Below, piece after piece: positions 1 through 64,000 of a stretch of DNA of 64,000 nt (its first letter is position 1; the number at the start of each line of letters is the position of its first letter). Both the position numbers and the translations under genes were made by a program. This DNA is from Caenorhabditis elegans (lineage: Eukaryota > Nematoda > Chromadorea > Rhabditida > Rhabditidae): the NCBI RefSeq assembly GCF_000002985.6, contig NC_003282.8, positions 7,998,001 to 8,062,000 on the forward strand, read 5' to 3'. Below the pieces are notes generated by a model. That model had not been told where the DNA came from. It saw nothing but the letters and a program-made list of their open reading frames with translations, and did not search any database.

Positions 1-3000
1 CAAGTTCTTCTTTCGGTTGTTGCCATTGTACCATTACACTATGTGGAGATCTAGCAGATGCTGCAACATTTCTTGGAGCAGCTGAAGGAGGTTGTTGAGG
101 CATTGTAACACTGTATGATGGAAGTGATGGTTTTCCAGGTCCATGTTTATTAGATGCAACAACTCGGAATTCTGCAGTTGAAGAAGGTCGTAAATCTTCG
201 ATATCTGTCCAACAACATGGTTTTCCCTCTTCTTTTGGAATATTATCAATGGCTGTTGTCCAATCACTCCATAATCCAGTTGGTCCCATTGTTCGCATTT
301 CGATAGCATGTTTGATGATTGGCTCATTACCATCGAATCCTTCATTCCAACGGACACGAACTTTAGCTGGCATTGTCTCATTGTGAAGCTCAGCACGAAC
401 ACGTTCAGGCATCGCGGGTTTTTCTGAAAAATATTTTTTTAGAATTGTGAAAATATATGAATACTGTCGGAACAGCCAAAGAGCAAATAGCTTCGACAAG
501 TTCATCTGGGGGAAATGCAAAACCAAACTACGAAGGCACTTTTTCACAAATAGAGTATTCAGTTCTATAAAAAATTAGCGCAATGAATCTTATTTTGGCA
601 CCTCATGTCCTATGCATGTTTAATACTTTTATGTCCACTACTTTCATGTTACCCATTATTCATCTCCCTGACACCCGCACATTCATGTACCAACTAATCA
701 ACTTTTCAGATGATAATTCATTTTCTGTATGTTTATTATCAATTTTTGTGATTATTATCAATCTCTCTATGATGTTTGGGCCTTAACTTATTCATGTCTA
801 TCCACTATTTATTTTTGATCACGATTTGAATCGTAATAAATACAATACAATACAATACTCCAGTATTTTTTTTTGGTTTTTTTTTTCGTTTTTCCGACAC
901 TTTGAAAAATGATTAATTTTTGGTAATTTTTCTTTTTTTTAGTAAAATTTATGTTTTTTTTTTCATTTTTTATCAACATAAACATAATTTAATTTTTAAA
1001 AAAGTGAATATTATGGTATTTAAATTTTTTTACGATTTTTCGGAAAATCAACAATTTTTCGTTCTTCGATTTTAAAATGCGATTTTTCTGGAAAAAATAT
1101 TTTCCAAAAACTCGAAAAAAAAAAGAAGTTTGAATGTGTTCATTTTGTTGAGAAAAAAAAACCTATGATTCCTTCAACATAGAATAAAAAGGGCCAAAAT
1201 TTCAAGCTACTTTCGAGAAATCTATTTTTTTTTTCAATCAAAAATTTTCAATTTTCCAGAAAAATTGCAAAAGCTACGCACTTGATTAGGAAAACTGTTA
1301 CTCGTTTTACGAAAATTTGTTAAAAACTCTTACCAATAATCTGCAACATTGCACTGGCATTTTCCTCTCGCCCATCTACAGTAACCCGACAACGATATTC
1401 TCCAGTATTATCAGGTCCAACTTGACGAATGATAAGACTTCCTTTTCGATTTCTCGAAATTCGCAATCCAGAATTTCCGTTAACAGGTAATAAAACATCA
1501 TTCAGATACCATTCGACAGAGGCTTTTCTGACATATTCTTTTGCAACTTCACATGAAAATTCAACATTTGTACCAATAAGACTCTTCTGATCAGCTGGTC
1601 CATATTCGATAAGTGAATCGCCGTTTACTTGAACATTTGCCGTTGCTTTGACATTACTTCCACTGATTTCACATGTATATTCTCCTTCATCAGATTTTCG
1701 AATATCATGAATAGCTAATCCATCATTTGTCAAATCATACTTCACATTATCCGTCTGAATTTCATGTCCATTCAAAAGCCAGATAATATTCGGTGGTGGG
1801 CTTCCAGTCGCTGCACATTCCATCATAATTCTGTCAGTTCCTGAAGCAACTGTCAAGTCCTTTGGTGTTTTTATCAATTTTTGTGATGGTTCAAGTTCCG
1901 ATGTGAATGGAAATAATTGCTCCTGACTCTTGGAATTGTCGAAAAATTTGAGTTTTCTTGGCGGTGGAGTTTCCATACTGATCTCTTCTTCAAGAGACAT
2001 TCCATCTTCAGACATTTCGGTTGCAACGGTCTCATTAGCTTCACCTTCTTTCACCCAAACACTAGCTAAATCAGCACCTGCTGCATTGGTAGCTTCGCAT
2101 TGATATAGTCCAAAATCGTCTTGTTTTATTCTGTCGATAGTAAGTTTTCCGCGTTGTGTAGTCATCTGGAAAAATAATAAATTTTATACTTATCCGGATT
2201 TATGGCAATTCTCTGCGGGTGCTGATGTGATATTAACTACTGATAATACAGGAATGTTTTATTTTTATAATATTATTTAAAAGTGTGAATCAGGTTTAAA
2301 ATTTTGAGATTTCTGTCAATTTTATGCATTTTTTGACATAAAAACTCTTTTTTCACTTGAAAATTCGAAGCAAAACGAATAATTTTGGTCGAAATACATT
2401 TGGTACCATTCTACTCCATACAAATCAACCTAGATCACCAATTCTACAAATCCCTCTCATAACGTTCAAAATACTTCTCATTCACATGGTCAAGTGACCA
2501 ATTTTAAATTCAGTCAAAGTGGTGCCACAATCTGCTTTTCCTCCCTCTTTATATTTCTTTGTATAATTATAACATATGGTCTCATCAAGTGCTTGTTTGT
2601 GTCTCCTCCAGCATCCCAGCAACCACACAACTTTTCCTCCTTCGAAACAAACAAATTTGTTCTCTAACATTTTCATAATCTCGCCATTCTACAACCAACA
2701 TTTGACCTTGAGATCCGTGAATTCTCCGAGAGAGAAACTGGATGGTTTCGAGAAGTACGTAATCCTGCACAATTAGTACGAAAAAGATGATGACGATCGG
2801 AGGTGGAAGAGGATAATTTTCGACGGTAAAAAGACGACGAAAAGTAGATAATTGGATGGATGGTTCCCGAATTAAAGTGAATAACTAACTATGTTTTCAC
2901 ATTATAATACTCTATTAATCTCTCAATACCATCTAAGAACCTAATAATCCCAACACTCAGAAACATATGTACAACCTATGTTACGCAATTTAAAAATTCT

Positions 3001-6000
3001 CAAGTATCTCGATATGCACACATGTATAATACGGTCACTCACCATTAATCCGTTCTTGTACCACTTGATATCCATTGAACTCTTCTTTTTCACAGAACAC
3101 TTCAGACTTAGACTGGATCCTACTGTTTTTTGTATTTCATTAGGCAAGTCTTTCAATATTGGCCGGCTGATAAATGTCATATACGCAGATTTTTGATCTG
3201 ACGTTCTTCCCATTGCTGCATCAGCACGACATTCGAGTTTATGCTCTCCACGGGTGAAGCTGGATGGATTAGAGATAATGAGTCGTCTATTGTTTAAAGT
3301 AGTCGTCATTCCAACTTCAGATCCGCTGATTTGTTGACCATTCAGAAACCATCTAATTCGTACATCATCCTTACTTCCAAATGAAGTCACACAATCAAAT
3401 ATTTCGTCGTGTGGAAGAGTTGATTCAATGATAGTCCGATCAGTTGGAAAATAAACGATTGATAATGTGTTTTGTAGAGATGGACTGAAAAATAAATATT
3501 TGATTGGTTTTTAAAAATTTTAAGTAACGGTTCTTGGTTTTTTTTTTCCAAAGATGACCCAAAAAACACTAAATTTCATAGAGGGACTTTTCATAAATTT
3601 TTTTAAGAAGGTTCAAAATTTCGAAAAAGAAGACACTACGGTACGGAAAAGTTGGAAAATTTCAGCTTTTAGTTAAAATTTTGTACTTTTTTCCTCGAAA
3701 TTTTCAGCCGTCATAAAATTTTTTGTGGTCTTGTTATGAATTGCGGTGTTTTGAGCCATTATGAATATAGAAAATCAAAAATATCAGTTTCTTGTCATTT
3801 TTGGTCAAAAGAAGTGAATTTTTAAACATTTTCCTCACGAATTAGCCGAGAATCTTACCTCAATCCATTATCTCTAACGTTATATTCTTTGGATACAATT
3901 TCTTTCAAATCATCACTACTGGCCATCAGCTTGTATGCTCCAAAATCGTCCCTCTTCACACCGGTAACCACGAGATTTCCATCACTGGTCACAAAGTGTG
4001 TGGCGTCCGGAGTGACCTATAAACAAGAAGTAAACATACAACACAATATACTTTGTGAGGGGGAACACTTGAGTGGACGTGGTGAGAGATGAAAGCTTGT
4101 TGAGCTTACAAGTAGTAACTCTTGAAGTTTCGTGCGGAAGAAAAATTGTTACTCACTGACACTGACAAAAATGAATTTTATTGGAATATAAATTTTTCGT
4201 TTAATTTTTAGAACTGCAGATTCGTGACTAAAATTTAAAAAGTACCTGATGAGAGTCATCCTTAATCCATGAATAGGATATATCAAGATTCCGTGAAGCA
4301 AGAAGAGTTGGCCTTCGGAGCACAAAGTATCGTCCAACTCCTGTTGTAACTTCGTATTGAACAGATTCATCTGATGCATCGAAATCGTCAAGATCTGAAA
4401 ATAATGGTTTTTTTTTATTTTTCAACTATTTGCAACATTTGTATTTCTCCAAAGAATCAGTCTCCCACATTCATTCCATTCAAACCGTCACCAATGGTGC
4501 TCGCGCATTCTCAATAGTTTGCTCAATTCGAACATGAGAAGCTGATTATATGGAGGTCTCACTCCTTCATTGTCTGACTGCACTCTCTCAATCTCTCAAT
4601 GATCTTCCGCGCGTTTTATTGAGAGAGCGTTAGTGTGTTTCGCAAAGCAAATTGTGCCGGTCTCTCTTGCCTATTCACAAAACTGTCATAAACACTTTTT
4701 GGAGAACCTTGCCCCATGCACAGATGTGTGAGAGAGAGACCCATCTTCACTGAGGTGTGCAAAGAGCATGTTCGAGTGCCGCGCGGCAATGAGCATAAAA
4801 CGATTATAATCAGAGCCTGTTGGCGCCTCATAAACATTGTGCAAAGATTTACGAACGCATCTGCTACGGTCGGCTCAAATGACTGTTGATCTCAACTTTT
4901 CCCACTAAGAATGAAAGAAAGAATATATTAAACAAATAATATTCGGCAATATACTGAAAATCCATTCGAAACTGAATTGAAACATTTTCAGATCGACTTT
5001 TTTCCAGTTTGATTATCTGCCGCTAAATATTTTGTAGGGACCTATTTAGAAAGTCCTCTTTCAAATAATAAAAGTTTCATTTGAAAGTCTAATTGTACTT
5101 CTCTTATTAGATTTTATATAGTCCGTAGTGTCCATCAGTTTCCATAACACCTGTTAACCATTTAGACCCCTTTATTATGTTTTTCTGTGTGTGTTTGTGT
5201 TGACGCTAGGAGCAAACATTTCTATATATGTATTCTAGGTGTTTGGGAAACATATACAGCCCCGTTGCTGTAGCAGAAAAAGAAAGAAAGAAAGTAAGAC
5301 CCTTTTCTACCTTCGAAACCTGACACCTCCATACTAGTGACCAAAATTGGTCATTTTCCGGCGGCGTCTTGCATGTTTTTAGGTAAGTTCCGACAAATCC
5401 TGTTAGTCATCAAGTTGTTGTACTAGTGGTGGTGGTCACTAAACTAATCAAGAAGGAGCGGAACGGAAAGAAAAGTATGATTTGTATCAAATGAGTCAGA
5501 TATTGTGTTAAGCAAGTCAAGAGGTCAAAAGAATTGAGCAAAATTTCTAATTTTTCCTTTAAAAAACTCACACTTGGAGCGAACCATAGATGGTGGTGAA
5601 ATTGCTGCGCCAACCGTATTCCTAGCAACACATCGATATTTCTTTTCGTCATTGACACGAGAAGCTTGTACTTCACAGAACTTCGAGGTGGCAATGAGCT
5701 CGCCAGATGCGTCGCCTATTCGCCATTCGTACTGCTCAGCGAGCTCGGCGTCGTCGCATTTTAATCGAATGATTTCGCCTGAAAACAATTCAATACGTAA
5801 TTATATCTGAATTCAAACTAAAAGCTGTTTTTGAATGCTTCTTTTTTCAAATTTAAATTACATTTAACTGTAAATCTCAAGTATTTAAAAGCAAAGAAAA
5901 TGAAAACAAACCCTCAACGGCAACTTTTTGCTCGACAGATCCACCATCCTGGAAAATGGGTGGTTTACCCAAAACCAGCTGTGTGTAACCAATAGTCCAC

Positions 6001-6044
6001 AATACCGTAGTGGTATAAAAAATCAGTAATAAGCGATTTCTCAT
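1..6044 (-). CDS. rig-4: Sidekick-type neuronal IgCAM, 5' part (6 Ig domains and first FN3 domains)
   Basis: Coding exons on the minus strand are 6044-5912, 5778-5572, 4394-4246, 4016-3859, 3484-3043, 2165-1334 and 423-1, continuing past the left edge. All junctions are GT/AG and keep one frame, giving about 781 residues. The start is the first in-frame ATG after an acceptor at 6121-6126 and opens a hydrophobic signal peptide (MRNRLLLIFYTTTVLW, cut near residue 26). Six Ig domains follow, at roughly 27-115, 116-215, 216-310, 312-395, 460-550 and 550-640, then a fibronectin III domain from about 642 and the start of a second. Six Ig then FN3 repeats is the sidekick order, and C. elegans rig-4 is that homologue. 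Sidekick proteins are single-pass homophilic adhesion molecules at synapses and cell contacts. Ig2 lacks both usual cysteines, and an acidic linker of about 60 residues separates Ig4 from Ig5. The family call is firm; the symbol is from memory of the domain layout. Confidence 0.88.
424..1333 (-). other. rig-4 intron rich in A and T runs
   Basis: Intron between the Ig6 exon and the first FN3 exon. It holds many runs of 6-10 A or T spaced about every 10-20 bases, mainly at 860-1290, and a short ATACA tandem at about 835-856. The runs resemble the periodic A/T clusters known from C. elegans germline-expressed genes. No exon or RNA gene is seen. Confidence 0.5.
2166..3042 (-). other. rig-4 intron inside Ig4
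   Basis: This 877-bp intron splits Ig4 between its C-strand half (ending ...WYKNGLM) and its second half (MTTQRGKL...). Short open frames on both strands at 2482-2776 overlap each other and lack splice logic or family resemblance. I see no feature in it. Confidence 0.5.
4395..5571 (-). other. rig-4 large intron between Ig1 and Ig2 exons
   Basis: This 1177-bp intron is the largest of the rig-4 introns within the window. The stretch 4480-4860 is less AT-rich than its surroundings and carries repeated CTCTCTC or GAGAGAG blocks, which could reflect an internal regulatory or alternative start region. A GAAA tandem lies at about 5279-5296. No exon with good splice sites was found. Confidence 0.4.
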
Positions 6045-6120
6045 CGTTCCTCCATGTGTACTTCTCCTCGTTTTCGTCGTCGTTCTTCTGTTTTCCTTCG
6101 TGTTTGACGACACTGTGATC

Positions 6121-6126
6121 TAAAAT
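6121..6126 (-). promoter_or_regulatory. Splice or trans-splice acceptor before the rig-4 start
   Basis: On the minus strand TTTTAG ends at 6121 and the exon starts at 6120, 77 bases before the chosen ATG at 6044. The only earlier ATG in this exon is out of frame with the signal peptide. The site fits SL1 trans-splicing or an upstream non-coding exon. Confidence 0.5.
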
Positions 6127-6489
6127 ACTTGGAGCTTAAATTTAAAATTTTATATTTTTTTAGCAAAAAATAAAGTTCAACAAATGAGGCAATGCGGATT
6201 AAAAATGAGAAATCATACAAAAGTCGCTATACTCTATAATCAAGAATAAATCGGACGGAATAGATGCCAAATTGGCGCCTTTTCGCACTTAAAGACGATT
6301 TGTGGAAGAAAGTAGGAAACATACAGAAGGCACGCAGACGTCGACAATTCCACTTCTGACACCTTTTTTGTTCGCACCTCTTATATGTATATCTTATTAT
6401 ATACGTATGATACATTGCCTTATGTTTGGAACTATTGGATGAGAAGACATTGGTAATGTGAGATATTCGAAGAGAAAGTGCGTAGTGAT

Positions 6490-6880
6490 TAAGGCATCCA
6501 CGGAGGCGAGGCGTGAAAAGTGTACACCACGCCCGCCCTACTCCTTCGCCCTCCTATCGCCCGCCCTATCGCCGTATTGTGCAAAGTTGCGTCATATAGA
6601 TTAGTGGCCGACGCTTCGCGAGTTGCGCGTCACTATAGTTTGTGTGCAATACACTGACTTATTTTCTCTCTTTCAAACAGTATGTTTGTTGTTTTAATAT
6701 TGATAAACTATGTTTTAAAGGATTCTTTATTTGATTTTTATAATTAAAAATGTTCGATTTTCAGTTTTCTTTTACTTTTTCTCAAAAAAAAAAATTAGTA
6801 GGGCGATAGGGCGAGGCGACGGGAGGGCGGTGTGTGGTGTGGGGCGGGCGGGCGGTTTCAACGCCTTCGTGGATGCCTTA
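6490..6880. mobile_element. hAT-like non-autonomous DNA transposon (391 bp) with 8-bp target duplication
   Basis: The ends are inverted: the left end begins TAAGGCATCCACGGAGGCG, and the right end, read on the other strand, begins TAAGGCATCCACGAAGGCG. GTAGTGAT occurs directly outside both ends (6482-6489 and 6881-6888), an 8-bp target site duplication of the kind made by hAT transposases. The body has no transposase frame, so it would move only with help from elsewhere. The left arm is C-rich and the right arm G-rich (many GGGCG and GGCGGG blocks), with an AT-rich middle at about 6650-6800. It lies within 500 bases of the rig-4 start. Confidence 0.85.
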
Positions 6881-6888
6881 GTAGTGAT

Positions 6889-9800
6889 ACGGAAAGAAGA
6901 ATCAGATATTTTAATAGGCATTTTTGAAACTCAAAATCCTCTACCATTTTTATATAAATTCAATTAAATCACAAAATGATGTGAGAAACCCATAAAATTA
7001 AAGAATTTTAATATTTCCAAAATGAATTCGAAACTGTTCTACAAGAAGCATTAGATACATTTTCAATCACTGAAAACTATAAATTTCTAGAAATATCGAC
7101 AAATAAAAATGTCCACCACTACGTTTTAATGCTTTACGTTCGGTACATGGGAAAATTGAAAATTCAAAACAACATTGAAAAATGAATTCCTAGACAATTT
7201 CAGTTTACTGCCAGCTGACTGAAAGTAGTAGTAGCCATATCGAACAGTAAAGATAAGCAAGAATATGTTGATGACTAACAAACCAAGTAGGACGCAGGAT
7301 GCATAACAGTTGGTGGGTGAAAAGTAGGCGGAGCTTAAGACCTGTGAGACCATGTGGCACGTTCAAGTGGAAAATAGGAGGATCATGGGCAATGGAAATT
7401 AATGTATTCAAATGATTGCTCTAATGGGGCTTCAGAGGGGGTCACCTACAGAATATATCAGATTCTGGGTTCAAGGTGTGTGTTTGAATGAAAATTGAGA
7501 AGAAATGGAGGAATGAGAGATGGAAAGAAAAGGAAAAAAGAGGCGAGTGTTGAAATGCACACCGGGCGCCCTTTTCCTCCGATAACACCATTCCCATTGT
7601 TTACCATTTGGAGGTAAAGGCGGTCGAATTGAATAGAAGAAAAAGAATAGTCTATTATCATGAAAGTGTAGGTGGGAAAGGAACTTATTTGATAGGGCGG
7701 AAATTTGAATTTGAAGGGAGCCAAGAGTGGTACGGTAATACCAAATAATATGAGATCAGAATCAAATAACGAAACATTTTAAAAACTTGTGGAGATTATT
7801 CTGACGAATTGTTTTTTTTTTGTTAGAACGGCGGGTTGAACTAAGATGTTGCAAAATCGAGTATAGGTACACAGACAGTAATGATCCAGAACCTTGCTAT
7901 AAGCTACCGGATGTGATGTGTCACTGAATACCAACAGGTCGTTCGAGAATGGATTTGAATGCATGCGTCATCTAATGGAGAACATGAATTTTAGTGTTGA
8001 ATTGATGACGATTTTCATTTTTTTATTTCACTGGGCTAACAGTTGATTATATTTTAAAAAATTGATCTTTGGAAATAGCGTAATGTATGTTAGGTGTGAA
8101 AATAGACACGAACACCGCAATATGGAAAGAATGAATAGCATACTCGAACGGTAATTTCCGTCTCAGATGTTTCACCCAGCAATAGACGGAAATAAGAATT
8201 GACCTTTGTCTTGAGTGCTCCACGTTGAATCAAAACCTCCTAGATCAAGTATTAATAAGGACGAGAGGAGAGGGAAACGTGGCGGCAAATCATAAAGAAA
8301 GGTTGGCAATTATGATTATGACGCTGTCTTTTTCCATGTTTACGTAATATTATTCGCAATTTGGAAGTGAATCTCGAGGTATGACACAACAAATATAAAC
8401 GCTGTAGGATATTACAATCTAAACATCCAAATGAAAAAAATTAAAAGTTAAGGTTGACTACTGCCATGGCAACTGTAGTACTACTACTCGGATTCTGCAG
8501 ATTTCGGAAAGGGCATAAAAACATGACGGACTTGTTGTATAACCAGGGCCTAACGATCATCATGGGAATTGATGAGAGGGACGATGAAGACGACGACAAT
8601 CATCGGACACTTCACACGCTCTTCAAGGGGAGAGAGAGAGTTCATTCAGTTTTTACAAGCATGTTAACATTGTGGAATTTTGAGATCTTATGCAAAGTGA
8701 CGGAACGGGAAATGTATTCCGGGCTCATTTGAAAAAAAAAAGACAAGCCTAAAATTTCATATGAACTATTTCTAGACGTACGTTTGAACGTTTTCCAAAA
8801 AGACCAATTTGAAGCTGACTATGCACACAACCTTTAAAAGTAAAAATGCTCCTGCTAAAAGTTAGTTCTGAGCGAAACGACAAGGTCGATCGAAAGGGGA
8901 ACGCTGTCCATTCATTATTCTCGCCTCCCACACATTCTTTTTTTCTTCGATTCGAGTATTTCTTTGACAAAAGTACGTCGTTTTCCTCGTTTTCGCCTCC
9001 TCTACCCAGCTGTGCTTGTTGGTGCTGTCTTATGGGCTCGTAGCGATGAAAAATTTGAATAACCGGGCAACTCCGGGAGAGGGTTTTTGCAAGAAAAGCG
9101 AAGAGTCAACGAAGAAGCACAGAATAGAGAAGAAAATGAAGATGCACTTCAGTTGCCAAGATTATCCAAAAAAGTTGGATATCTCAATTTTGGCAAACCA
9201 ATGTACATCATGACGGTGATTGCTGAAAAACCAAAAACTGATGAAAATCTGGAGACATTGGAATAAGCAAACTAAGATGAAGCGGATATATATTCTCGGA
9301 AAGTAAGTCACCGAAAGGGTCGTCGGGCGCCCTCTCCGCGATAGCCAGATCATTATCGACTGCTACTGGTGGAAAAAAGAGACGTAGTGACGACTGGTAA
9401 CCAGATGTATCGTCTAGATGTATCTAGAAACTTTCCGCTGTGAAGATTAGCTGGCAGTCTGCCTACTATGAATGCTTTGAAATGTTTCAATCAATTGGTA
9501 ATAAGTCCGAGACTAATCCACAGCGAATTGAAAAGAAACTATGGAGAAATTCCATTCAAGGGAATAGAAGGAAACGGCGGGAGACTTCAAAAACTATTCG
9601 GGAAGAAAAGAATCCGTCATGTTTTTTGCGAATGGGTAAGCAGCAAACAAATTGGATGAGGTTTTGAACAAGCCAAGTGACGATTGAGATGAGTGAAGAT
9701 AGGTAGACGTTGGAAATAATAAGCATAACTAGTAGTAGGTTAGGTGACTGAACTGGATAGATTTCAAAGGAACATAACTACGATCAGAACTTCGAATACA

Positions 9801-12800
9801 AAAGAATGTCAATTCCAAAAACAAATTTCCTAGGTTTCGAAGAAATGAAAATTCATCTACTGAAATTAAACATATCAGAAAATTCCGCACTTTCTCCTAT
9901 GTGTATTATTAAAATTAAATGTCCGTTTCGAAAATAAGGAAATACTGCTTAAAATATTTCAATATGCCATAGGAATTTCGTACATTTTATCATTAGAAAG
10001 GACTATGAGCATTCAGGAATGTTAGAGACATGATAAGCCTAGATGGATCCCCGATTTGGAAGATATAGTTAGAAAAGCGTGGGAAAATGCGCGAAAACAT
10101 AGTATCTAGGAGAAAAGAAGTCTCTTAGACATAAATGAACGGGAAGAATGAAGCCCAACTAGATACTCGATGCTCTTCTCTCTCCCGTAGGGATACCAAG
10201 AGATACGTGCGGATACATGAAGATACCTGAGAGACTCAGAGATCAGGAAAGAGTGTGCGCGAAGAGCTGGCTGCTGGAGAGCAAATATGGTTAAAACCAT
10301 ATATGACAGTGGATAGAAGAAGGAAGAGGCTAACTAACACAACATAGGTAAATGAAAGAAAGGAGGACATAGAGAGAGAGATGCAGAGGTAGCGGATGAC
10401 CAGGCAACGGACGGACACAAATGAAAAAAGAGACAGGCTACCTGTCCACTGTTCTGTGTGTGCGATATACACGCGGCAGATGCTTGGGGACAACAGACGG
10501 ACGGCACCGTGCGGACAACAACAGTCCACTGACATGTAAATCCTATACTGGATATTTGTTTCAAATCTTTCAGGTCTCTGGTTTTGTAATGGATTATTTC
10601 TAGATATGAATAGTCACATTTTACTTCTACATTATCAGAGCAAAAATAAATTCTCAAACTGATTGAATTCTTATAGTTTGTTTTTAGAGAGTCCCTATAA
10701 CTTATGACCCCTTAAGACTGTCTGAACGTCCGATTCGTTCCTCAGCGACAATAAATCCGTTCGCTAATGGATATTTCATCCATTTCGCCTTCTCATCATT
10801 TTCAAAACCTTGAAAGAACGGTAAAAGTTTGTCTTCCAACCAAAATGAATGTGTAAGACGGGAGCGGGGCACTAGAGATGGACCGATAATTTGTTTCGAG
10901 GTGAAGCCTCCTTTTTCTTTGAAATTTCGTATACGACGAGAACGACTTGTCAATTTCGGAATTGAGCCTACGAGACGAGAGTTCTAAGCAGAGGAAATCC
11001 AACTTGGATTTGTGGAAAGATGATGAGGAAAGAAAAGTTGAAGAGAATTTGGAAATGTAGTGGAGAAAAAGAGAAGTATTCATCTGAAGAAAGCAGAAAT
11101 AAACAAGCTTATGGCTGTGATCGCGTATTTTTAAAATGAAAACATGGGTTTCGGGTAAGAAAATAGTATAAAAGTTTAGTTGGGAATGTGTGAACTGAAC
11201 TAAAAATACACTTTTTAAACAAAAATAGAGATAGGTTTCCACTATACGCAAGTAGACCAAATATTAAAAATTGAAGTTTTATAAATAGTTATTTTTGAAA
11301 ATCAAGAGTTTTGAAGTAAATAACTGAAAGAAAATCGCTTATTTTCCCATAGTATCAAAACTTATCATGATACGAGGTTAATTAGGGAGGTAACCTTCTG
11401 CTAACTAGATAGATAAACCAATAATCCGCAAAAGAAGAAACGAAAGGTGAAAAGTCGACACGGCGGTGAGAGAGAGACAGAACCCACGGGGCCACCAATC
11501 CGTCCGTCATTACACGATCAAGGCCATTTTCTGTAGAGAAGGGAATGGTGACGGCGGACGAGTGCCGTCGTTCTCTTTCTTTTGGCCCCCACGGTATATG
11601 GAATCTGAACACGATGATGACAATCAGGTGTTCGTGCACTTTCCCCTTGTTGTTCTCATCGACCTGATTATGGTTTGAATCGAGAGGAAATTCCGATTTC
11701 GCTTTTTTTTATTTTTTATCTATCAAATTGGGAGAAAGTCCATATAAATGGAAAGGGATTATAGTAAAACATCAGAAAAGGAAACGAATTGACTGGGCGG
11801 ATCGTCGTCCAATAATTGTTATTGTATGTTGCGTCAGTTGAAGAGGAAACAAATTGGCGTGCGGTGTATTACGCAGAAGGACGATAAGTAAGCAGGTCAC
11901 ATAGAAGTTTTCCGGCACAGTATTTCAATAATTAAGAGTTACAAATAAGATATTCGAAACTTTTTAAATAAGAAACTAACATAATTCGTTACGAAATTTT
12001 CAATCTACAAATCTACAAAATTTAGGTTTTATTTAGGATTTAGGAATTTAGGAATAAATTTAGGAATATTAGAGCTCCGAAAAAAATTAGATGCAAAATC
12101 CACTTACAAAAATGTGGGAAAATTCACAGCTTAAAAAAGGAATTGTTGAACAAATTGCTCGCCAGAAAATACGAAAAACTGACTAATTACCGAAACTTTC
12201 GCCTGTATTTTCTAATAGAGTGAGACGGATTTGGATGTCGGTAATAACCTAATTAGATCCTTTGGCAGCTTTTTAGACGTCTCTATTCACTCGCGCAATA
12301 ATTTTCATTCCGTTGGAGAGGAAAATAGGGGAAATGAGTGCTAGGAAGAATGAGAATAAACTAGAATTGTTCGGGATGGACAATGATTTTTGGATACGTG
12401 ACAGATCTTTAGTGACAACCATAAAAATTTCAAAAATCGAATCTTGATATTCAGCAGATAGAAAAATGCAGAAAAAGCTAATCATGACGAAAAGTTAGAT
12501 GTCATGATGATTCGGAGTACGCAAAACAAACATTTGTCAAATAATAAAAATATTCTAACAAAAAAAATTACTTTGAAAAGACAATTTACAAAGAAAAACA
12601 AAAAAAAATTGCTTCAAAAGTAGAAAGTTTCAGCTCAATCGATTAAAAACACACACACTTACGAGTGTTACCGTACTACTCTTAAAGGCGCGTGGGTTAG
12701 TGGGCCGCATGAGTCTCGACACGATCACAATAAAACACGCCTAGAAAGGGCTACTGTATTAGTTTTTCAATCGAATTTGGAGAGAAAAATGAGGGAATCA

Positions 12801-13292
12801 AAACGAATTTTTTAAAATAATAAATTCAAAACTTTAAATGGACGTCAAGGTGAAATGAAATCAATCGATAAAAACTATGAAGACACAATTCATGCAGAAT
12901 AAACAACACATTTTCTGAGATAATCTTCATTTTGTAAACATTTTCCATTTATAGCATCTCAAAACAAATAATTTTATGAATTTCTGGCGAAAAAAAATCT
13001 CGCTTTTCTTTTTTTGTAACGTAGCTATCACAATTTTCAAATCATTTATTACACGAATAAGGTGAGCTTGATGCAACGAGGAAAGTGAAACGAGAGAAAA
13101 TCGGCTTTAGAGAATTTTGACTGGAATTGATGTTTGGAATATTTGACACGTGGAAAGACGGGAAAGAAAGAGCACAAGAATTGGTGAAGATTGTAGCACC
13201 GTTCACAGAAAATGAATATTATAAATTATGAGGTGATGTATTATATCTAGTTGAATCTTAATTAGACTATAATATAGAAAATTTCGGAAAAT
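6889..13292. other. Intergenic DNA between rig-4 and the next gene, no gene supported
   Basis: Short open frames occur on both strands, but none has paired splice sites, codon bias or a recognisable domain. Parts of 8450-11700 have GA-rich blocks on the plus strand (CT-rich on the minus strand), as in C. elegans upstream regions, so promoter or non-coding 5' exons of minus-strand rig-4 may lie here. A perfect inverted repeat ATATGGTT-AA-AACCATAT is at 10287-10304, and a TTAGGAA/TTTAGGA tandem at about 12020-12072. The stretch at 12660-12760 contains CTTAAAGGCGCGTGG and CTACTGTA, words typical of dispersed C. elegans repeats, so it may be a repeat fragment. Confidence 0.45.
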
Positions 13293-14427
13293 TTAAAAAT
13301 TAAGCAAGTTTTTAACACCCTTAACAATATTCTTCAATCCTTTCGAGTTTGGAGTTCCAGGATGAAGAGCTTCACAGAATCTGGCTGAAACATCACGATA
13401 TGTCTCAGGAGCCGCATCGCTGACTGCACGAAGACGAATTGTGACGTCAGAAGCTGAAAATTCCAATAAAAACGTTTAGTTGTACCCAAAAACTCACCAA
13501 AAGTTGAAATTTGCCGATCAAAAACGAGCTTTTGCTCAACGTTGAATGGTTCACGTGGCTTCAATCGTAGAACTTTTTCGATTTTTTGTTGAACCTTCAC
13601 AACTTGTCGCCCGCCATCCTCTTTCTGGAGATTTGTAAGCATTGATGTCATCAAGAATACTGAAAGAAAACAAATTATATTGGTTAAAAAGGGTTTAGCG
13701 GCTTGAAAATGACATTGCCTCTGTAATTTTGGGCAATTTGATATATTCGGAAAGTTCCTAGTTTTGGAATTTGTAGAAAATTCGGGCTGCTCATGTTTTG
13801 AACCACGTACCATATGGATCCTGTGGTTTCTGAAGTGATTGCAAGTTTGCATACTGATGAGATTCAAGATCAAGTTCTTGTCGAATTTCTTTCTCTCTAC
13901 ACTCAATACAACATGCTCGCTTTTTTATTTCTGGAACTTCATCAATGACAGCTTCCTCCACTTCACTGTTATTTTCTCCAATCACAATACTCGCTACATC
14001 CTCTGAAATACGCATCGACGGTGCCTTCTGTTCGTCAAATTCTTCGTTTTTTGATTTTGAACGAAAAGGACTCAATCCGTTGAAAACTGTTGTGATAGAA
14101 GATGTACTTCCCAGTGAAGAGTATCCAGACGAAGAGCTTGCTAAACTTTTGCTCGCCAGACTTCGTGACGCTGCAGAAGATAGTGATGACGTCGCACTGC
14201 TATTTTTCTTTGGATATCTGAAATTTGATGCCGCTATTGAGCAAGGGGTGTCTCAGGTCATAAACTTACCGATATTCGATAGGAAGTCTGCTGTCAAAGT
14301 GATCTATCAAATTGCGATTTTTTCGTGACTTCTGTTGAATGTATTGAACATCATATCTTTTTGGTGTTGTTGCTATGATCGGTGACAGAGTGTATATGTT
14401 CTCAATTTCAGCATATGTCTGGTCCAT
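13293..14427 (-). CDS. Unrecognised serine-rich protein, 295 aa
   Basis: Exons on the minus strand are 14427-14270, 14217-13811, 13659-13498 and 13453-13293. All boundaries are GT/AG and the sum is 888 bases including TAA. The ATG lies three bases after a TTTCAG acceptor (14431-14436), a typical trans-splice arrangement. The protein starts MDQTYAEIENIYTLSPII, has a Ser/Ala-rich low-complexity stretch at about 58-95, an acidic segment at 108-150, a cysteine cluster CCIEC at about 155-159, and a more ordered C-terminal half with basic and amphipathic segments ending in ...KNLLNF. There is no signal peptide or membrane segment. I recognise no family; the C-terminal half may be a conserved nematode domain. 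It is probably intracellular. Confidence 0.8.
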
Positions 14428-14430
14428 TTG

Positions 14431-14436
14431 CTGAAA
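14431..14436 (-). promoter_or_regulatory. Likely SL1 trans-splice acceptor of the serine-rich gene
   Basis: On the minus strand ACAATTTCAG is followed by CAA and then the ATG. So short a leader after a consensus acceptor, with no upstream exon visible, is the usual sign of spliced-leader addition in C. elegans. It also fixes the start codon. Confidence 0.6.
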
Positions 14437-16220
14437 TTGTAATTGATGAAGTGGGAGAAGAGAGGTGAGAGTGCAAGATAATTAGGTGATAGGTCATTGA
14501 GCAGCTGTAATTATTAGTACCACAATAGGGAAAAGAGAAATATGAGATGGATTATGATGGTTTATATGTATTAATATTATCAACGATCATCTGGAAAAGG
14601 ATATGAGGGGAAACAATAAGGTAATAGTATCATCAACAACAGCTGTGTGATATTTGGAATATAATTTGGTGAAATTATTGGCTAGGCAACAACTCAAAAA
14701 TTATGAAAACGTTTTAGTTGGAAGAGCATAGCAAGAATGTAACGAGACTATTTGAAAAATATTTTCTAAAATAAGTTAACAAAAAAAAATCCAACTCAAA
14801 AAATCCAACTAAAATCACAAGCTATTGAAATCACTGGAATGGTTCGAAACAAAAACAACAAAATCTATGTAAATAAGGAGAACTACCAAGAAAATTAATT
14901 ACAAAAATTGAACGCATACTAAGAATATATAATAAACACAGTGAGCCCAAGCACATCCTCAACATTCTCCCCCCGTCCACCCAGTCTAGCTCCACCCTCA
15001 CTATCTACGAGCCATCGAAACAACTGCAGCAGACAGCTGGAAACATTTTCCCACTGTAGGGATCAAAAGATCAAAGATTAGTTTTGACAATTTTGTGAAC
15101 GATTTTTTAGATTCTGAAAAAGGTTTTTTTTTTTGGTAAAAAACTAGTCGAGATAGAAATCTGTAAGTTTAATAATGTAAAAAATTAAATTTAAAAACCA
15201 AATTTGGGAGAAAAAGATGAGAGAAATTGCAATTTTGAAATTGAAAGGGGATATTTATGTTCATGAAGATTTAGTAAAAATCTAAACTTCAATTGGAAAC
15301 TCTCATAAATAGGCTAACCTTCGAATAAATGACCAAAACATAGATTTGGCATTCTAAATATCAATCCATAATATAAAAATTGAGATGATACAGGTGTACA
15401 TTGCTCTGTGGGTGATCACAACACAATAGCGTTAAATTGGCAAGTGTGGATATGATGGAACATCTGGAATGGAACGCGAAGAGCAGAGTTGATTTAGGAG
15501 CAAAAGATCAGTCCAGGTGTAAAATTGGGTCACAATGATGTTTCAATGTGTTTTCAGTTCTACGTGTAACAGACCCTCATCTTGTTGATATGGAAGAGCA
15601 TATTAATAATTTCGTTAGTAACTATCTAGCTGCCAGACAATCTCACTTCCACACTTACAATCACACTCAGACAGAATACTTCAACTTGCTACCGTAATAT
15701 TGTTTATTGTCGCCTTCCGGTTTAATTGCAGGTGCACCAATCTCCACCTTCACTCACGAATCACCTTCTTTGACCTACATTTTCAACTTGTAAAGACACC
15801 TGTGAAACATCATGGTACGGTACATTGGAGATACTGTTGACTTTCAAACAATTACAGAATCGATTAAAAAACTATTTACTGTTAGATACAGGTTACTTGG
15901 TATTACACACCCACTTCGCCTTCATACACTCTTCACTTTTTCCAAAGATCTAAAGATTGAGCACACAAGAGAAACTACAGAATGGTCAGTAATTATCGGC
16001 AGATTAAAAAGATATTTCCCTGCGTTCACACCCTTTCTTTGTCTATCCTAGTACCCATGAGAACCGTCAGATAACGCCGAGTTTTTTTTTGGAAATCGAT
16101 TTCATATTCCAAGTTTGGTCAACAAGAATGTGTTGGGCATCATGTTTGCGAGCGGATTTGGATTGGCACGTAAATATAAACAAACGCTTCCTGCTCGAGG
16201 TGCGACCATGGGCTCCGCGG
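14437..16220. other. Divergent intergenic region between the serine-rich gene and the PEBP-like gene
   Basis: No gene can be supported. A TTTTCAG at about 15551-15557 precedes a short open frame that contains an ATG at 15590 and stops at the TAA near 15694 (34 residues from that ATG, MEEHINNFVSNYLA...). A second short frame starts at 15812. Neither resembles a known family. The region presumably carries the promoters of the two divergent genes. Confidence 0.4.
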
Positions 16221-16228
16221 TATATAAA
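16221..16228 (+). promoter_or_regulatory. TATA box upstream of the PEBP-like gene
   Basis: TATATAAA lies just after a GC-rich patch (CTCCGCGG), about 65 bases before the preferred ATG at 16293. A start of transcription about 30 bases downstream would fall near 16250-16258. That excludes the in-frame ATG at 16239 and favours 16293. Confidence 0.5.
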
Positions 16229-16292
16229 TCACCGAGAAATGCTACATTTCATAGCCGTCTTCCTTATTTGTTTTTTGCCAGCTATCGATAAC

Positions 16293-17637
16293 ATGCTCAA
16301 CACGGTTTTTATTATGCTACTTCTCCCCGCAGCAGGATTATGTGCTAGATACAGTAAGATTGAAATTCAAAGTTAGGCTGTGTTTACAGTGAAAATTCTA
16401 GATTCACACCTCGTCAAAGGATGGTCCAATTCGGATTGTGTTCGCCCTTGGCAACAACCGTTAATGAGTAAACCAACATTAAGAATACCATCGAGAGCTA
16501 TCGAATGCCATCCAGAAGAACACGTAGGTCTATTTTATGAAGAGTTCAATAATCAGAACCAATTACAGGATTGTCCAACAGGAAGAAATGCGGTATGCCA
16601 ATACTCATTAAGAAGTCAGAAATATGTCTGCTGTGAGGACAAGAAAGATGCCGACATCCCGAGTGAGTTGACGCGACGATCTCTTTGACACATTGCCGTC
16701 TTCCTCCCGCCACGTGTCAAAGAGACCGCACGTATCTCTCATACTTCCGGTACGATCTAATATTCTTCTTTCAGCATGTCCAAAGTTCTATGAGACTCTT
16801 CTCTTGCCATGTGGGAATTCAGTTGATTCGCAATGCCCACGTGGATACCGATGTCTGGGAAGTCTCGGAGATGATTCGGTTAAACTTTGCTGCAAACCTA
16901 ACAGAACATTAGAATACAGAGAACCAGAACACAGTAGGTGGCTGAGATAAAAGAATAAGGACATAATATTATTACAGCATTCCGAGAGAATCGAATTGTC
17001 CCTCGTCTGTTGCCAGTTGCTCCGGCATATGAACTAATTGTATGTTAAATGATGAATATAATACTAAACAACTTGATTGTAGGCAACCTTTAGCGACGAA
17101 CAAATATCGATGGGTCAACTTTTCGACGCTGATATACTGGACAAACTTGCAGATCCTCCAGTCATGTCAGCAGGAGTTGAACTTCAAGACGAGAAGCTCT
17201 ATACAATTATACTTGCAGGTTTTTTTGCTACAGTTAATTACAGGTATAATAAGCATTGTTATTGACAGATGCTACCTCAAAGGCTGTCACTTGGCTGGTT
17301 GCAAATATTGCGGCATTTGATGGACAGCTTGAGATTCATAGAAGAACAAAGTCTGCTGTGTCTTATCAACCCCCAGATTCTACTGATAGACCAGTTGGTA
17401 AGCTCGAATATATTTTTTCGTAATCTTAAACACAAAATTTAAGGAATGCACACCATGATTCTTGCGCTCTATGAGCAGAATGACACGTGGACACAGAAAG
17501 ATTTGGCTAGAATTGCAATGGATGATTTCAACTTTACAGAATGGCTTGAAGAATATGCCCATGTACTTCCTGCACAGGCACTTGCAGCAACATTTTATGG
17601 ATATTCTACTAAAAAGGACGATAGAAAACGAATCTAA
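16293..17637 (+). CDS. Secreted Cys-rich protein with C-terminal PEBP-like domain, 337 aa
   Basis: Exons are 16293-16353, 16390-16662, 16775-16933, 16978-17039, 17083-17218, 17269-17397 and 17444-17637 (1014 bases with stop, all GT/AG or GT/AAG). A signal peptide (MLNTVFIMLLLPAAGLCAR) is followed by two cysteine-rich modules, at about residues 30-110 and 112-160, each ending in C-P-x-G-x-x-x-x-C...CC. This resembles the lustrin-type cysteine repeat common in nematode secreted proteins. The C-terminal 150 residues match the phosphatidylethanolamine-binding protein fold: IILAD..., WLVANI, YQPPDSTD, GMHTMILALYEQ. Canonical PEBPs have DPDxP, a His in the WLHW segment and GxHRY; here these read ADATSK, WLV and GMHT, so anion or phospholipid binding may be lost. 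It is probably extracellular, with unknown role. An in-frame ATG at 16239 would add 18 residues. Confidence 0.85.
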
Positions 17638-17841
17638 TTTATAATAACTTAAGATTCCTATTTATGTACAAATTTTAATATATAAAAAGAATGAAACATA
17701 CGATAAAAAGTTACTAAAAAATAATTAAAATGAGAAAAAAAAACAATGTTAAAATTAGCGGCGAAAAGCTAGATTATTTACGATAAACAACATGCGCGCC
17801 CGTCATTTCGGAGTCTCGTAGTTTCAACAATCTTTTTTTTT

Positions 17842-18229
17842 GAGGCCCCACGAAAAGGGGAGCAGAACGAAAAGGGGATCTGAAAAAAGGGGATCTGCGA
17901 AAAGGGGAGATACGAAAAGGGGAGATACGAAAAGGGGAGCAACGAAAAGGGGATCTGACACTGTGCCAAACGCTATTTTTCTCGAAGAAAACGATACAAC
18001 GATGCTCCGATGTTACGCGTCGCGTGTTGTTAAGCGTATCTTCTAGAAGAAAATTTCAAAAATCAACGTGCGTTGCGTGAGAAAAATTGCGTTTTGTGCG
18101 TTTGGCACAGTGCCAGCTCCCCTTTTCGTTGCTCCCCTTTTCGTATCTCCCCTTTTCGTATCTCCCCTTTTCGCAGATCCCCTTTTTGCAGATCCCCTTT
18201 TCGTTCTGCTCCCCTTTTCGTGGGGCCTC
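17842..18229. repeat. Palindromic element built from AAAAGGGG tandem units (388 bp)
   Basis: Left arm 17842-17973 and right arm 18098-18229 are both 132 bp and nearly perfect inverted copies. Each starts GAGGCCCCACGAAAAGGGG at its outer end and ends at GTGCCAAACGC. Inside each arm are seven to eight units of about 15-17 bases, each with AAAAGGGG followed by variable GAT, GAGATACG, GAGCAACG or GATCTG. The 124-bp centre is mostly unique but shares further short inverted words. Translation of either arm gives a TKRG/DTKRGD pattern, which is a by-product. No transposase frame and no clear target duplication are seen. The right arm ends 50 bases before the next gene's ATG, so it may overlap that gene's promoter. 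Confidence 0.85.
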
Positions 18230-18279
18230 TTTTTTGAGGAAATTAATTTTATAAAATTATTTTGAATTTCCTTTTTAAG

Positions 18280-18791
18280 ATGCTTCGCATTATCCAACGT
18301 ATTCCTACTGAACGATATCTCTGTACTCTTCCTGTGAAAAATCCAAAGCTTCACAGAACTAAAGATCAGAGAGATATTACGTAAGATTATGCTTTTTTAA
18401 ACCTTCAAGTTTTTAATCAACAATTTTCAGAAACATGGACTTACTTGAAGAACAAATTCGTATTAAAAGCGCAGAAAAAAATCGCGAAATGACAATACAA
18501 GGACAGAAAGTGAAATGGGCTTATCGATCAGAGGTAAATTATATATACTGAAGAATATTCTAAAAACTGATTTAAATTGATTTCCAGCTTGTCGGCCGAC
18601 ATGACCTCGATAAAAATCATCGTAATACATGGATGGCTTACCTAATCATTATTCTTGTCGGATTCGGTGCGTTTGTAACAGTGAAATCTCAGGTGGTAAT
18701 GGGTCGACGCCAGGAAATGGATGCTCGCGAAGCTCTCAGAAAGGAGCTGCAATTGAGTGGAGACGATCGAAAAAAGATTGGAGTAGTCTGA
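18280..18791 (+). CDS. Small single-pass membrane protein, possibly mitochondrial, 135 aa
   Basis: Exons are 18280-18380, 18431-18533 and 18588-18791 (408 bases with TGA), joined at GT/AG sites in frame. The N-terminus (MLRIIQRIPTERYLC) is basic and amphipathic and could be a mitochondrial presequence. A charged middle segment (LLEEQIRIKSAEKNREM) looks helical. One membrane span covers about residues 84-101 (WMAYLIIILVGFGAFVTV), followed by a charged tail with REALRKELQLSGDDRKK. I do not recognise the family; size and layout resemble small inner-membrane assembly factors, but that is inference. The ATG follows TTTTTAAG, a possible trans-splice acceptor. elpc-4 begins 212 bases after the stop on the same strand, a spacing typical of a C. 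elegans operon. Confidence 0.8.
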
Positions 18792-18991
18792 TAATAATTC
18801 ATATTGTTTTATTGCGGGTTTCTTTATATATTTTTTAGTTAGAACCCTATTTTTGTTTTTAGAAATAATAATTAGTTTGTTTAAATCTCATTTTTCTTTT
18901 CTGTTTCTCAAATTACATTATGGTTTGGTAATAACCTTGCAAATATTTTTATCGTAATTTCCTGGTCAACATCAATATTTCATATTTTTAA

Positions 18992-19002
18992 AGTAATTTC
19001 AG
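18992..19002 (+). promoter_or_regulatory. Likely SL2-type trans-splice acceptor before elpc-4
   Basis: AGTAATTTCAG ends one base before the elpc-4 ATG and about 210 bases after the upstream stop. This distance suits internal operon processing with SL2 addition. There is too little room for a normal stand-alone promoter, although one cannot be excluded. Confidence 0.55.
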
Positions 19003-19003
19003 A

Positions 19004-20133
19004 ATGTTGAACGTTGGTGATAGTGTTCAAATTGCCGGATGTTCAACAAAGAAACGCTTACTGGAAACTTCAAGTGGTTGCGATTCATTTGACACACTCA
19101 TTGGAGGAGCTTTAGTTAATTCAAGTATTGTTCTCATAGGTAATTTATTAATTTAGTTGCTACCTGTTCATTAAATACCCGCTAACCTAAAATTAAAATC
19201 ACATTCATTTTCAGACGAGTATCGTTCTCGTTGCTATGGATCTTATCTCATTCGTTCATTCCTCGCAGAAGGACTTCATCATGGTCATCGATGCTTCATT
19301 GCGGATCCCACGGAAGATCCCAAAGAGATCAATCTCATACCATCTAGAAGAACATCCACGGATATGCAAAATCAAGAAATTCCAAATTCTCTGCCGGCAG
19401 AAAATGAAAACTCGATGAAAATTGCGTGGCGGTATGGAAATGTAAAACAAGTTTCCTCTTCCCTTGGACCATTAAGCAACGAAAATCAGTATGACTTTAC
19501 GAAGCATGTAGAGAATCCGAATGTTGACGTGTATGCGGAGAAAGTTTTTACGCTAAAAGGGATTTACGAGACGCTCTGCCAAATTGTAAAAGAAAATGAA
19601 GCTCACACAAAATCCGGCGGAAGAGGTGAGATTTTTATTGAATTATTATACATAAACTAATGAATTTTACTTCAGGTGGACCGAAAAAGAATCTTCTTCG
19701 AGTGGTTCTGAAGAATATCGATATGGAAATTTGTGAAGATTACAAGTTCCTTGGCCGATTCCTGTGCTGTCTCCGATCTTTAGCTCGTTCGAGTTACATG
19801 ATTGTATACATCACGGCTAACTCCTTCAGAGTTCCGAAACCAACTTGGCGTATACTGGAATCCGCAGCTGATACACATATTCAACTGATGCCGTTTGATG
19901 AAAATGAGAAGAAAATGTTCAAACATCTTGGCACTGCTCATGGATACTTCCATTTGAAGAGTTTGCCCCGATTGATGTCCGTTGGAACACACACTCCACC
20001 GATTCTCGATCTTATTTTTGAAGCAAGTTCCAGAAAAGGTTTCCAAATTCGAGTGATGCATCTTCCACCTGCATTTGATGAGCCAGCTCCAGGTCATCAA
20101 AATACTCCATCTTGCCAGAATATTGATTTTTGA
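19004..20133 (+). CDS. elpc-4: Elongator complex subunit 4 (ELP4/PAXNEB family), 334 aa
   Basis: Exons are 19004-19139, 19215-19625 and 19676-20133 (1005 bases with TGA). The N-terminus has the ELP4 pattern of a short lead into [26 protein letters not shown], resembling the start of a RecA-like fold, followed by [12 protein letters not shown]. The second half has the conserved [27 protein letters not shown], and [19 protein letters not shown] segments. Elp4 joins Elp5 and Elp6 in a hexameric RecA-like ring that binds tRNA and works with the catalytic Elp3 to place the mcm5/ncm5 groups on wobble uridines. It acts mainly in the cytoplasm. The length fits the family. It is probably the second gene of an operon with the 135-aa membrane protein. 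Confidence 0.9.
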
Positions 20134-20302
20134 TTTTCTCGATCATGTTTATTTGTTGTTGGGATGTTTGAATGTTGAATTTTAAAGTATTTAATTTAAA
20201 GCATAAAAACGTCTTCTAAATATTTAACAAAGCTTATAAATTATGTTTAAGAAAAGACACGCTGTGGTAGAGAAAGGATAGAAACAAATATACATGAAAT
20301 GA

Positions 20303-21788
20303 TTATCTGAGATCTACTTTTAAATTAGCAGAGAGAATTGGATCAGGACACGTTTCTTCTGGTTTCAATATTTTGTCACTAGCGGAGGAGAGACGGAACG
20401 ATCCATCCTGACAATATGTAATCAAAAGATTGAGACATGGAGAAGAGAGATCCATCTCGGTGGGAATAACATCCAGTCGAAGGCCAACTCGGTTGTGCTG
20501 TCGGAACACGATGACGTCACTGGAATACCATTTTTAGTCAATTAAAAACAAGAAAAAACTAACCTTTGGTCAGCATGAACTCCAGGAGCAGCAGTATCCG
20601 ATGCTCGCGATGATGGAAGAAGAAGCTGGATTGGATCACTGGAACATTGAATGAAACCATTTCCAGATTGAGGTGCGATAGTCAAATCCATTGCAGATGA
20701 TGATAAGTTGGTAATAGAGAGAAATACGTGTGATGTCTCCCCAACTTTAAGATCATCAACCGGTCGAGACATTCTGATGTCAGGAACAAATTGACGGGCA
20801 AATGACTGAAATTTAAACTTTTTACATTATTGTTGAATGAGCTACTCACCGAAATTTTAAATTTAAAGGTAGTAACTCCGAAGTCTCGTTTGATAAGAGT
20901 TCTTTCGCACTCATCACATCGAACTTGAACTCTTCCAGCCAGAGGAACTTGTACAGGAAGGAGTGGCTCAGAGATATTGATCAATGGTTGCATTATGATT
21001 TGATCGAGAGTTCTCAGATCATCCGTTCTTTCTTTAATCTCATCTTCAAGAGTCGGCGCTTCTGTTGGAGCATGTGCATCAACTGGATTCATTTCAGGAG
21101 CCAGTGCTTTTTTCCGCTTATCTACCATTTGTTGAAATCCAAACTTGTCTTTCAAGTGAAAAGCAGTCCAGGCTTTGCCCGATTTTCCCTTTTTCAAATC
21201 TTTTGGAGCATTTTCAATCAATTCAAGTCTCTTCATGTATGCCGTCACCTCACCAAGTTGATTAACCAATGGATTTTCTTTTCTGTATAAATAAAATGTC
21301 ATAAGATCATATTTACAGTTAGTCATACGTTGGCCAGGATTTAGTATTCTCTTGATCTTCTTGATTCGCTTCTCTTGAAGACCAACGACAGTACTGACAA
21401 ACCAAATATACATTATCATTTTCTGTACGAGCACTCAGAACGTTAGCTGAAAATATTCAAATATATTTACAAAATAGTGGATAAATCATACCACACTTAG
21501 GACAATCATTGCAACTTGCGCATTTATGCTTTTTAAGTCTTGCTTCAGGGACGCTTGATGGTTCAAGGCATCGAGGACAGAAAATATTGTCAACTTCTCC
21601 CAAGCTACAGTCATCACACCTGGAAAAGTTGGTTAATTTTTTTTTTCAATTATTTTTAGACAATTACCCATTAAAAAAACTTACTTAATTTTGAAGCAAT
21701 ATCGGCAGAAAACAAGGTCCGGAAGGGTTCGAAATTTTCCACAGGTGCACTCGTATTTGATTCGACTGTACTGCAGCAACTCGCTCAT
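20303..21788 (-). CDS. dnc-4: Dynactin subunit p62 (DCTN4 homologue), 413 aa
   Basis: Exons on the minus strand are 21788-21685, 21619-21492, 21446-21329, 21282-20850, 20805-20564 and 20519-20303 (1242 bases with TAA). The start MSELLQYSRIKYECTCGKF follows a TTTAG acceptor at about 21809 with no earlier ATG. The N-terminal 100 residues carry a run of CxxC-type pairs (CTCG, CRYC, CDDC, CPRC, CASC, CPKC, CQYC), the zinc-binding domain of dynactin p62. The C-terminal two thirds hold the conserved segment after PLLPVQVPLAGRVQVRCDEC and a beta-rich tail. p62 sits in the pointed-end complex of dynactin, which links dynein to cargo and the cell cortex. It converges with elpc-4, the two stop codons being 170 bases apart. 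At 413 residues it is a little shorter than the vertebrate protein. Confidence 0.92.
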
Positions 21789-21808
21789 ATTGAGAACCGC
21801 AACCGCTC

Positions 21809-22280
21809 CTAAATGTTAAATTTTTAATTCGAAAATTTGAAAAAGTAGCAGTTTAATGTTATTTTAATCACAAAAATTAATGTTAAACTTAAATAATTAT
21901 TTTTGTAAAAAAAACTATTTCACAACACGATCTCGTCCCTCGGCCGCGCTGAGATTTCTCGGCCACAGTATCGCACTCTCTCCTTTTAACATGGTCTCTC
22001 GCACGAGAAATTAGTACCCGCACAACTGGAATACGGAAAACTCAATTAATGTTGAAAATGCATATAAATAAATACGAAGGTTATTGAGGATGGAACACCT
22101 TTGACTTGACATCAATTACAAATATTTTAGAAAACAAATTAACTAATATTTTATAATCCGGATAGGGATTTCATTTGGGAGAAGATTGCATTTTACATAC
22201 TAATTAAAATTGGGCTGGCAGGTCGTCGACGCAAGTGTATGTTATTACAGGAACACGATATTCTAAGAATGCATATTGCG
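21809..22280 (-). promoter_or_regulatory. Promoter region of dnc-4
   Basis: Directly upstream of the dnc-4 exon (minus strand) lies a GC-rich patch at 21920-22025 with CTCGGCCGCGC, CTCGGCCAC and GCACTCTCTCC words, unlike the AT-rich DNA around it. This is the kind of compact promoter seen before C. elegans housekeeping genes. No other feature is seen up to the repeat at 22281. Confidence 0.4.
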
Positions 22281-22602
22281 CAACATATTTATAAAAATAT
22301 ATATTTGACGCGAAATAAACAAAATATCTCGTAACGAAAACTACAGTAACTCTTTTCATAAGTAACTACTGTACTGGTGTCGATTTACGGAAATAATTTT
22401 TAATCGATAAAATATAAATGGAAAACAGAAAAATGACAAAACAGTACGAATAAAACAAAAAAATAAAATCTCTGCCACAAGTGTTTTCGAACGGTAATTC
22501 GTTTCGAAAATCGGGACCGTAAATCGACACCAGCGCTACAGTAGTCATTTAAAAAAGTTTCGTAGTTTTCGCTATGAGATATTTAGTTCGTCAAATATGT
22601 TG
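22281..22602. repeat. Dispersed inverted-repeat element (322 bp)
   Basis: Left end CAACATATTT..TTTGACGCG and right end, read on the other strand, CAACATATTTGACGAAC. Both arms then share AAATATCTC, CGAAAACTAC, ACTACTGTA and GGTGTCGATTTACGG. These words are very common in the C. elegans genome, so this looks like a copy of a known palindromic MITE family. The left arm has an AT insertion of about 12 bases near its end. No clear target duplication is seen. Confidence 0.7.
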
Positions 22603-23175
22603 GCAGTGAAATTCTCACTCGTTTTTCTTGGATAGTTGGGTAGAGTAAAGGGCTGGCAGTGAAACCGTACCAAACCACGCTATCGTGGTAGGCGTGATAC
22701 AAGTAGTTGTACTACTTTGGCGAAAAGACCTTCCTAATCTGCAAAATCTTGAAGGTATACTGAAAATAAGATCGAGATTTGAGAAGCTGAAATTGTCGAA
22801 CCTTTGATACTCATGTCAAAACTCCGATACAACATTGTAAATTTTTTGTGTGCTTAGCCTTCACGTGAAAAGTGAGTTTTCCACTGAACACCGTGAATTT
22901 CAGAAACATTTTCAGAGCGGAATTTACAGATTTCCAGAGGTCTTCGGCAAAATTTTATTTGATTCTGGTAGCTGATTACTTAATCTTTTCACAAAAAAAT
23001 AAAGTATAACTTCTGTTATACTTCCAAGTTTATCCTAAGACCTAGTCAGAGAGGCATTTTTCTATTATATTCAGCACAAAAGAATGTAATTGGTTCTCAG
23101 TGAACATATTCTTAAACGACGTTTTAGTGTATTCTTCCCAAAAATCAAAAAAATTAACATTTACTAGATTGCAAG
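22603..23175. other. Intergenic DNA 3' of the 217-aa gene
   Basis: No gene is seen. A short hairpin CCACG-CTAT-CGTGG lies at about 22675-22688 and a GTAGTTGTACTAC word at about 22711. These suggest another small repeat fragment beside the inverted-repeat element. Confidence 0.35.
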
Positions 23176-23181
23176 TTTATT
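23176..23181 (-). terminator. Poly(A) signal of the 217-aa gene
   Basis: AATAAA on the minus strand lies 24 bases beyond the TAA, giving a very short 3' UTR, which is common in C. elegans. Confidence 0.5.
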
Positions 23182-23204
23182 CAAGTTCAAGAGATTCGCC
23201 TTCT

Positions 23205-23995
23205 TTAATCAAAACAATCGGCCACTTTAACGAACAACTCAAGGCTGCCGTCAGTCCCAGATGGAACGAGTTTTCCAAATTCGTGCTGCTTTTCGGTAAA
23301 AGTAGACGAAACGGACGTATGGGAACTGATGGATGAAGCATCAGAAGCGTGAGAAGAGGACGAAGAATATATAACTCCCAAGTTCACATAAATAGTCGGT
23401 GGCGATTTTGAAGATGGAGCTGGCGGGTTATAGTCTCTTCCGAAGATCTTGTTAATCTGCGACAAGTCGACCATTGACCTCTTCTTGCGAGTATTTCTAC
23501 CCTTGAGAACCTGTTTTGCAGGGTTCATCGTGATTTTCGATCCGATCTCAGACTTTTCCGAGTTAAAATTAGTTGCCGATGATGAAAGCGATAGGTTTTT
23601 CTAAAAGTTCAGAATATTAAACTTTCCAGCAAAAAATATGATTTACCACAGTCGAACTAGACATCATTTGAGGAACAAATCCACACGAGGCGATTGTGAT
23701 TGGCTTGTTTTCAGTCAGATTTAACTCGGAATTGCGTCTCGAGGAAGTCAATTCTTCATCTGCATCAGCCAAGTCTTTAAGATATACTGAAAAATTAAAA
23801 TGGGTCTCCAATTATTTTCCGCCATTGCAAACCTTTGTAAGTCATGTCGAAGCTCTTGTTGGCCGGGAAATTCGTGAAAAAATCGTTGAATGTCGATATT
23901 ATGTCACTTGCAGACATGTGAGCACTCTGAAAGTTTAAAAGTTGACATTTAATTGAAAGCACAAAAATTACCTCTTTAGCTTTTCGAGAAGTCAT
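23205..23995 (-). CDS. Unrecognised protein with Ser-rich C-terminal half, 217 aa
   Basis: Exons on the minus strand are 23995-23972 (8 codons), 23926-23833, 23786-23647 and 23600-23205 (654 bases with TAA), all with good GT/AG sites in one frame. It begins MTSRKAKE, then a segment SDIISTFNDFFTNFPANKSF, an acidic segment (DLADADEEL), a short basic patch RNTRKKRS at about residue 120 followed by MVDLSQINKIFGRDYNPPAP, and a long Ser-rich stretch (SSSSSHASDASSISSHTS). It has no signal peptide or membrane span. The basic patch could be a nuclear localisation signal. I recognise no family; it may be nematode-specific. It lies about 1.4 kb upstream of dnc-4 on the same strand with a repeat between, so an operon is unlikely. 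Confidence 0.75.
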
Positions 23996-23999
23996 TGTG

Positions 24000-24452
24000 A
24001 CCGTTTACAATGAATCAATTCAAAATACACAATACATTTTTTTTGAAGTTTCCAAGTATAGAAAATAAATTTGAAACGGTTATCACGTGGATATAAGAGT
24101 TAATAATTTTTATATCCAACATGAAAATAATGAAACAATATTTATTAAAAATTTCAGTTAAATCTTTCTACTCTTCAAGGTGTTGTCTCCATGTGAGAAA
24201 GCAGGAGTTTTCCATGGCGATCACAGAATCACAAACCGCACTTATGCGCCGAAACATCCGATCGGCGGATCCTGCGTTCACCGGTTTTCAATTTTTGACA
24301 ATCGGTGAAATCGGCGATTAACACAAAAAATTTGCCGCAAATTTCCGTTTTGTTCTAATGGGGCATATACTAATGAATAAGAACTCAGATGGAAAGTTGA
24401 ACAAGATTAAAACATTTATAAACGCATTTAAAAAAAGTTGTATTTAAAGTAG
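24000..24452. other. Upstream DNA of the 217-aa gene
   Basis: No gene is supported. The stretch 24190-24320 is more GC-rich than its surroundings and contains CCGATCGGCGGATCC and a partly inverted ACCGGTTTTC / ACAATCGGTG pair. It is possibly a repeat remnant. Confidence 0.3.
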
Positions 24453-24542
24453 TAAGCCACGCCTAAGCCTAAGCCACGCCTAAGCCTAAGCCAAAGCCAC
24501 GCCTAAGCCTAAGCCTAAGCCTAAGCCTAAGCCTAAGCTAAG
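24453..24542. repeat. Interstitial telomeric repeat tract (TTAGGC/GCCTAA)
   Basis: The plus strand carries about 12 GCCTAA units. These are perfect toward the right end (CCTAAGCCTAAGCCTAAGCC), with variant GCCACG and GCCAAA units in the left half. TTAGGC is the C. elegans telomere repeat. The orientation is constant, with TTAGGC on the minus strand. Confidence 0.95.
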
Positions 24543-24576
24543 AAAATAGTCAACGGAGAGTAACAAACTTTTAACC
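24542..24576. repeat. Short diverged copy of an nhr-31 exon segment
   Basis: The 35 bases GAAAATAGTCAACGGAGAG... match nhr-31 exon sequence at 26871-26904 (GAAAATAGTTAACGGCGAG...) in the same orientation, with two mismatches and one inserted base. The copy starts directly where the telomere tract ends. In nhr-31 this segment encodes part of VKSCYSPLTIFNF. Confidence 0.85.
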
Positions 24577-24606
24577 TCCATAATCATAATCATAATCTAT
24601 ATAATC

Positions 24607-24611
<5 letters not shown>

Positions 24612-24638
<27 letters not shown>

Positions 24639-24639
24639 T
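24612..24639. repeat. (AT)n microsatellite
   Basis: About 13 uninterrupted AT units follow imperfect TAATCTATA repeats, close to the telomere tract. Confidence 0.9.
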
Positions 24640-25248
24640 CTGAAATAATGCTCAATTTATAACATTTTCTAATAAAATCTCTTCATATAAAATCTGTTTA
24701 TAACAAAAAAGCACAAGAGTCAAATATAGCTGAAATCAAGAATAATACAAAAAAAAGGATGGGGAATCCCAACCGGGGGAAATACATGCATCTACTCTAT
24801 TTCGTGGGGACAGCACACTAAACAGATAAATTTCTTTTTTTTTTTGACTATTTTCATACCTGGGATTTCACAGAAGAAAAGAGAGAGAGGGACACAGAGA
24901 ATGAGAGGAAAAAGTGAGGAAGAGAGAGACATTTTTGATCTTTTGCAAAACAAGTGAATTCATTGAATTTTTTGAGGAGAATTTTGTATTCTTACGATTA
25001 GATGCATAAAATGTCCGAATCGAACATATAATTTTTTAATCAAAAAATACATTCAATATTCTGGTGATGTGTGAGGGGTGTATGTCATTTCTTGAATGTC
25101 AATGAATGAGAAGAACAATCGGTTTAAAAAGAGACAATAACTTACTATGTATGTATATTGTATGTATAGGAAAACGATCTTTTTTAATGAGATATGTACA
25201 CATATAAGTAATGAGAAATTACGGGCAAGATGGGTTGGTCTGTAGATT
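24640..25248. other. 3' flank of nhr-31
   Basis: AT-rich DNA with a GAGA-rich patch at 24885-24930 (GAAAAGAGAGAGAGG). It presumably includes the nhr-31 3' UTR on the minus strand. No canonical AATAAA was found on that strand near the stop. Confidence 0.35.
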
Positions 25249-28200
25249 TTAGCTGTCAATGATTGGTTGATCCATAAGTTGACTGAAGAACTCTTCACAA
25301 CCATTCAGCTCAGTCAAACTGATGTCATTCTGGAAGGCACTGTCATTGTCATCGAGAAGTGGGAATGGAGATGTTGACAGCTGAAAATTCACTCATTATA
25401 TAAATTTTGGAGAATTTGGATTTTTTAATGTTAATTTTAAAGAAACATTTCCCTAGCCACAAGACATTTGAAAAACGCAAAAAAGCCCACATATGGAAGG
25501 AGTTTCTTGGGCTCGACCACTTTAGTCTTAACTTGAAACGGTGTTAATAATAGAAATAGAAATTCCCAAGAAAAAAATGTTAAGAGACTTGGAGCGAGTT
25601 AGCAAAAATAGGTACCGATTTGTATAAAAGAAAAATCGATAATAGTCACAGCCTCTATCTGAGCTTTTTTGAACGTTTTTCAAACTTCTTGTATATTCTT
25701 AAGAATATGTTTGTGTAAAACGCATTGAAGCTAGTTCCCTCAATTTAGAATCTTTACTATCCAAGAAAGTTTCAACATATTTTCCCTCAAATTCCATAAA
25801 TATTTTCAAACTTCTCTCACCATTGGAGGAGAGTATCCAGCATTAAGCATGGAGCTACATGAATTTGAATGTGGAAGATATGGTCCAGATGATAACAAAT
25901 CATCATTTGTCTGTGTTGCCACATCTACCCTTCTCACGAATCTTCGATCAGACATTGGCGGTGAGATACTCTGCAAACAAACAAGAAATTAGATTTTTGC
26001 ACACTCTTATCATTGCCATTTATCAGTTGGTAGTTGGCAAATTTCAACTTTCAATTCTCCGAGAAACTCCGAAATTTTATAGTTTTAATGAGTTTATAGT
26101 TTTAATGACAATTAAAAGAAAAAGATAATGATATAAAGTTTGATCTTTCAGTCATTTTTAGTGAACTGACCTCTAAACAAATTTCAGCTGGATTCTCGAA
26201 TAGTGGTGGGCTAATGCTGCTGCTGATAAGTTGATCATCAAATGTTCTATCTCCAAACATTTCAGCTAACAAGTTATCTCCACTTGCACGTCCTCCAAGA
26301 GCTTGACAGAAATGCATGTTTTCAGACATCAATCCGGAAAGAGTCTGAAATGTTTTGAAATAGAGAATGCAACAGTAATGACGACTAACAGTAATTGTTG
26401 GCAGAAGAAGCAACAAGTTTCCAAATCGGCTGCTTGCAGAATAGATTGGATGAAGCTCCTTGACAATTTGGAAAAGCATATCTTGAACTTTATCTCTCAA
26501 CTCAGAAATCGCGTGCCTCGCATGCTCGGATAGTCCTTTTGCATTTGGATTTAAAATAATAATTGCTTTTAATGGAACAATTTCTTCTTCTTTCAGATTT
26601 AATTTTCTCAATGGAGCCACCAATTCATTTAACGTTCGATCAATCAGGAAGTTTGAGAGATGACTGAATAAATCAAATTAATTTTCTTTAATTTTAAATA
26701 GTATTTTTCATATATTTTTATTGCGTTGATAAAAATTGGAATTAAATTAAAATTCCAACTTACTTTGTCTCATTAAACTCTGGAGGCAATCTTCTTGGAA
26801 CAAATGAATGACTGCAAAGACACAAAATATCCGGATTCTTCGTATTCTGAGCAGTTCTCGCAGAGAAATTGAAAATAGTTAACGGCGAGTAACAACTTTT
26901 AACCAATGCAACTTTATCTTCAGTATCAACTGCATCCGCAATTTCAGTTAATGAATCAACCCAATCAACAGCTGCAATTGCTCTTCTATGAGCAATTACT
27001 CCAAGTTCTTCAGTTCTTGCCATTCGAAATGGTTCATAACCAATTTCCATCCGTCGACCATCTAATGCAGGTTTTGATTCAAACATTTCCCGTAATGAAA
27101 TACTTTTTGGATCTTTTGCAGTGTTTTGTGCACTCATATTATTATCTCCTTTTACTACTTTATCCTCAATACTCATCAATTGCATTAATAAAATTCGAGT
27201 CTCGACAGGAAGTTTTCGTGACCAATCATCTCCTTGTAACCGCATCTGAAAATTTCAAGTATTAATTTATACATCATTCATGTATAGTGTAAGTTATTCT
27301 GGATTTTATCAACAACACAAACTAAATTTTAACTGTTTGAATATGCATAAACATTTTTCACTCGATTATTCCAGAACAAATAGAAAACATCACAAAAAAC
27401 ACTCAAATCATTTTGAGATTTTCCATAATTTTATGTCAAGTTTTTGTGAATTGTCAAATTTTTGGAAATTTTAAATTTGCCACCAGTTTTTTTTCAGTGT
27501 ATCTACATTTTCAAAACATACCATATGATTTAAAAGCTCCTCATCAATTTGCTTCTTCTTAATTCTTGGAACTTTCTGTTTTCCTGTCTGATCCCTATCC
27601 GGCCTGACTGCTTTTGGATCCATTCCTGCTTGAATACAACGTTGAAATCTGCAGTATCGGCAACTATTTCGCTGGACTGAAAACCGAAACTTCAGGTATT
27701 TTCTTGATTATAAAGATACTCAGTCAAGTATATTCGAATTTATTCTTTAAAAAACTTACATTTATCAACAATACAATTATTTGAGAATCTGCATGCATAT
27801 CGATATTTTCCAGTCAGTGTTCTTCTAAAGAATCCTTTACATCCATAACATGCAAGTACTCCATAATGTAATTTTGCAATTCCGTCACCACAAACAGCAC
27901 AAACTGAATCTCCATTCTGTGATCCACCACTAGAAACTGTGGGTTGCTTGTCACTGGGCCTGATGATATATGACGTGGCGGGACCACTTGATGACGTGGC
28001 ACCGCTTGTCCTTAAATCTCCTCGCATCATTGGAACTCTGGAAATTTTAAAGTTAAAAGATCGGGAAAATTAGTTTCAAACACAAAAATAATAAAATTTA
28101 AAAACTAGAGTGTGTCCTTGAAATTTTGATTTCTTGATCTTCCCACAATAATTTGTGTCTTGGAAAATACAACGTTTTTTGGTGAAGACGGAATTACATT

Positions 28201-31200
28201 TTTCAAGTGATTAAACTTTCAAAAGAGTATTATATTTGATACGGTTTTTTCAGTTTCAAAATTGCAAAATTTTGTGTGTGGAAGCGGAATTGAAAGTCGA
28301 TAGGCACTTTTTTGTTATTGTAAAAATTCATTGCTTAATCGGAGCTAAATGTGCAAAGTTTTCTAGCCAAAAGGCATTTAAGAATCCAATTAAAAAATCA
28401 TTGGAACAGTGACCAATTCCATTGATGATAAAAAAAATTCATAATTTCAATTTGTTGCAAACTATCAAAGTTCACACATCAAAAAGACCAAAAAGTTCCA
28501 CGTGGAAAAACTGACGTATTTGGGGGAATACCTATGGGGCGGTGTCTCTCTATGATAATATTACAAAATGGGGGAAATTAAGTGGGAGTGACATTGAAAT
28601 AAAAGGAGATGAAGGAGGAGAAGACGACGACGATTTACTGATAACAAGGCGAAAGAGACACTGATTTGAAATAAAGAAGAAGAAGAATACAAAACAGAAG
28701 ACGCTTGAGAGGATGAAGAGAAAATGAAAACATAAAGATTAGATGTCACTAAGGTTTTGAACAAATAGTAAATAATTTGTTTAAAACATTTTAACACCTG
28801 TAACTTTATTTTAGAACAGTATTTAAGCTTGTTTTTCACATCAATTACTTGTTTTTTAAATCAATTACACCAGTACAAAATAATTTTTTGTTGATAAACT
28901 ACTTGTATATTTGAAAAAATGCACTCCCAAAAACATTATTTTCTCAATTAATCTTGCTCAACTTTGGCACCTGATATCTTGGCTATTTTCGATTGAATCA
29001 ATTTAAAATCAACTGGCAGCAGATGTATTATTAATTTTTCTATAGTTTCAAAGCTTAACTTTTTTTTTGTTGAAACGAACGGAGGTATATACTTTCACAG
29101 TAAAATAGTCCGAGTTTTTGAAGTTTCATAAGCGTTTTTGAAGAATTATCATGCCAGATTTCGAACAGTTCCTAGTTAGGAACTATACTGACCAAAAGAG
29201 ACTGTCGAGAAAATAAGAACCAAAGGAAGAGAGATAGTAATGGAAAAAAGAGAATCGAAGAAAAGAAACGAGAGAAAAATATGAGGTGGTTCGTGTCCGA
29301 AATCTCGACCTCCGAACAAGGCAAGTAAACAGGCGCGAACCTTTCCTCAAAGCACGCACACAATGATGATTTCCGCTTCGTTTATCCGCACAGAATTTTT
29401 TTTCTTCATTTTACAAGAATTTATTACCTATCAATCTTATAACCCTTGTCCCCCTGTAGGCTTGCCAGACTTGCCAATCACTTTCTAGGTCATTCTACTA
29501 GAGGAGGGAAAGGTGATAAAGATACATGAAACACAGACGAGAAACGGATGATGTCAGTAATAAATTAGAGATAGCTTTTAGCATAGGATGCCTATATTCT
29601 CCAATCAAACACTTAAATCTTCTTTCTGTTTATCCTTAATTCTAAATTAAAAATCAACGATTCGAATCAGTAAATGTATGATGTCATATTTATATCAAGA
29701 CGTGCAGACTAATTGGGCTAATTGGATGTATTGCCTTTTTGTAAAGATATATTAGAAGATCAAATGATAGAGCCTCTGACTACAAGGATCCAAAATGTCA
29801 CCAAAATAAATAAAATCGTAATGCTTTTTGTCTATCGAATTTTTTTACGGGTCTCATAAAATTGGAGGAGGCATTTGGAGATAAGATAACTTGTATCAAT
29901 TGTTGTTTACAGCTGAATAAGGAAAAGGTTATTGGATAGGATAGGGGAAGTTAACATATACTAGTTTATCTATAAGTAGATGCTGAATTGTGATCTAGAA
30001 TCAAAGCTGGATTATATTTTAAAATACTTTAATTATCCTGTTTAAGCTTTGCACACGAACAAACTACTAACTAGAGATTTTTTCAAATTCAAATATTTTA
30101 TACTAAAAGTAAAAACCCGCAAAAATTATTTTTCGAATCGAGTAGAGAATACTTTTAGCTATTAACCTTGTGGAGTGAATACTAAACTGTCTTTCTGAAA
30201 ACTTCTAAGAATATAATCAAAATTGAATCTCAAAAGAAACTTCTCACTAAATTAAGTGATCTTCTTCAACCGAAGAACACATCTGACTCATATGAACCGA
30301 TGCAGTTCGTCTCGGTTTCTTGTAGCAAATTCCTTTTATCAATCACAATCATATCTTTCTTCATTCATTCAAATTGATCGATTACCGTCCTTGAACCCTT
30401 TTATTTTACTTTTTCTCAATTTCCATGTAAACCATTCCTCAAGTAGCATTCAAATCACAAAGATCATTCACCTATCCCTTTTTATCGCAATTTGATCATT
30501 CTTCGCGCGCATCTTGTCACGTGCCTCTTCACTCATTTCCACGCCAAATTTCAAAGTTTCCACGTGGCAGGGTTACTACTAAAGTGGCAAGACAGTAGTA
30601 TTTACGATCGACGCGCTTTTACAAAGTATGTGTGAGATGGTGGTGATCAGAGGTAGTAGTGCCATTGATAAAATTGCAAATTATTATCACAAAAATGGTT
30701 GTTGCGTCGTGGCGGGGCAAGAATAAGATAACAAAGGGGAGACTCTGTCCTATACAAAAGGGAATTAGAATTAAAATGCAAATAGAACACGTACTTGCAG
30801 CTTCTTGAAAACTATCTAATGGCTCTAATGAGTTGAGATAATTGCTCAAAAGTTCATTTAAATCATTGTCAATTGATCTGAAAACGTCAGAAGATCAGCG
30901 ATTGATTGCCAAAATGTCGTAATTTCTTTGAAACTATCAAATGCTTTGATATCAGAATAGATGTAAAAGTTTAAGGCCTGAAGGGATTTTGTATCACATT
31001 GACTTTGAATAAATTTAGATTTAGCATTAAATGGGGTTTCAAGTAAATCTTTTCTTTTCAATTTTCAATGTTTTTATCAAAGAGCCACTAGAGCTATATA
31101 TTTGAGATAAAATTTTTTGGCGGCTTCGGTAAACAAAATTTTTTGAAAATTATTTATCTCACAAGTTCAAAAAATTAAAGAAAAAACTATGAAATGATCT

Positions 31201-31422
31201 CCAACTGATCAATTGAGCAAATAAATCTTAATAATTTGATATTAATTCTCAAAAAAGTTAGGGTTATGATGCAAGTTCAAATGCACAGAAAAGTTATAAT
31301 AATCGATTTACTAACCTTTCAACTTTCACAACTCTTGTACCAGGTCTTATTGCATAAGTTGGTTCTTCTTCAAGATATTCATCACCCCAATACTCCCAAT
31401 CTTCGACATCAAGTTGTTCCAT
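25249..31422 (-). CDS. nhr-31: HNF4-like nuclear hormone receptor, 583 aa
   Basis: Exons on the minus strand are 31422-31316, 28037-27760, 27676-27522, 27245-26764, 26663-26390, 26344-26171, 25970-25821 and 25380-25249 (1752 bases with TAA). Every junction is GT/AG and keeps frame. An acidic N-terminus (MEQLDVEDWEYWGDEYLEEE) precedes a two-zinc-finger DNA-binding domain from residue 82: CAVCGDGIAKLHYG, P-box CYGCKGFFRR, then CRYCRFQRCIQAGM. A basic hinge (QKVPRIKKKQ) leads to the ligand-binding domain at about 190-480, with an HNF4-like core (RRAIAAVDWVDSL). The tail is Ser/Asp/Glu-rich. NHR-31 is known to be needed for excretory-cell tubule growth and vacuolar ATPase gene expression. Intron 1 is 3.3 kb and contains a strong cryptic exon. 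The start lies 14 bases after a TTTGCAG acceptor, fitting SL1. Confidence 0.9.
28038..31315 (-). other. Large first intron of nhr-31
   Basis: This 3.3-kb intron separates the acidic first exon from the DNA-binding domain. GA-rich blocks at 28590-28730 and 29200-29300 and a less AT-rich patch at 30500-30620 (GCGCGCATC, CACGTGCC, CCACGTGGC) may be regulatory. The two CACGTG E-box words at about 30519 and 30561 are notable. Confidence 0.4.
30795..30877 (-). other. Candidate alternative or cryptic exon in nhr-31 intron 1
   Basis: On the minus strand TTTCAG is followed by 83 bases and then GTACGT. Read in frame from exon 1 it encodes RSIDNDLNELLSNYLNSLEP and six more residues, an acidic helical segment without a stop. 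Because 83 is not a multiple of three, joining it to the next exon at 28037 gives a stop within a few codons. Use of a weaker donor GTGTTC at about 30790 would restore frame. It may be an unproductive exon, a diverged former exon, or chance. Confidence 0.35.
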
Positions 31423-31429
31423 TTTAACA

Positions 31430-31443
31430 GATGGTGCTGCAAA
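31430..31443 (-). promoter_or_regulatory. Likely trans-splice acceptor of nhr-31
   Basis: On the minus strand GTTTGCAG is followed by CACCATCTGTTAAA and then the ATG at 31422. No upstream coding exon is seen, so SL1 addition or a non-coding first exon further right is likely. Confidence 0.5.
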
Positions 31444-31589
31444 CGGCAGCGTCGATATGGGAAAAATTTTGAATTAATTGAAATTAAAATTCGTGTTCTT
31501 CTATTTGTTGTTGCTGGAAAAAAGTATATATAAATGTATACATATTAAAGCAACGGATTTCAGAAAAATAAACGGTGAAAATGAAAGAA

Positions 31590-31680
31590 AAAGGGACGGT
31601 AATTGTGGTCGGAAGGTGGACAGGAGGATAGACGGACGGACAGGATGGATAGACGGTCAGGCGGATTATTAAACGGGTTT
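31590..31680. repeat. Degenerate GGA/GACGG purine-rich repeat
   Basis: Imperfect units of GGACGG, GGATAGACGG and GGACAGG recur (for example GATAGACGGACGGACAGG). It lies just upstream of the nhr-31 start and may be part of its promoter region. Confidence 0.5.
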
Positions 31681-34600
31681 AGGTTTCATTTGTATATATA
31701 AATATATGAATGTGTTTAGATGAAAATATATATGAAAACGGAAAGAAATTAAACGGTCAATGTATTGAGGTGTCGGGTTATCACATCTTTTAATGAGATT
31801 TTGAACGTAATTTCTCTGTAATTAAGAAAATTCAATTTTAAATAAAATTATCTCCAGAAATAGAAAATTACTTATTTGACTAGATTCTACATAGTTTGTT
31901 TTAAAACCTTTCTTTAATAATAAAATATTATTTACATCCCGTAATTTATATATGGATTCCTTTTACCTTTCTCTAAGTGAATTAAAGTTAAGAAAAAAAA
32001 TCGAACGGTCAGTTTAATGTGTACTACCTCTTGTACGTCCAAGTGGATCATTTCAAAAACATTGTTAAGTTCTAATCAAATATTGATAAAGTTAGGTAAC
32101 GACTCAACCAGTCGCACTTTTCTTATTTTTATTTGATTTATTGGAGAAAGAAACGAGAGTAGGTTTCCATTTATTATCTATTTCTCGTTTTTCTAAATTA
32201 ATATTTTCATTTTAGAATTTAAGAATTAGCTTCTGATAATAGTTCATGTCCCCCTTACAAATCAGAGTCTAACGTGGCAGCAGCCAAAAATTTGTGATTG
32301 ATGATAACGAGTGACGGTGGCGGAGAAGGACGCAAAAAAAGTTTGCCAAGCCAATTCAGCAAGCTGGCACACCACCGATTATTGTTCTGATAACTGAAAA
32401 AAACCACGTGTGAAGAAGAGGAGCTGCCAAGAGATTAAGGATTGTTTAGTGGACATTTTAAATTTAGAAATCCTTTTTTGAAATTTGGAAAAATATGAAT
32501 AAATGAAGCTTGAAGATTCAACAAAATTTATGTTATCAATAACCAAACATTGTTATGTTTTCTTCAAATGTTCTAAACTTTTGGTAATTCTCGGAGTTGG
32601 ACCAATTCAAACAATATACAATTCAAAACTATTTTGGAACCATCCAGAATACTATGGAATTAACATGAAATAGAAACATAAACGTGTAAGTTATGTAAAT
32701 GAAAATATGGAATAACCGAAACTTGTTAAAAATGCAAAATGACGGAGCGGATTGGTGAAAAGAAATACGGAGAGGATTATGAAAATGTATATGGCTACTA
32801 GATTATACAGTACTTTGAACTATTCGTAGATCATTTCAGCTCTATGACGACCACAACGATTGTCCGATTGTTCTTTTCAGATTTTTGAACTTTTAAGCGA
32901 AAAAAATTGAATTTTAAAAGTTATAATGTAAAGAATACACATTAATATGAGTCGAACTCTTGGAGATTATAGAAAATATTTAAAATTCTTAATAAAAGTT
33001 GAATAGACTTTCTGACTTTACTTGATTTAATCAAACTGTTCTTCGATAATAAATTGGCACAAACTGATAATAACCTGCCAATAAATCATATATTTGTGTT
33101 TCGACTTTTACTAAAGATTCTGCAACATTGAGACGTGAGATGGGAAATCCCAAGTTGATGGTTTCAAATAGAAAAGGAAAAGAAAAAAGAAACAAATAAA
33201 ATATGATGGTTCTGGTGACTGTGTGTGTTCCGCCTGAATAGTAACGTAACAACGACGGGATTTTGGGCGATAGGGGGACACATCAAGGGACACCAACAGT
33301 AAAATGCAAATTGGGGGCGGGCGCAATTTGTGTGTGGGGAGAAAAACTATTGAGAAGGAGGAGAAGATGAAATTGGTGAGAAATTGAGGAGGAGGCGGAG
33401 ACATAATAAGATATGATGAAAATATCTGTTTTTAGAGGTACACGAGGCTTGAAGTTGCAACAAAACCATTTGGTTAAACAACTAAAACAACAAACTACCG
33501 ATTTGATTAGGACAGTTAAATGTTATGAAAAGGTCATTGAAAAAGGACTATCGGTTGAAATTGTTTTGGATGATACGGTCATGAAATGAGAAACAAGGAG
33601 GTCTATTAATAGAATCACACAGTTAAGAACATGGCCTATTTGTGTTGGGATTTTTTTAGAGTTGAAAGCATGAGCACCAGATTTCAATAGGAATATTCAT
33701 AAGCTACCTAACATGGAAAATTAAAATTTTTAATTTTTTGATTTCTAACGGTATCGAATAATAAGAAATAGACTCCATATCAAAAATTGGATTCAGTTTC
33801 TGTACTGAACTTGAATTTTAACATTTCGATCGTTGTTGATAAAGGTCAGTTGCCAATGGAGAAATTGTCAAAACCCCCTTTTTTTGACGAGCTCCAAAAA
33901 AGCGGGCAAAACTGTTTAAAACAGAATAACAAATTAAATTTATTTTCAAAGTTTTACTATTTGGTAATTTTGGCACCATAGGTTTAAAAAAAATTCCCCA
34001 CTGGCTCTAAATACTCCATCTTTAAATATAAATTTTTGAAATGATTAGTTTGATTCAAAACTCTTCTAATATTGTGCCAGCAATTTTCCAACAGTCTATC
34101 AATTTCTATCAACACTAATCTGCTAACCTACGTATTGCCAACAATCACTTCCGAATTCCAAATGTTTCTCTATCTCTCTCTCCTCCCGTTCATATGAAAA
34201 GTTCAAACCTCAACTACACCAACTAGCTGATATTACTTATTTCTTACAATTTCTTATCATTGTAAGTTTCTCGGAATTCAATTTGCTCCCACAACCATCA
34301 TATTGTCTTGACATATCGAGACGTAAACTGATAAGAACGACAACTTGGCATGATTTGTGGTTGATCTACTTACTGAAGTGTTGCTTCACAAATTATAAAT
34401 ACTTTCAACAAACGGCTCATTATCAAATTAAGACAATTTTGTACTCTCTCCTACTGCCGACTTTCCTGCGTCATTATCACCGGAATGCTGTACAGAGCAG
34501 CAGAAGGTCGAAAGTTACAAGGATGACTTTGAAAATAAGTGAAAGCTTGCAGTTCATTCAGAAAAAGAAGGCGGGAGGGCATGTTACCTTAAGAATCGAA

Positions 34601-37600
34601 AGTTTAGGAGGTTTAATGTACTAAGACTCTTAGGGCTCCTTACAGGAATTTGGTGATAAAAAATGAAAAGAAAGAACCTTAGAAGATCAAAGGTGGACAA
34701 ATACAAAATATTGCACCAGTTTGTTCTATGATAGTGAAGAAGTCCTGAAGGATTACCTGGTAACGAAAAAAGACTTTAACATGCAATGTTTCAGCTATTC
34801 TTTAATGGCCAGCTTCTTTGTGAGTTTCTCAGTTAACAATTAGGATAAAAACTTTTGGGAATTCCACCTTTTCTGACACTATTTTCGAGAACAACGAGAA
34901 ATCTGCTTTTGTCAAAAACACGAAAAACGTAAAAAAAAGAAGTGAGTCCTGTCTAGTGTCAGATTAGAATTTAAAACTAATGTCAGTCTCCTAGGAGAAA
35001 ACTGAAAACTGAGCCAATTTTCCTTATTTAATACTCTTTTGAAATAGTTAACTGCTGACAGATAAGTTCAAAATGTCCTGTTTTGTGTTCATTCCTATTT
35101 TGTGACTATCAGTTTAATTCGTCGTATCCTGCTTTTTTATGAAAAAAAGAAAGATGATGACAACCTGACTTTTCCCGGAGATTGTGAAATGACGTCAGAC
35201 TTTCTGAACTATTGTACATTCCACAGTTTCTTTTTCTTTTTTCTTGATTTAAAGATCGTTTGATAAGTTGCAGCGACTTCTTCATAAATTAAAAATAAAA
35301 ATTGGGGATTTGTAGGAATAGCTATTTTATTTCCGATCTCGACGATCAACTGATAACGAATTCCGAAAAAAACGAAGACAGAAAAAGAAAAGTTTGATCT
35401 CTCTAATCGTTTGATTTCCGCTTTTCATCATAACGTGTTGCACGTTGTTCAACAATTTAACCTAGTAATATTTATCAACTTTATGAGTCTGAAACTGATC
35501 AAGTTGATATTTTCATGATACTGATGATACACGGGAATGATGATTGGAAAAGGAAAATGCTAAAGTTTGCACATTGGATCAAGTTTGTAATCGAGAAGGT
35601 GGGTCTCTTGATTTTTGAAATTCATTTGTTTAGTTTTAAGAATCATACAAAGAACAATATAATGACGCTTTGGCATACATCAAGGTGTAGTAAAGTTCAA
35701 TTCGTTCATGGAAAACTGTAGTAGGAAAATAAAATTTTCCAAATTAAAAAAAATAGGATAAAAGGAACTGATAGGTTTCTCATAGCAATTGACTTAAAAC
35801 TAGAAACTAATAGAAAGTGTGTGAATTGGCAATTGGTTAAAAATCACTTTATCTTTAATTATAAGCTGCTTTAATTATGAGTAAACCAATTAATCAATGA
35901 GTATTTTTTATGTATATTAACCCAAAAAACCCAAAAAATTTCAAACCCAAAAAAATTTGAATAATAACTCAAAATTCGAAGACAACAAATAATTTTCAAA
36001 AAGAAAATGAACATTGCTGAAGGAAATGAGTCATGTGCAGGGGAACGTAGCAATCGAACAATATTATTAGTTCAATCGAAAGTCAGTTGCCTCTTTTCCT
36101 ATCACACACAATCAAACGCATCAAGAATACAAAAAAATTCTCTGGAACGCTGTTCCTTACAATATTTTATCTCAATTCTCTAACAGAAAAAACCGAAAAA
36201 GTACAAAAAATTCCCACGCGATTTCAAAAACTCTATTGAATCCGTATTCTATTCATCTGCAACTCTTGCCACGTCACCAGATATCTCTCTGAAAATCAAA
36301 AAATTAAAAAAGGAAATGTTTCAAAGATTACGCCAAGTGACGAAAAAGGAATAAAAGTTGAAAAAGAATGACGAAAAATCGGGGAAGAGCACTTCCAAAA
36401 ATCGTAAACTTTAATGATAACGATGAGAATTTGTAAGAGGGTGTGAGAATTAGACGATGCAAATAGTCTGGAGAGAGAATAAAAAATAAAACAAGATTTT
36501 GGAAATTCACCGATTGATATGAGTCATAGAAACATGATAATATGTCGAACACGATTGTGATTTTTGCTTTCATACGAAAATTATATGACATCAATAAAAA
36601 AAAGTGATATTTAATTTATGAAATTGATAATATTATATTGTAATTTTTCAAATTTTAGTAACATGTACTTAAAAGCGTACCTATTTATTCAAAAGGGTTT
36701 CGACACGAACAAATATTGCAGTAACATTACTCTTTCATTTTTTCTTCTTCCAAAAATAAAAATTAAAACATTGGACAATTAGAAGAAGAATTGGTCTTCA
36801 GAAATATCAAGAAGGCTACCAAGAACGTTTTTCCGCACCGAGTCACCCATCAAAATAAATGCACTTGTATTATTGTAGGTTCAGTTAAAAGTTTCATCAA
36901 ACTGCAAATTTACGATAATTTTTCTCTGATTCCCAGAATCAAAATTTTCAATTTTTCCTAAGGGAAAACTGCAATTTGGTTTCAGGGCAAATTAAAAAAA
37001 TAAAAGTAATAGTTTTAAATTTAAAAGGTTTTCGATGGATCTCTTTAATCAATCGCAAATCAAAATGAGAACACAACAGAAAATTGAGCATCTCAATTTT
37101 TTCATCATCTATCCGAACCGGTGTCTCTTTGTGTTTGGGAGTATTGAGTGCTCAGGAATTGCAAGAGGTTTGAGAGAAATGAGCAAAAAGAGATAAACAA
37201 ATAAATGAAAAGGTCGCGGAAAATGAGAAGAAGCGGACACTCTCCGGACACAGTCATCCAAAGGGAACGGAAAAGTTAAAATGGGCGGTGCCAGGAAGAA
37301 TGTTAGATATTGTTGGAATTGAAGAAACTGGGGATGAAAAAGGAAAAATGGTTTGTGTGGAAGGTTGGGGCACACGGTCAGTTGAATCAAAACAATGTGA
37401 GTCACGGGCGCCTATCGAACAGATGATGAGCAAGAAAAAAAGTTTGTTATGAAATTTGTTTGTTTTCTGGATACACAAGCTTTTGGTTTCAACTGAGCAC
37501 GCGAAAAACTCAGCAATGTCCAGAAGTTTTGGGATAAAAACAAGCATGTAGTATAAGGAAGAAATTGGTTGAGGCTTCACGGGCCCTGAGAAATTTCTAG

Positions 37601-40204
37601 CACTGCACCCCCACAGTGTTTAGTTGAAACAAGGGAGAATACATCAAATTATGGATTATATTTACCAACTTCCAAAGTTAAGATAGTGGGAACCAAATTC
37701 TCCTCACTTTTTGAGTGTAAATAATTTTTTGAAAAATTTTACTATAATGCCATAATGCCTTGTTTAAAACTAATTTTCAAAGACTGAAGATGCCAAAAAA
37801 TCAGCTAAAACTGATTTTTCAATAATAATAGAACATTCAAGCATATTTTAATTACATTTTTTAAAACATGACAATAATGAATCATTGAAATAAAATGTTT
37901 ATTTGTGGGCGTAATCGCCTAGATCGTTAAAATGACAATTCTGTGATACTTTGATATTCTTGATATTGTTATCTATTCAAGTAATAGATTTCAAATGTTT
38001 AGAAACACCAATGTAAGACCTTTCTGTTGATTAAATACCTAAACACAGTCCTACAGAAAACACATTAACATCCGCCCACAACTCGTAAAGAATCTCAGTA
38101 ATTTAAGATCATTTTGAGTCTATTTTGTGCAAAACACAACAAAAAACATCCAAATGAAATCATTCAGTGACCATGAACAAATAGTTCAAAAAGTTTTTGC
38201 TGAATCATTCAGAATCTAAACAAATATTTAACTTTTGTATTTTTTAATTTTTGCAATGATCACTTGATAGCTACCCTTGTGATAGAGTATCAATGAAAGA
38301 TCATGCTTCTTCAGCTGAAAAGTAGACAAGTTTGTTAATAAGCTCAGTTTTATAGTTGGCAAATAGTGTATGACAGAAGCAAAGAAAACTGTCTGAATGA
38401 CGATTGTAGAAAATTTCTGAACAATACGGTTTCAACTTTTAAAGATCTTTTTATAGACTAACGTGTTAATCAAATAAAATTAAAAGACCTGTATGTAGAT
38501 TGAAATTGATTTCAAATTGGAAATCAAATCAACATAACATCAAAAAACGAATAAGGAAAATTCAAAGATTCTTGTCCAAAGATGATATTTCCTATTTTCT
38601 CAGTTCTTCTGAGACACAAATGGATAGGTTGACAATGCATCAAATACAGAGACAGTTCTCTTTTTCTCTCTCTTTTCTCGATTGGTTAAGATCAAATCGA
38701 AAGATAAATACAGATCACATGGTCTGCCATGTTTCAACTTTGCAAGATGAAACAAACTACTACTATGACTACTAAAATGAACAACGGAAATGATGATGAG
38801 AGGGTAATGCAAATATTCTTCTTTGCAGGTGATGATAACAAAACTTGAAGTGTGAAAACCTATTAAGTTGAGTGTAGGTGTTTTATTAGACTATGGTTTT
38901 GAATTGGAAAACGTCTGGAAAATTTCAGAACGTTAAGATTTAAAATTAAAAAATTAGGGAAACTAATTTAAAATTAATATATATTTTTGAAATTACTGTT
39001 GCATATTGAGTTTCTGGAGAAGAGCAGTGTGGCACATTTTTTTAGTAATTGTACAAAACTGTCTATTTTAATATGATAATCCAGATTTTATGATTTTGAA
39101 ATAGTGGAAAAAAATTCACACCATCTGAAAATAATATTTTCTTTTGTTGAAAACTTTGAAAAAGACCTCAAACAGTGTCCACAGTTGCCATTTACTGAAA
39201 AACTTTAAACGGTCTGGCATTATTTAAGGTGTTTCAAGCTTTTCGACAAATATTAATATTATTTCCAGATGGAACGAATTTTTTTTTGCGTTCGTTTACA
39301 ATAATAACTCATTTATCAAACTCTAATTAGTTTTTGAATCTATAATAGTATATGCTCATTTAAAATCTGTCAATTGCTAAAACTTTTGAAAAATAAATAT
39401 GAAGAAGCTTTCTGAAAAAAATCTTAGATTGTTCAAAAATAAGAATGCAGCAGCAAAAGTTCAAATTGTGTTGATTTTCCCACAGAAAATGAGGATCAGG
39501 GCGACAAAAAGTGAGTGACAAAAGGTCAAAATGGTGGAATAATTGAGATGACAGACACCGATTATCCATCCGTTGGGATTGGATTCGTATTATGTTTCAG
39601 TTTTTGTGTCATAGTATGTGTACGACAACAAGGTTTCTAGTTTCTATTTTCCTTTCCTTTCACCCCCGATCAACTCAAAATTTTCACATTTCCCCTCAAA
39701 CAAAATGGGTGATGATCTGAAAAGTAACGGAATGTTGAACATATTGAGAAGGGATATCCGGTCGACATTATTTTGATATACTCAAAAACATTGTAGACAT
39801 ACAAACACGAAATATATGGGATTAAATGGACCCAGTTTTTAAATTGTTAGGCATCGGAAACTGAACAAAAATAATTGGGCAATGCTAATCTGCAAATAAA
39901 TAAACTGGAATTGCTGAAAAATGTTGAAAAATGGAACATAAAAAAGAGAAAACAGAAAAGCTAATGAATTTCCATTAAGCCTTTGCTCAAACAGAACAAA
40001 TTCAAATGGAGTTTCAACTTTCAGAGTAGGCATAGTAGAAATGAAATAGGCACGAAGCAGGCCTAAAGCAATTATACGCAGGCAATAAGAAACGACACAG
40101 GAACAAAAACTACAAACTACACAGGCTCGAAAACTATCCCTAATTTTAAATATATTGAAAAAAAGAAAAGCCGAGGAAAATATACAATAAAACAATGCGA
40201 AAAT
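31681..40204. other. Intergenic DNA upstream of nhr-31, no gene supported
   Basis: AT-rich sequence with scattered open frames up to 113 codons (34283-34624) or 98 codons (37109-37405), none with splice logic or family resemblance. Patches less AT-rich than average lie at 32270-32420, 33240-33400 and 37200-37400. This is the left part of a 15.6-kb divergent region between two nuclear receptor genes. Confidence 0.4.
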
Positions 40205-40206
40205 TA

Positions 40207-41108
40207 TTAGGTCTCCAAATAAGTTCCGGGTCAAAAATCATAACTTTTTTCGCCTTTTATCGATTTGTTTGAAATTGTTGGAATTTGTGTTATCAACCAT
40301 GATCTTTCATTTAAAAATGCTCATAAAATTTTTTGACGTCCCCAAGTGTCCTAACTCGGAGCCAATTTTTCAGCCATTTTTCCGATCTCGCTTTTTTGCA
40401 GCTTTGAAGTGAGGTTTGTGTGCGGATTTTTGTTTGTTCAGAATACATTGTAAGAAAACAACAAAAGTTTGGAAGAATTCCGTCCAAAAAAAAAATTTTT
40501 TTTTGATAGATCGTCAAAAAAAAAACCTCAAAAATTTTTTTTTCGAAAATTCTTGATTTTTGTACAAAAAGGATGTAACCAAGTGTAAAGTATTTTTACA
40601 CATACAAAACTTTTCAAATTAGTTCGATACACTGAAATGATAATAGAAAATATAATTTTTTCGGAGAATTTTTGAGTTTTTGAGTATTTCTCGAGATTCA
40701 AATTGCAAACTCAAATGTCTCTTATGTGTAAAAATAGTTTACACATGAGTTTACATATGAAAATCAAGAATTTTCGAAAAAAAAATTTTTGAACTTTTTT
40801 TGACGATCTACCAAAAAAAAATTTTTTGGACGGATTTTTTTCCAAACTTTCGTTGTTTTCTTACAATGTATTTTGAACAAAGCAAAATCCGCACACAAAC
40901 CTTAATTCAAAGCTGCAAAGCAGCGAGATCAGAAAAATGTCTGAAAAAATTGGCTCCGGGTTAGGGCAGTTCGGGTGGTCAAAAAATTTTGTGAGCATTT
41001 TAAAATGAAAGATCATGGTTGATAACATAAATTCCCACAATTTCAAAAAAATCGATAAAAGGCGAAAAAAGTTATGATTTTTGACCCGGAACTTATTTGT
41101 AGACCTAA
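40207..41108. mobile_element. Mariner-like fold-back element (902 bp), non-autonomous
   Basis: The two ends are inverted: TTAGGTCTCCAAATAAGTTC on the left and TTAGGTCTACAAATAAGTTC read from the right, both followed by CGGGTCAAAAATCATAAC. TA occurs immediately outside both ends (40205-40206 and 41109-41110), the target duplication of Tc1/mariner elements. Arms of about 400 bp are inverted copies, with scattered mismatches (for example AACTCGGAGCC against AACCCGGAGCC), around a unique centre of about 100 bp. No transposase frame remains. TTAGG ends also fit mariner elements. Confidence 0.85.
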
Positions 41109-41110
41109 TA

Positions 41111-43323
41111 CAAGATTACAAATTTTAATTTTGAAAATTTCCAGATTTACTATTAGATGGAAAAAGCGTTAGAAAATTTGACAATTTATTCATAAGTCCA
41201 TAAAGCCTGTAAAGGAAAAGTCAGGTAATCTACCAGAAAAAGTGTCTTTCCACTTCAGAATCTATTTTTAAAGAAAACATTTTGTTACCTTTGCGAGAAT
41301 TCAATTTTGAAAAGTAAAAAACAATATGTTTTGATATACCACGCCAGACTATGAATAATAATAGGAATATGTTTCAAGCATTTTTTGAAAGATAAACAAA
41401 TAAAACCATTTTTCTTCCAACACAACAATACAATTCACAAACACTTTCTAGAAATCTTTTGAAAAGTCTATTCAAAAAAAATTGGGGAAGAAATAATATT
41501 TTTATTTACAAAAAATATAGTTCATCTCCTTTTATAACTCGAAAAATTGGTACTTTGATTCATCCGATTTCATGTTTCTTTGGAGGGGTTTAAATTTATA
41601 CATGACTACTGAACCGTTCAATTGAAATCCTGTGGTAGATCAAAAAAGGAGTAACTTGATAAAATCACGTCACCGTCATTTTGCAAAAAACATTTTTGAA
41701 GCTGTGCTTGTTGCAATTTTTTAGTTTCATCGCAAAACTTTGAGAAACAATGCACTGGTAGATCAAAAAATGTGAGAAACAAACTTCACGCCATTGGAAA
41801 AAAAGAGGTGAGGGAGGTATAAACTCGTTGTATATGTGCATTGGAAACTGCAAAAATAGAAAGAAAAAGGAAGAAAAAAAAGAGTGGGTCTGGGTGAATG
41901 CACCTCAGGTGGCTGCTGCTGGCTCCGAGAGCATTATTTTTTGAGCTTGGGGAAAAGAGAAAAAGAGTAAGACGTCTCCGAAATTTGTATATTCCAAAAA
42001 AATATAGTGAAAAAATAATTTTAAAAAATGAGCGGAAGAACACGTTGGAAAGCAACAATTAATTCTCGAGAGCACCAGAAAATGATTTGAAATTACTATA
42101 AAAAGTAACTTTAAATTGAAGGATGTGGTCTGATTTGTAACGATTTATCCTTTCTGAGCAAATACAAAATGGTATTAGCTGAAAATTGGTTAAATCAAGA
42201 AATTCTTAGTCGAAAACTGTAACGCAAAATTAAATATATTCTTCTTTGAATCAAAAATTAATTACATTTTTCCTGAAACCCCTTACCAAGAAGTAACAAT
42301 GCCGAAGCACATTTTGAGAGGAAAATTTGAAAGAAAAACTGAAAGAATTGAACGCAAGGTTTTTGTTTATTTATATATTTATCAATAAAAAAAGGAACAA
42401 ATTAATTTTTTAGGTGCCAAACTACAATATGAAGGCAGTAATTTTTTCACAAAAAAACTTTTTGTGTACTTCAGAACACAAACAGAGTCGGTTAATTTAC
42501 AATTATTATTACATTGAACATGCTCATCAGCAGATAAAACAGATTAATAATATTGTGTAATCTTAATCTCGTGTGAAAAATAAACAAAATTCGGCCATAA
42601 AAAGGACACCATTGAATGGCTCCGGAAGATAAACGGAGCCCCCACGACGGCTTCTCAGATTTCTAAAATTCTGCGCCTCTAAGTCTTTCACACTATTTTT
42701 TTTGTTTAGCTAGCCAGAAGCGTGAAGATGTAAATGCAGAAATACGCAATGCGTGTTGGCAAAAAATAAAATAAAAAGAGAAAAAAGGAAAGGAAAGGCC
42801 TTCAATGTTTTAGGAAATCCGAGAGATTGAGAGATAGAGAGACGAAAAGATGCATTCATTCCACGTCTGGGTCCCTAGTAAAAGATGTGCTCTTTTCTCT
42901 CAATTATATGCTTGCTTCTGCCTTTTTTCCCTTTTCAAATGGTCCCAGACGACGTTGAATGAAAGAAAAAATATGAGAGAAACAGAGAAGAAACGTCTAT
43001 TTTTTGCATCTTTTGAGCATTTAGAGCAACTTTTCCTTTTCCTGAGAATATATTCAAAGAAGTAAGAAAAGAAAGGGTTAATGTCCTTCATCTCTCATTC
43101 TGTGGCTAAGCCTTCATGATGAATCAGTAGGCACACTTCAGGTTTTCGACGGGAATTCTTATCGCTTTTTTGAATCTTTCTTTTTTATTCTCTTTTTGTG
43201 TTTCCATTTTTGAAACTGATATCTGTGTATTTTTAGCGCAGCGTACGGAAACAATATTGAGATAGAAAAAAGGTTTAAAGGTGCCCTAGTGGGAATTGGT
43301 CAAAATAATTGTTTTTACTTCAT
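41111..43323. other. Intergenic DNA between two repeat elements
   Basis: No gene is supported. A short frame at about 42301-42360 (MPKHILRGKFERKTERIERK) ends at a GTTTTT and is followed by TTTTTTAG at about 42412, but the continuation is low-complexity and ends soon. The stretch 42600-42730 is less AT-rich than its surroundings and may be a repeat fragment. Confidence 0.35.
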
Positions 43324-43565
43324 CATTGTAAGACTACGAACATATGTACAAAAATTCTTCGAATTTTTGAAACTCCCAATTTTTATTGAAACTGGCAACT
43401 TGCAAAAAGTTCGACTAGCAGTGTTGAAATGGGGGGTTGAAATTACGACCTTTCTAAAATTTTTTTGATTTTTCAGAACAGCTTGGCAAAGTTTTGGAAA
43501 ATTTTCAAAAAATTGATATCTTCGAAAAATTTTAAGCATTTTTGAACGCTCGCAGTCCTACAATG
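43324..43565. repeat. Inverted-repeat element, probably a MITE fragment (242 bp)
   Basis: The left end reads CATTGTAAGACTACGAAC and the right end, on the other strand, CATTGTAGGACTGCGAGC. Both continue into CAAAAAT and TCGAA words. The interior is T/A-rich with GGCAACTTGC and CTTGGCAAAG. No clear target duplication is visible. Confidence 0.6.
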
Positions 43566-46500
43566 TTGAAAAAAAGATAAAATATTTTAAATAAGGATGT
43601 GCGGAAAATTTGGTAACTCAGGATGCTTTTTTGCCTAAAATTGACAAAATGAAAAGGCTTACAATTAGCACAGAGATTTTGATTCATTTTAATTCTAATC
43701 AATTTTTGAATAATGTGGAATTCTCGAAAAAAACAATGTCATGCTATCTTATTTGAATTTTCAGATTAAAATCAATAGCTTTTTAGGTTTAACAACATTT
43801 CTACATATTTTTCAAAAAAATTCAAATTTCTGCGCTTGATGCCAAAATTTTTGGCAGCCCGCCACAAAGCTCTGCATCCAACTTTTAACTGTAACTTAAC
43901 TAAATTCTAATTCTAAATTTCCGTATAAACTTTGCAATATCTATTGCCGATAAAGGTCCACAAAAACCATTCTGTCTAATATGTTTCAAAAATGTCAAGT
44001 TCACTCTAGTACAAAAACCATTTTAATCTATAATCTGATTTGTTAAGCTGATACCTCTTGTAAACATGCGTGAAATCTGACAAAAGACCCTCAACAAACT
44101 ATGCGTTGTCAATGAAAAACTGAAGAGAGGAATAAGAGAGTGAGAAAGGATAGATGTGTCCGAATCGGCAACCGGTTTTACAAAAACATTTCGATGAAAC
44201 ACGAGAAAATCCGTCCATTTTTTATGCTATTGGTGGTAGTGGCAACGGGACGCTGATTTACGAGACAAACCGTCAATAAGCAGAAAATATTGATGAGGCG
44301 AAACATTTCAGAGAACGAACGGTTAAGTTTAAAAAAAAAGATTGTATGAAGAGGGTTAAAGAGAGACTGAACTAGTTGTAAACGATAAAAAACTTTGCAG
44401 AAAAATAACGTCATCAGTAGGTGATTTATTCGGTCGAACGATAATGGAAAGGAGGAGGGTTTGTGGTAAAAATTGGGAGAATTGATCTATGACAGAATTG
44501 AAATAAAATGAGTAAACTGAATTTTATGTGGTCTCCAGTATTCCTCTGAATGACATCATTATACTGTAGATCTGATGGAAGATACATCATAAGTACCTCG
44601 TTTATTCATGTAGTATCGGATTTTCAAAACGGTTTTTAGTAAAATAAACGGAGGATATTCAATAAAATAAAATTTGTAGACAGAAACCAGAGAATATGGA
44701 CATAAGAATAAAACCTGAACTACAAAATTTCGTGATAATCGATATAAAAAAAGTTGTTTATTTTTTCACATTGTTTAATACTCGGATATCCTGGAAGCAA
44801 CATTCCGTAAGCTTCTGTTAAATTAATAATCTGAAATCTTCAAATATCTGGAATTTCACGGAAACGGTAGTCTATTACATTTTTCTTGTTCTTAAACCTA
44901 ATTATAGTCATGAATATATCTTGATCTATGTTTATTTTCCTATCATTTCATTATCAATCAAGCAATAATTCTCTGAATTGAACCGAGTCCACTTCATAGA
45001 ATAATCAACATTTCCAAATAGAAATAAATAACAAAAAATTGAAACCTTGATCTGTTTGACCTAATGATGAGTTCAATGATAAAACGATGAAGAATGAGAG
45101 AGTGGAACCAACGTGATTTTGATTAAACTGATCACAACTGTAAAATGAGGGACTTATCTGTAGTTTTGATCGAATATTTTTGTTTTCAATTTTTTTTAAA
45201 ATTCCACTCTGTTTCAATTACAGTGTAATAAATAATTTTCGCTTCTTCAACTATGCGAGATTACATCTTCGTGGCATTTTCCTATTTTCAGAGGTAAACA
45301 AAAGGGTAAAAAATCAATTTTGCAAATTGGTCATTGTTTCGTTTCTGCATAAAAATTTAAAGTGAAAAAACGTAGATATTGGCTAAATACTAAGTAGCAA
45401 GGTACCATAATTTTTGTTCCGCCTCCAGTTTGATTAATATTTTTACATTATGTACATCTGAAATGGAAAGAATTACAAATTTCCAGATACCTCTCGTCCC
45501 TTCACTCTAAAGTGTACCAGTTCCAGATATTACAACTTGTTCGGAATTCTGAAACATTTTATTTTAATAACACAATAATTTGTGAATAAACACAAACTTC
45601 TGCCGACAATCGTTACACGCTTGATCTTTTGCAGGCTGCCATCATACAGACAAACAAGACTATTTTTCTGCAAAAACTGTTTGAAAATGCGCTGTAAACT
45701 TATCAATCAAATCAAGTTTCAACCTATCCGACTGATTTTTTGATTTTCGTCCCAGAACCTGCATAAGAATTTTTTTAAAAACACTGAAGATCATAGGTTT
45801 TGAGTGTTTCAAACTACAAAAGATCATCATTTTTTTCCGCGCCCTTTTCTCTAGATTCTAGAAATATTCACCAGAAAACCCGCTTTTCCGATCAAAATTC
45901 AAATCATCAAGAAACCATGTTCTGACCTTTTTCCAGCTGAGTGATTAACACTGTTAAATCATAGTTCAAACAATCTCCAATCATATCTCGACATTTAAGA
46001 TGATAGCCTCACAGTTTGAAACAGATCGCCTTTTTATACGAAATTCGAGGGAAAGGGGTTTCGAATCTTGAACAGATGACGTCATTGGTATTTAGCTTCA
46101 ATTGGACAGACTGATCTGAATATTTTATAAATGTATTCTGATTTTTTTTCATAAAATATAACTACTACTAATCTCAACAGTTAACAAGAATTTTGAGAAT
46201 CAATCGCTGTAATAAACCAATCATAACTCTACAATATTTTAATTTTTGAACAACGTTCAATAACCAGAATACTGGATGTGATGTGGTGCTTTGCAAATAA
46301 CTTTTCTCAAAAAAAATTACAGACGGTTTGATAGTTGGCATTGTAATCACACTCAAGTATTAAATAGATTATTAAAAAACTTTTTAAAAACCATCATTTT
46401 ATTTTATAATTTTTCACTCATTTTTATTTCAAAAATCGGATCAATTGAAATATCCGGAACAAAAGTATTAAAAAATTTAAGCTTGCATATTTTTGACTCT

Positions 46501-47044
46501 TGTTGCTGATATTTCTGTAAAAGGGCAGTCAAACGTATCTAAATCCCGTTTTTTCTTCAAAATATGACTGAAAAAAGATGACTGATGGCAACACTAACTG
46601 TGTTTAAAATATTTTTAAAAATGTACCGAGAATTTATAAGCGATTCGAAATGTTCGTTCAATGATTATGATATTTATCAAACAAGAATTAAAGTTCAAAC
46701 AGTCACTCTATTATTTTGATAAGATAATCTCCTGAGTAGAAGGCATCTCGACAGTCCGGTACTTGTGAACCTATTTGATCAGTCAACGTCATTCATTCCT
46801 TTTTTCATTCATGTCAATTCACCCGTATCTTATCCATTTCTATCTGAACTTCCGAGGCACTTTCTATTTTTATTCCTTTAAGAAGGACTTATTATTTAGA
46901 TGAAGTGACGAAGGAAATAAAAACAGATCAGAGATTATTTGTAGAGAAAAAGAGGGAAAAAAGAAAATAAATGTAGTAACTATGGAAACCAAAAGAGAAT
47001 ATAATCTGTGAGCTCGCGGAGCACAGAGCTCACTTTATCAACTG
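43566..47044. other. Upstream DNA of the second nuclear receptor gene
   Basis: AT-rich, no gene supported. The stretch 46980-47044 just before the ATG has GAGCTCGCGGAGCACAGAGCTC, partly self-complementary, and is likely the proximal promoter or leader. One plus-strand CTGTTTCA word is at 45209-45216, and its reverse complement is at about 46017-46024. Confidence 0.4.
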
Positions 47045-49363
47045 ATGTCTTCTCCTGATTCAGCTGCTCATCAATTCTCAATTTGTCGAGTCTGTGATGA
47101 TTCAAACGGGCAACCACATTATGGAACAATATGTTGTCCGTAAGTTCTGAAAATAAATTAAAGGCTCGCTTTTTTTCTGAGTTTAAGGGAAATACAATTC
47201 GATTAAATTCAAGAGAAAAAACTAAGCTTTTCAGAAGCTGTAAAGGATTTTTCCGTCGTGTTTACATGTCTGACAAAAAGTTTGAATGTTATCGTGGCAA
47301 CATGTGTGTAATTCAAAAAGGAACTAGAAACATTTGTCGAGCATGTCGATACAAAAAGTGCCTTCAAGTCGGAATGAATGTCAAAGGTAGCACCACAAGA
47401 CACAATCTGCGTATTAACATTTATGTACAGACATCCGCGGAAAGTACACCTCACCTCAAAGTGTTGAATACGAGAGATCAAGCTCCGCGGAAAGTACTCC
47501 CAAGAGTTCAAAGGACACCGAAATGGGAGTGGCAGAGGCGATGGAAATGGCTCAAGTCTATATGAATTTGGAAAAGTAAGTGAGAAGTGTTCTTGTTTGA
47601 AATTGAAAATAAACAGTGTGGTACAAAATACATAAGAAACATGTTATGCGACACTCCTAGTATCTGAAATATGGGTTGCAAATCCGACTATACCAAACCG
47701 GTGCCTGTTGTTTTTGGAGTTATGATTTTTTGTTTAACTTTCTGAAGCGGATTTCATCCTGTTCGACTTATTCCAATAACTGGGTATCACAATTTTCGAG
47801 AACGGCAAACAAAACGCAGAATGATAACTCAAAAAGGCACTAAAAACAGCGGACGTCCGGTTGCCTGTCCTGATCTAAAATCCCAAGATGCCAAATATCT
47901 CATAACCTGTTTAGTCCCTATTGCACCGTGGTTGCGATGTTCCAAAATTAATTTCAGATACTGTGAGAATAACTACTGTGAGTCAAATATGTGTCGAGAG
48001 GAAGAGAACCGACTAATCGATCGAATGCTCTCAAGTACTGTACATGAATTAATTCAGAAAACATCACCCCAATGTCCTCGTTTCAAAGTTTGTTAAATTC
48101 AAGTTTTGACTGTCAAAACCAAATATTTTATTCCAGAGAGATTGGAAACCACTCGAGATGCTTAACCTTGAAAACTTTTGCCGAAGTTGGTCCAGATCGA
48201 TTGTTCATTTTCTCGATTTTGCAACCCGATTCCCAGTTTTCAATCAGTTATCACACATTGATAAGGTACATTTTAGTTAAAAGATCGGGAGATAGTTGGT
48301 ACTTTCAGCGTGCGTGGTTCATAAGCCGTCTTGCTCCATGCTCATTTCTTACAATGGCATATCAAACAAGAATTGAAATGTGTGAAGGTCTTTTATTTGG
48401 ATGCTCCAATGTTTTTCCATTGAAATCCGATCGATGGATTGCAGTTGAAACTGAACATTTAAGAGGATTGTTTTCTTCAATTACAGAGACAATGTTTTCA
48501 TTTGTGATTTATCCAATGATGAATCTGAAAATAACTGATTTGCATTACTCACTTCTCAAAGCATGCGTATTTTTCTCCGCGGGTAAGTAGATTGTGATCT
48601 CTAAAATAATCAAATGTACTCCCAGACTTCAGCTGTCAATTTTATTTTTCAGGAATTGTGGTAACTTCAGTTTCTGATAAAGGAATGGAAATAATGAGAA
48701 ATGAGTATACAAAACATAAGAATGCACTAATGAAGTTATTGATGAATGGGGTAACTGAAATGTGATTTTAATTAATTATTCAATTGCCTTACAGGTGGAA
48801 CGATTCAGTCAACAAACTGATATTTTATTCCAAATTCAGGATGTTCAAAATACACTGGAGGTAAGTCTGGGAGCGTTCAAAAAACTTTCTTAATCAGTGA
48901 TCTTTCAAAAATTACGGCAAGGATTTTCAGCATCATAAGCATTTAAAATCACAGCAAATCTGAAACTTGTAATCCATGTCACGATACGAGCACTCTATTT
49001 TATTAGGCAAGAAACCAAAAGTCACTGTCACAGTACATAATTTTTTGGAAAATCTCTCTCAATTTCAGAAAAATTACAAAGTTTAAAAATATGGAATTTC
49101 TCTGAATTACAAACATAAGTGAGCCCCACAATTATCTTCAAGTGAAAAAAATGCAACTATGGTGACTGAACGAATAGTATATCATCAGTTTTCCTTCGAT
49201 TTATTAAAGTTTTTGATTCAAAATCTCAAGTTTCTACCACTAATCCTCATTGCAGCGCGTCTCAGCTCATTTCGACCAGGAAATCCAATACTTTCATTTT
49301 CTGGGATTGCCAATTGTAAAGAAGAACTTACTTGTCGAATGTCATATCAATAAAACTTGTTAA
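47045..49363 (+). CDS. Nuclear hormone receptor, 398 aa
   Basis: Exons are 47045-47139, 47235-47386, 47431-47575, 47958-48087, 48137-48265, 48309-48582, 48653-48750, 48795-48860 and 49256-49363 (1197 bases with TAA), joined at GT/AG in one frame. The DNA-binding domain starts at residue 14: CRVCDDSNGQPHYG, P-box CPSCKGFFRR, then YRGNMCVIQKGTRNICRACR and YKKCLQVGM. A Ser-rich hinge with a 13-bp direct repeat follows, then a ligand-binding-type helical domain with LENFCRSWSRSIVHFLDFA and LSHIDKRAWFISRLAP. It belongs to the large expanded nematode NHR set; HNF4-derived receptors are transcription factors often acting in metabolism. No typical AF-2 helix is seen at the C-terminus. It is divergent from nhr-31. 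I could not fix which numbered nhr gene this is. Confidence 0.87.
47576..47957 (+). other. Long intron of the nuclear receptor gene, possible repeat insertion
   Basis: This 382-bp intron contains a segment at 47640-47950 that is less AT-rich than neighbouring introns (AAACCGGTGCCTG, GCGGACGTCCGG, CCGTGGTTGCGATG). Its texture resembles dispersed C. elegans repeats, but I see no terminal inverted repeats. Confidence 0.35.
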
Positions 49364-49475
49364 TTTATGTCATCCCTTTTGATAACATTACTCAAAAATC
49401 TCCTGGAAATGATCTTATGTGTAATGTGTATTGTTCTACCTAGTTTTTCAACTCTTTCTCCTCTACAGTGTTATG

Positions 49476-49481
49476 AATAAA
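49476..49481 (+). terminator. Poly(A) signal of the second nuclear receptor gene
   Basis: AATAAA lies 113 bases after the TAA stop at 49363 and is the first canonical signal downstream. Confidence 0.6.
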
Positions 49482-49784
49482 AACATGGTATTTTTTATTG
49501 TTATCAAGTGAGACAAAGAATGCAACAAACATTGACCAGATACACTCGACAATGCGACTGTTTCAAGTGGAAAAGGAGAAGCTCACTTGCTCTTTGGATT
49601 TTATTTTATGTTTTCATAAGAATCAGGTGTTCGCTTTCTAAATTTTCGCTTTGATCAAAAGTTGATCTTGATAATTTAATAACGACATTTGCTTTGTAAA
49701 TATTTTTGAAATTAAGTATATGTATGATTCGGCTAAAAAATTTTCGGGTTAGGCGATTTAAATTAGCGATTAAGCGTCAAAATT

Positions 49785-49816
<32 letters not shown>

Positions 49817-49821
49817 TATAT
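49785..49821. repeat. Poly(A) run joined to (TA)n
   Basis: Sixteen A followed by ten TA units. Confidence 0.9.
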
Positions 49822-52800
49822 CTTTAATTTTTTAATTTGAAGTTATGTATTAGATTTGTCCCCCGCCTAGAGCTTTCAACCTTACAATTAGGGCTTTTTC
49901 TATCCTCTTTCTAGGTTTGATCAGAATATGATGTTTTCTGTAACACTAGTTTTTCTAGGTCCCACAAAAAGTCATAAAATAAAAATTGATTTCAAAAGAT
50001 TTCGAAACCCATGACCGTGACTCAGCAAAATCTTTTTTGAAAAGATTTTAAAATTCTATTTCATTGTTGATGCTCTCATTGCATTGAGTGTATTTTTGCA
50101 AAATATTCAAGTTTTTTTTCGTAACAAAACCTCACAACAATTTCAATTAGAGAGCATTTGCATATTGAGTCAATTAATTGTTTAGAAAGAGGCCAGAAAG
50201 TAAAAGACAAACACAGACCACCGCCAAATTTGAATATTTCCGAAACGAAAGCCCCTTTTCTCTTTACGCGCGGTGTCGAGTTACAGCCACTTGGTGACCA
50301 TTTGTATAGACTGTTGAAAATTGAGAGACGCAGACAAGGTGTTCAGTTGAAATTCCATTTCAGAACTGGACACTCTTTTATTTTGACTTTACGTTTGACT
50401 ATCCACTTAGGACACATTTATTAAGTTTGAGCATATTGTACAAATATAAGATAACCGTTTAACACAACGATAATTATCTTGATTTTCCAGATAAAAAAGT
50501 TTCTCTAGTTTTTTCTTCTAATTCCCCTCAACAATTGTATGATAAATCGTGAATCTGTCAGCTATTTTTTATCACATGCCAATCCGCTCCTCCCTGTTTT
50601 GTTTTCTGATTTTTTTTTTGAAAACTGTTGGATGAATTCCATCCACATTTCTATTACATTTTCCTCTAAAATCGTATGATTTCATTTTGTTAAAATCTTG
50701 AAAGCGTTTTAGTGTGGAAATCTTGATATATCTAGTATTGAAGTTTCAAACTTAAAGTTTCAATTGCAATTCATGTTAATATGACTCCTATCAAGGGAAG
50801 AGTTGTTGCACTTCCTTTGAAAAATGCTTGTCTTTGTCTGACGTGTTTCGTAATGTGGGCAGTATGTTCAGGAAAAATGTGAGCGAATCTATTTCAAGGT
50901 GCTCAGTCACTTGCGGAATTATAGATTTGTTCTGCTCGGCATTCACCGCCAACTCCTCGTCCAAGTTTGGCAAAAGCCTGCCCAAGCTTCAAACCAATTT
51001 TAGCCTAAATTTTACCCAAAAAATGCTTATCTGCACTATTGTTTGCCAGTTTCTGGACCAAATTAAGTTTTTTCGGGCGAAACCTGGTATAAAATTTGAT
51101 GAAATTTGGCCAAGACGTTGGCCATATTCATGAGAAAATAGATGAAATGGCTCTGCTCATTTCTTGAATTTTTTTTTCGTTTTATTGAAATATTAATCAA
51201 AAATCAAGCAACCTTAAAATGAACTGGTGAATTACTTGAATTCTTAAAATCAGAAGTTCTGAACCTTTTTAAATCCCATGATTTCATATATTTTCTTTCA
51301 ATCCATCTCTCTAAATTTCTTCCTCTCATCCAATGTCTCTTGTACAGAGAAGCTCGAGACAAAAAATGACAAAGCTTTTGTATTTCTGCGATTACACTTT
51401 TTGCCCTTGTTGACGAGATGCACTGTTTGACGAGAAAGAGCAGATGGAAAGAGAGGGAAGAGCTTCAGCTCCACCCACCAAGATTCTTTGTTTTTTGTGT
51501 TGGCTTGTGTATATTTGAGGTGTCTCTTTTGTGAAATGCAACTTTTTTCTTGCACTTCTTCTCTCGCATTTTACGCATTTTATAGAACGAAATTGTAAAT
51601 TTGATACCATCTTACTTGATTTACTCATCAATCCGTTCAATTTTCAGCGTTTTAGAAAGAAATAGATCTTTCAAAAGGGTACTGTATGCTTCTGAAACAT
51701 CTCGTGAAACTTAATTCTAAAATTGAAAAATAGACATTGATCAAGACGCTCACGGAGGCACTCCCTTTCTGTTTAATTTTCTTTTGAAATCACTGAACCT
51801 CCACGTCTATATCTCCTTGCACTTTGCATACCAAGTTTTGTTACTTTCTCCGAATGGGAAGTATATTTTTTAAGAAGACAAAATATATATAATACATCCT
51901 ACATTCGACGCTTCAATTGTCCAACATTGAAAATTAAACAAACTCTTAATTTACCGTAGAATCAACTAAACTGTTTTAGATTAAATGTAAAATTCTAAGT
52001 TTATAATCAAGAAGTTTGATTCATTGCTGTTTCATTTATTTGGACTCTTCCCATTCTCGTCCATAAATTATTTCTTCACCCAATTGGTCCTTTACAAGTG
52101 TTCCTCTCTCATTCTTACTCTCATTCCTTCATTCGCTTTGCTTCTTCTTCTTCTGATTTTATCTCAATGACAATTGGCGGAGCAGCAGCCAAATGCAACT
52201 TCCGTAGAGGGCAAATACTTTGGTCCCTTGAGCCATTTGCTCATTTTGTTCCGAATTGTGATGCTTCTATTAGTTTTGATAATTGGAATAAGGACCCTTC
52301 AAATGATTATTATGTATGCGCAAATATAGTCTAGGTATACTGTAGGTCCTAATTTTAATAATCAGTAATCAGTGGCTTAATCAGTGAATAAGCTTGTCTA
52401 ACATTTTGTTGTATTCGAATTGAATTTGTTTTTATACAACTCGAAAAAAAAGTTTCACTGAAATGTAGACTCTGAAAAGTCTCCCTTTTTCTTTCCCGTT
52501 CTGCTTTCTGTAATTTATTGCATCCCCAAACTCATAAGCATTCATTCCTGATATAACAAGCAATAAAAGTACGGCTGAGGCACTATGTATTGCCAAGTTA
52601 CCGAAAATATCATTCAAACTTATTCAAAAAAAGGCCGCCGTTGCGTAAACAGAAAAAGAATGAGAAGGTCAAAAAATGAAAGGTTCCCACGATGTTGATG
52701 ATGATGATGCACCACTGTTTGAGATGGCAGTTAGGGGAAAGTAAGCAAAGAAAACTTTCTTTTTTTTAAAAGTTTTTTTGTCAATTTAGGAGATAATATT

Positions 52801-53922
52801 ATTCGAATTTTTTCAGAATTCGGCAATTGCCTGTAGTTTTTGTGTATTTTTTCAAAATACTTTTGTTGGTCGCAATATTCTTAATATTGGTTGTTGCCGA
52901 AATTTTAGTGATTTGCCATTTTGCCAAAAATTCCGAAAACTCATAGCCGAAATGCCGCCTTTTGAACGTTCAGTAAAACTCACAGAGTTTTCTCGGGTAG
53001 CATAGGTTAAACCGCATAATATTGTCTTCTATGTATAATAGTTGAATTTAAAATATTTCGGAGTATCTTTAGTAAACTTTTGTAATAATACCGCTAAGCG
53101 ATTTTATATCCAAAAATTAATCACTGTCATTTCTAGCAACTTCTTTTCACTTTCCCGATGGAAAGTTTTGTGGTGTCTTCTGAATGCAGCTCAACATCTT
53201 AACCAACTCAACTGACCATCAATTATATACCTCTCCTCGTCTCTTGTTGTCATTTTTCATCGTCAACTCTCCAAGCCATACTTGTCTTTTGACTTTTTCC
53301 ATTTTCTTTTGATTTCATATTTTCCATATATTCTATTTACCCTGTTCATTCATTCTCAATCTATCATGTTACCAGTCATCATGGAAACCCGAGATGGATG
53401 TGGTTGATCAGCCAAATTTACTCAATTTCGGGTAAATTTGGATGGCAAATTTGTTCAAGAGAGACAGGGAATGGCATAGGTACATCATAAAAATAATATA
53501 TTTGTATTCACATGTCCCTTGGAACTGCACACCATCTGAATACACAGAATAACATATAAACAGTTCATCAATTGTATATTTGCCAAGTGCTTATTTATGA
53601 AGTCTTCAATTATTCCTTCTAGAATTGAATAAGAGTAGAAGAGTAAAATAGTTCTTGTTGAGGATTTATAATGAAATTAGTTGATATTTTGGTATGATTT
53701 TCAATATTTACACATTTCAACGAAATATAAACTTTCGTCGGAAATTTAACATGTGGAAAATGTATTTGAACAAATTATATAATATCAGAGTATTTCTAGT
53801 TATAGAGTTTTTTCAATATGCTCGAAGTGAATTTAATATTCGATACAATAAAAATCCCACGTTGCACATACTTTCCAACGCCATCTGAGCTCATATAAAC
53901 TGTTCTGCGATTTTCTTCATCG
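49822..53922. other. Intergenic DNA, no gene supported
   Basis: AT-rich, with a more GC-rich island at 50830-51130 that is open on both strands: the plus frame starts MSLSDVFRNVGSMF, and the minus frame contains NLDEELAVNAEQNKSIIPQV. It has no recognised family and could be a transposon or gene relic. CT/GA-rich patches lie at 51290-51550. Confidence 0.35.
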
Positions 53923-54010
53923 TCTGCGTCTCTCTAACCTCTGTGTGTGCTCGTCAAGAGCCATCTAAAGCCACCTGCATACAGAAGCCGCCTTCTCTCT
54001 GCGTCTCTCT
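53923..54010 (+). promoter_or_regulatory. Promoter-like block with two CTGCGTCTCTCT motifs
   Basis: TCTGCGTCTCTCT occurs at 53923-53935 and TCTCTCTGCGTCTCTCT ends at 54010. CTGCGTCTC is a motif known to be enriched in C. elegans core promoters. The surrounding 53880-54110 is CT-rich on the plus strand and less AT-rich than its flanks, which would suit a plus-strand transcript starting here. No coding exon is visible nearby. Confidence 0.4.
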
Positions 54011-54110
54011 ATTTTCATACACTATTTCACTGAACCGTTCAGTGTAATCGCCCCCTTCGATGACTCTTTGAGGCGGTCTCTTCTACGGCTCTCACACTAT
54101 GCTTATTATT

Positions 54111-57100
54111 TGGAGGTTACTTTTGATTTCCATTGCTTTTTGTGAACAATGATACAAGTTTTCTGTTTTCTGAATAAGCCCCCACTTTTTGATTGGATCT
54201 TTGAAGTGACTATGTTTTAAATTACTTAAAATTAGAGATCGTTAACCTGCAGTATTTTTTCCGATTTATAGTTTCAAATTTTCCTCTAAATTGCAAAACT
54301 CATCTAGTCCTAGTACTATCTAGATCTATCTAGATCTAGTACTAGTACTGATCTGCCATCTCAACGAATTTAAAAGTTCCAAGTAATTTTTCCAAACAGT
54401 TCATAAAAAATAGGGGTTGAGTCATAATAATCTAGTATATTCAACAATATCCTATTGTATTTCTCGTCATTCCAAGTCAAAAGTGTTCATTCTCTAACCC
54501 TCTGAACAGCTCTAATTACTCCATTATTGTCTCGGCTCTAAGATGATTGTGGGTGTCTAACCTTTCCTTTTTCACCTTCTAAACCACTTAGCATTTGTCA
54601 CCCGTGCCGTTCAGGTACTTGACATTTTCGGCACTTCGGCAACTATTTGAAAACTGAAAATTAGTTTTGAACTGGCAAAAAGGGTAATTACTTAGTCTTC
54701 AAATTTATTTTTCGAATGGTTTGAATCCACATGAATTTCCTTCACCAACTTGAATTCACACCTCCTACTTCTTCCGAAAATGTTGACATAGCTTCTTCAC
54801 ATCCTTCTCGTGCCCTTCTAATTCAATTCAGTCTCCAAAATACGACTGATTAACGTGTAAGATGTCCAACACTCTTCCTTTTAACACATTTTCTGTTTCT
54901 CACACCCAAAAATTTCGAAGCCGAAAGAAAAAAGGGAGAAGTGTCGGGGGTGGTCAAATGAAGGAAAAGCTCGGAGAATTAGAAAAGAACAGAAAAAGAA
55001 GAAGAGGTGCCGACTATCGAATTGACCGAGATGAAGAAATAGTAGGAGGGGTTTCAGGAAATGAAGACGAAGAGGGTCGTTTTGGGGTTAAAAGGGTCAA
55101 GAAAAACAGTGGAAGGAGGAAAATTTGTAAGCAATGTAGGATTTTTAATTTTTTTTTAAATCATAAGCCATCTTTCAAATAATATTACTAAATTATACTT
55201 GCCACTAGAACTCAAATTTGACCGCCGTTGACAAAATTTGTTTAACCTTTTTCTCTTCGAATTTACCTATTGCGATTTTTTCTAAAGAATAGATTGAAAC
55301 TATGCGTTTCGATTAAAAAATTCATAGGTTATTTGCCGATTTTCCAAATTTTCGCAAATTTCGGCTATTCCAGCTAGCAACTGGCAAAGTTTCCGATTGC
55401 AAGACATTTTCGGCTCTGTTTTATGTATTTAAACAATTTTAATAAGTTTCTAAAGTAGTAGCACCAATGACAGTTTTGTTTAATTTAAACAATTGTATCC
55501 CCAAATATGAGCAAATATCAGAGCAAGATTTTTGGGAAATTTAGGTTTTTCTTAGAGCAGCTTCGCATGTTAGAACGCCTTATTGATAAATGAGAATTGA
55601 GTAGGCGACAATTTTTGACTGTAGTTATAACATTTCAATTTTTTTCAAATTCTTTACGTTGATATTAGATAATTTTAGCACAGTGATTTTAGACAATTTA
55701 CCCATTGATTGTACTCTACCTTTGAAAAAAGAGCTTATAGTTTTTCTTATCAACTTAACAAGCACTAAGATCTAAATTTGAGTTCAAAAATTGACATAAA
55801 CTTGGTGAGAATCTCATATATTCCTTGAGAACTCTACGAGTTAATTCAAATTTTACGTCAAGCGACTGATCTATGACAGTCTCTAGACAAAAGTGTTTGG
55901 TATTTTTTTAAACATATTGAAAAGCAGAGAGACTCGTTTCGTTTTCAAATACATTTGAAAAAGTCAAGAGTGTGAACGAAGAAGAAGAGAAGTGTAAAAA
56001 GCGGAAAAGTAAATAAAAAAGGAAATTGAACCGTTTCTTTCCCTGTATTTCTTTCGTTTTTCGAGCATTTTCATTCTTTTTCTTGTTGTTTTGCATCTTT
56101 TTTCTCCTTGACCAGTAGGACCATCGAAATCAAATTATATTATGCGTGCTGGCATACTTGACAGAAAAGGAGAAAAAAGTTGTTAGGAAACCAACAGATG
56201 GAGAGAGGAGACCCAAAAAAATGTTGTTGTCGGGGTGCAATAAATGGCTGTGCTTCTGCTTCTGAGCTTCTTCTTCTACTACTTCTTCTTATTCTGGTGG
56301 TATCGTTGGTGTTGTGTGAAAAAGCAAGAATAAGAAAAAGAAAAGGAAGAGGAGAAGAAGCCGAAAAGATATGCGACTGAGATTGTCGCCGGGAGCAAGA
56401 GAGCACCACTAGGGCTCCACACTTTTGTGTGACGCTTTTTTTCGTCGCCAAATTTCAATTCATTTTGTCTCTAGAGATTTGTATTGTCACCTTTTCCTTT
56501 TTTTTCAACAAGAAAAACAACTTCCTGCAAACCTTTCTAGCCGAGTCTGTTACTGCAAAATTATTGTCGGTGTGAGATCTTGTCTCTGAAATTTTGTTGT
56601 CTGTTTCCACGCCGACGAAGTAACATTTCTTGTAGTGCAGCAATACATTCTTCAATTAAATTATTTTTTACTTTAGGTAAAAGACCGGTGATAGTTTGAT
56701 ACTTTCAAAAACTGAAGAAGTTGGTTTTGGTATTTCACAAAAAAAAATCCACTTTGTGTTCATCTCTTTAAAACCTTTTAGAAACAACTTTACATTTAGT
56801 ATGTACGCGCGCGTGTTTTTAAAATTAAAATCATTTACATAGATAGAAAATTTTGGTTTACCCAGTAAGATTTCAGGTTGAAAAACTTAAAAGTGGCTGA
56901 ATTCGAATTTCCGCGCAATTTTCTCTAGCCGGAATTCAAGCATTGTATTGTTTGTAACATGCTCACTTTCACCTCTTTTTCAGTTTCAGACATTTTTTCT
57001 ATATATTTTCAACTTTGGCGAGCTGAACCTTTAAAATTTTTTTAATATTAGTAAACGACGACGAGTTTACGCAACCAGAACTTTTAGAAAAACCCAATTT

Positions 57101-57840
57101 TCCCTTTCTTCGGTAAATTCTGTAATCTCGACATTCCTTCTCTAAATTTCAAGGTTTTCCGGTCGGATTTTGAAATATAAATTTACTCCCAAGATTTTAC
57201 TATCTTAGCTGCCTACTCTCTAACGCTAAAGTTTTATGGTGGTTCCTAAAATAATATCTTGTTGATGATTTTGAAATAAGTCACCTATAGCTGATTACCA
57301 AATAATTTTGTCACCCTGTAACCATTATCTTCCTCGTTTGACTTCTTCTTTTCCTTCAACAATGTCTTCATGACCATCTGTCGCCGTTTGGCACGTTCTT
57401 TACTCACTCATTTAGCCCCTCTTCTCCAATTCTTGGCCTTCCCGCTACATTAGCCCGTTTTTTGATTGCATTCATTTGTGTGGTGAGAGAGCTTGTAGTG
57501 ATTTGTTTTATTTTTGTGTTCTTAGACACATAACAACTTATCAACACTCATATTAAATATCCCATTCAACAAGTCGTTGACAACTCATTTTTATTGGTTC
57601 TTTCCTTCCTCTATATTTTCTTGGGTTTTCTTTTTTTGAATATAAGTCTCGTCTCGACGATTATATATTTGAACTTTTATGTCCTTCGGATGCCTGTGAG
57701 CTCGTGAATTTATTCCATCAAAGATGCTGACTGTTCTTTCTTGAAAAATCTTACCCTCAAACTTCATTTAAAATAATTTCCACGATTTAAAAATATGTTC
57801 CCGAATTTTATGCTCCAATTATATTTGCAATTGTTAATTC
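54111..57840. other. Intergenic or intronic DNA, no gene supported
   Basis: A nested CTAGTACT/CTAGATC inverted motif lies at 54305-54350. A 106-codon purine-rich frame starts at 54862 (MSNTLPFNTFSVSHTQKF, then Lys/Arg/Glu/Gly-rich). It could in principle splice at a GTAAGC near 55126, but it looks like low-complexity GA DNA. Further purine-rich blocks lie at 55920-56060 and 56320-56370. Confidence 0.35.
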
Positions 57841-57874
57841 ATTGAAACAGTATTTTTAAAAATACTGTTTCAAT
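57841..57874. repeat. Perfect 34-bp palindrome
   Basis: The left half ATTGAAACAGTATTTTT is followed directly by its exact reverse complement, with no spacer. Each arm contains the CTGTTTCAAT word facing outward. Confidence 0.95.
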
Positions 57875-60800
57875 AATATTTTTTTTTGCTAAATGTTCAA
57901 AAATCCAAATTCCGATGAGTCATTCTTCAGGGTCACAGACCATATGTTCGATCATTACGAAATGCTGGAAATAATGAAACCAATTCAGATTTATTTTGAA
58001 ATGTTAATAATTGTCTCAATCGCAAAATTCAAGTATCCGTTGTTCGTTGGCAATCCGTTCAACACCAATCAGTTCTTGTTCAATTCAATTAAATCTCTCA
58101 CCAGTTCTTTCTCCGTCTCTTCAGAAGTCTGTTCCTTCCTCTTATTGCACCTGTTCTTCCAATCATTTTTCTTTTCTTTTACTTTTTGTGGGGTTCCCTG
58201 GATCTAAATACCTATCCTTAAATGTTATTATTGTTATTTCTGCATAAATGTTTTTTGTTGGGCAACTCATTTCTTTGACTTCACCTACAAAATCTCAGTC
58301 AGCCCATTTTTTGAATTTATCTGATTTTTTCAAATCCAATTCGATCGTCCAAAAAACAAATTACAAAGTAATTTGTACTACGCTTCAATTTTATAATCAT
58401 TCATTTACAATATGTGTTACCAGTCTCTATTCAATGGAACTCTACTTTATTCAAAGGAAGTGTGATAGCGCCTGTGGTGATATGGTCTAAATACGATAAT
58501 TCAGTCCTACATGTACGAATATCATTCATAATATAGTTTATAGTTTATAGTTTATCTCTTATAGTTTATTTTCTTTGAAATTTAAAGTTAAAATTTTTTG
58601 GGGCCAATTTTCATATATTTGGACTTCCTGGAATTTTGTTTTGCTTTAGGTTAACTGTCAAAATATTCAAATACAAATGTGAAACATAACCGAAATATGA
58701 AAATTGTTGGAAAAATTATCTGGCCAAGTTCCAAAATTATGATTTGAGTAATTTCCACGTTTCAACAGTAAAAATTCAAAACATTTTGGAAACGTTTTAC
58801 CATGATATTTTGGAATTTTAGCACTACTTGACTGGCTTCAGACATCCCCACCATCGCTACTTCATCTCTAATTTTCTGAGCTGCAACTATTGGGTAACCC
58901 AGCAACCATCGAATAAGGAAAGATGAAGCCAGTGTCCAGTGGTGTCGCAACGTCAGTTAATCAGGTTACGATGACTCGTCGTGTGCGGTCTTCCGCATTC
59001 AATGCTAATGACTGGTTACCGAACACCAATCTCCTCCCACTCTCACTATAAACAAATCCGATTGAAAAATTTGGTCAGCAGTAGTGTCGACTGACCGTCG
59101 CCAACCTTCGAATCAAATGCCCTCTGCAATAAAATTCAAAGGAATGAGTTGTTTTGACTAAATTTTGTTTTAAAGAAAAACTGTCTTGATTTGTCACATG
59201 CGCGGGGGCCTTTAATTAGATTCCAGATAACTTTCTTCTTATTTTTTCCACACTTTCCCAAATTATACAAGAAAAAACCAATACCATTTCACCTCAATTT
59301 AATGTGAAATTGTCGTTTTAAAAAAGCCTCAAAAGGTTTTTTTCCCCTTTTCTAGGTCTCTTTCCCTCAATTTTTGAAATTTTCCCACGGTCTTTTGTCG
59401 GTTTTTTTCTTATTCCTTTTTCGCTTTACTACAGGCCTTCCTTCAAAACGTGTCAGTGATGTCGTTATTGGCAAATCGATTTAGTCTAATTTATCGCAAA
59501 TCCTATTCGATTAACATTGGCACAGTACTGCCACGAAATTGTAGTAGAATTTTAAAAGCCTATATGATTCTCCTTGTACTGTTCAATAAGTTGTCCCTAA
59601 TCGTTTAACTGAGAAATTGAAAATTCTTTTTTACTCACGTTCTCCTGGCTTCTGCGATATGTTACCGGGTGATATCGAAATTCTAAGTTTTAAAATTTCG
59701 TTCCAAACTTGAGAGCAGTTGTTATTGAACTGTTTTATGCACCCACTTTTGACCAATTCTTCATATTTTATTAGCTGTAAATGCTAAATTTGGTTAAGAC
59801 AGAGAAGAGTGGGAAGACGACGAACATCTGCCTAATAAAACGATGAACCCTAGTTTTATTGGTTTTTTATGAGAATTTATTCTTTGACAATGAATTACAT
59901 TAATGTAGGAACCAAATTGAGAAAACATCTGAACAGTGAAGATTATTTTTATTTTAAAACTCCAGGCTGCAGTTAGTGTGAAAAATTATATGACTGGATT
60001 GGGTTATTATTGCAACATCAAACTTTATTTATTGAGTCATCGTTAGTTTTTTTGAATACCTTTGTGCCGTTAAATCTGCTAGGGTATTCTACAATCTGAA
60101 TACTCGGTATTCGTTTACGTCTCGTTGTTTTATTTTATATTTTTAATTTAATTTAAAAATTGTTCAAAGAATTAAAGTTTTAACAAAATGTAAAAATGAG
60201 CAAACAGCGTTTTGCTACTCAAATACTCATTCACAGTTTTTTAGGGTTCTGTCATTGCATTGTACACCCTGTACCTACGATTCCCCAATCCCCTATACAT
60301 TTATTGCCACGTCATAGATTTTTCTACGTCTCTCATAATCTAGCAATGTCTATCTTTCAGTCATTTGAATACTTGTGCGCCTGCCACGTCATCCTGTCCC
60401 ATGATACGGTGTCCCCCAGTTCTCCCGTGTTCCACTCATTTGGTTGCTGATCTTTTCAATGAGAATGACCCCAGAAATGTTATTTTTGAATTTTTATTAT
60501 CTTTTCGATGCATCACCGAGTTCATTCAGTCCTCACAATTATGAGAAACAATAACTGAGAACCCATATAATTTTCCGAAGTCCGCAAATCCTTATGGGCC
60601 CTAAGAGTGATATTATCGTTTTACCGTCTTCTGAAATTTCTACCTAAAGGACATGGATTTGGGTAAATTGGTCTTACCGCGAAAAAAGTTTTTGGTATAA
60701 TTTTTGCATTTTTGTGGCGCCTGCTGTTTCTTAATTCGGATTTCTTGCGGTTGCATTTTATTAATTTTCTCTTCAAAACTACAAGTTATAACACTGAAAC

Positions 60801-63800
60801 TCTCAACAAAAATTAAAAAAAAAACTGTAGAAAACCGAACAAAGAAACCGATGGTATTGAAATAAAATCCAAGAAGTACGTCTTGCACAGCGTCAGTTTT
60901 GAGTAAAACTTGCAGGAAGTTTCATTGAAAATCCCCCGAATACTTGTGCTCTTTTATGGATGAGCATGTATATGTGATGTGTCGGAAGAATAAGGAAAGT
61001 GGGAGAAAAACGATGCCCCGGCAAGGAATTCTCTTATTCTCTATTTCTCCACATTCTTTTCCAAAATTCCATCGGTTTTTTTGCCGTTTTTCGTTTATTC
61101 CTGCCGTTGTCCTTCACCGATCTGTTGGCGCCTTCTTCTGTCTAATTCGTTTTCGGCCCACTTGTCATCATCCCGGTGTCCTTTTTTATCGAACGTTCGT
61201 GTGCCTGAAAAGTTTGGCGCCATTTGGTTTCTGTTTTATCGGCCGTTAGACACCTTCTGTGGTTGTGTTAGAAGAGAAGTAGAGGTGGAGATGGAGAATA
61301 TAATTTGAGGTAGTTACCACATAGCTGTTCTTTTTTTCTTTTCACACTCTTTCCCTTTTTAGCTGATTTTTTCTTCTGGAGTTTTAATAGTTGTTTCGAT
61401 CCCAAAGTTTCTAAAAGATCCTTGAAATAATTAATATTTTGGAGCCAACTTGAGAATACTTGAAACTCATCTCTATTCTGAAATAATTGTATTTTTGTGT
61501 TTGGTTCTAGTTTTTTACGTCAATTTTTGGTGTTATATGTACGTGCAGTTATTTGAAACAAATTGATAAATTCGGAATTTTCAAAATCAGTGATTCACTT
61601 TTTCGTTTTTTCGATTCTCATGACTCCGATCACGCTTTATTTTTTCCGATCAGTCATTTTGTTTTCTCTCATTCAAATCAGTTATCATAACAGTTCGCTT
61701 CATGGACTTACTTTTTATTATAACTTTAAAACTAAAATGGAATCTAGATGGTAAGCGTTTAGAATATTTTTGAGACGCTTGGTCAATTTGATCAAGGTTG
61801 GATACTAGTAATAATGAATTTATTCCTATTTTCAAAAATATCATCGGATCTTTTTAAAGAACTCCGATAATTAATACTTTTTATTAATTTGAAATTTGAG
61901 TTTATGTTGAAGTTTTAAAACATTCTTGCAAAAGAAAAGCGATCTGGATAAACTTTGCTTGGACGTTATCGAGCATTTTATGAAAAATTCAGTTTTCAAA
62001 ATGATCCACTAACTTGTCCTGTTAAATTTAAGATTTCTTACTATTAGGAACAAATGTCAGAGTTTGTCAAAAATATTTGGCCTTTTTCTTTCAGTTAACA
62101 TTTTTCATTTTTTGAAAAAAAAAATAGGAATGAGTCATACTTTTTCGGTTCAAATAACTCCTCCCACCGTTCATTCGACCACTCGCTTCACTGTTTTCAT
62201 AATTTATTATTCTCTCCTCTCATTCATTTATCACTAAAAGCCACGAGTCATGGGATTTTTACTAATTTTCAGATAATATTCAGAAATACTAGGATGCCTT
62301 AAGTCTCTTGTAGTCTTGTACGTAATGTTCAATTGATTTGTTCAGGTCACAGAACTAACTTTTTAAAACAAGCCTGAAGGGCTTCCAATGTCCATCACAG
62401 TTAGAAAGTATTATTATAGTGTTACAAACGTTCATTTGAAACTTGTCTGCGTCTCACAAATGTTTCAAACTTACTTATGCTCGTGGAAGAGGTTTGCAAC
62501 CTTCTCACGGCCATTCTTCCATTTTGTTAATGGAGGGAGACTGAAATCTCGTGAAGAATTTTTTTTTTATTTAACGAGAAAGTTAAAGAAAACAATTTTT
62601 AAAATTTCTGAAAAATATCATGCGTCTCACAGGGAAAAGATGTGAAAGATCTGTTGATTCGAAGAGGTGTAAAAAGAAATCCCGAAATTCATACTGTTAA
62701 TCCAAAAACCAAAAAATGGCTATAAATTTCTGTAAGACTGTTATTTTTTTTATCTTGATAGGATTATCGTGATGGGTGGCAGCATCAATTCATCTGTGAC
62801 GATTCGGGTGTTCGTCTTCTGTCCTTTTTGTTTTATTACCGTCCCGACCGACCGCTGTAGAAAACGGAAGATACCCTCTTTTTCCCCTACCCATCCTTAT
62901 ATTGATACATCTAAAGCGTGCCTTCTCATTTCTCTATAGCAACTTTATTTAATAATTCATTCTTTTTGATGTTCACTGCTGTTGAAGCTACTCTCTATGT
63001 TCTGCTTGATCTGCTCATCGTGGCGGTGTTCATGAAAGCAAGATTGATGTGTTATGAATAATGAGGAAAAGAGAGTGAACTGCCAAATCCAAATTTTATG
63101 AATTTGGAGAAATAACCAGACCTCTTTTGGCTCAGAGACACACTCATTTTACGACCTTCTTCCGTGACATATAGAGAGTAATGCGGACGAAAGGATTTCG
63201 AGAAATCTGTCCGATCGACTTAGCACAATGCTCCGGAAGTATATAGTCTGTGGTGTCACAGGTTTTTTTTTCGCATCAAAAATTTCATGTCTCCAAGTCG
63301 ATGAAACTGAATTGTATTTTTTTATTTTAGAAATAATTTTTTTAAAAAAAATTTTTAAATCGCGTTATCCAAAGAAAAAACGAATAATTCAATAGAGAAA
63401 CTAGGCTTGATCGAAAGGTAGACCAGAAATTTTGCAATCGTTTCGAGACCCGAGCATGTGCGCTCTGTTGCGCGCCTTTGCTACAGTACTTGCATTTGTT
63501 TTGTTTCGCCGCCAAAACGATTTTTAACGAAAACTCTGAATTTTCTCTGTTTTTCTAGTGTTTTTACTTGTAAAACTACAAAATTTATTAGTCTAAAAGT
63601 AAATTAAAACATCTGAAAGTCGTTTTCGATTCGAAATAACGTTTAAATCACATTTTCCGTTAAAAACCTGATCATGTTCCCGTTTTGAATGTTTCAGACG
63701 CGCTGTGTTGAAAATTTAGCTTTTTTCGGATAAAAATCACCTATTTTCTGTCGTAAATGATTTGTGGCCCAGAATCTTTGAAGTCTTGTTATTCTTTTAC

Positions 63801-64000
63801 CCACGCATCCATACGTCTCATAGGTGACATCTCGTGCGTAGAACATTTTGAGCAACAAAAATCGAGTAGCGTGACGCGAACGCATTTTTCTTTTTTCCTT
63901 TTCTTTCCTGAAAACGTCCTTGAAGAACGGCCGCTTCTGAAGAATGGAGCAGCTCTCGTTCTGATTGCAAAAAAAAACGAGACAACCGGTAAAGTACAAT
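57875..64000. other. Right-end DNA without a supportable gene
   Basis: A period-8 tandem of TATAGTTT lies at about 58533-58569. The stretch 58800-59110 is less AT-rich, with a minus-strand frame (LLGYPIVAAQKIRDEVAMVG) of unknown identity ending near a GTAAAACG donor-like site. GCGTCTCAC words occur at about 62450 and 62622, and GC-richer patches at 61100-61270 and 63420-63520. This may be 5' regulatory or intronic DNA of a gene beyond the edge. Confidence 0.35.

What the first reader, a model, noticed from the sequence alone, without database searches (positions are those of the whole stretch)
24453..24576. Interstitial telomere tract fused to a short copy of an nhr-31 exon
A 90-bp TTAGGC-type tract ends exactly where a 35-base near-copy of nhr-31 exon sequence (26871-26904, about 2.3 kb away) begins. 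The match has two mismatches and one extra base, far beyond chance. Telomere-tract insertion plus a templated scrap of nearby DNA looks like the scar of a double-strand break repaired with telomere addition or polymerase-theta-type templated insertion. The break-repair reading is inference; both sequence facts are direct.
Basis: partly seen in the sequence, partly recalled or inferred. Interest (0 to 1): 0.72.

Follow-up and report, generated by a model that had tools for sequence, protein, structure and literature searches.

The report
Telomere repeats beside copied gene scrap
In the middle of a roundworm chromosome, a short run of telomere repeats sits directly against a 35-letter copy of a piece of the neighbouring gene, most likely an old scar left when a broken chromosome was patched; it is a neat example of a known kind of scar rather than a new system.

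Summary
A 90-bp TTAGGC-type tract (24453-24542) abuts a 35-base near-copy (24542-24576) of 34 bases of a nuclear-receptor exon (26871-26904): two substitutions, one extra A, same orientation, 2.3 kb away. The match is far beyond chance (300 plain shuffles reach 33, observed 53). Genome-wide, a 24-base pattern finds only these two sites plus two 3-mismatch sites whose similarity stops there. Both flanks match only themselves, so no dispersed repeat was found. The copy is the window's one clear isolated short duplication, and it lies on the edge of its one telomere tract, so the parts are probably linked. Best reading: a compound insertion made while repairing a double-strand break, by templated copying (polymerase-theta-type) plus telomere repeats. 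Whether telomerase or copying made the repeats, and whether one or two events occurred, is open: no allele without the insert and no related nematode was available. New points: both substitutions are synonymous in the exon, so the exon may have changed rather than the copy; and none of 97 flanks of 49 other tracts, all from contig C1, shows a comparable filler. Telomere insertions with added sequence at breaks are known in mammals. New member of a known kind.

The parts
24453..24542 (-). Interstitial telomere-type tract, 15.7 hexamer units, G-rich strand on the minus strand; six pure TTAGGC units near the copy, GTGGC-bearing units at the far (left) end
   Evidence: TRF; unit parse; only tract with 10 or more hexamer hits in the window; exact TAAGCCACGCCTAAGCC occurs at 2 places in the genome, both in this tract
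24542..24576 (+). 35-base near-copy of exon sequence, same orientation as the donor, two substitutions and one extra A
26871..26904 (+). Donor segment inside a minus-strand exon of a nuclear hormone receptor gene (its codons read LVKSCYSPLTIF)
26766..27245 (-). Donor exon (ends judged by eye from splice signals), open over 160 codons; ligand-binding-domain region of the receptor
   Evidence: PF00104, E 8.5e-4, below its cut-off; weak; zf-C4 and LBD in neighbouring pieces
24050..24452 (.). Left flank; no other copy found at the sensitivity of the search
   Evidence: 1 match, itself
24577..25000 (.). Right flank; no other copy found apart from a 28-base self-complementary TA run
   Evidence: itself and 24612-24639 on the other strand

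Best explanation
It is an old repair scar. A double-strand break between two genes in the middle of this chromosome was closed with a compound insertion: about 35 nt copied from the exon 2.3 kb away, joined to a run of telomere repeats, the whole ligated between the two break ends. The copying step is most likely polymerase-theta-type end joining, in which a 3' end anneals by one or a few bases to a template, is extended, falls off and anneals again. Two orders fit. (A) The right-hand 3' end (minus strand) copied the exon, then telomerase or a telomere template added TTAGGC to the end of that copy, then the end was joined to the left. (B) The left-hand 3' end (plus strand) copied telomeric DNA as GCCTAA, switched onto the single-stranded right arm at the exon, and was joined back at the right end. 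B explains the direct orientation without needing an intact duplex donor but asks for more than 2 kb of resection; A fits the reported rule that worm telomeres begin TTA or CTT. Later slippage spread the variant units inside the tract. The scar has no function that I can see. Shown: both parts, abutment, uniqueness of the donor match at the sensitivity used. Inferred: break, order, enzymes, single event.
For: Tract and copy abut with one shared base. The donor match is the only good one found genome-wide. Of 11,753 35-mers taken every 5 bases over 2601-61395, 177 score 45 or more against DNA within 2.6 kb; they cluster in two inverted or tandem repeats (17831-18240, 40196-41120), the tract with this copy, the donor, and one tile at 22356 that just reaches 45. 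So the one clear isolated short duplication lies on the sole tract's edge; for unrelated positions that is of order 1 in 10,000 (my estimate). No other copy of the flanks was found, so a transposon end is unlikely. The direction exon to intergenic is clear: the exon is open in a receptor gene, while the copy carries a frame-breaking extra base. At the copy-tract junction the G-strand reads ..TTTTC|TTAG.., i.e. it begins TTA or CTT, as reported for worm telomeres and the de novo telomere me8 (PMC9071541, passages). POLQ repairs germline breaks in C. elegans with single-nucleotide homology and templated inserts (PMC4490562, passages).
Against: The donor is 2.3 kb away, unlike usual theta inserts. 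A 1-nt junction homology is expected by chance about a quarter of the time. No empty allele was seen, so deletion, target duplication and single event are untested. No comparable filler was found at 97 flanks of 49 other tracts, so if this is a general route it is rare or its traces decay. In the regions (20 repeat-rich C1 left-arm stretches and one of the window) a score of 53 is common: 113 of 784 random 40-mers reach it.
Confidence: 0.58

Rival explanations
1. Two events: the telomere tract was inserted first, and a later break at its edge (such repeats may be fragile) was repaired with a templated scrap from the exon; or the scrap came first and the tract later.
For: The tract has private, internally duplicated variants, so it has had time to change; nothing seen here fixes the order.
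Against: Needs two independent rare events at the same base; the units nearest the copy are nearly pure while the variant units lie at the far end, which gives no sign of a later break inside a worn edge.
Confidence: 0.27
2. Telomerase-led healing (a version of the best explanation, so its odds overlap): an end that had already copied the exon was extended by telomerase itself and then fused to the other end, as proposed for mammalian ITS insertion.
For: G-strand starts TTA/CTT at the copy junction (rule from PMC9071541); mammalian ITSs show in-register nucleotides at break ends and added sequences (PMC2246262, PMC7215372; passages).
Against: Only one base is in register; direct copying from a telomere or another tract predicts the same sequence. 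The order (filler, then repeats on the G-strand) is not the one that I infer from the passages on rodent TERC-ITS loci.
Confidence: 0.3
3. Chance similarity or a dispersed repeat rather than a copy of the exon.
For: Local duplications of this score do occur: 18 of 1,543 35-mers tiled over 5001-59000 reach 53 within 5 kb. Two further genome sites share about 24 bases with the copy at scores 35-37.
Against: Shuffles never exceed 33; in the window, hits of 45 or more cluster in two repeats, here, the donor and one borderline tile; neither of the two further genome sites extends.
Confidence: 0.02
4. The tract arose by ordinary slippage from a few telomere-like units, unrelated to a break.
For: The tract shows 17- and 23-base higher-order units, so slippage has acted on it.
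Against: Would leave the abutting exon copy as a coincidence.
Confidence: 0.08

Closest known systems
Interstitial telomeric sequences inserted at double-strand breaks in primates, rodents and horse (PMC2246262, PMC7215372; passages seen)
   Same: Short telomere tract in unique DNA, with added sequence at the junction: 'random sequence' at 12 of 66 horse loci, duplication at 3 of 66 in the paper's table
   Different: Here the added sequence has an identified donor, an exon 2.3 kb away; the mammalian sites were compared with empty alleles, this one could not be
TERC-ITS loci of rodents (PMC2246262; passages)
   Same: Telomere repeats joined to a copied fragment from elsewhere
   Different: The fragment is from a receptor exon, not telomerase RNA, and on the G-strand it precedes the repeats
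Polymerase-theta templated insertions in C. elegans (PMC4490562, PMC9834056; passages)
   Same: Short insert copied from DNA on the same chromosome, minimal junction homology
   Different: Donor 2.3 kb away instead of close to the break; combined with telomere repeats
C. elegans interstitial telomere tracts; 1,229 are cited in PMC9071541 (passage)
   Same: Degenerate TTAGGC tract
   Different: Lies in a chromosome middle, where tracts are few (on C1, 3 of 85 listed edge matches lie between 3.3 and 11.1 Mb), and carries a traceable filler

Membership tests
Interstitial telomeric sequence (C. elegans) | Internal tract of several TTAGGC units away from chromosome ends | tested here: met
   24453-24542, C4 about 8.02 Mb of 17.49 Mb
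ITS inserted at a double-strand break | Orthologous empty allele with a clean junction | not testable with these tools
   The genome search says that the window's genome has no relatives there; a protein scan of genome contigs (bacteria and archaea) for stray nematode DNA gave no relative
Polymerase-theta templated insertion | Insert matches an identifiable donor | tested here: met
Polymerase-theta templated insertion | Donor within about 25 bp of the break | tested here: not met
   Donor begins 2,295 bp beyond the copy's end; criterion of one study, PMC9834056 (passages)
Polymerase-theta templated insertion | Single-nucleotide homology at junctions | tested here: inconclusive
   One shared G between tract and copy; the outer junctions cannot be read without the empty allele
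Polymerase-theta templated insertion | Dependence on polq-1 | not testable with these tools
   Bench experiment
Telomerase-made insertion (chromosome healing) | Repeats start in the register reported for worm telomeres (TTA or CTT) | tested here: met
   ..TTTTC|TTAGC; rule from PMC9071541 (passages). Weak: one base in register
TERC-ITS | Flank copied from telomerase RNA | tested here: inconclusive
   The flank matches a receptor exon; the worm telomerase RNA was not compared
TALT (template for alternative telomere lengthening, PMC4595603) | Unique block between two telomere tracts (candidates were sought 100-2,000 bp apart) | tested here: not met
   One tract in the 64-kb window; definition from passages

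The most novel reading that the evidence does not exclude
One germline repair event in which a polymerase-theta-extended 3' end was handed to telomerase, then fused to the other break end: a theta-telomerase hybrid insertion. If so, some C. elegans interstitial tracts would record aborted healing of breaks, and the flanks of young cases should hold recoverable donors.
Probability: 0.25. Interest if true: 0.55.

Novelty: new member of a known kind. Interest (0 to 1): 0.33.

Why it matters
Many worm telomere tracts sit in repeat-rich arms where their origin is hard to read. A tract in apparently single-copy DNA with a traceable filler gives a direct record of how such tracts can be inserted, and a definite test case (present or absent, whole or in parts) for relatives of C. 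elegans.

Tried and rejected
Dispersed-repeat origin of the 35-mer: rejected at the sensitivity used. My first check of the two three-mismatch sites compared one strand only; one search repeats it on both. TALT: rejected, only one tract. Tract copied from another worm tract with the same variant: no evidence; exact TAAGCCACGCCTAAGCC occurs at two places, both here. Programmed DNA elimination relic: considered after the preprint PMC13370393 (passages), which says that elimination was lost in the line to C. elegans; its break motifs were not given in letters in what I saw, so untested.

A general link between tracts and nearby fillers: 33 regions, 50 tracts, 99 flanks examined, of which 1 region, 1 tract and 2 flanks are the window's own. 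Of the other 97 flanks, 11 score 40 or more; by inspection all 11 are repeats: 4 carry the end of one dispersed family (L043 twice, L057, L064), 3 are simple arrays (L051, L062 twice), 4 are flanks shared by two duplicated tracts (L050 twice, L051 twice). So 0 of 97 resemble this case at that threshold; 4 more of the 97 score 36-39 and were not followed. Limits: the 32 other regions are all from C1, taken from the first 100 places, not a random sample; only 40-nt flanks and donors within 2.6 kb were tried; a filler under about 20 nt would be missed. One search was an earlier form of the test (21 regions, 64 flanks) whose null was swamped by arm repeats.

The tiling (1,712 35-mers at steps of 35, 23 hits of 45 or more) could split a short duplication between tiles, so I repeated it at steps of 5; this added the donor and one borderline tile at 22356.

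A genome search for TTAGGG(N8)TTAGGC was badly conceived and told nothing. A genome-contig scan for stray nematode DNA found 65 pattern hits and no relative. A paper search for 'interstitial telomer' + 'double-strand break' + 'filler' found 0 papers. Papers were seen as search listings, abstract beginnings or passages only; none was read whole.

Full report
What is there. At 24453-24542 lies a hexamer array of 15.7 units. Read on its G-rich strand, the minus strand, it starts next to the copy with C-TTAGC and six pure TTAGGC units, and ends at the far side with units that include three GTGGC variants, part of a 17-base higher-order repeat. The exact string TAAGCCACGCCTAAGCC occurs twice in the genome, both times here, so the variants look as if they arose and spread locally.

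The copy. Bases 24542-24576 align over their whole length with 26871-26904: 32 identities, two substitutions and one extra A. The local-alignment score is 53; 300 plain shuffles of the 35-mer scored against the window on both strands reach 33 at most. A pattern of 24 bases with up to three mismatches finds four sites in the genome: copy, donor, and two three-mismatch sites, with 0 in the reversed control. Compared on both strands, those two share about 24 bases with the copy (scores 35-37 with flanks) and nothing beyond; one search had compared one strand only. The left 403 bases match only themselves, and the right 424 bases match themselves and a self-complementary TA run. A 61-base search returned only the copy, which shows that this search mode misses weak short matches such as the donor; 'single copy' for the flanks holds at that sensitivity.

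The donor. The donor exon (26766-27245, minus strand, ends judged by eye) is open over 160 codons. Neighbouring pieces hold a zf-C4 DNA-binding domain and a ligand-binding domain, the best solved match of the former being HNF4-alpha; the donor exon itself matches the ligand-binding model weakly, below its cut-off. The donor bases lie in the codons for LVKSCYSPLTIF. So the exon is the source and the intergenic piece, with its frame-breaking extra base, is the copy.

Both substitutions fall at synonymous codon positions of the exon: TCG against TCT and TTA against TTG. Of 102 possible single changes in the donor, 22 are synonymous, so two out of two would happen by chance about 5 times in 100. 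This leaves open that the exon, under selection, changed after the event and that the copy keeps the older letters. It also means that the divergence cannot simply be charged to the copy, and that the event may be older than the variation among present isolates (inference).

Are the two parts linked? Of 11,753 35-mers taken every 5 bases over 2601-61395, 177 score 45 or more against DNA within 2.6 kb; they cluster in two repeat loci (17831-18240 and 40196-41120), the tract with this copy, the donor, and one tile at 22356 that just reaches 45 (a coarser tiling gave 23 of 1,712). At 53 or more within 5 kb, 18 of 1,543 reach it (tiles over 5001-59000). So the window has one clear isolated short duplication, and it lies on the edge of its one tract. 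For independent events that is of order 1 in 10,000 (my estimate), which favours linked origin but not strictly one event, since a break at the edge of an existing tract would also put a filler there.

Is it a habit of worm tracts? I examined 50 tracts in 33 regions, 99 flanks. Leaving out the window's own tract, 0 of 97 flanks show a non-repeat local filler at score 40 or more; 11 of the 97 reach 40 and all 11 are repeats on inspection. The sample is 32 regions of C1 chosen by position in a listing, many in repeat-rich arms; in the 20 left-arm regions and one stretch of the window used, 113 of 784 random 40-mers reach the score of our copy. So the case is unusual in this sample, and the sample cannot exclude more such cases in single-copy DNA. 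Tracts are few in the middle of C1: 3 of 85 listed edge matches lie between 3.3 and 11.1 Mb. The present tract lies near 8.02 of 17.49 Mb on C4.

How it most likely arose. POLQ-mediated end joining dominates error-prone repair of the germline breaks studied in C. elegans and leaves templated inserts (PMC4490562, passages), copied from close to the break; one study counts only templates within 25 bp (PMC9834056, passages). Here the donor is 2.3 kb away and in direct orientation. Direct orientation follows if the left 3' end uses the single-stranded right arm as template, or if the right 3' end copies an intact duplex such as the sister. In the first order the telomere part would be copied C-strand, from telomeric DNA; in the second, telomerase could have added it to the end of the exon copy, and the junction ..TTTTC|TTAG.. 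fits the reported start of worm telomeres with TTA or CTT (PMC9071541, passages). One base of register is weak support. I give about 0.58 to a single compound repair insertion and 0.27 to two events; the telomerase version (0.30) overlaps with the first.

Comparison with what is known. In primates, rodents and horse, telomere tracts were inserted at breaks with deletions, duplications and added sequence, shown with empty alleles (PMC2246262 and PMC7215372, passages). Some rodent tracts carry a fragment of telomerase RNA; the fragment here comes from a neighbouring exon and precedes the repeats on the G-strand. Worm tracts number 1,229 (cited in PMC9071541). My paper searches for worm tracts (14 papers listed), for templated insertions with telomere terms (25 of 31 listed) and for tracts at breaks showed no description of this site in the listings and passages that I saw. 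I file it as a new member of a known kind.

Noticed in passing
L043, L057, L061, L064; genome places listed: A dispersed element family with inverted ends CCTCTTAAAAAGTTACAAGAAGG, many paired about 1.0-1.5 kb apart. In L043, L057 and L064 one end follows the same TCGCCCCGATTTTAATAAAATATATGAAAC, while other ends there and in L061 follow a telomere-type array. Genome-wide: 68 ends at up to 1 mismatch; GCCTAA directly before the end at 16 places exactly, 22 at up to 1 mismatch. Part of the worm's interstitial tracts may thus be carried by a mobile element; one search found no such end in the window.
   Followed up: partly
window 17850-18221: Two arrays of a 15-base unit (ACGAAAAGGGGAGAT and its reverse complement) facing each other, a large inverted repeat.
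   Followed up: no
window 40196-41120: Inverted repeat of some 300 bases or more per arm, perhaps a short DNA transposon.
   Followed up: no
L062 (C1:11540020-11545020): Several telomere-like and AAAGCC arrays crowded within about 3.4 kb, in the same orientation.
   Followed up: no
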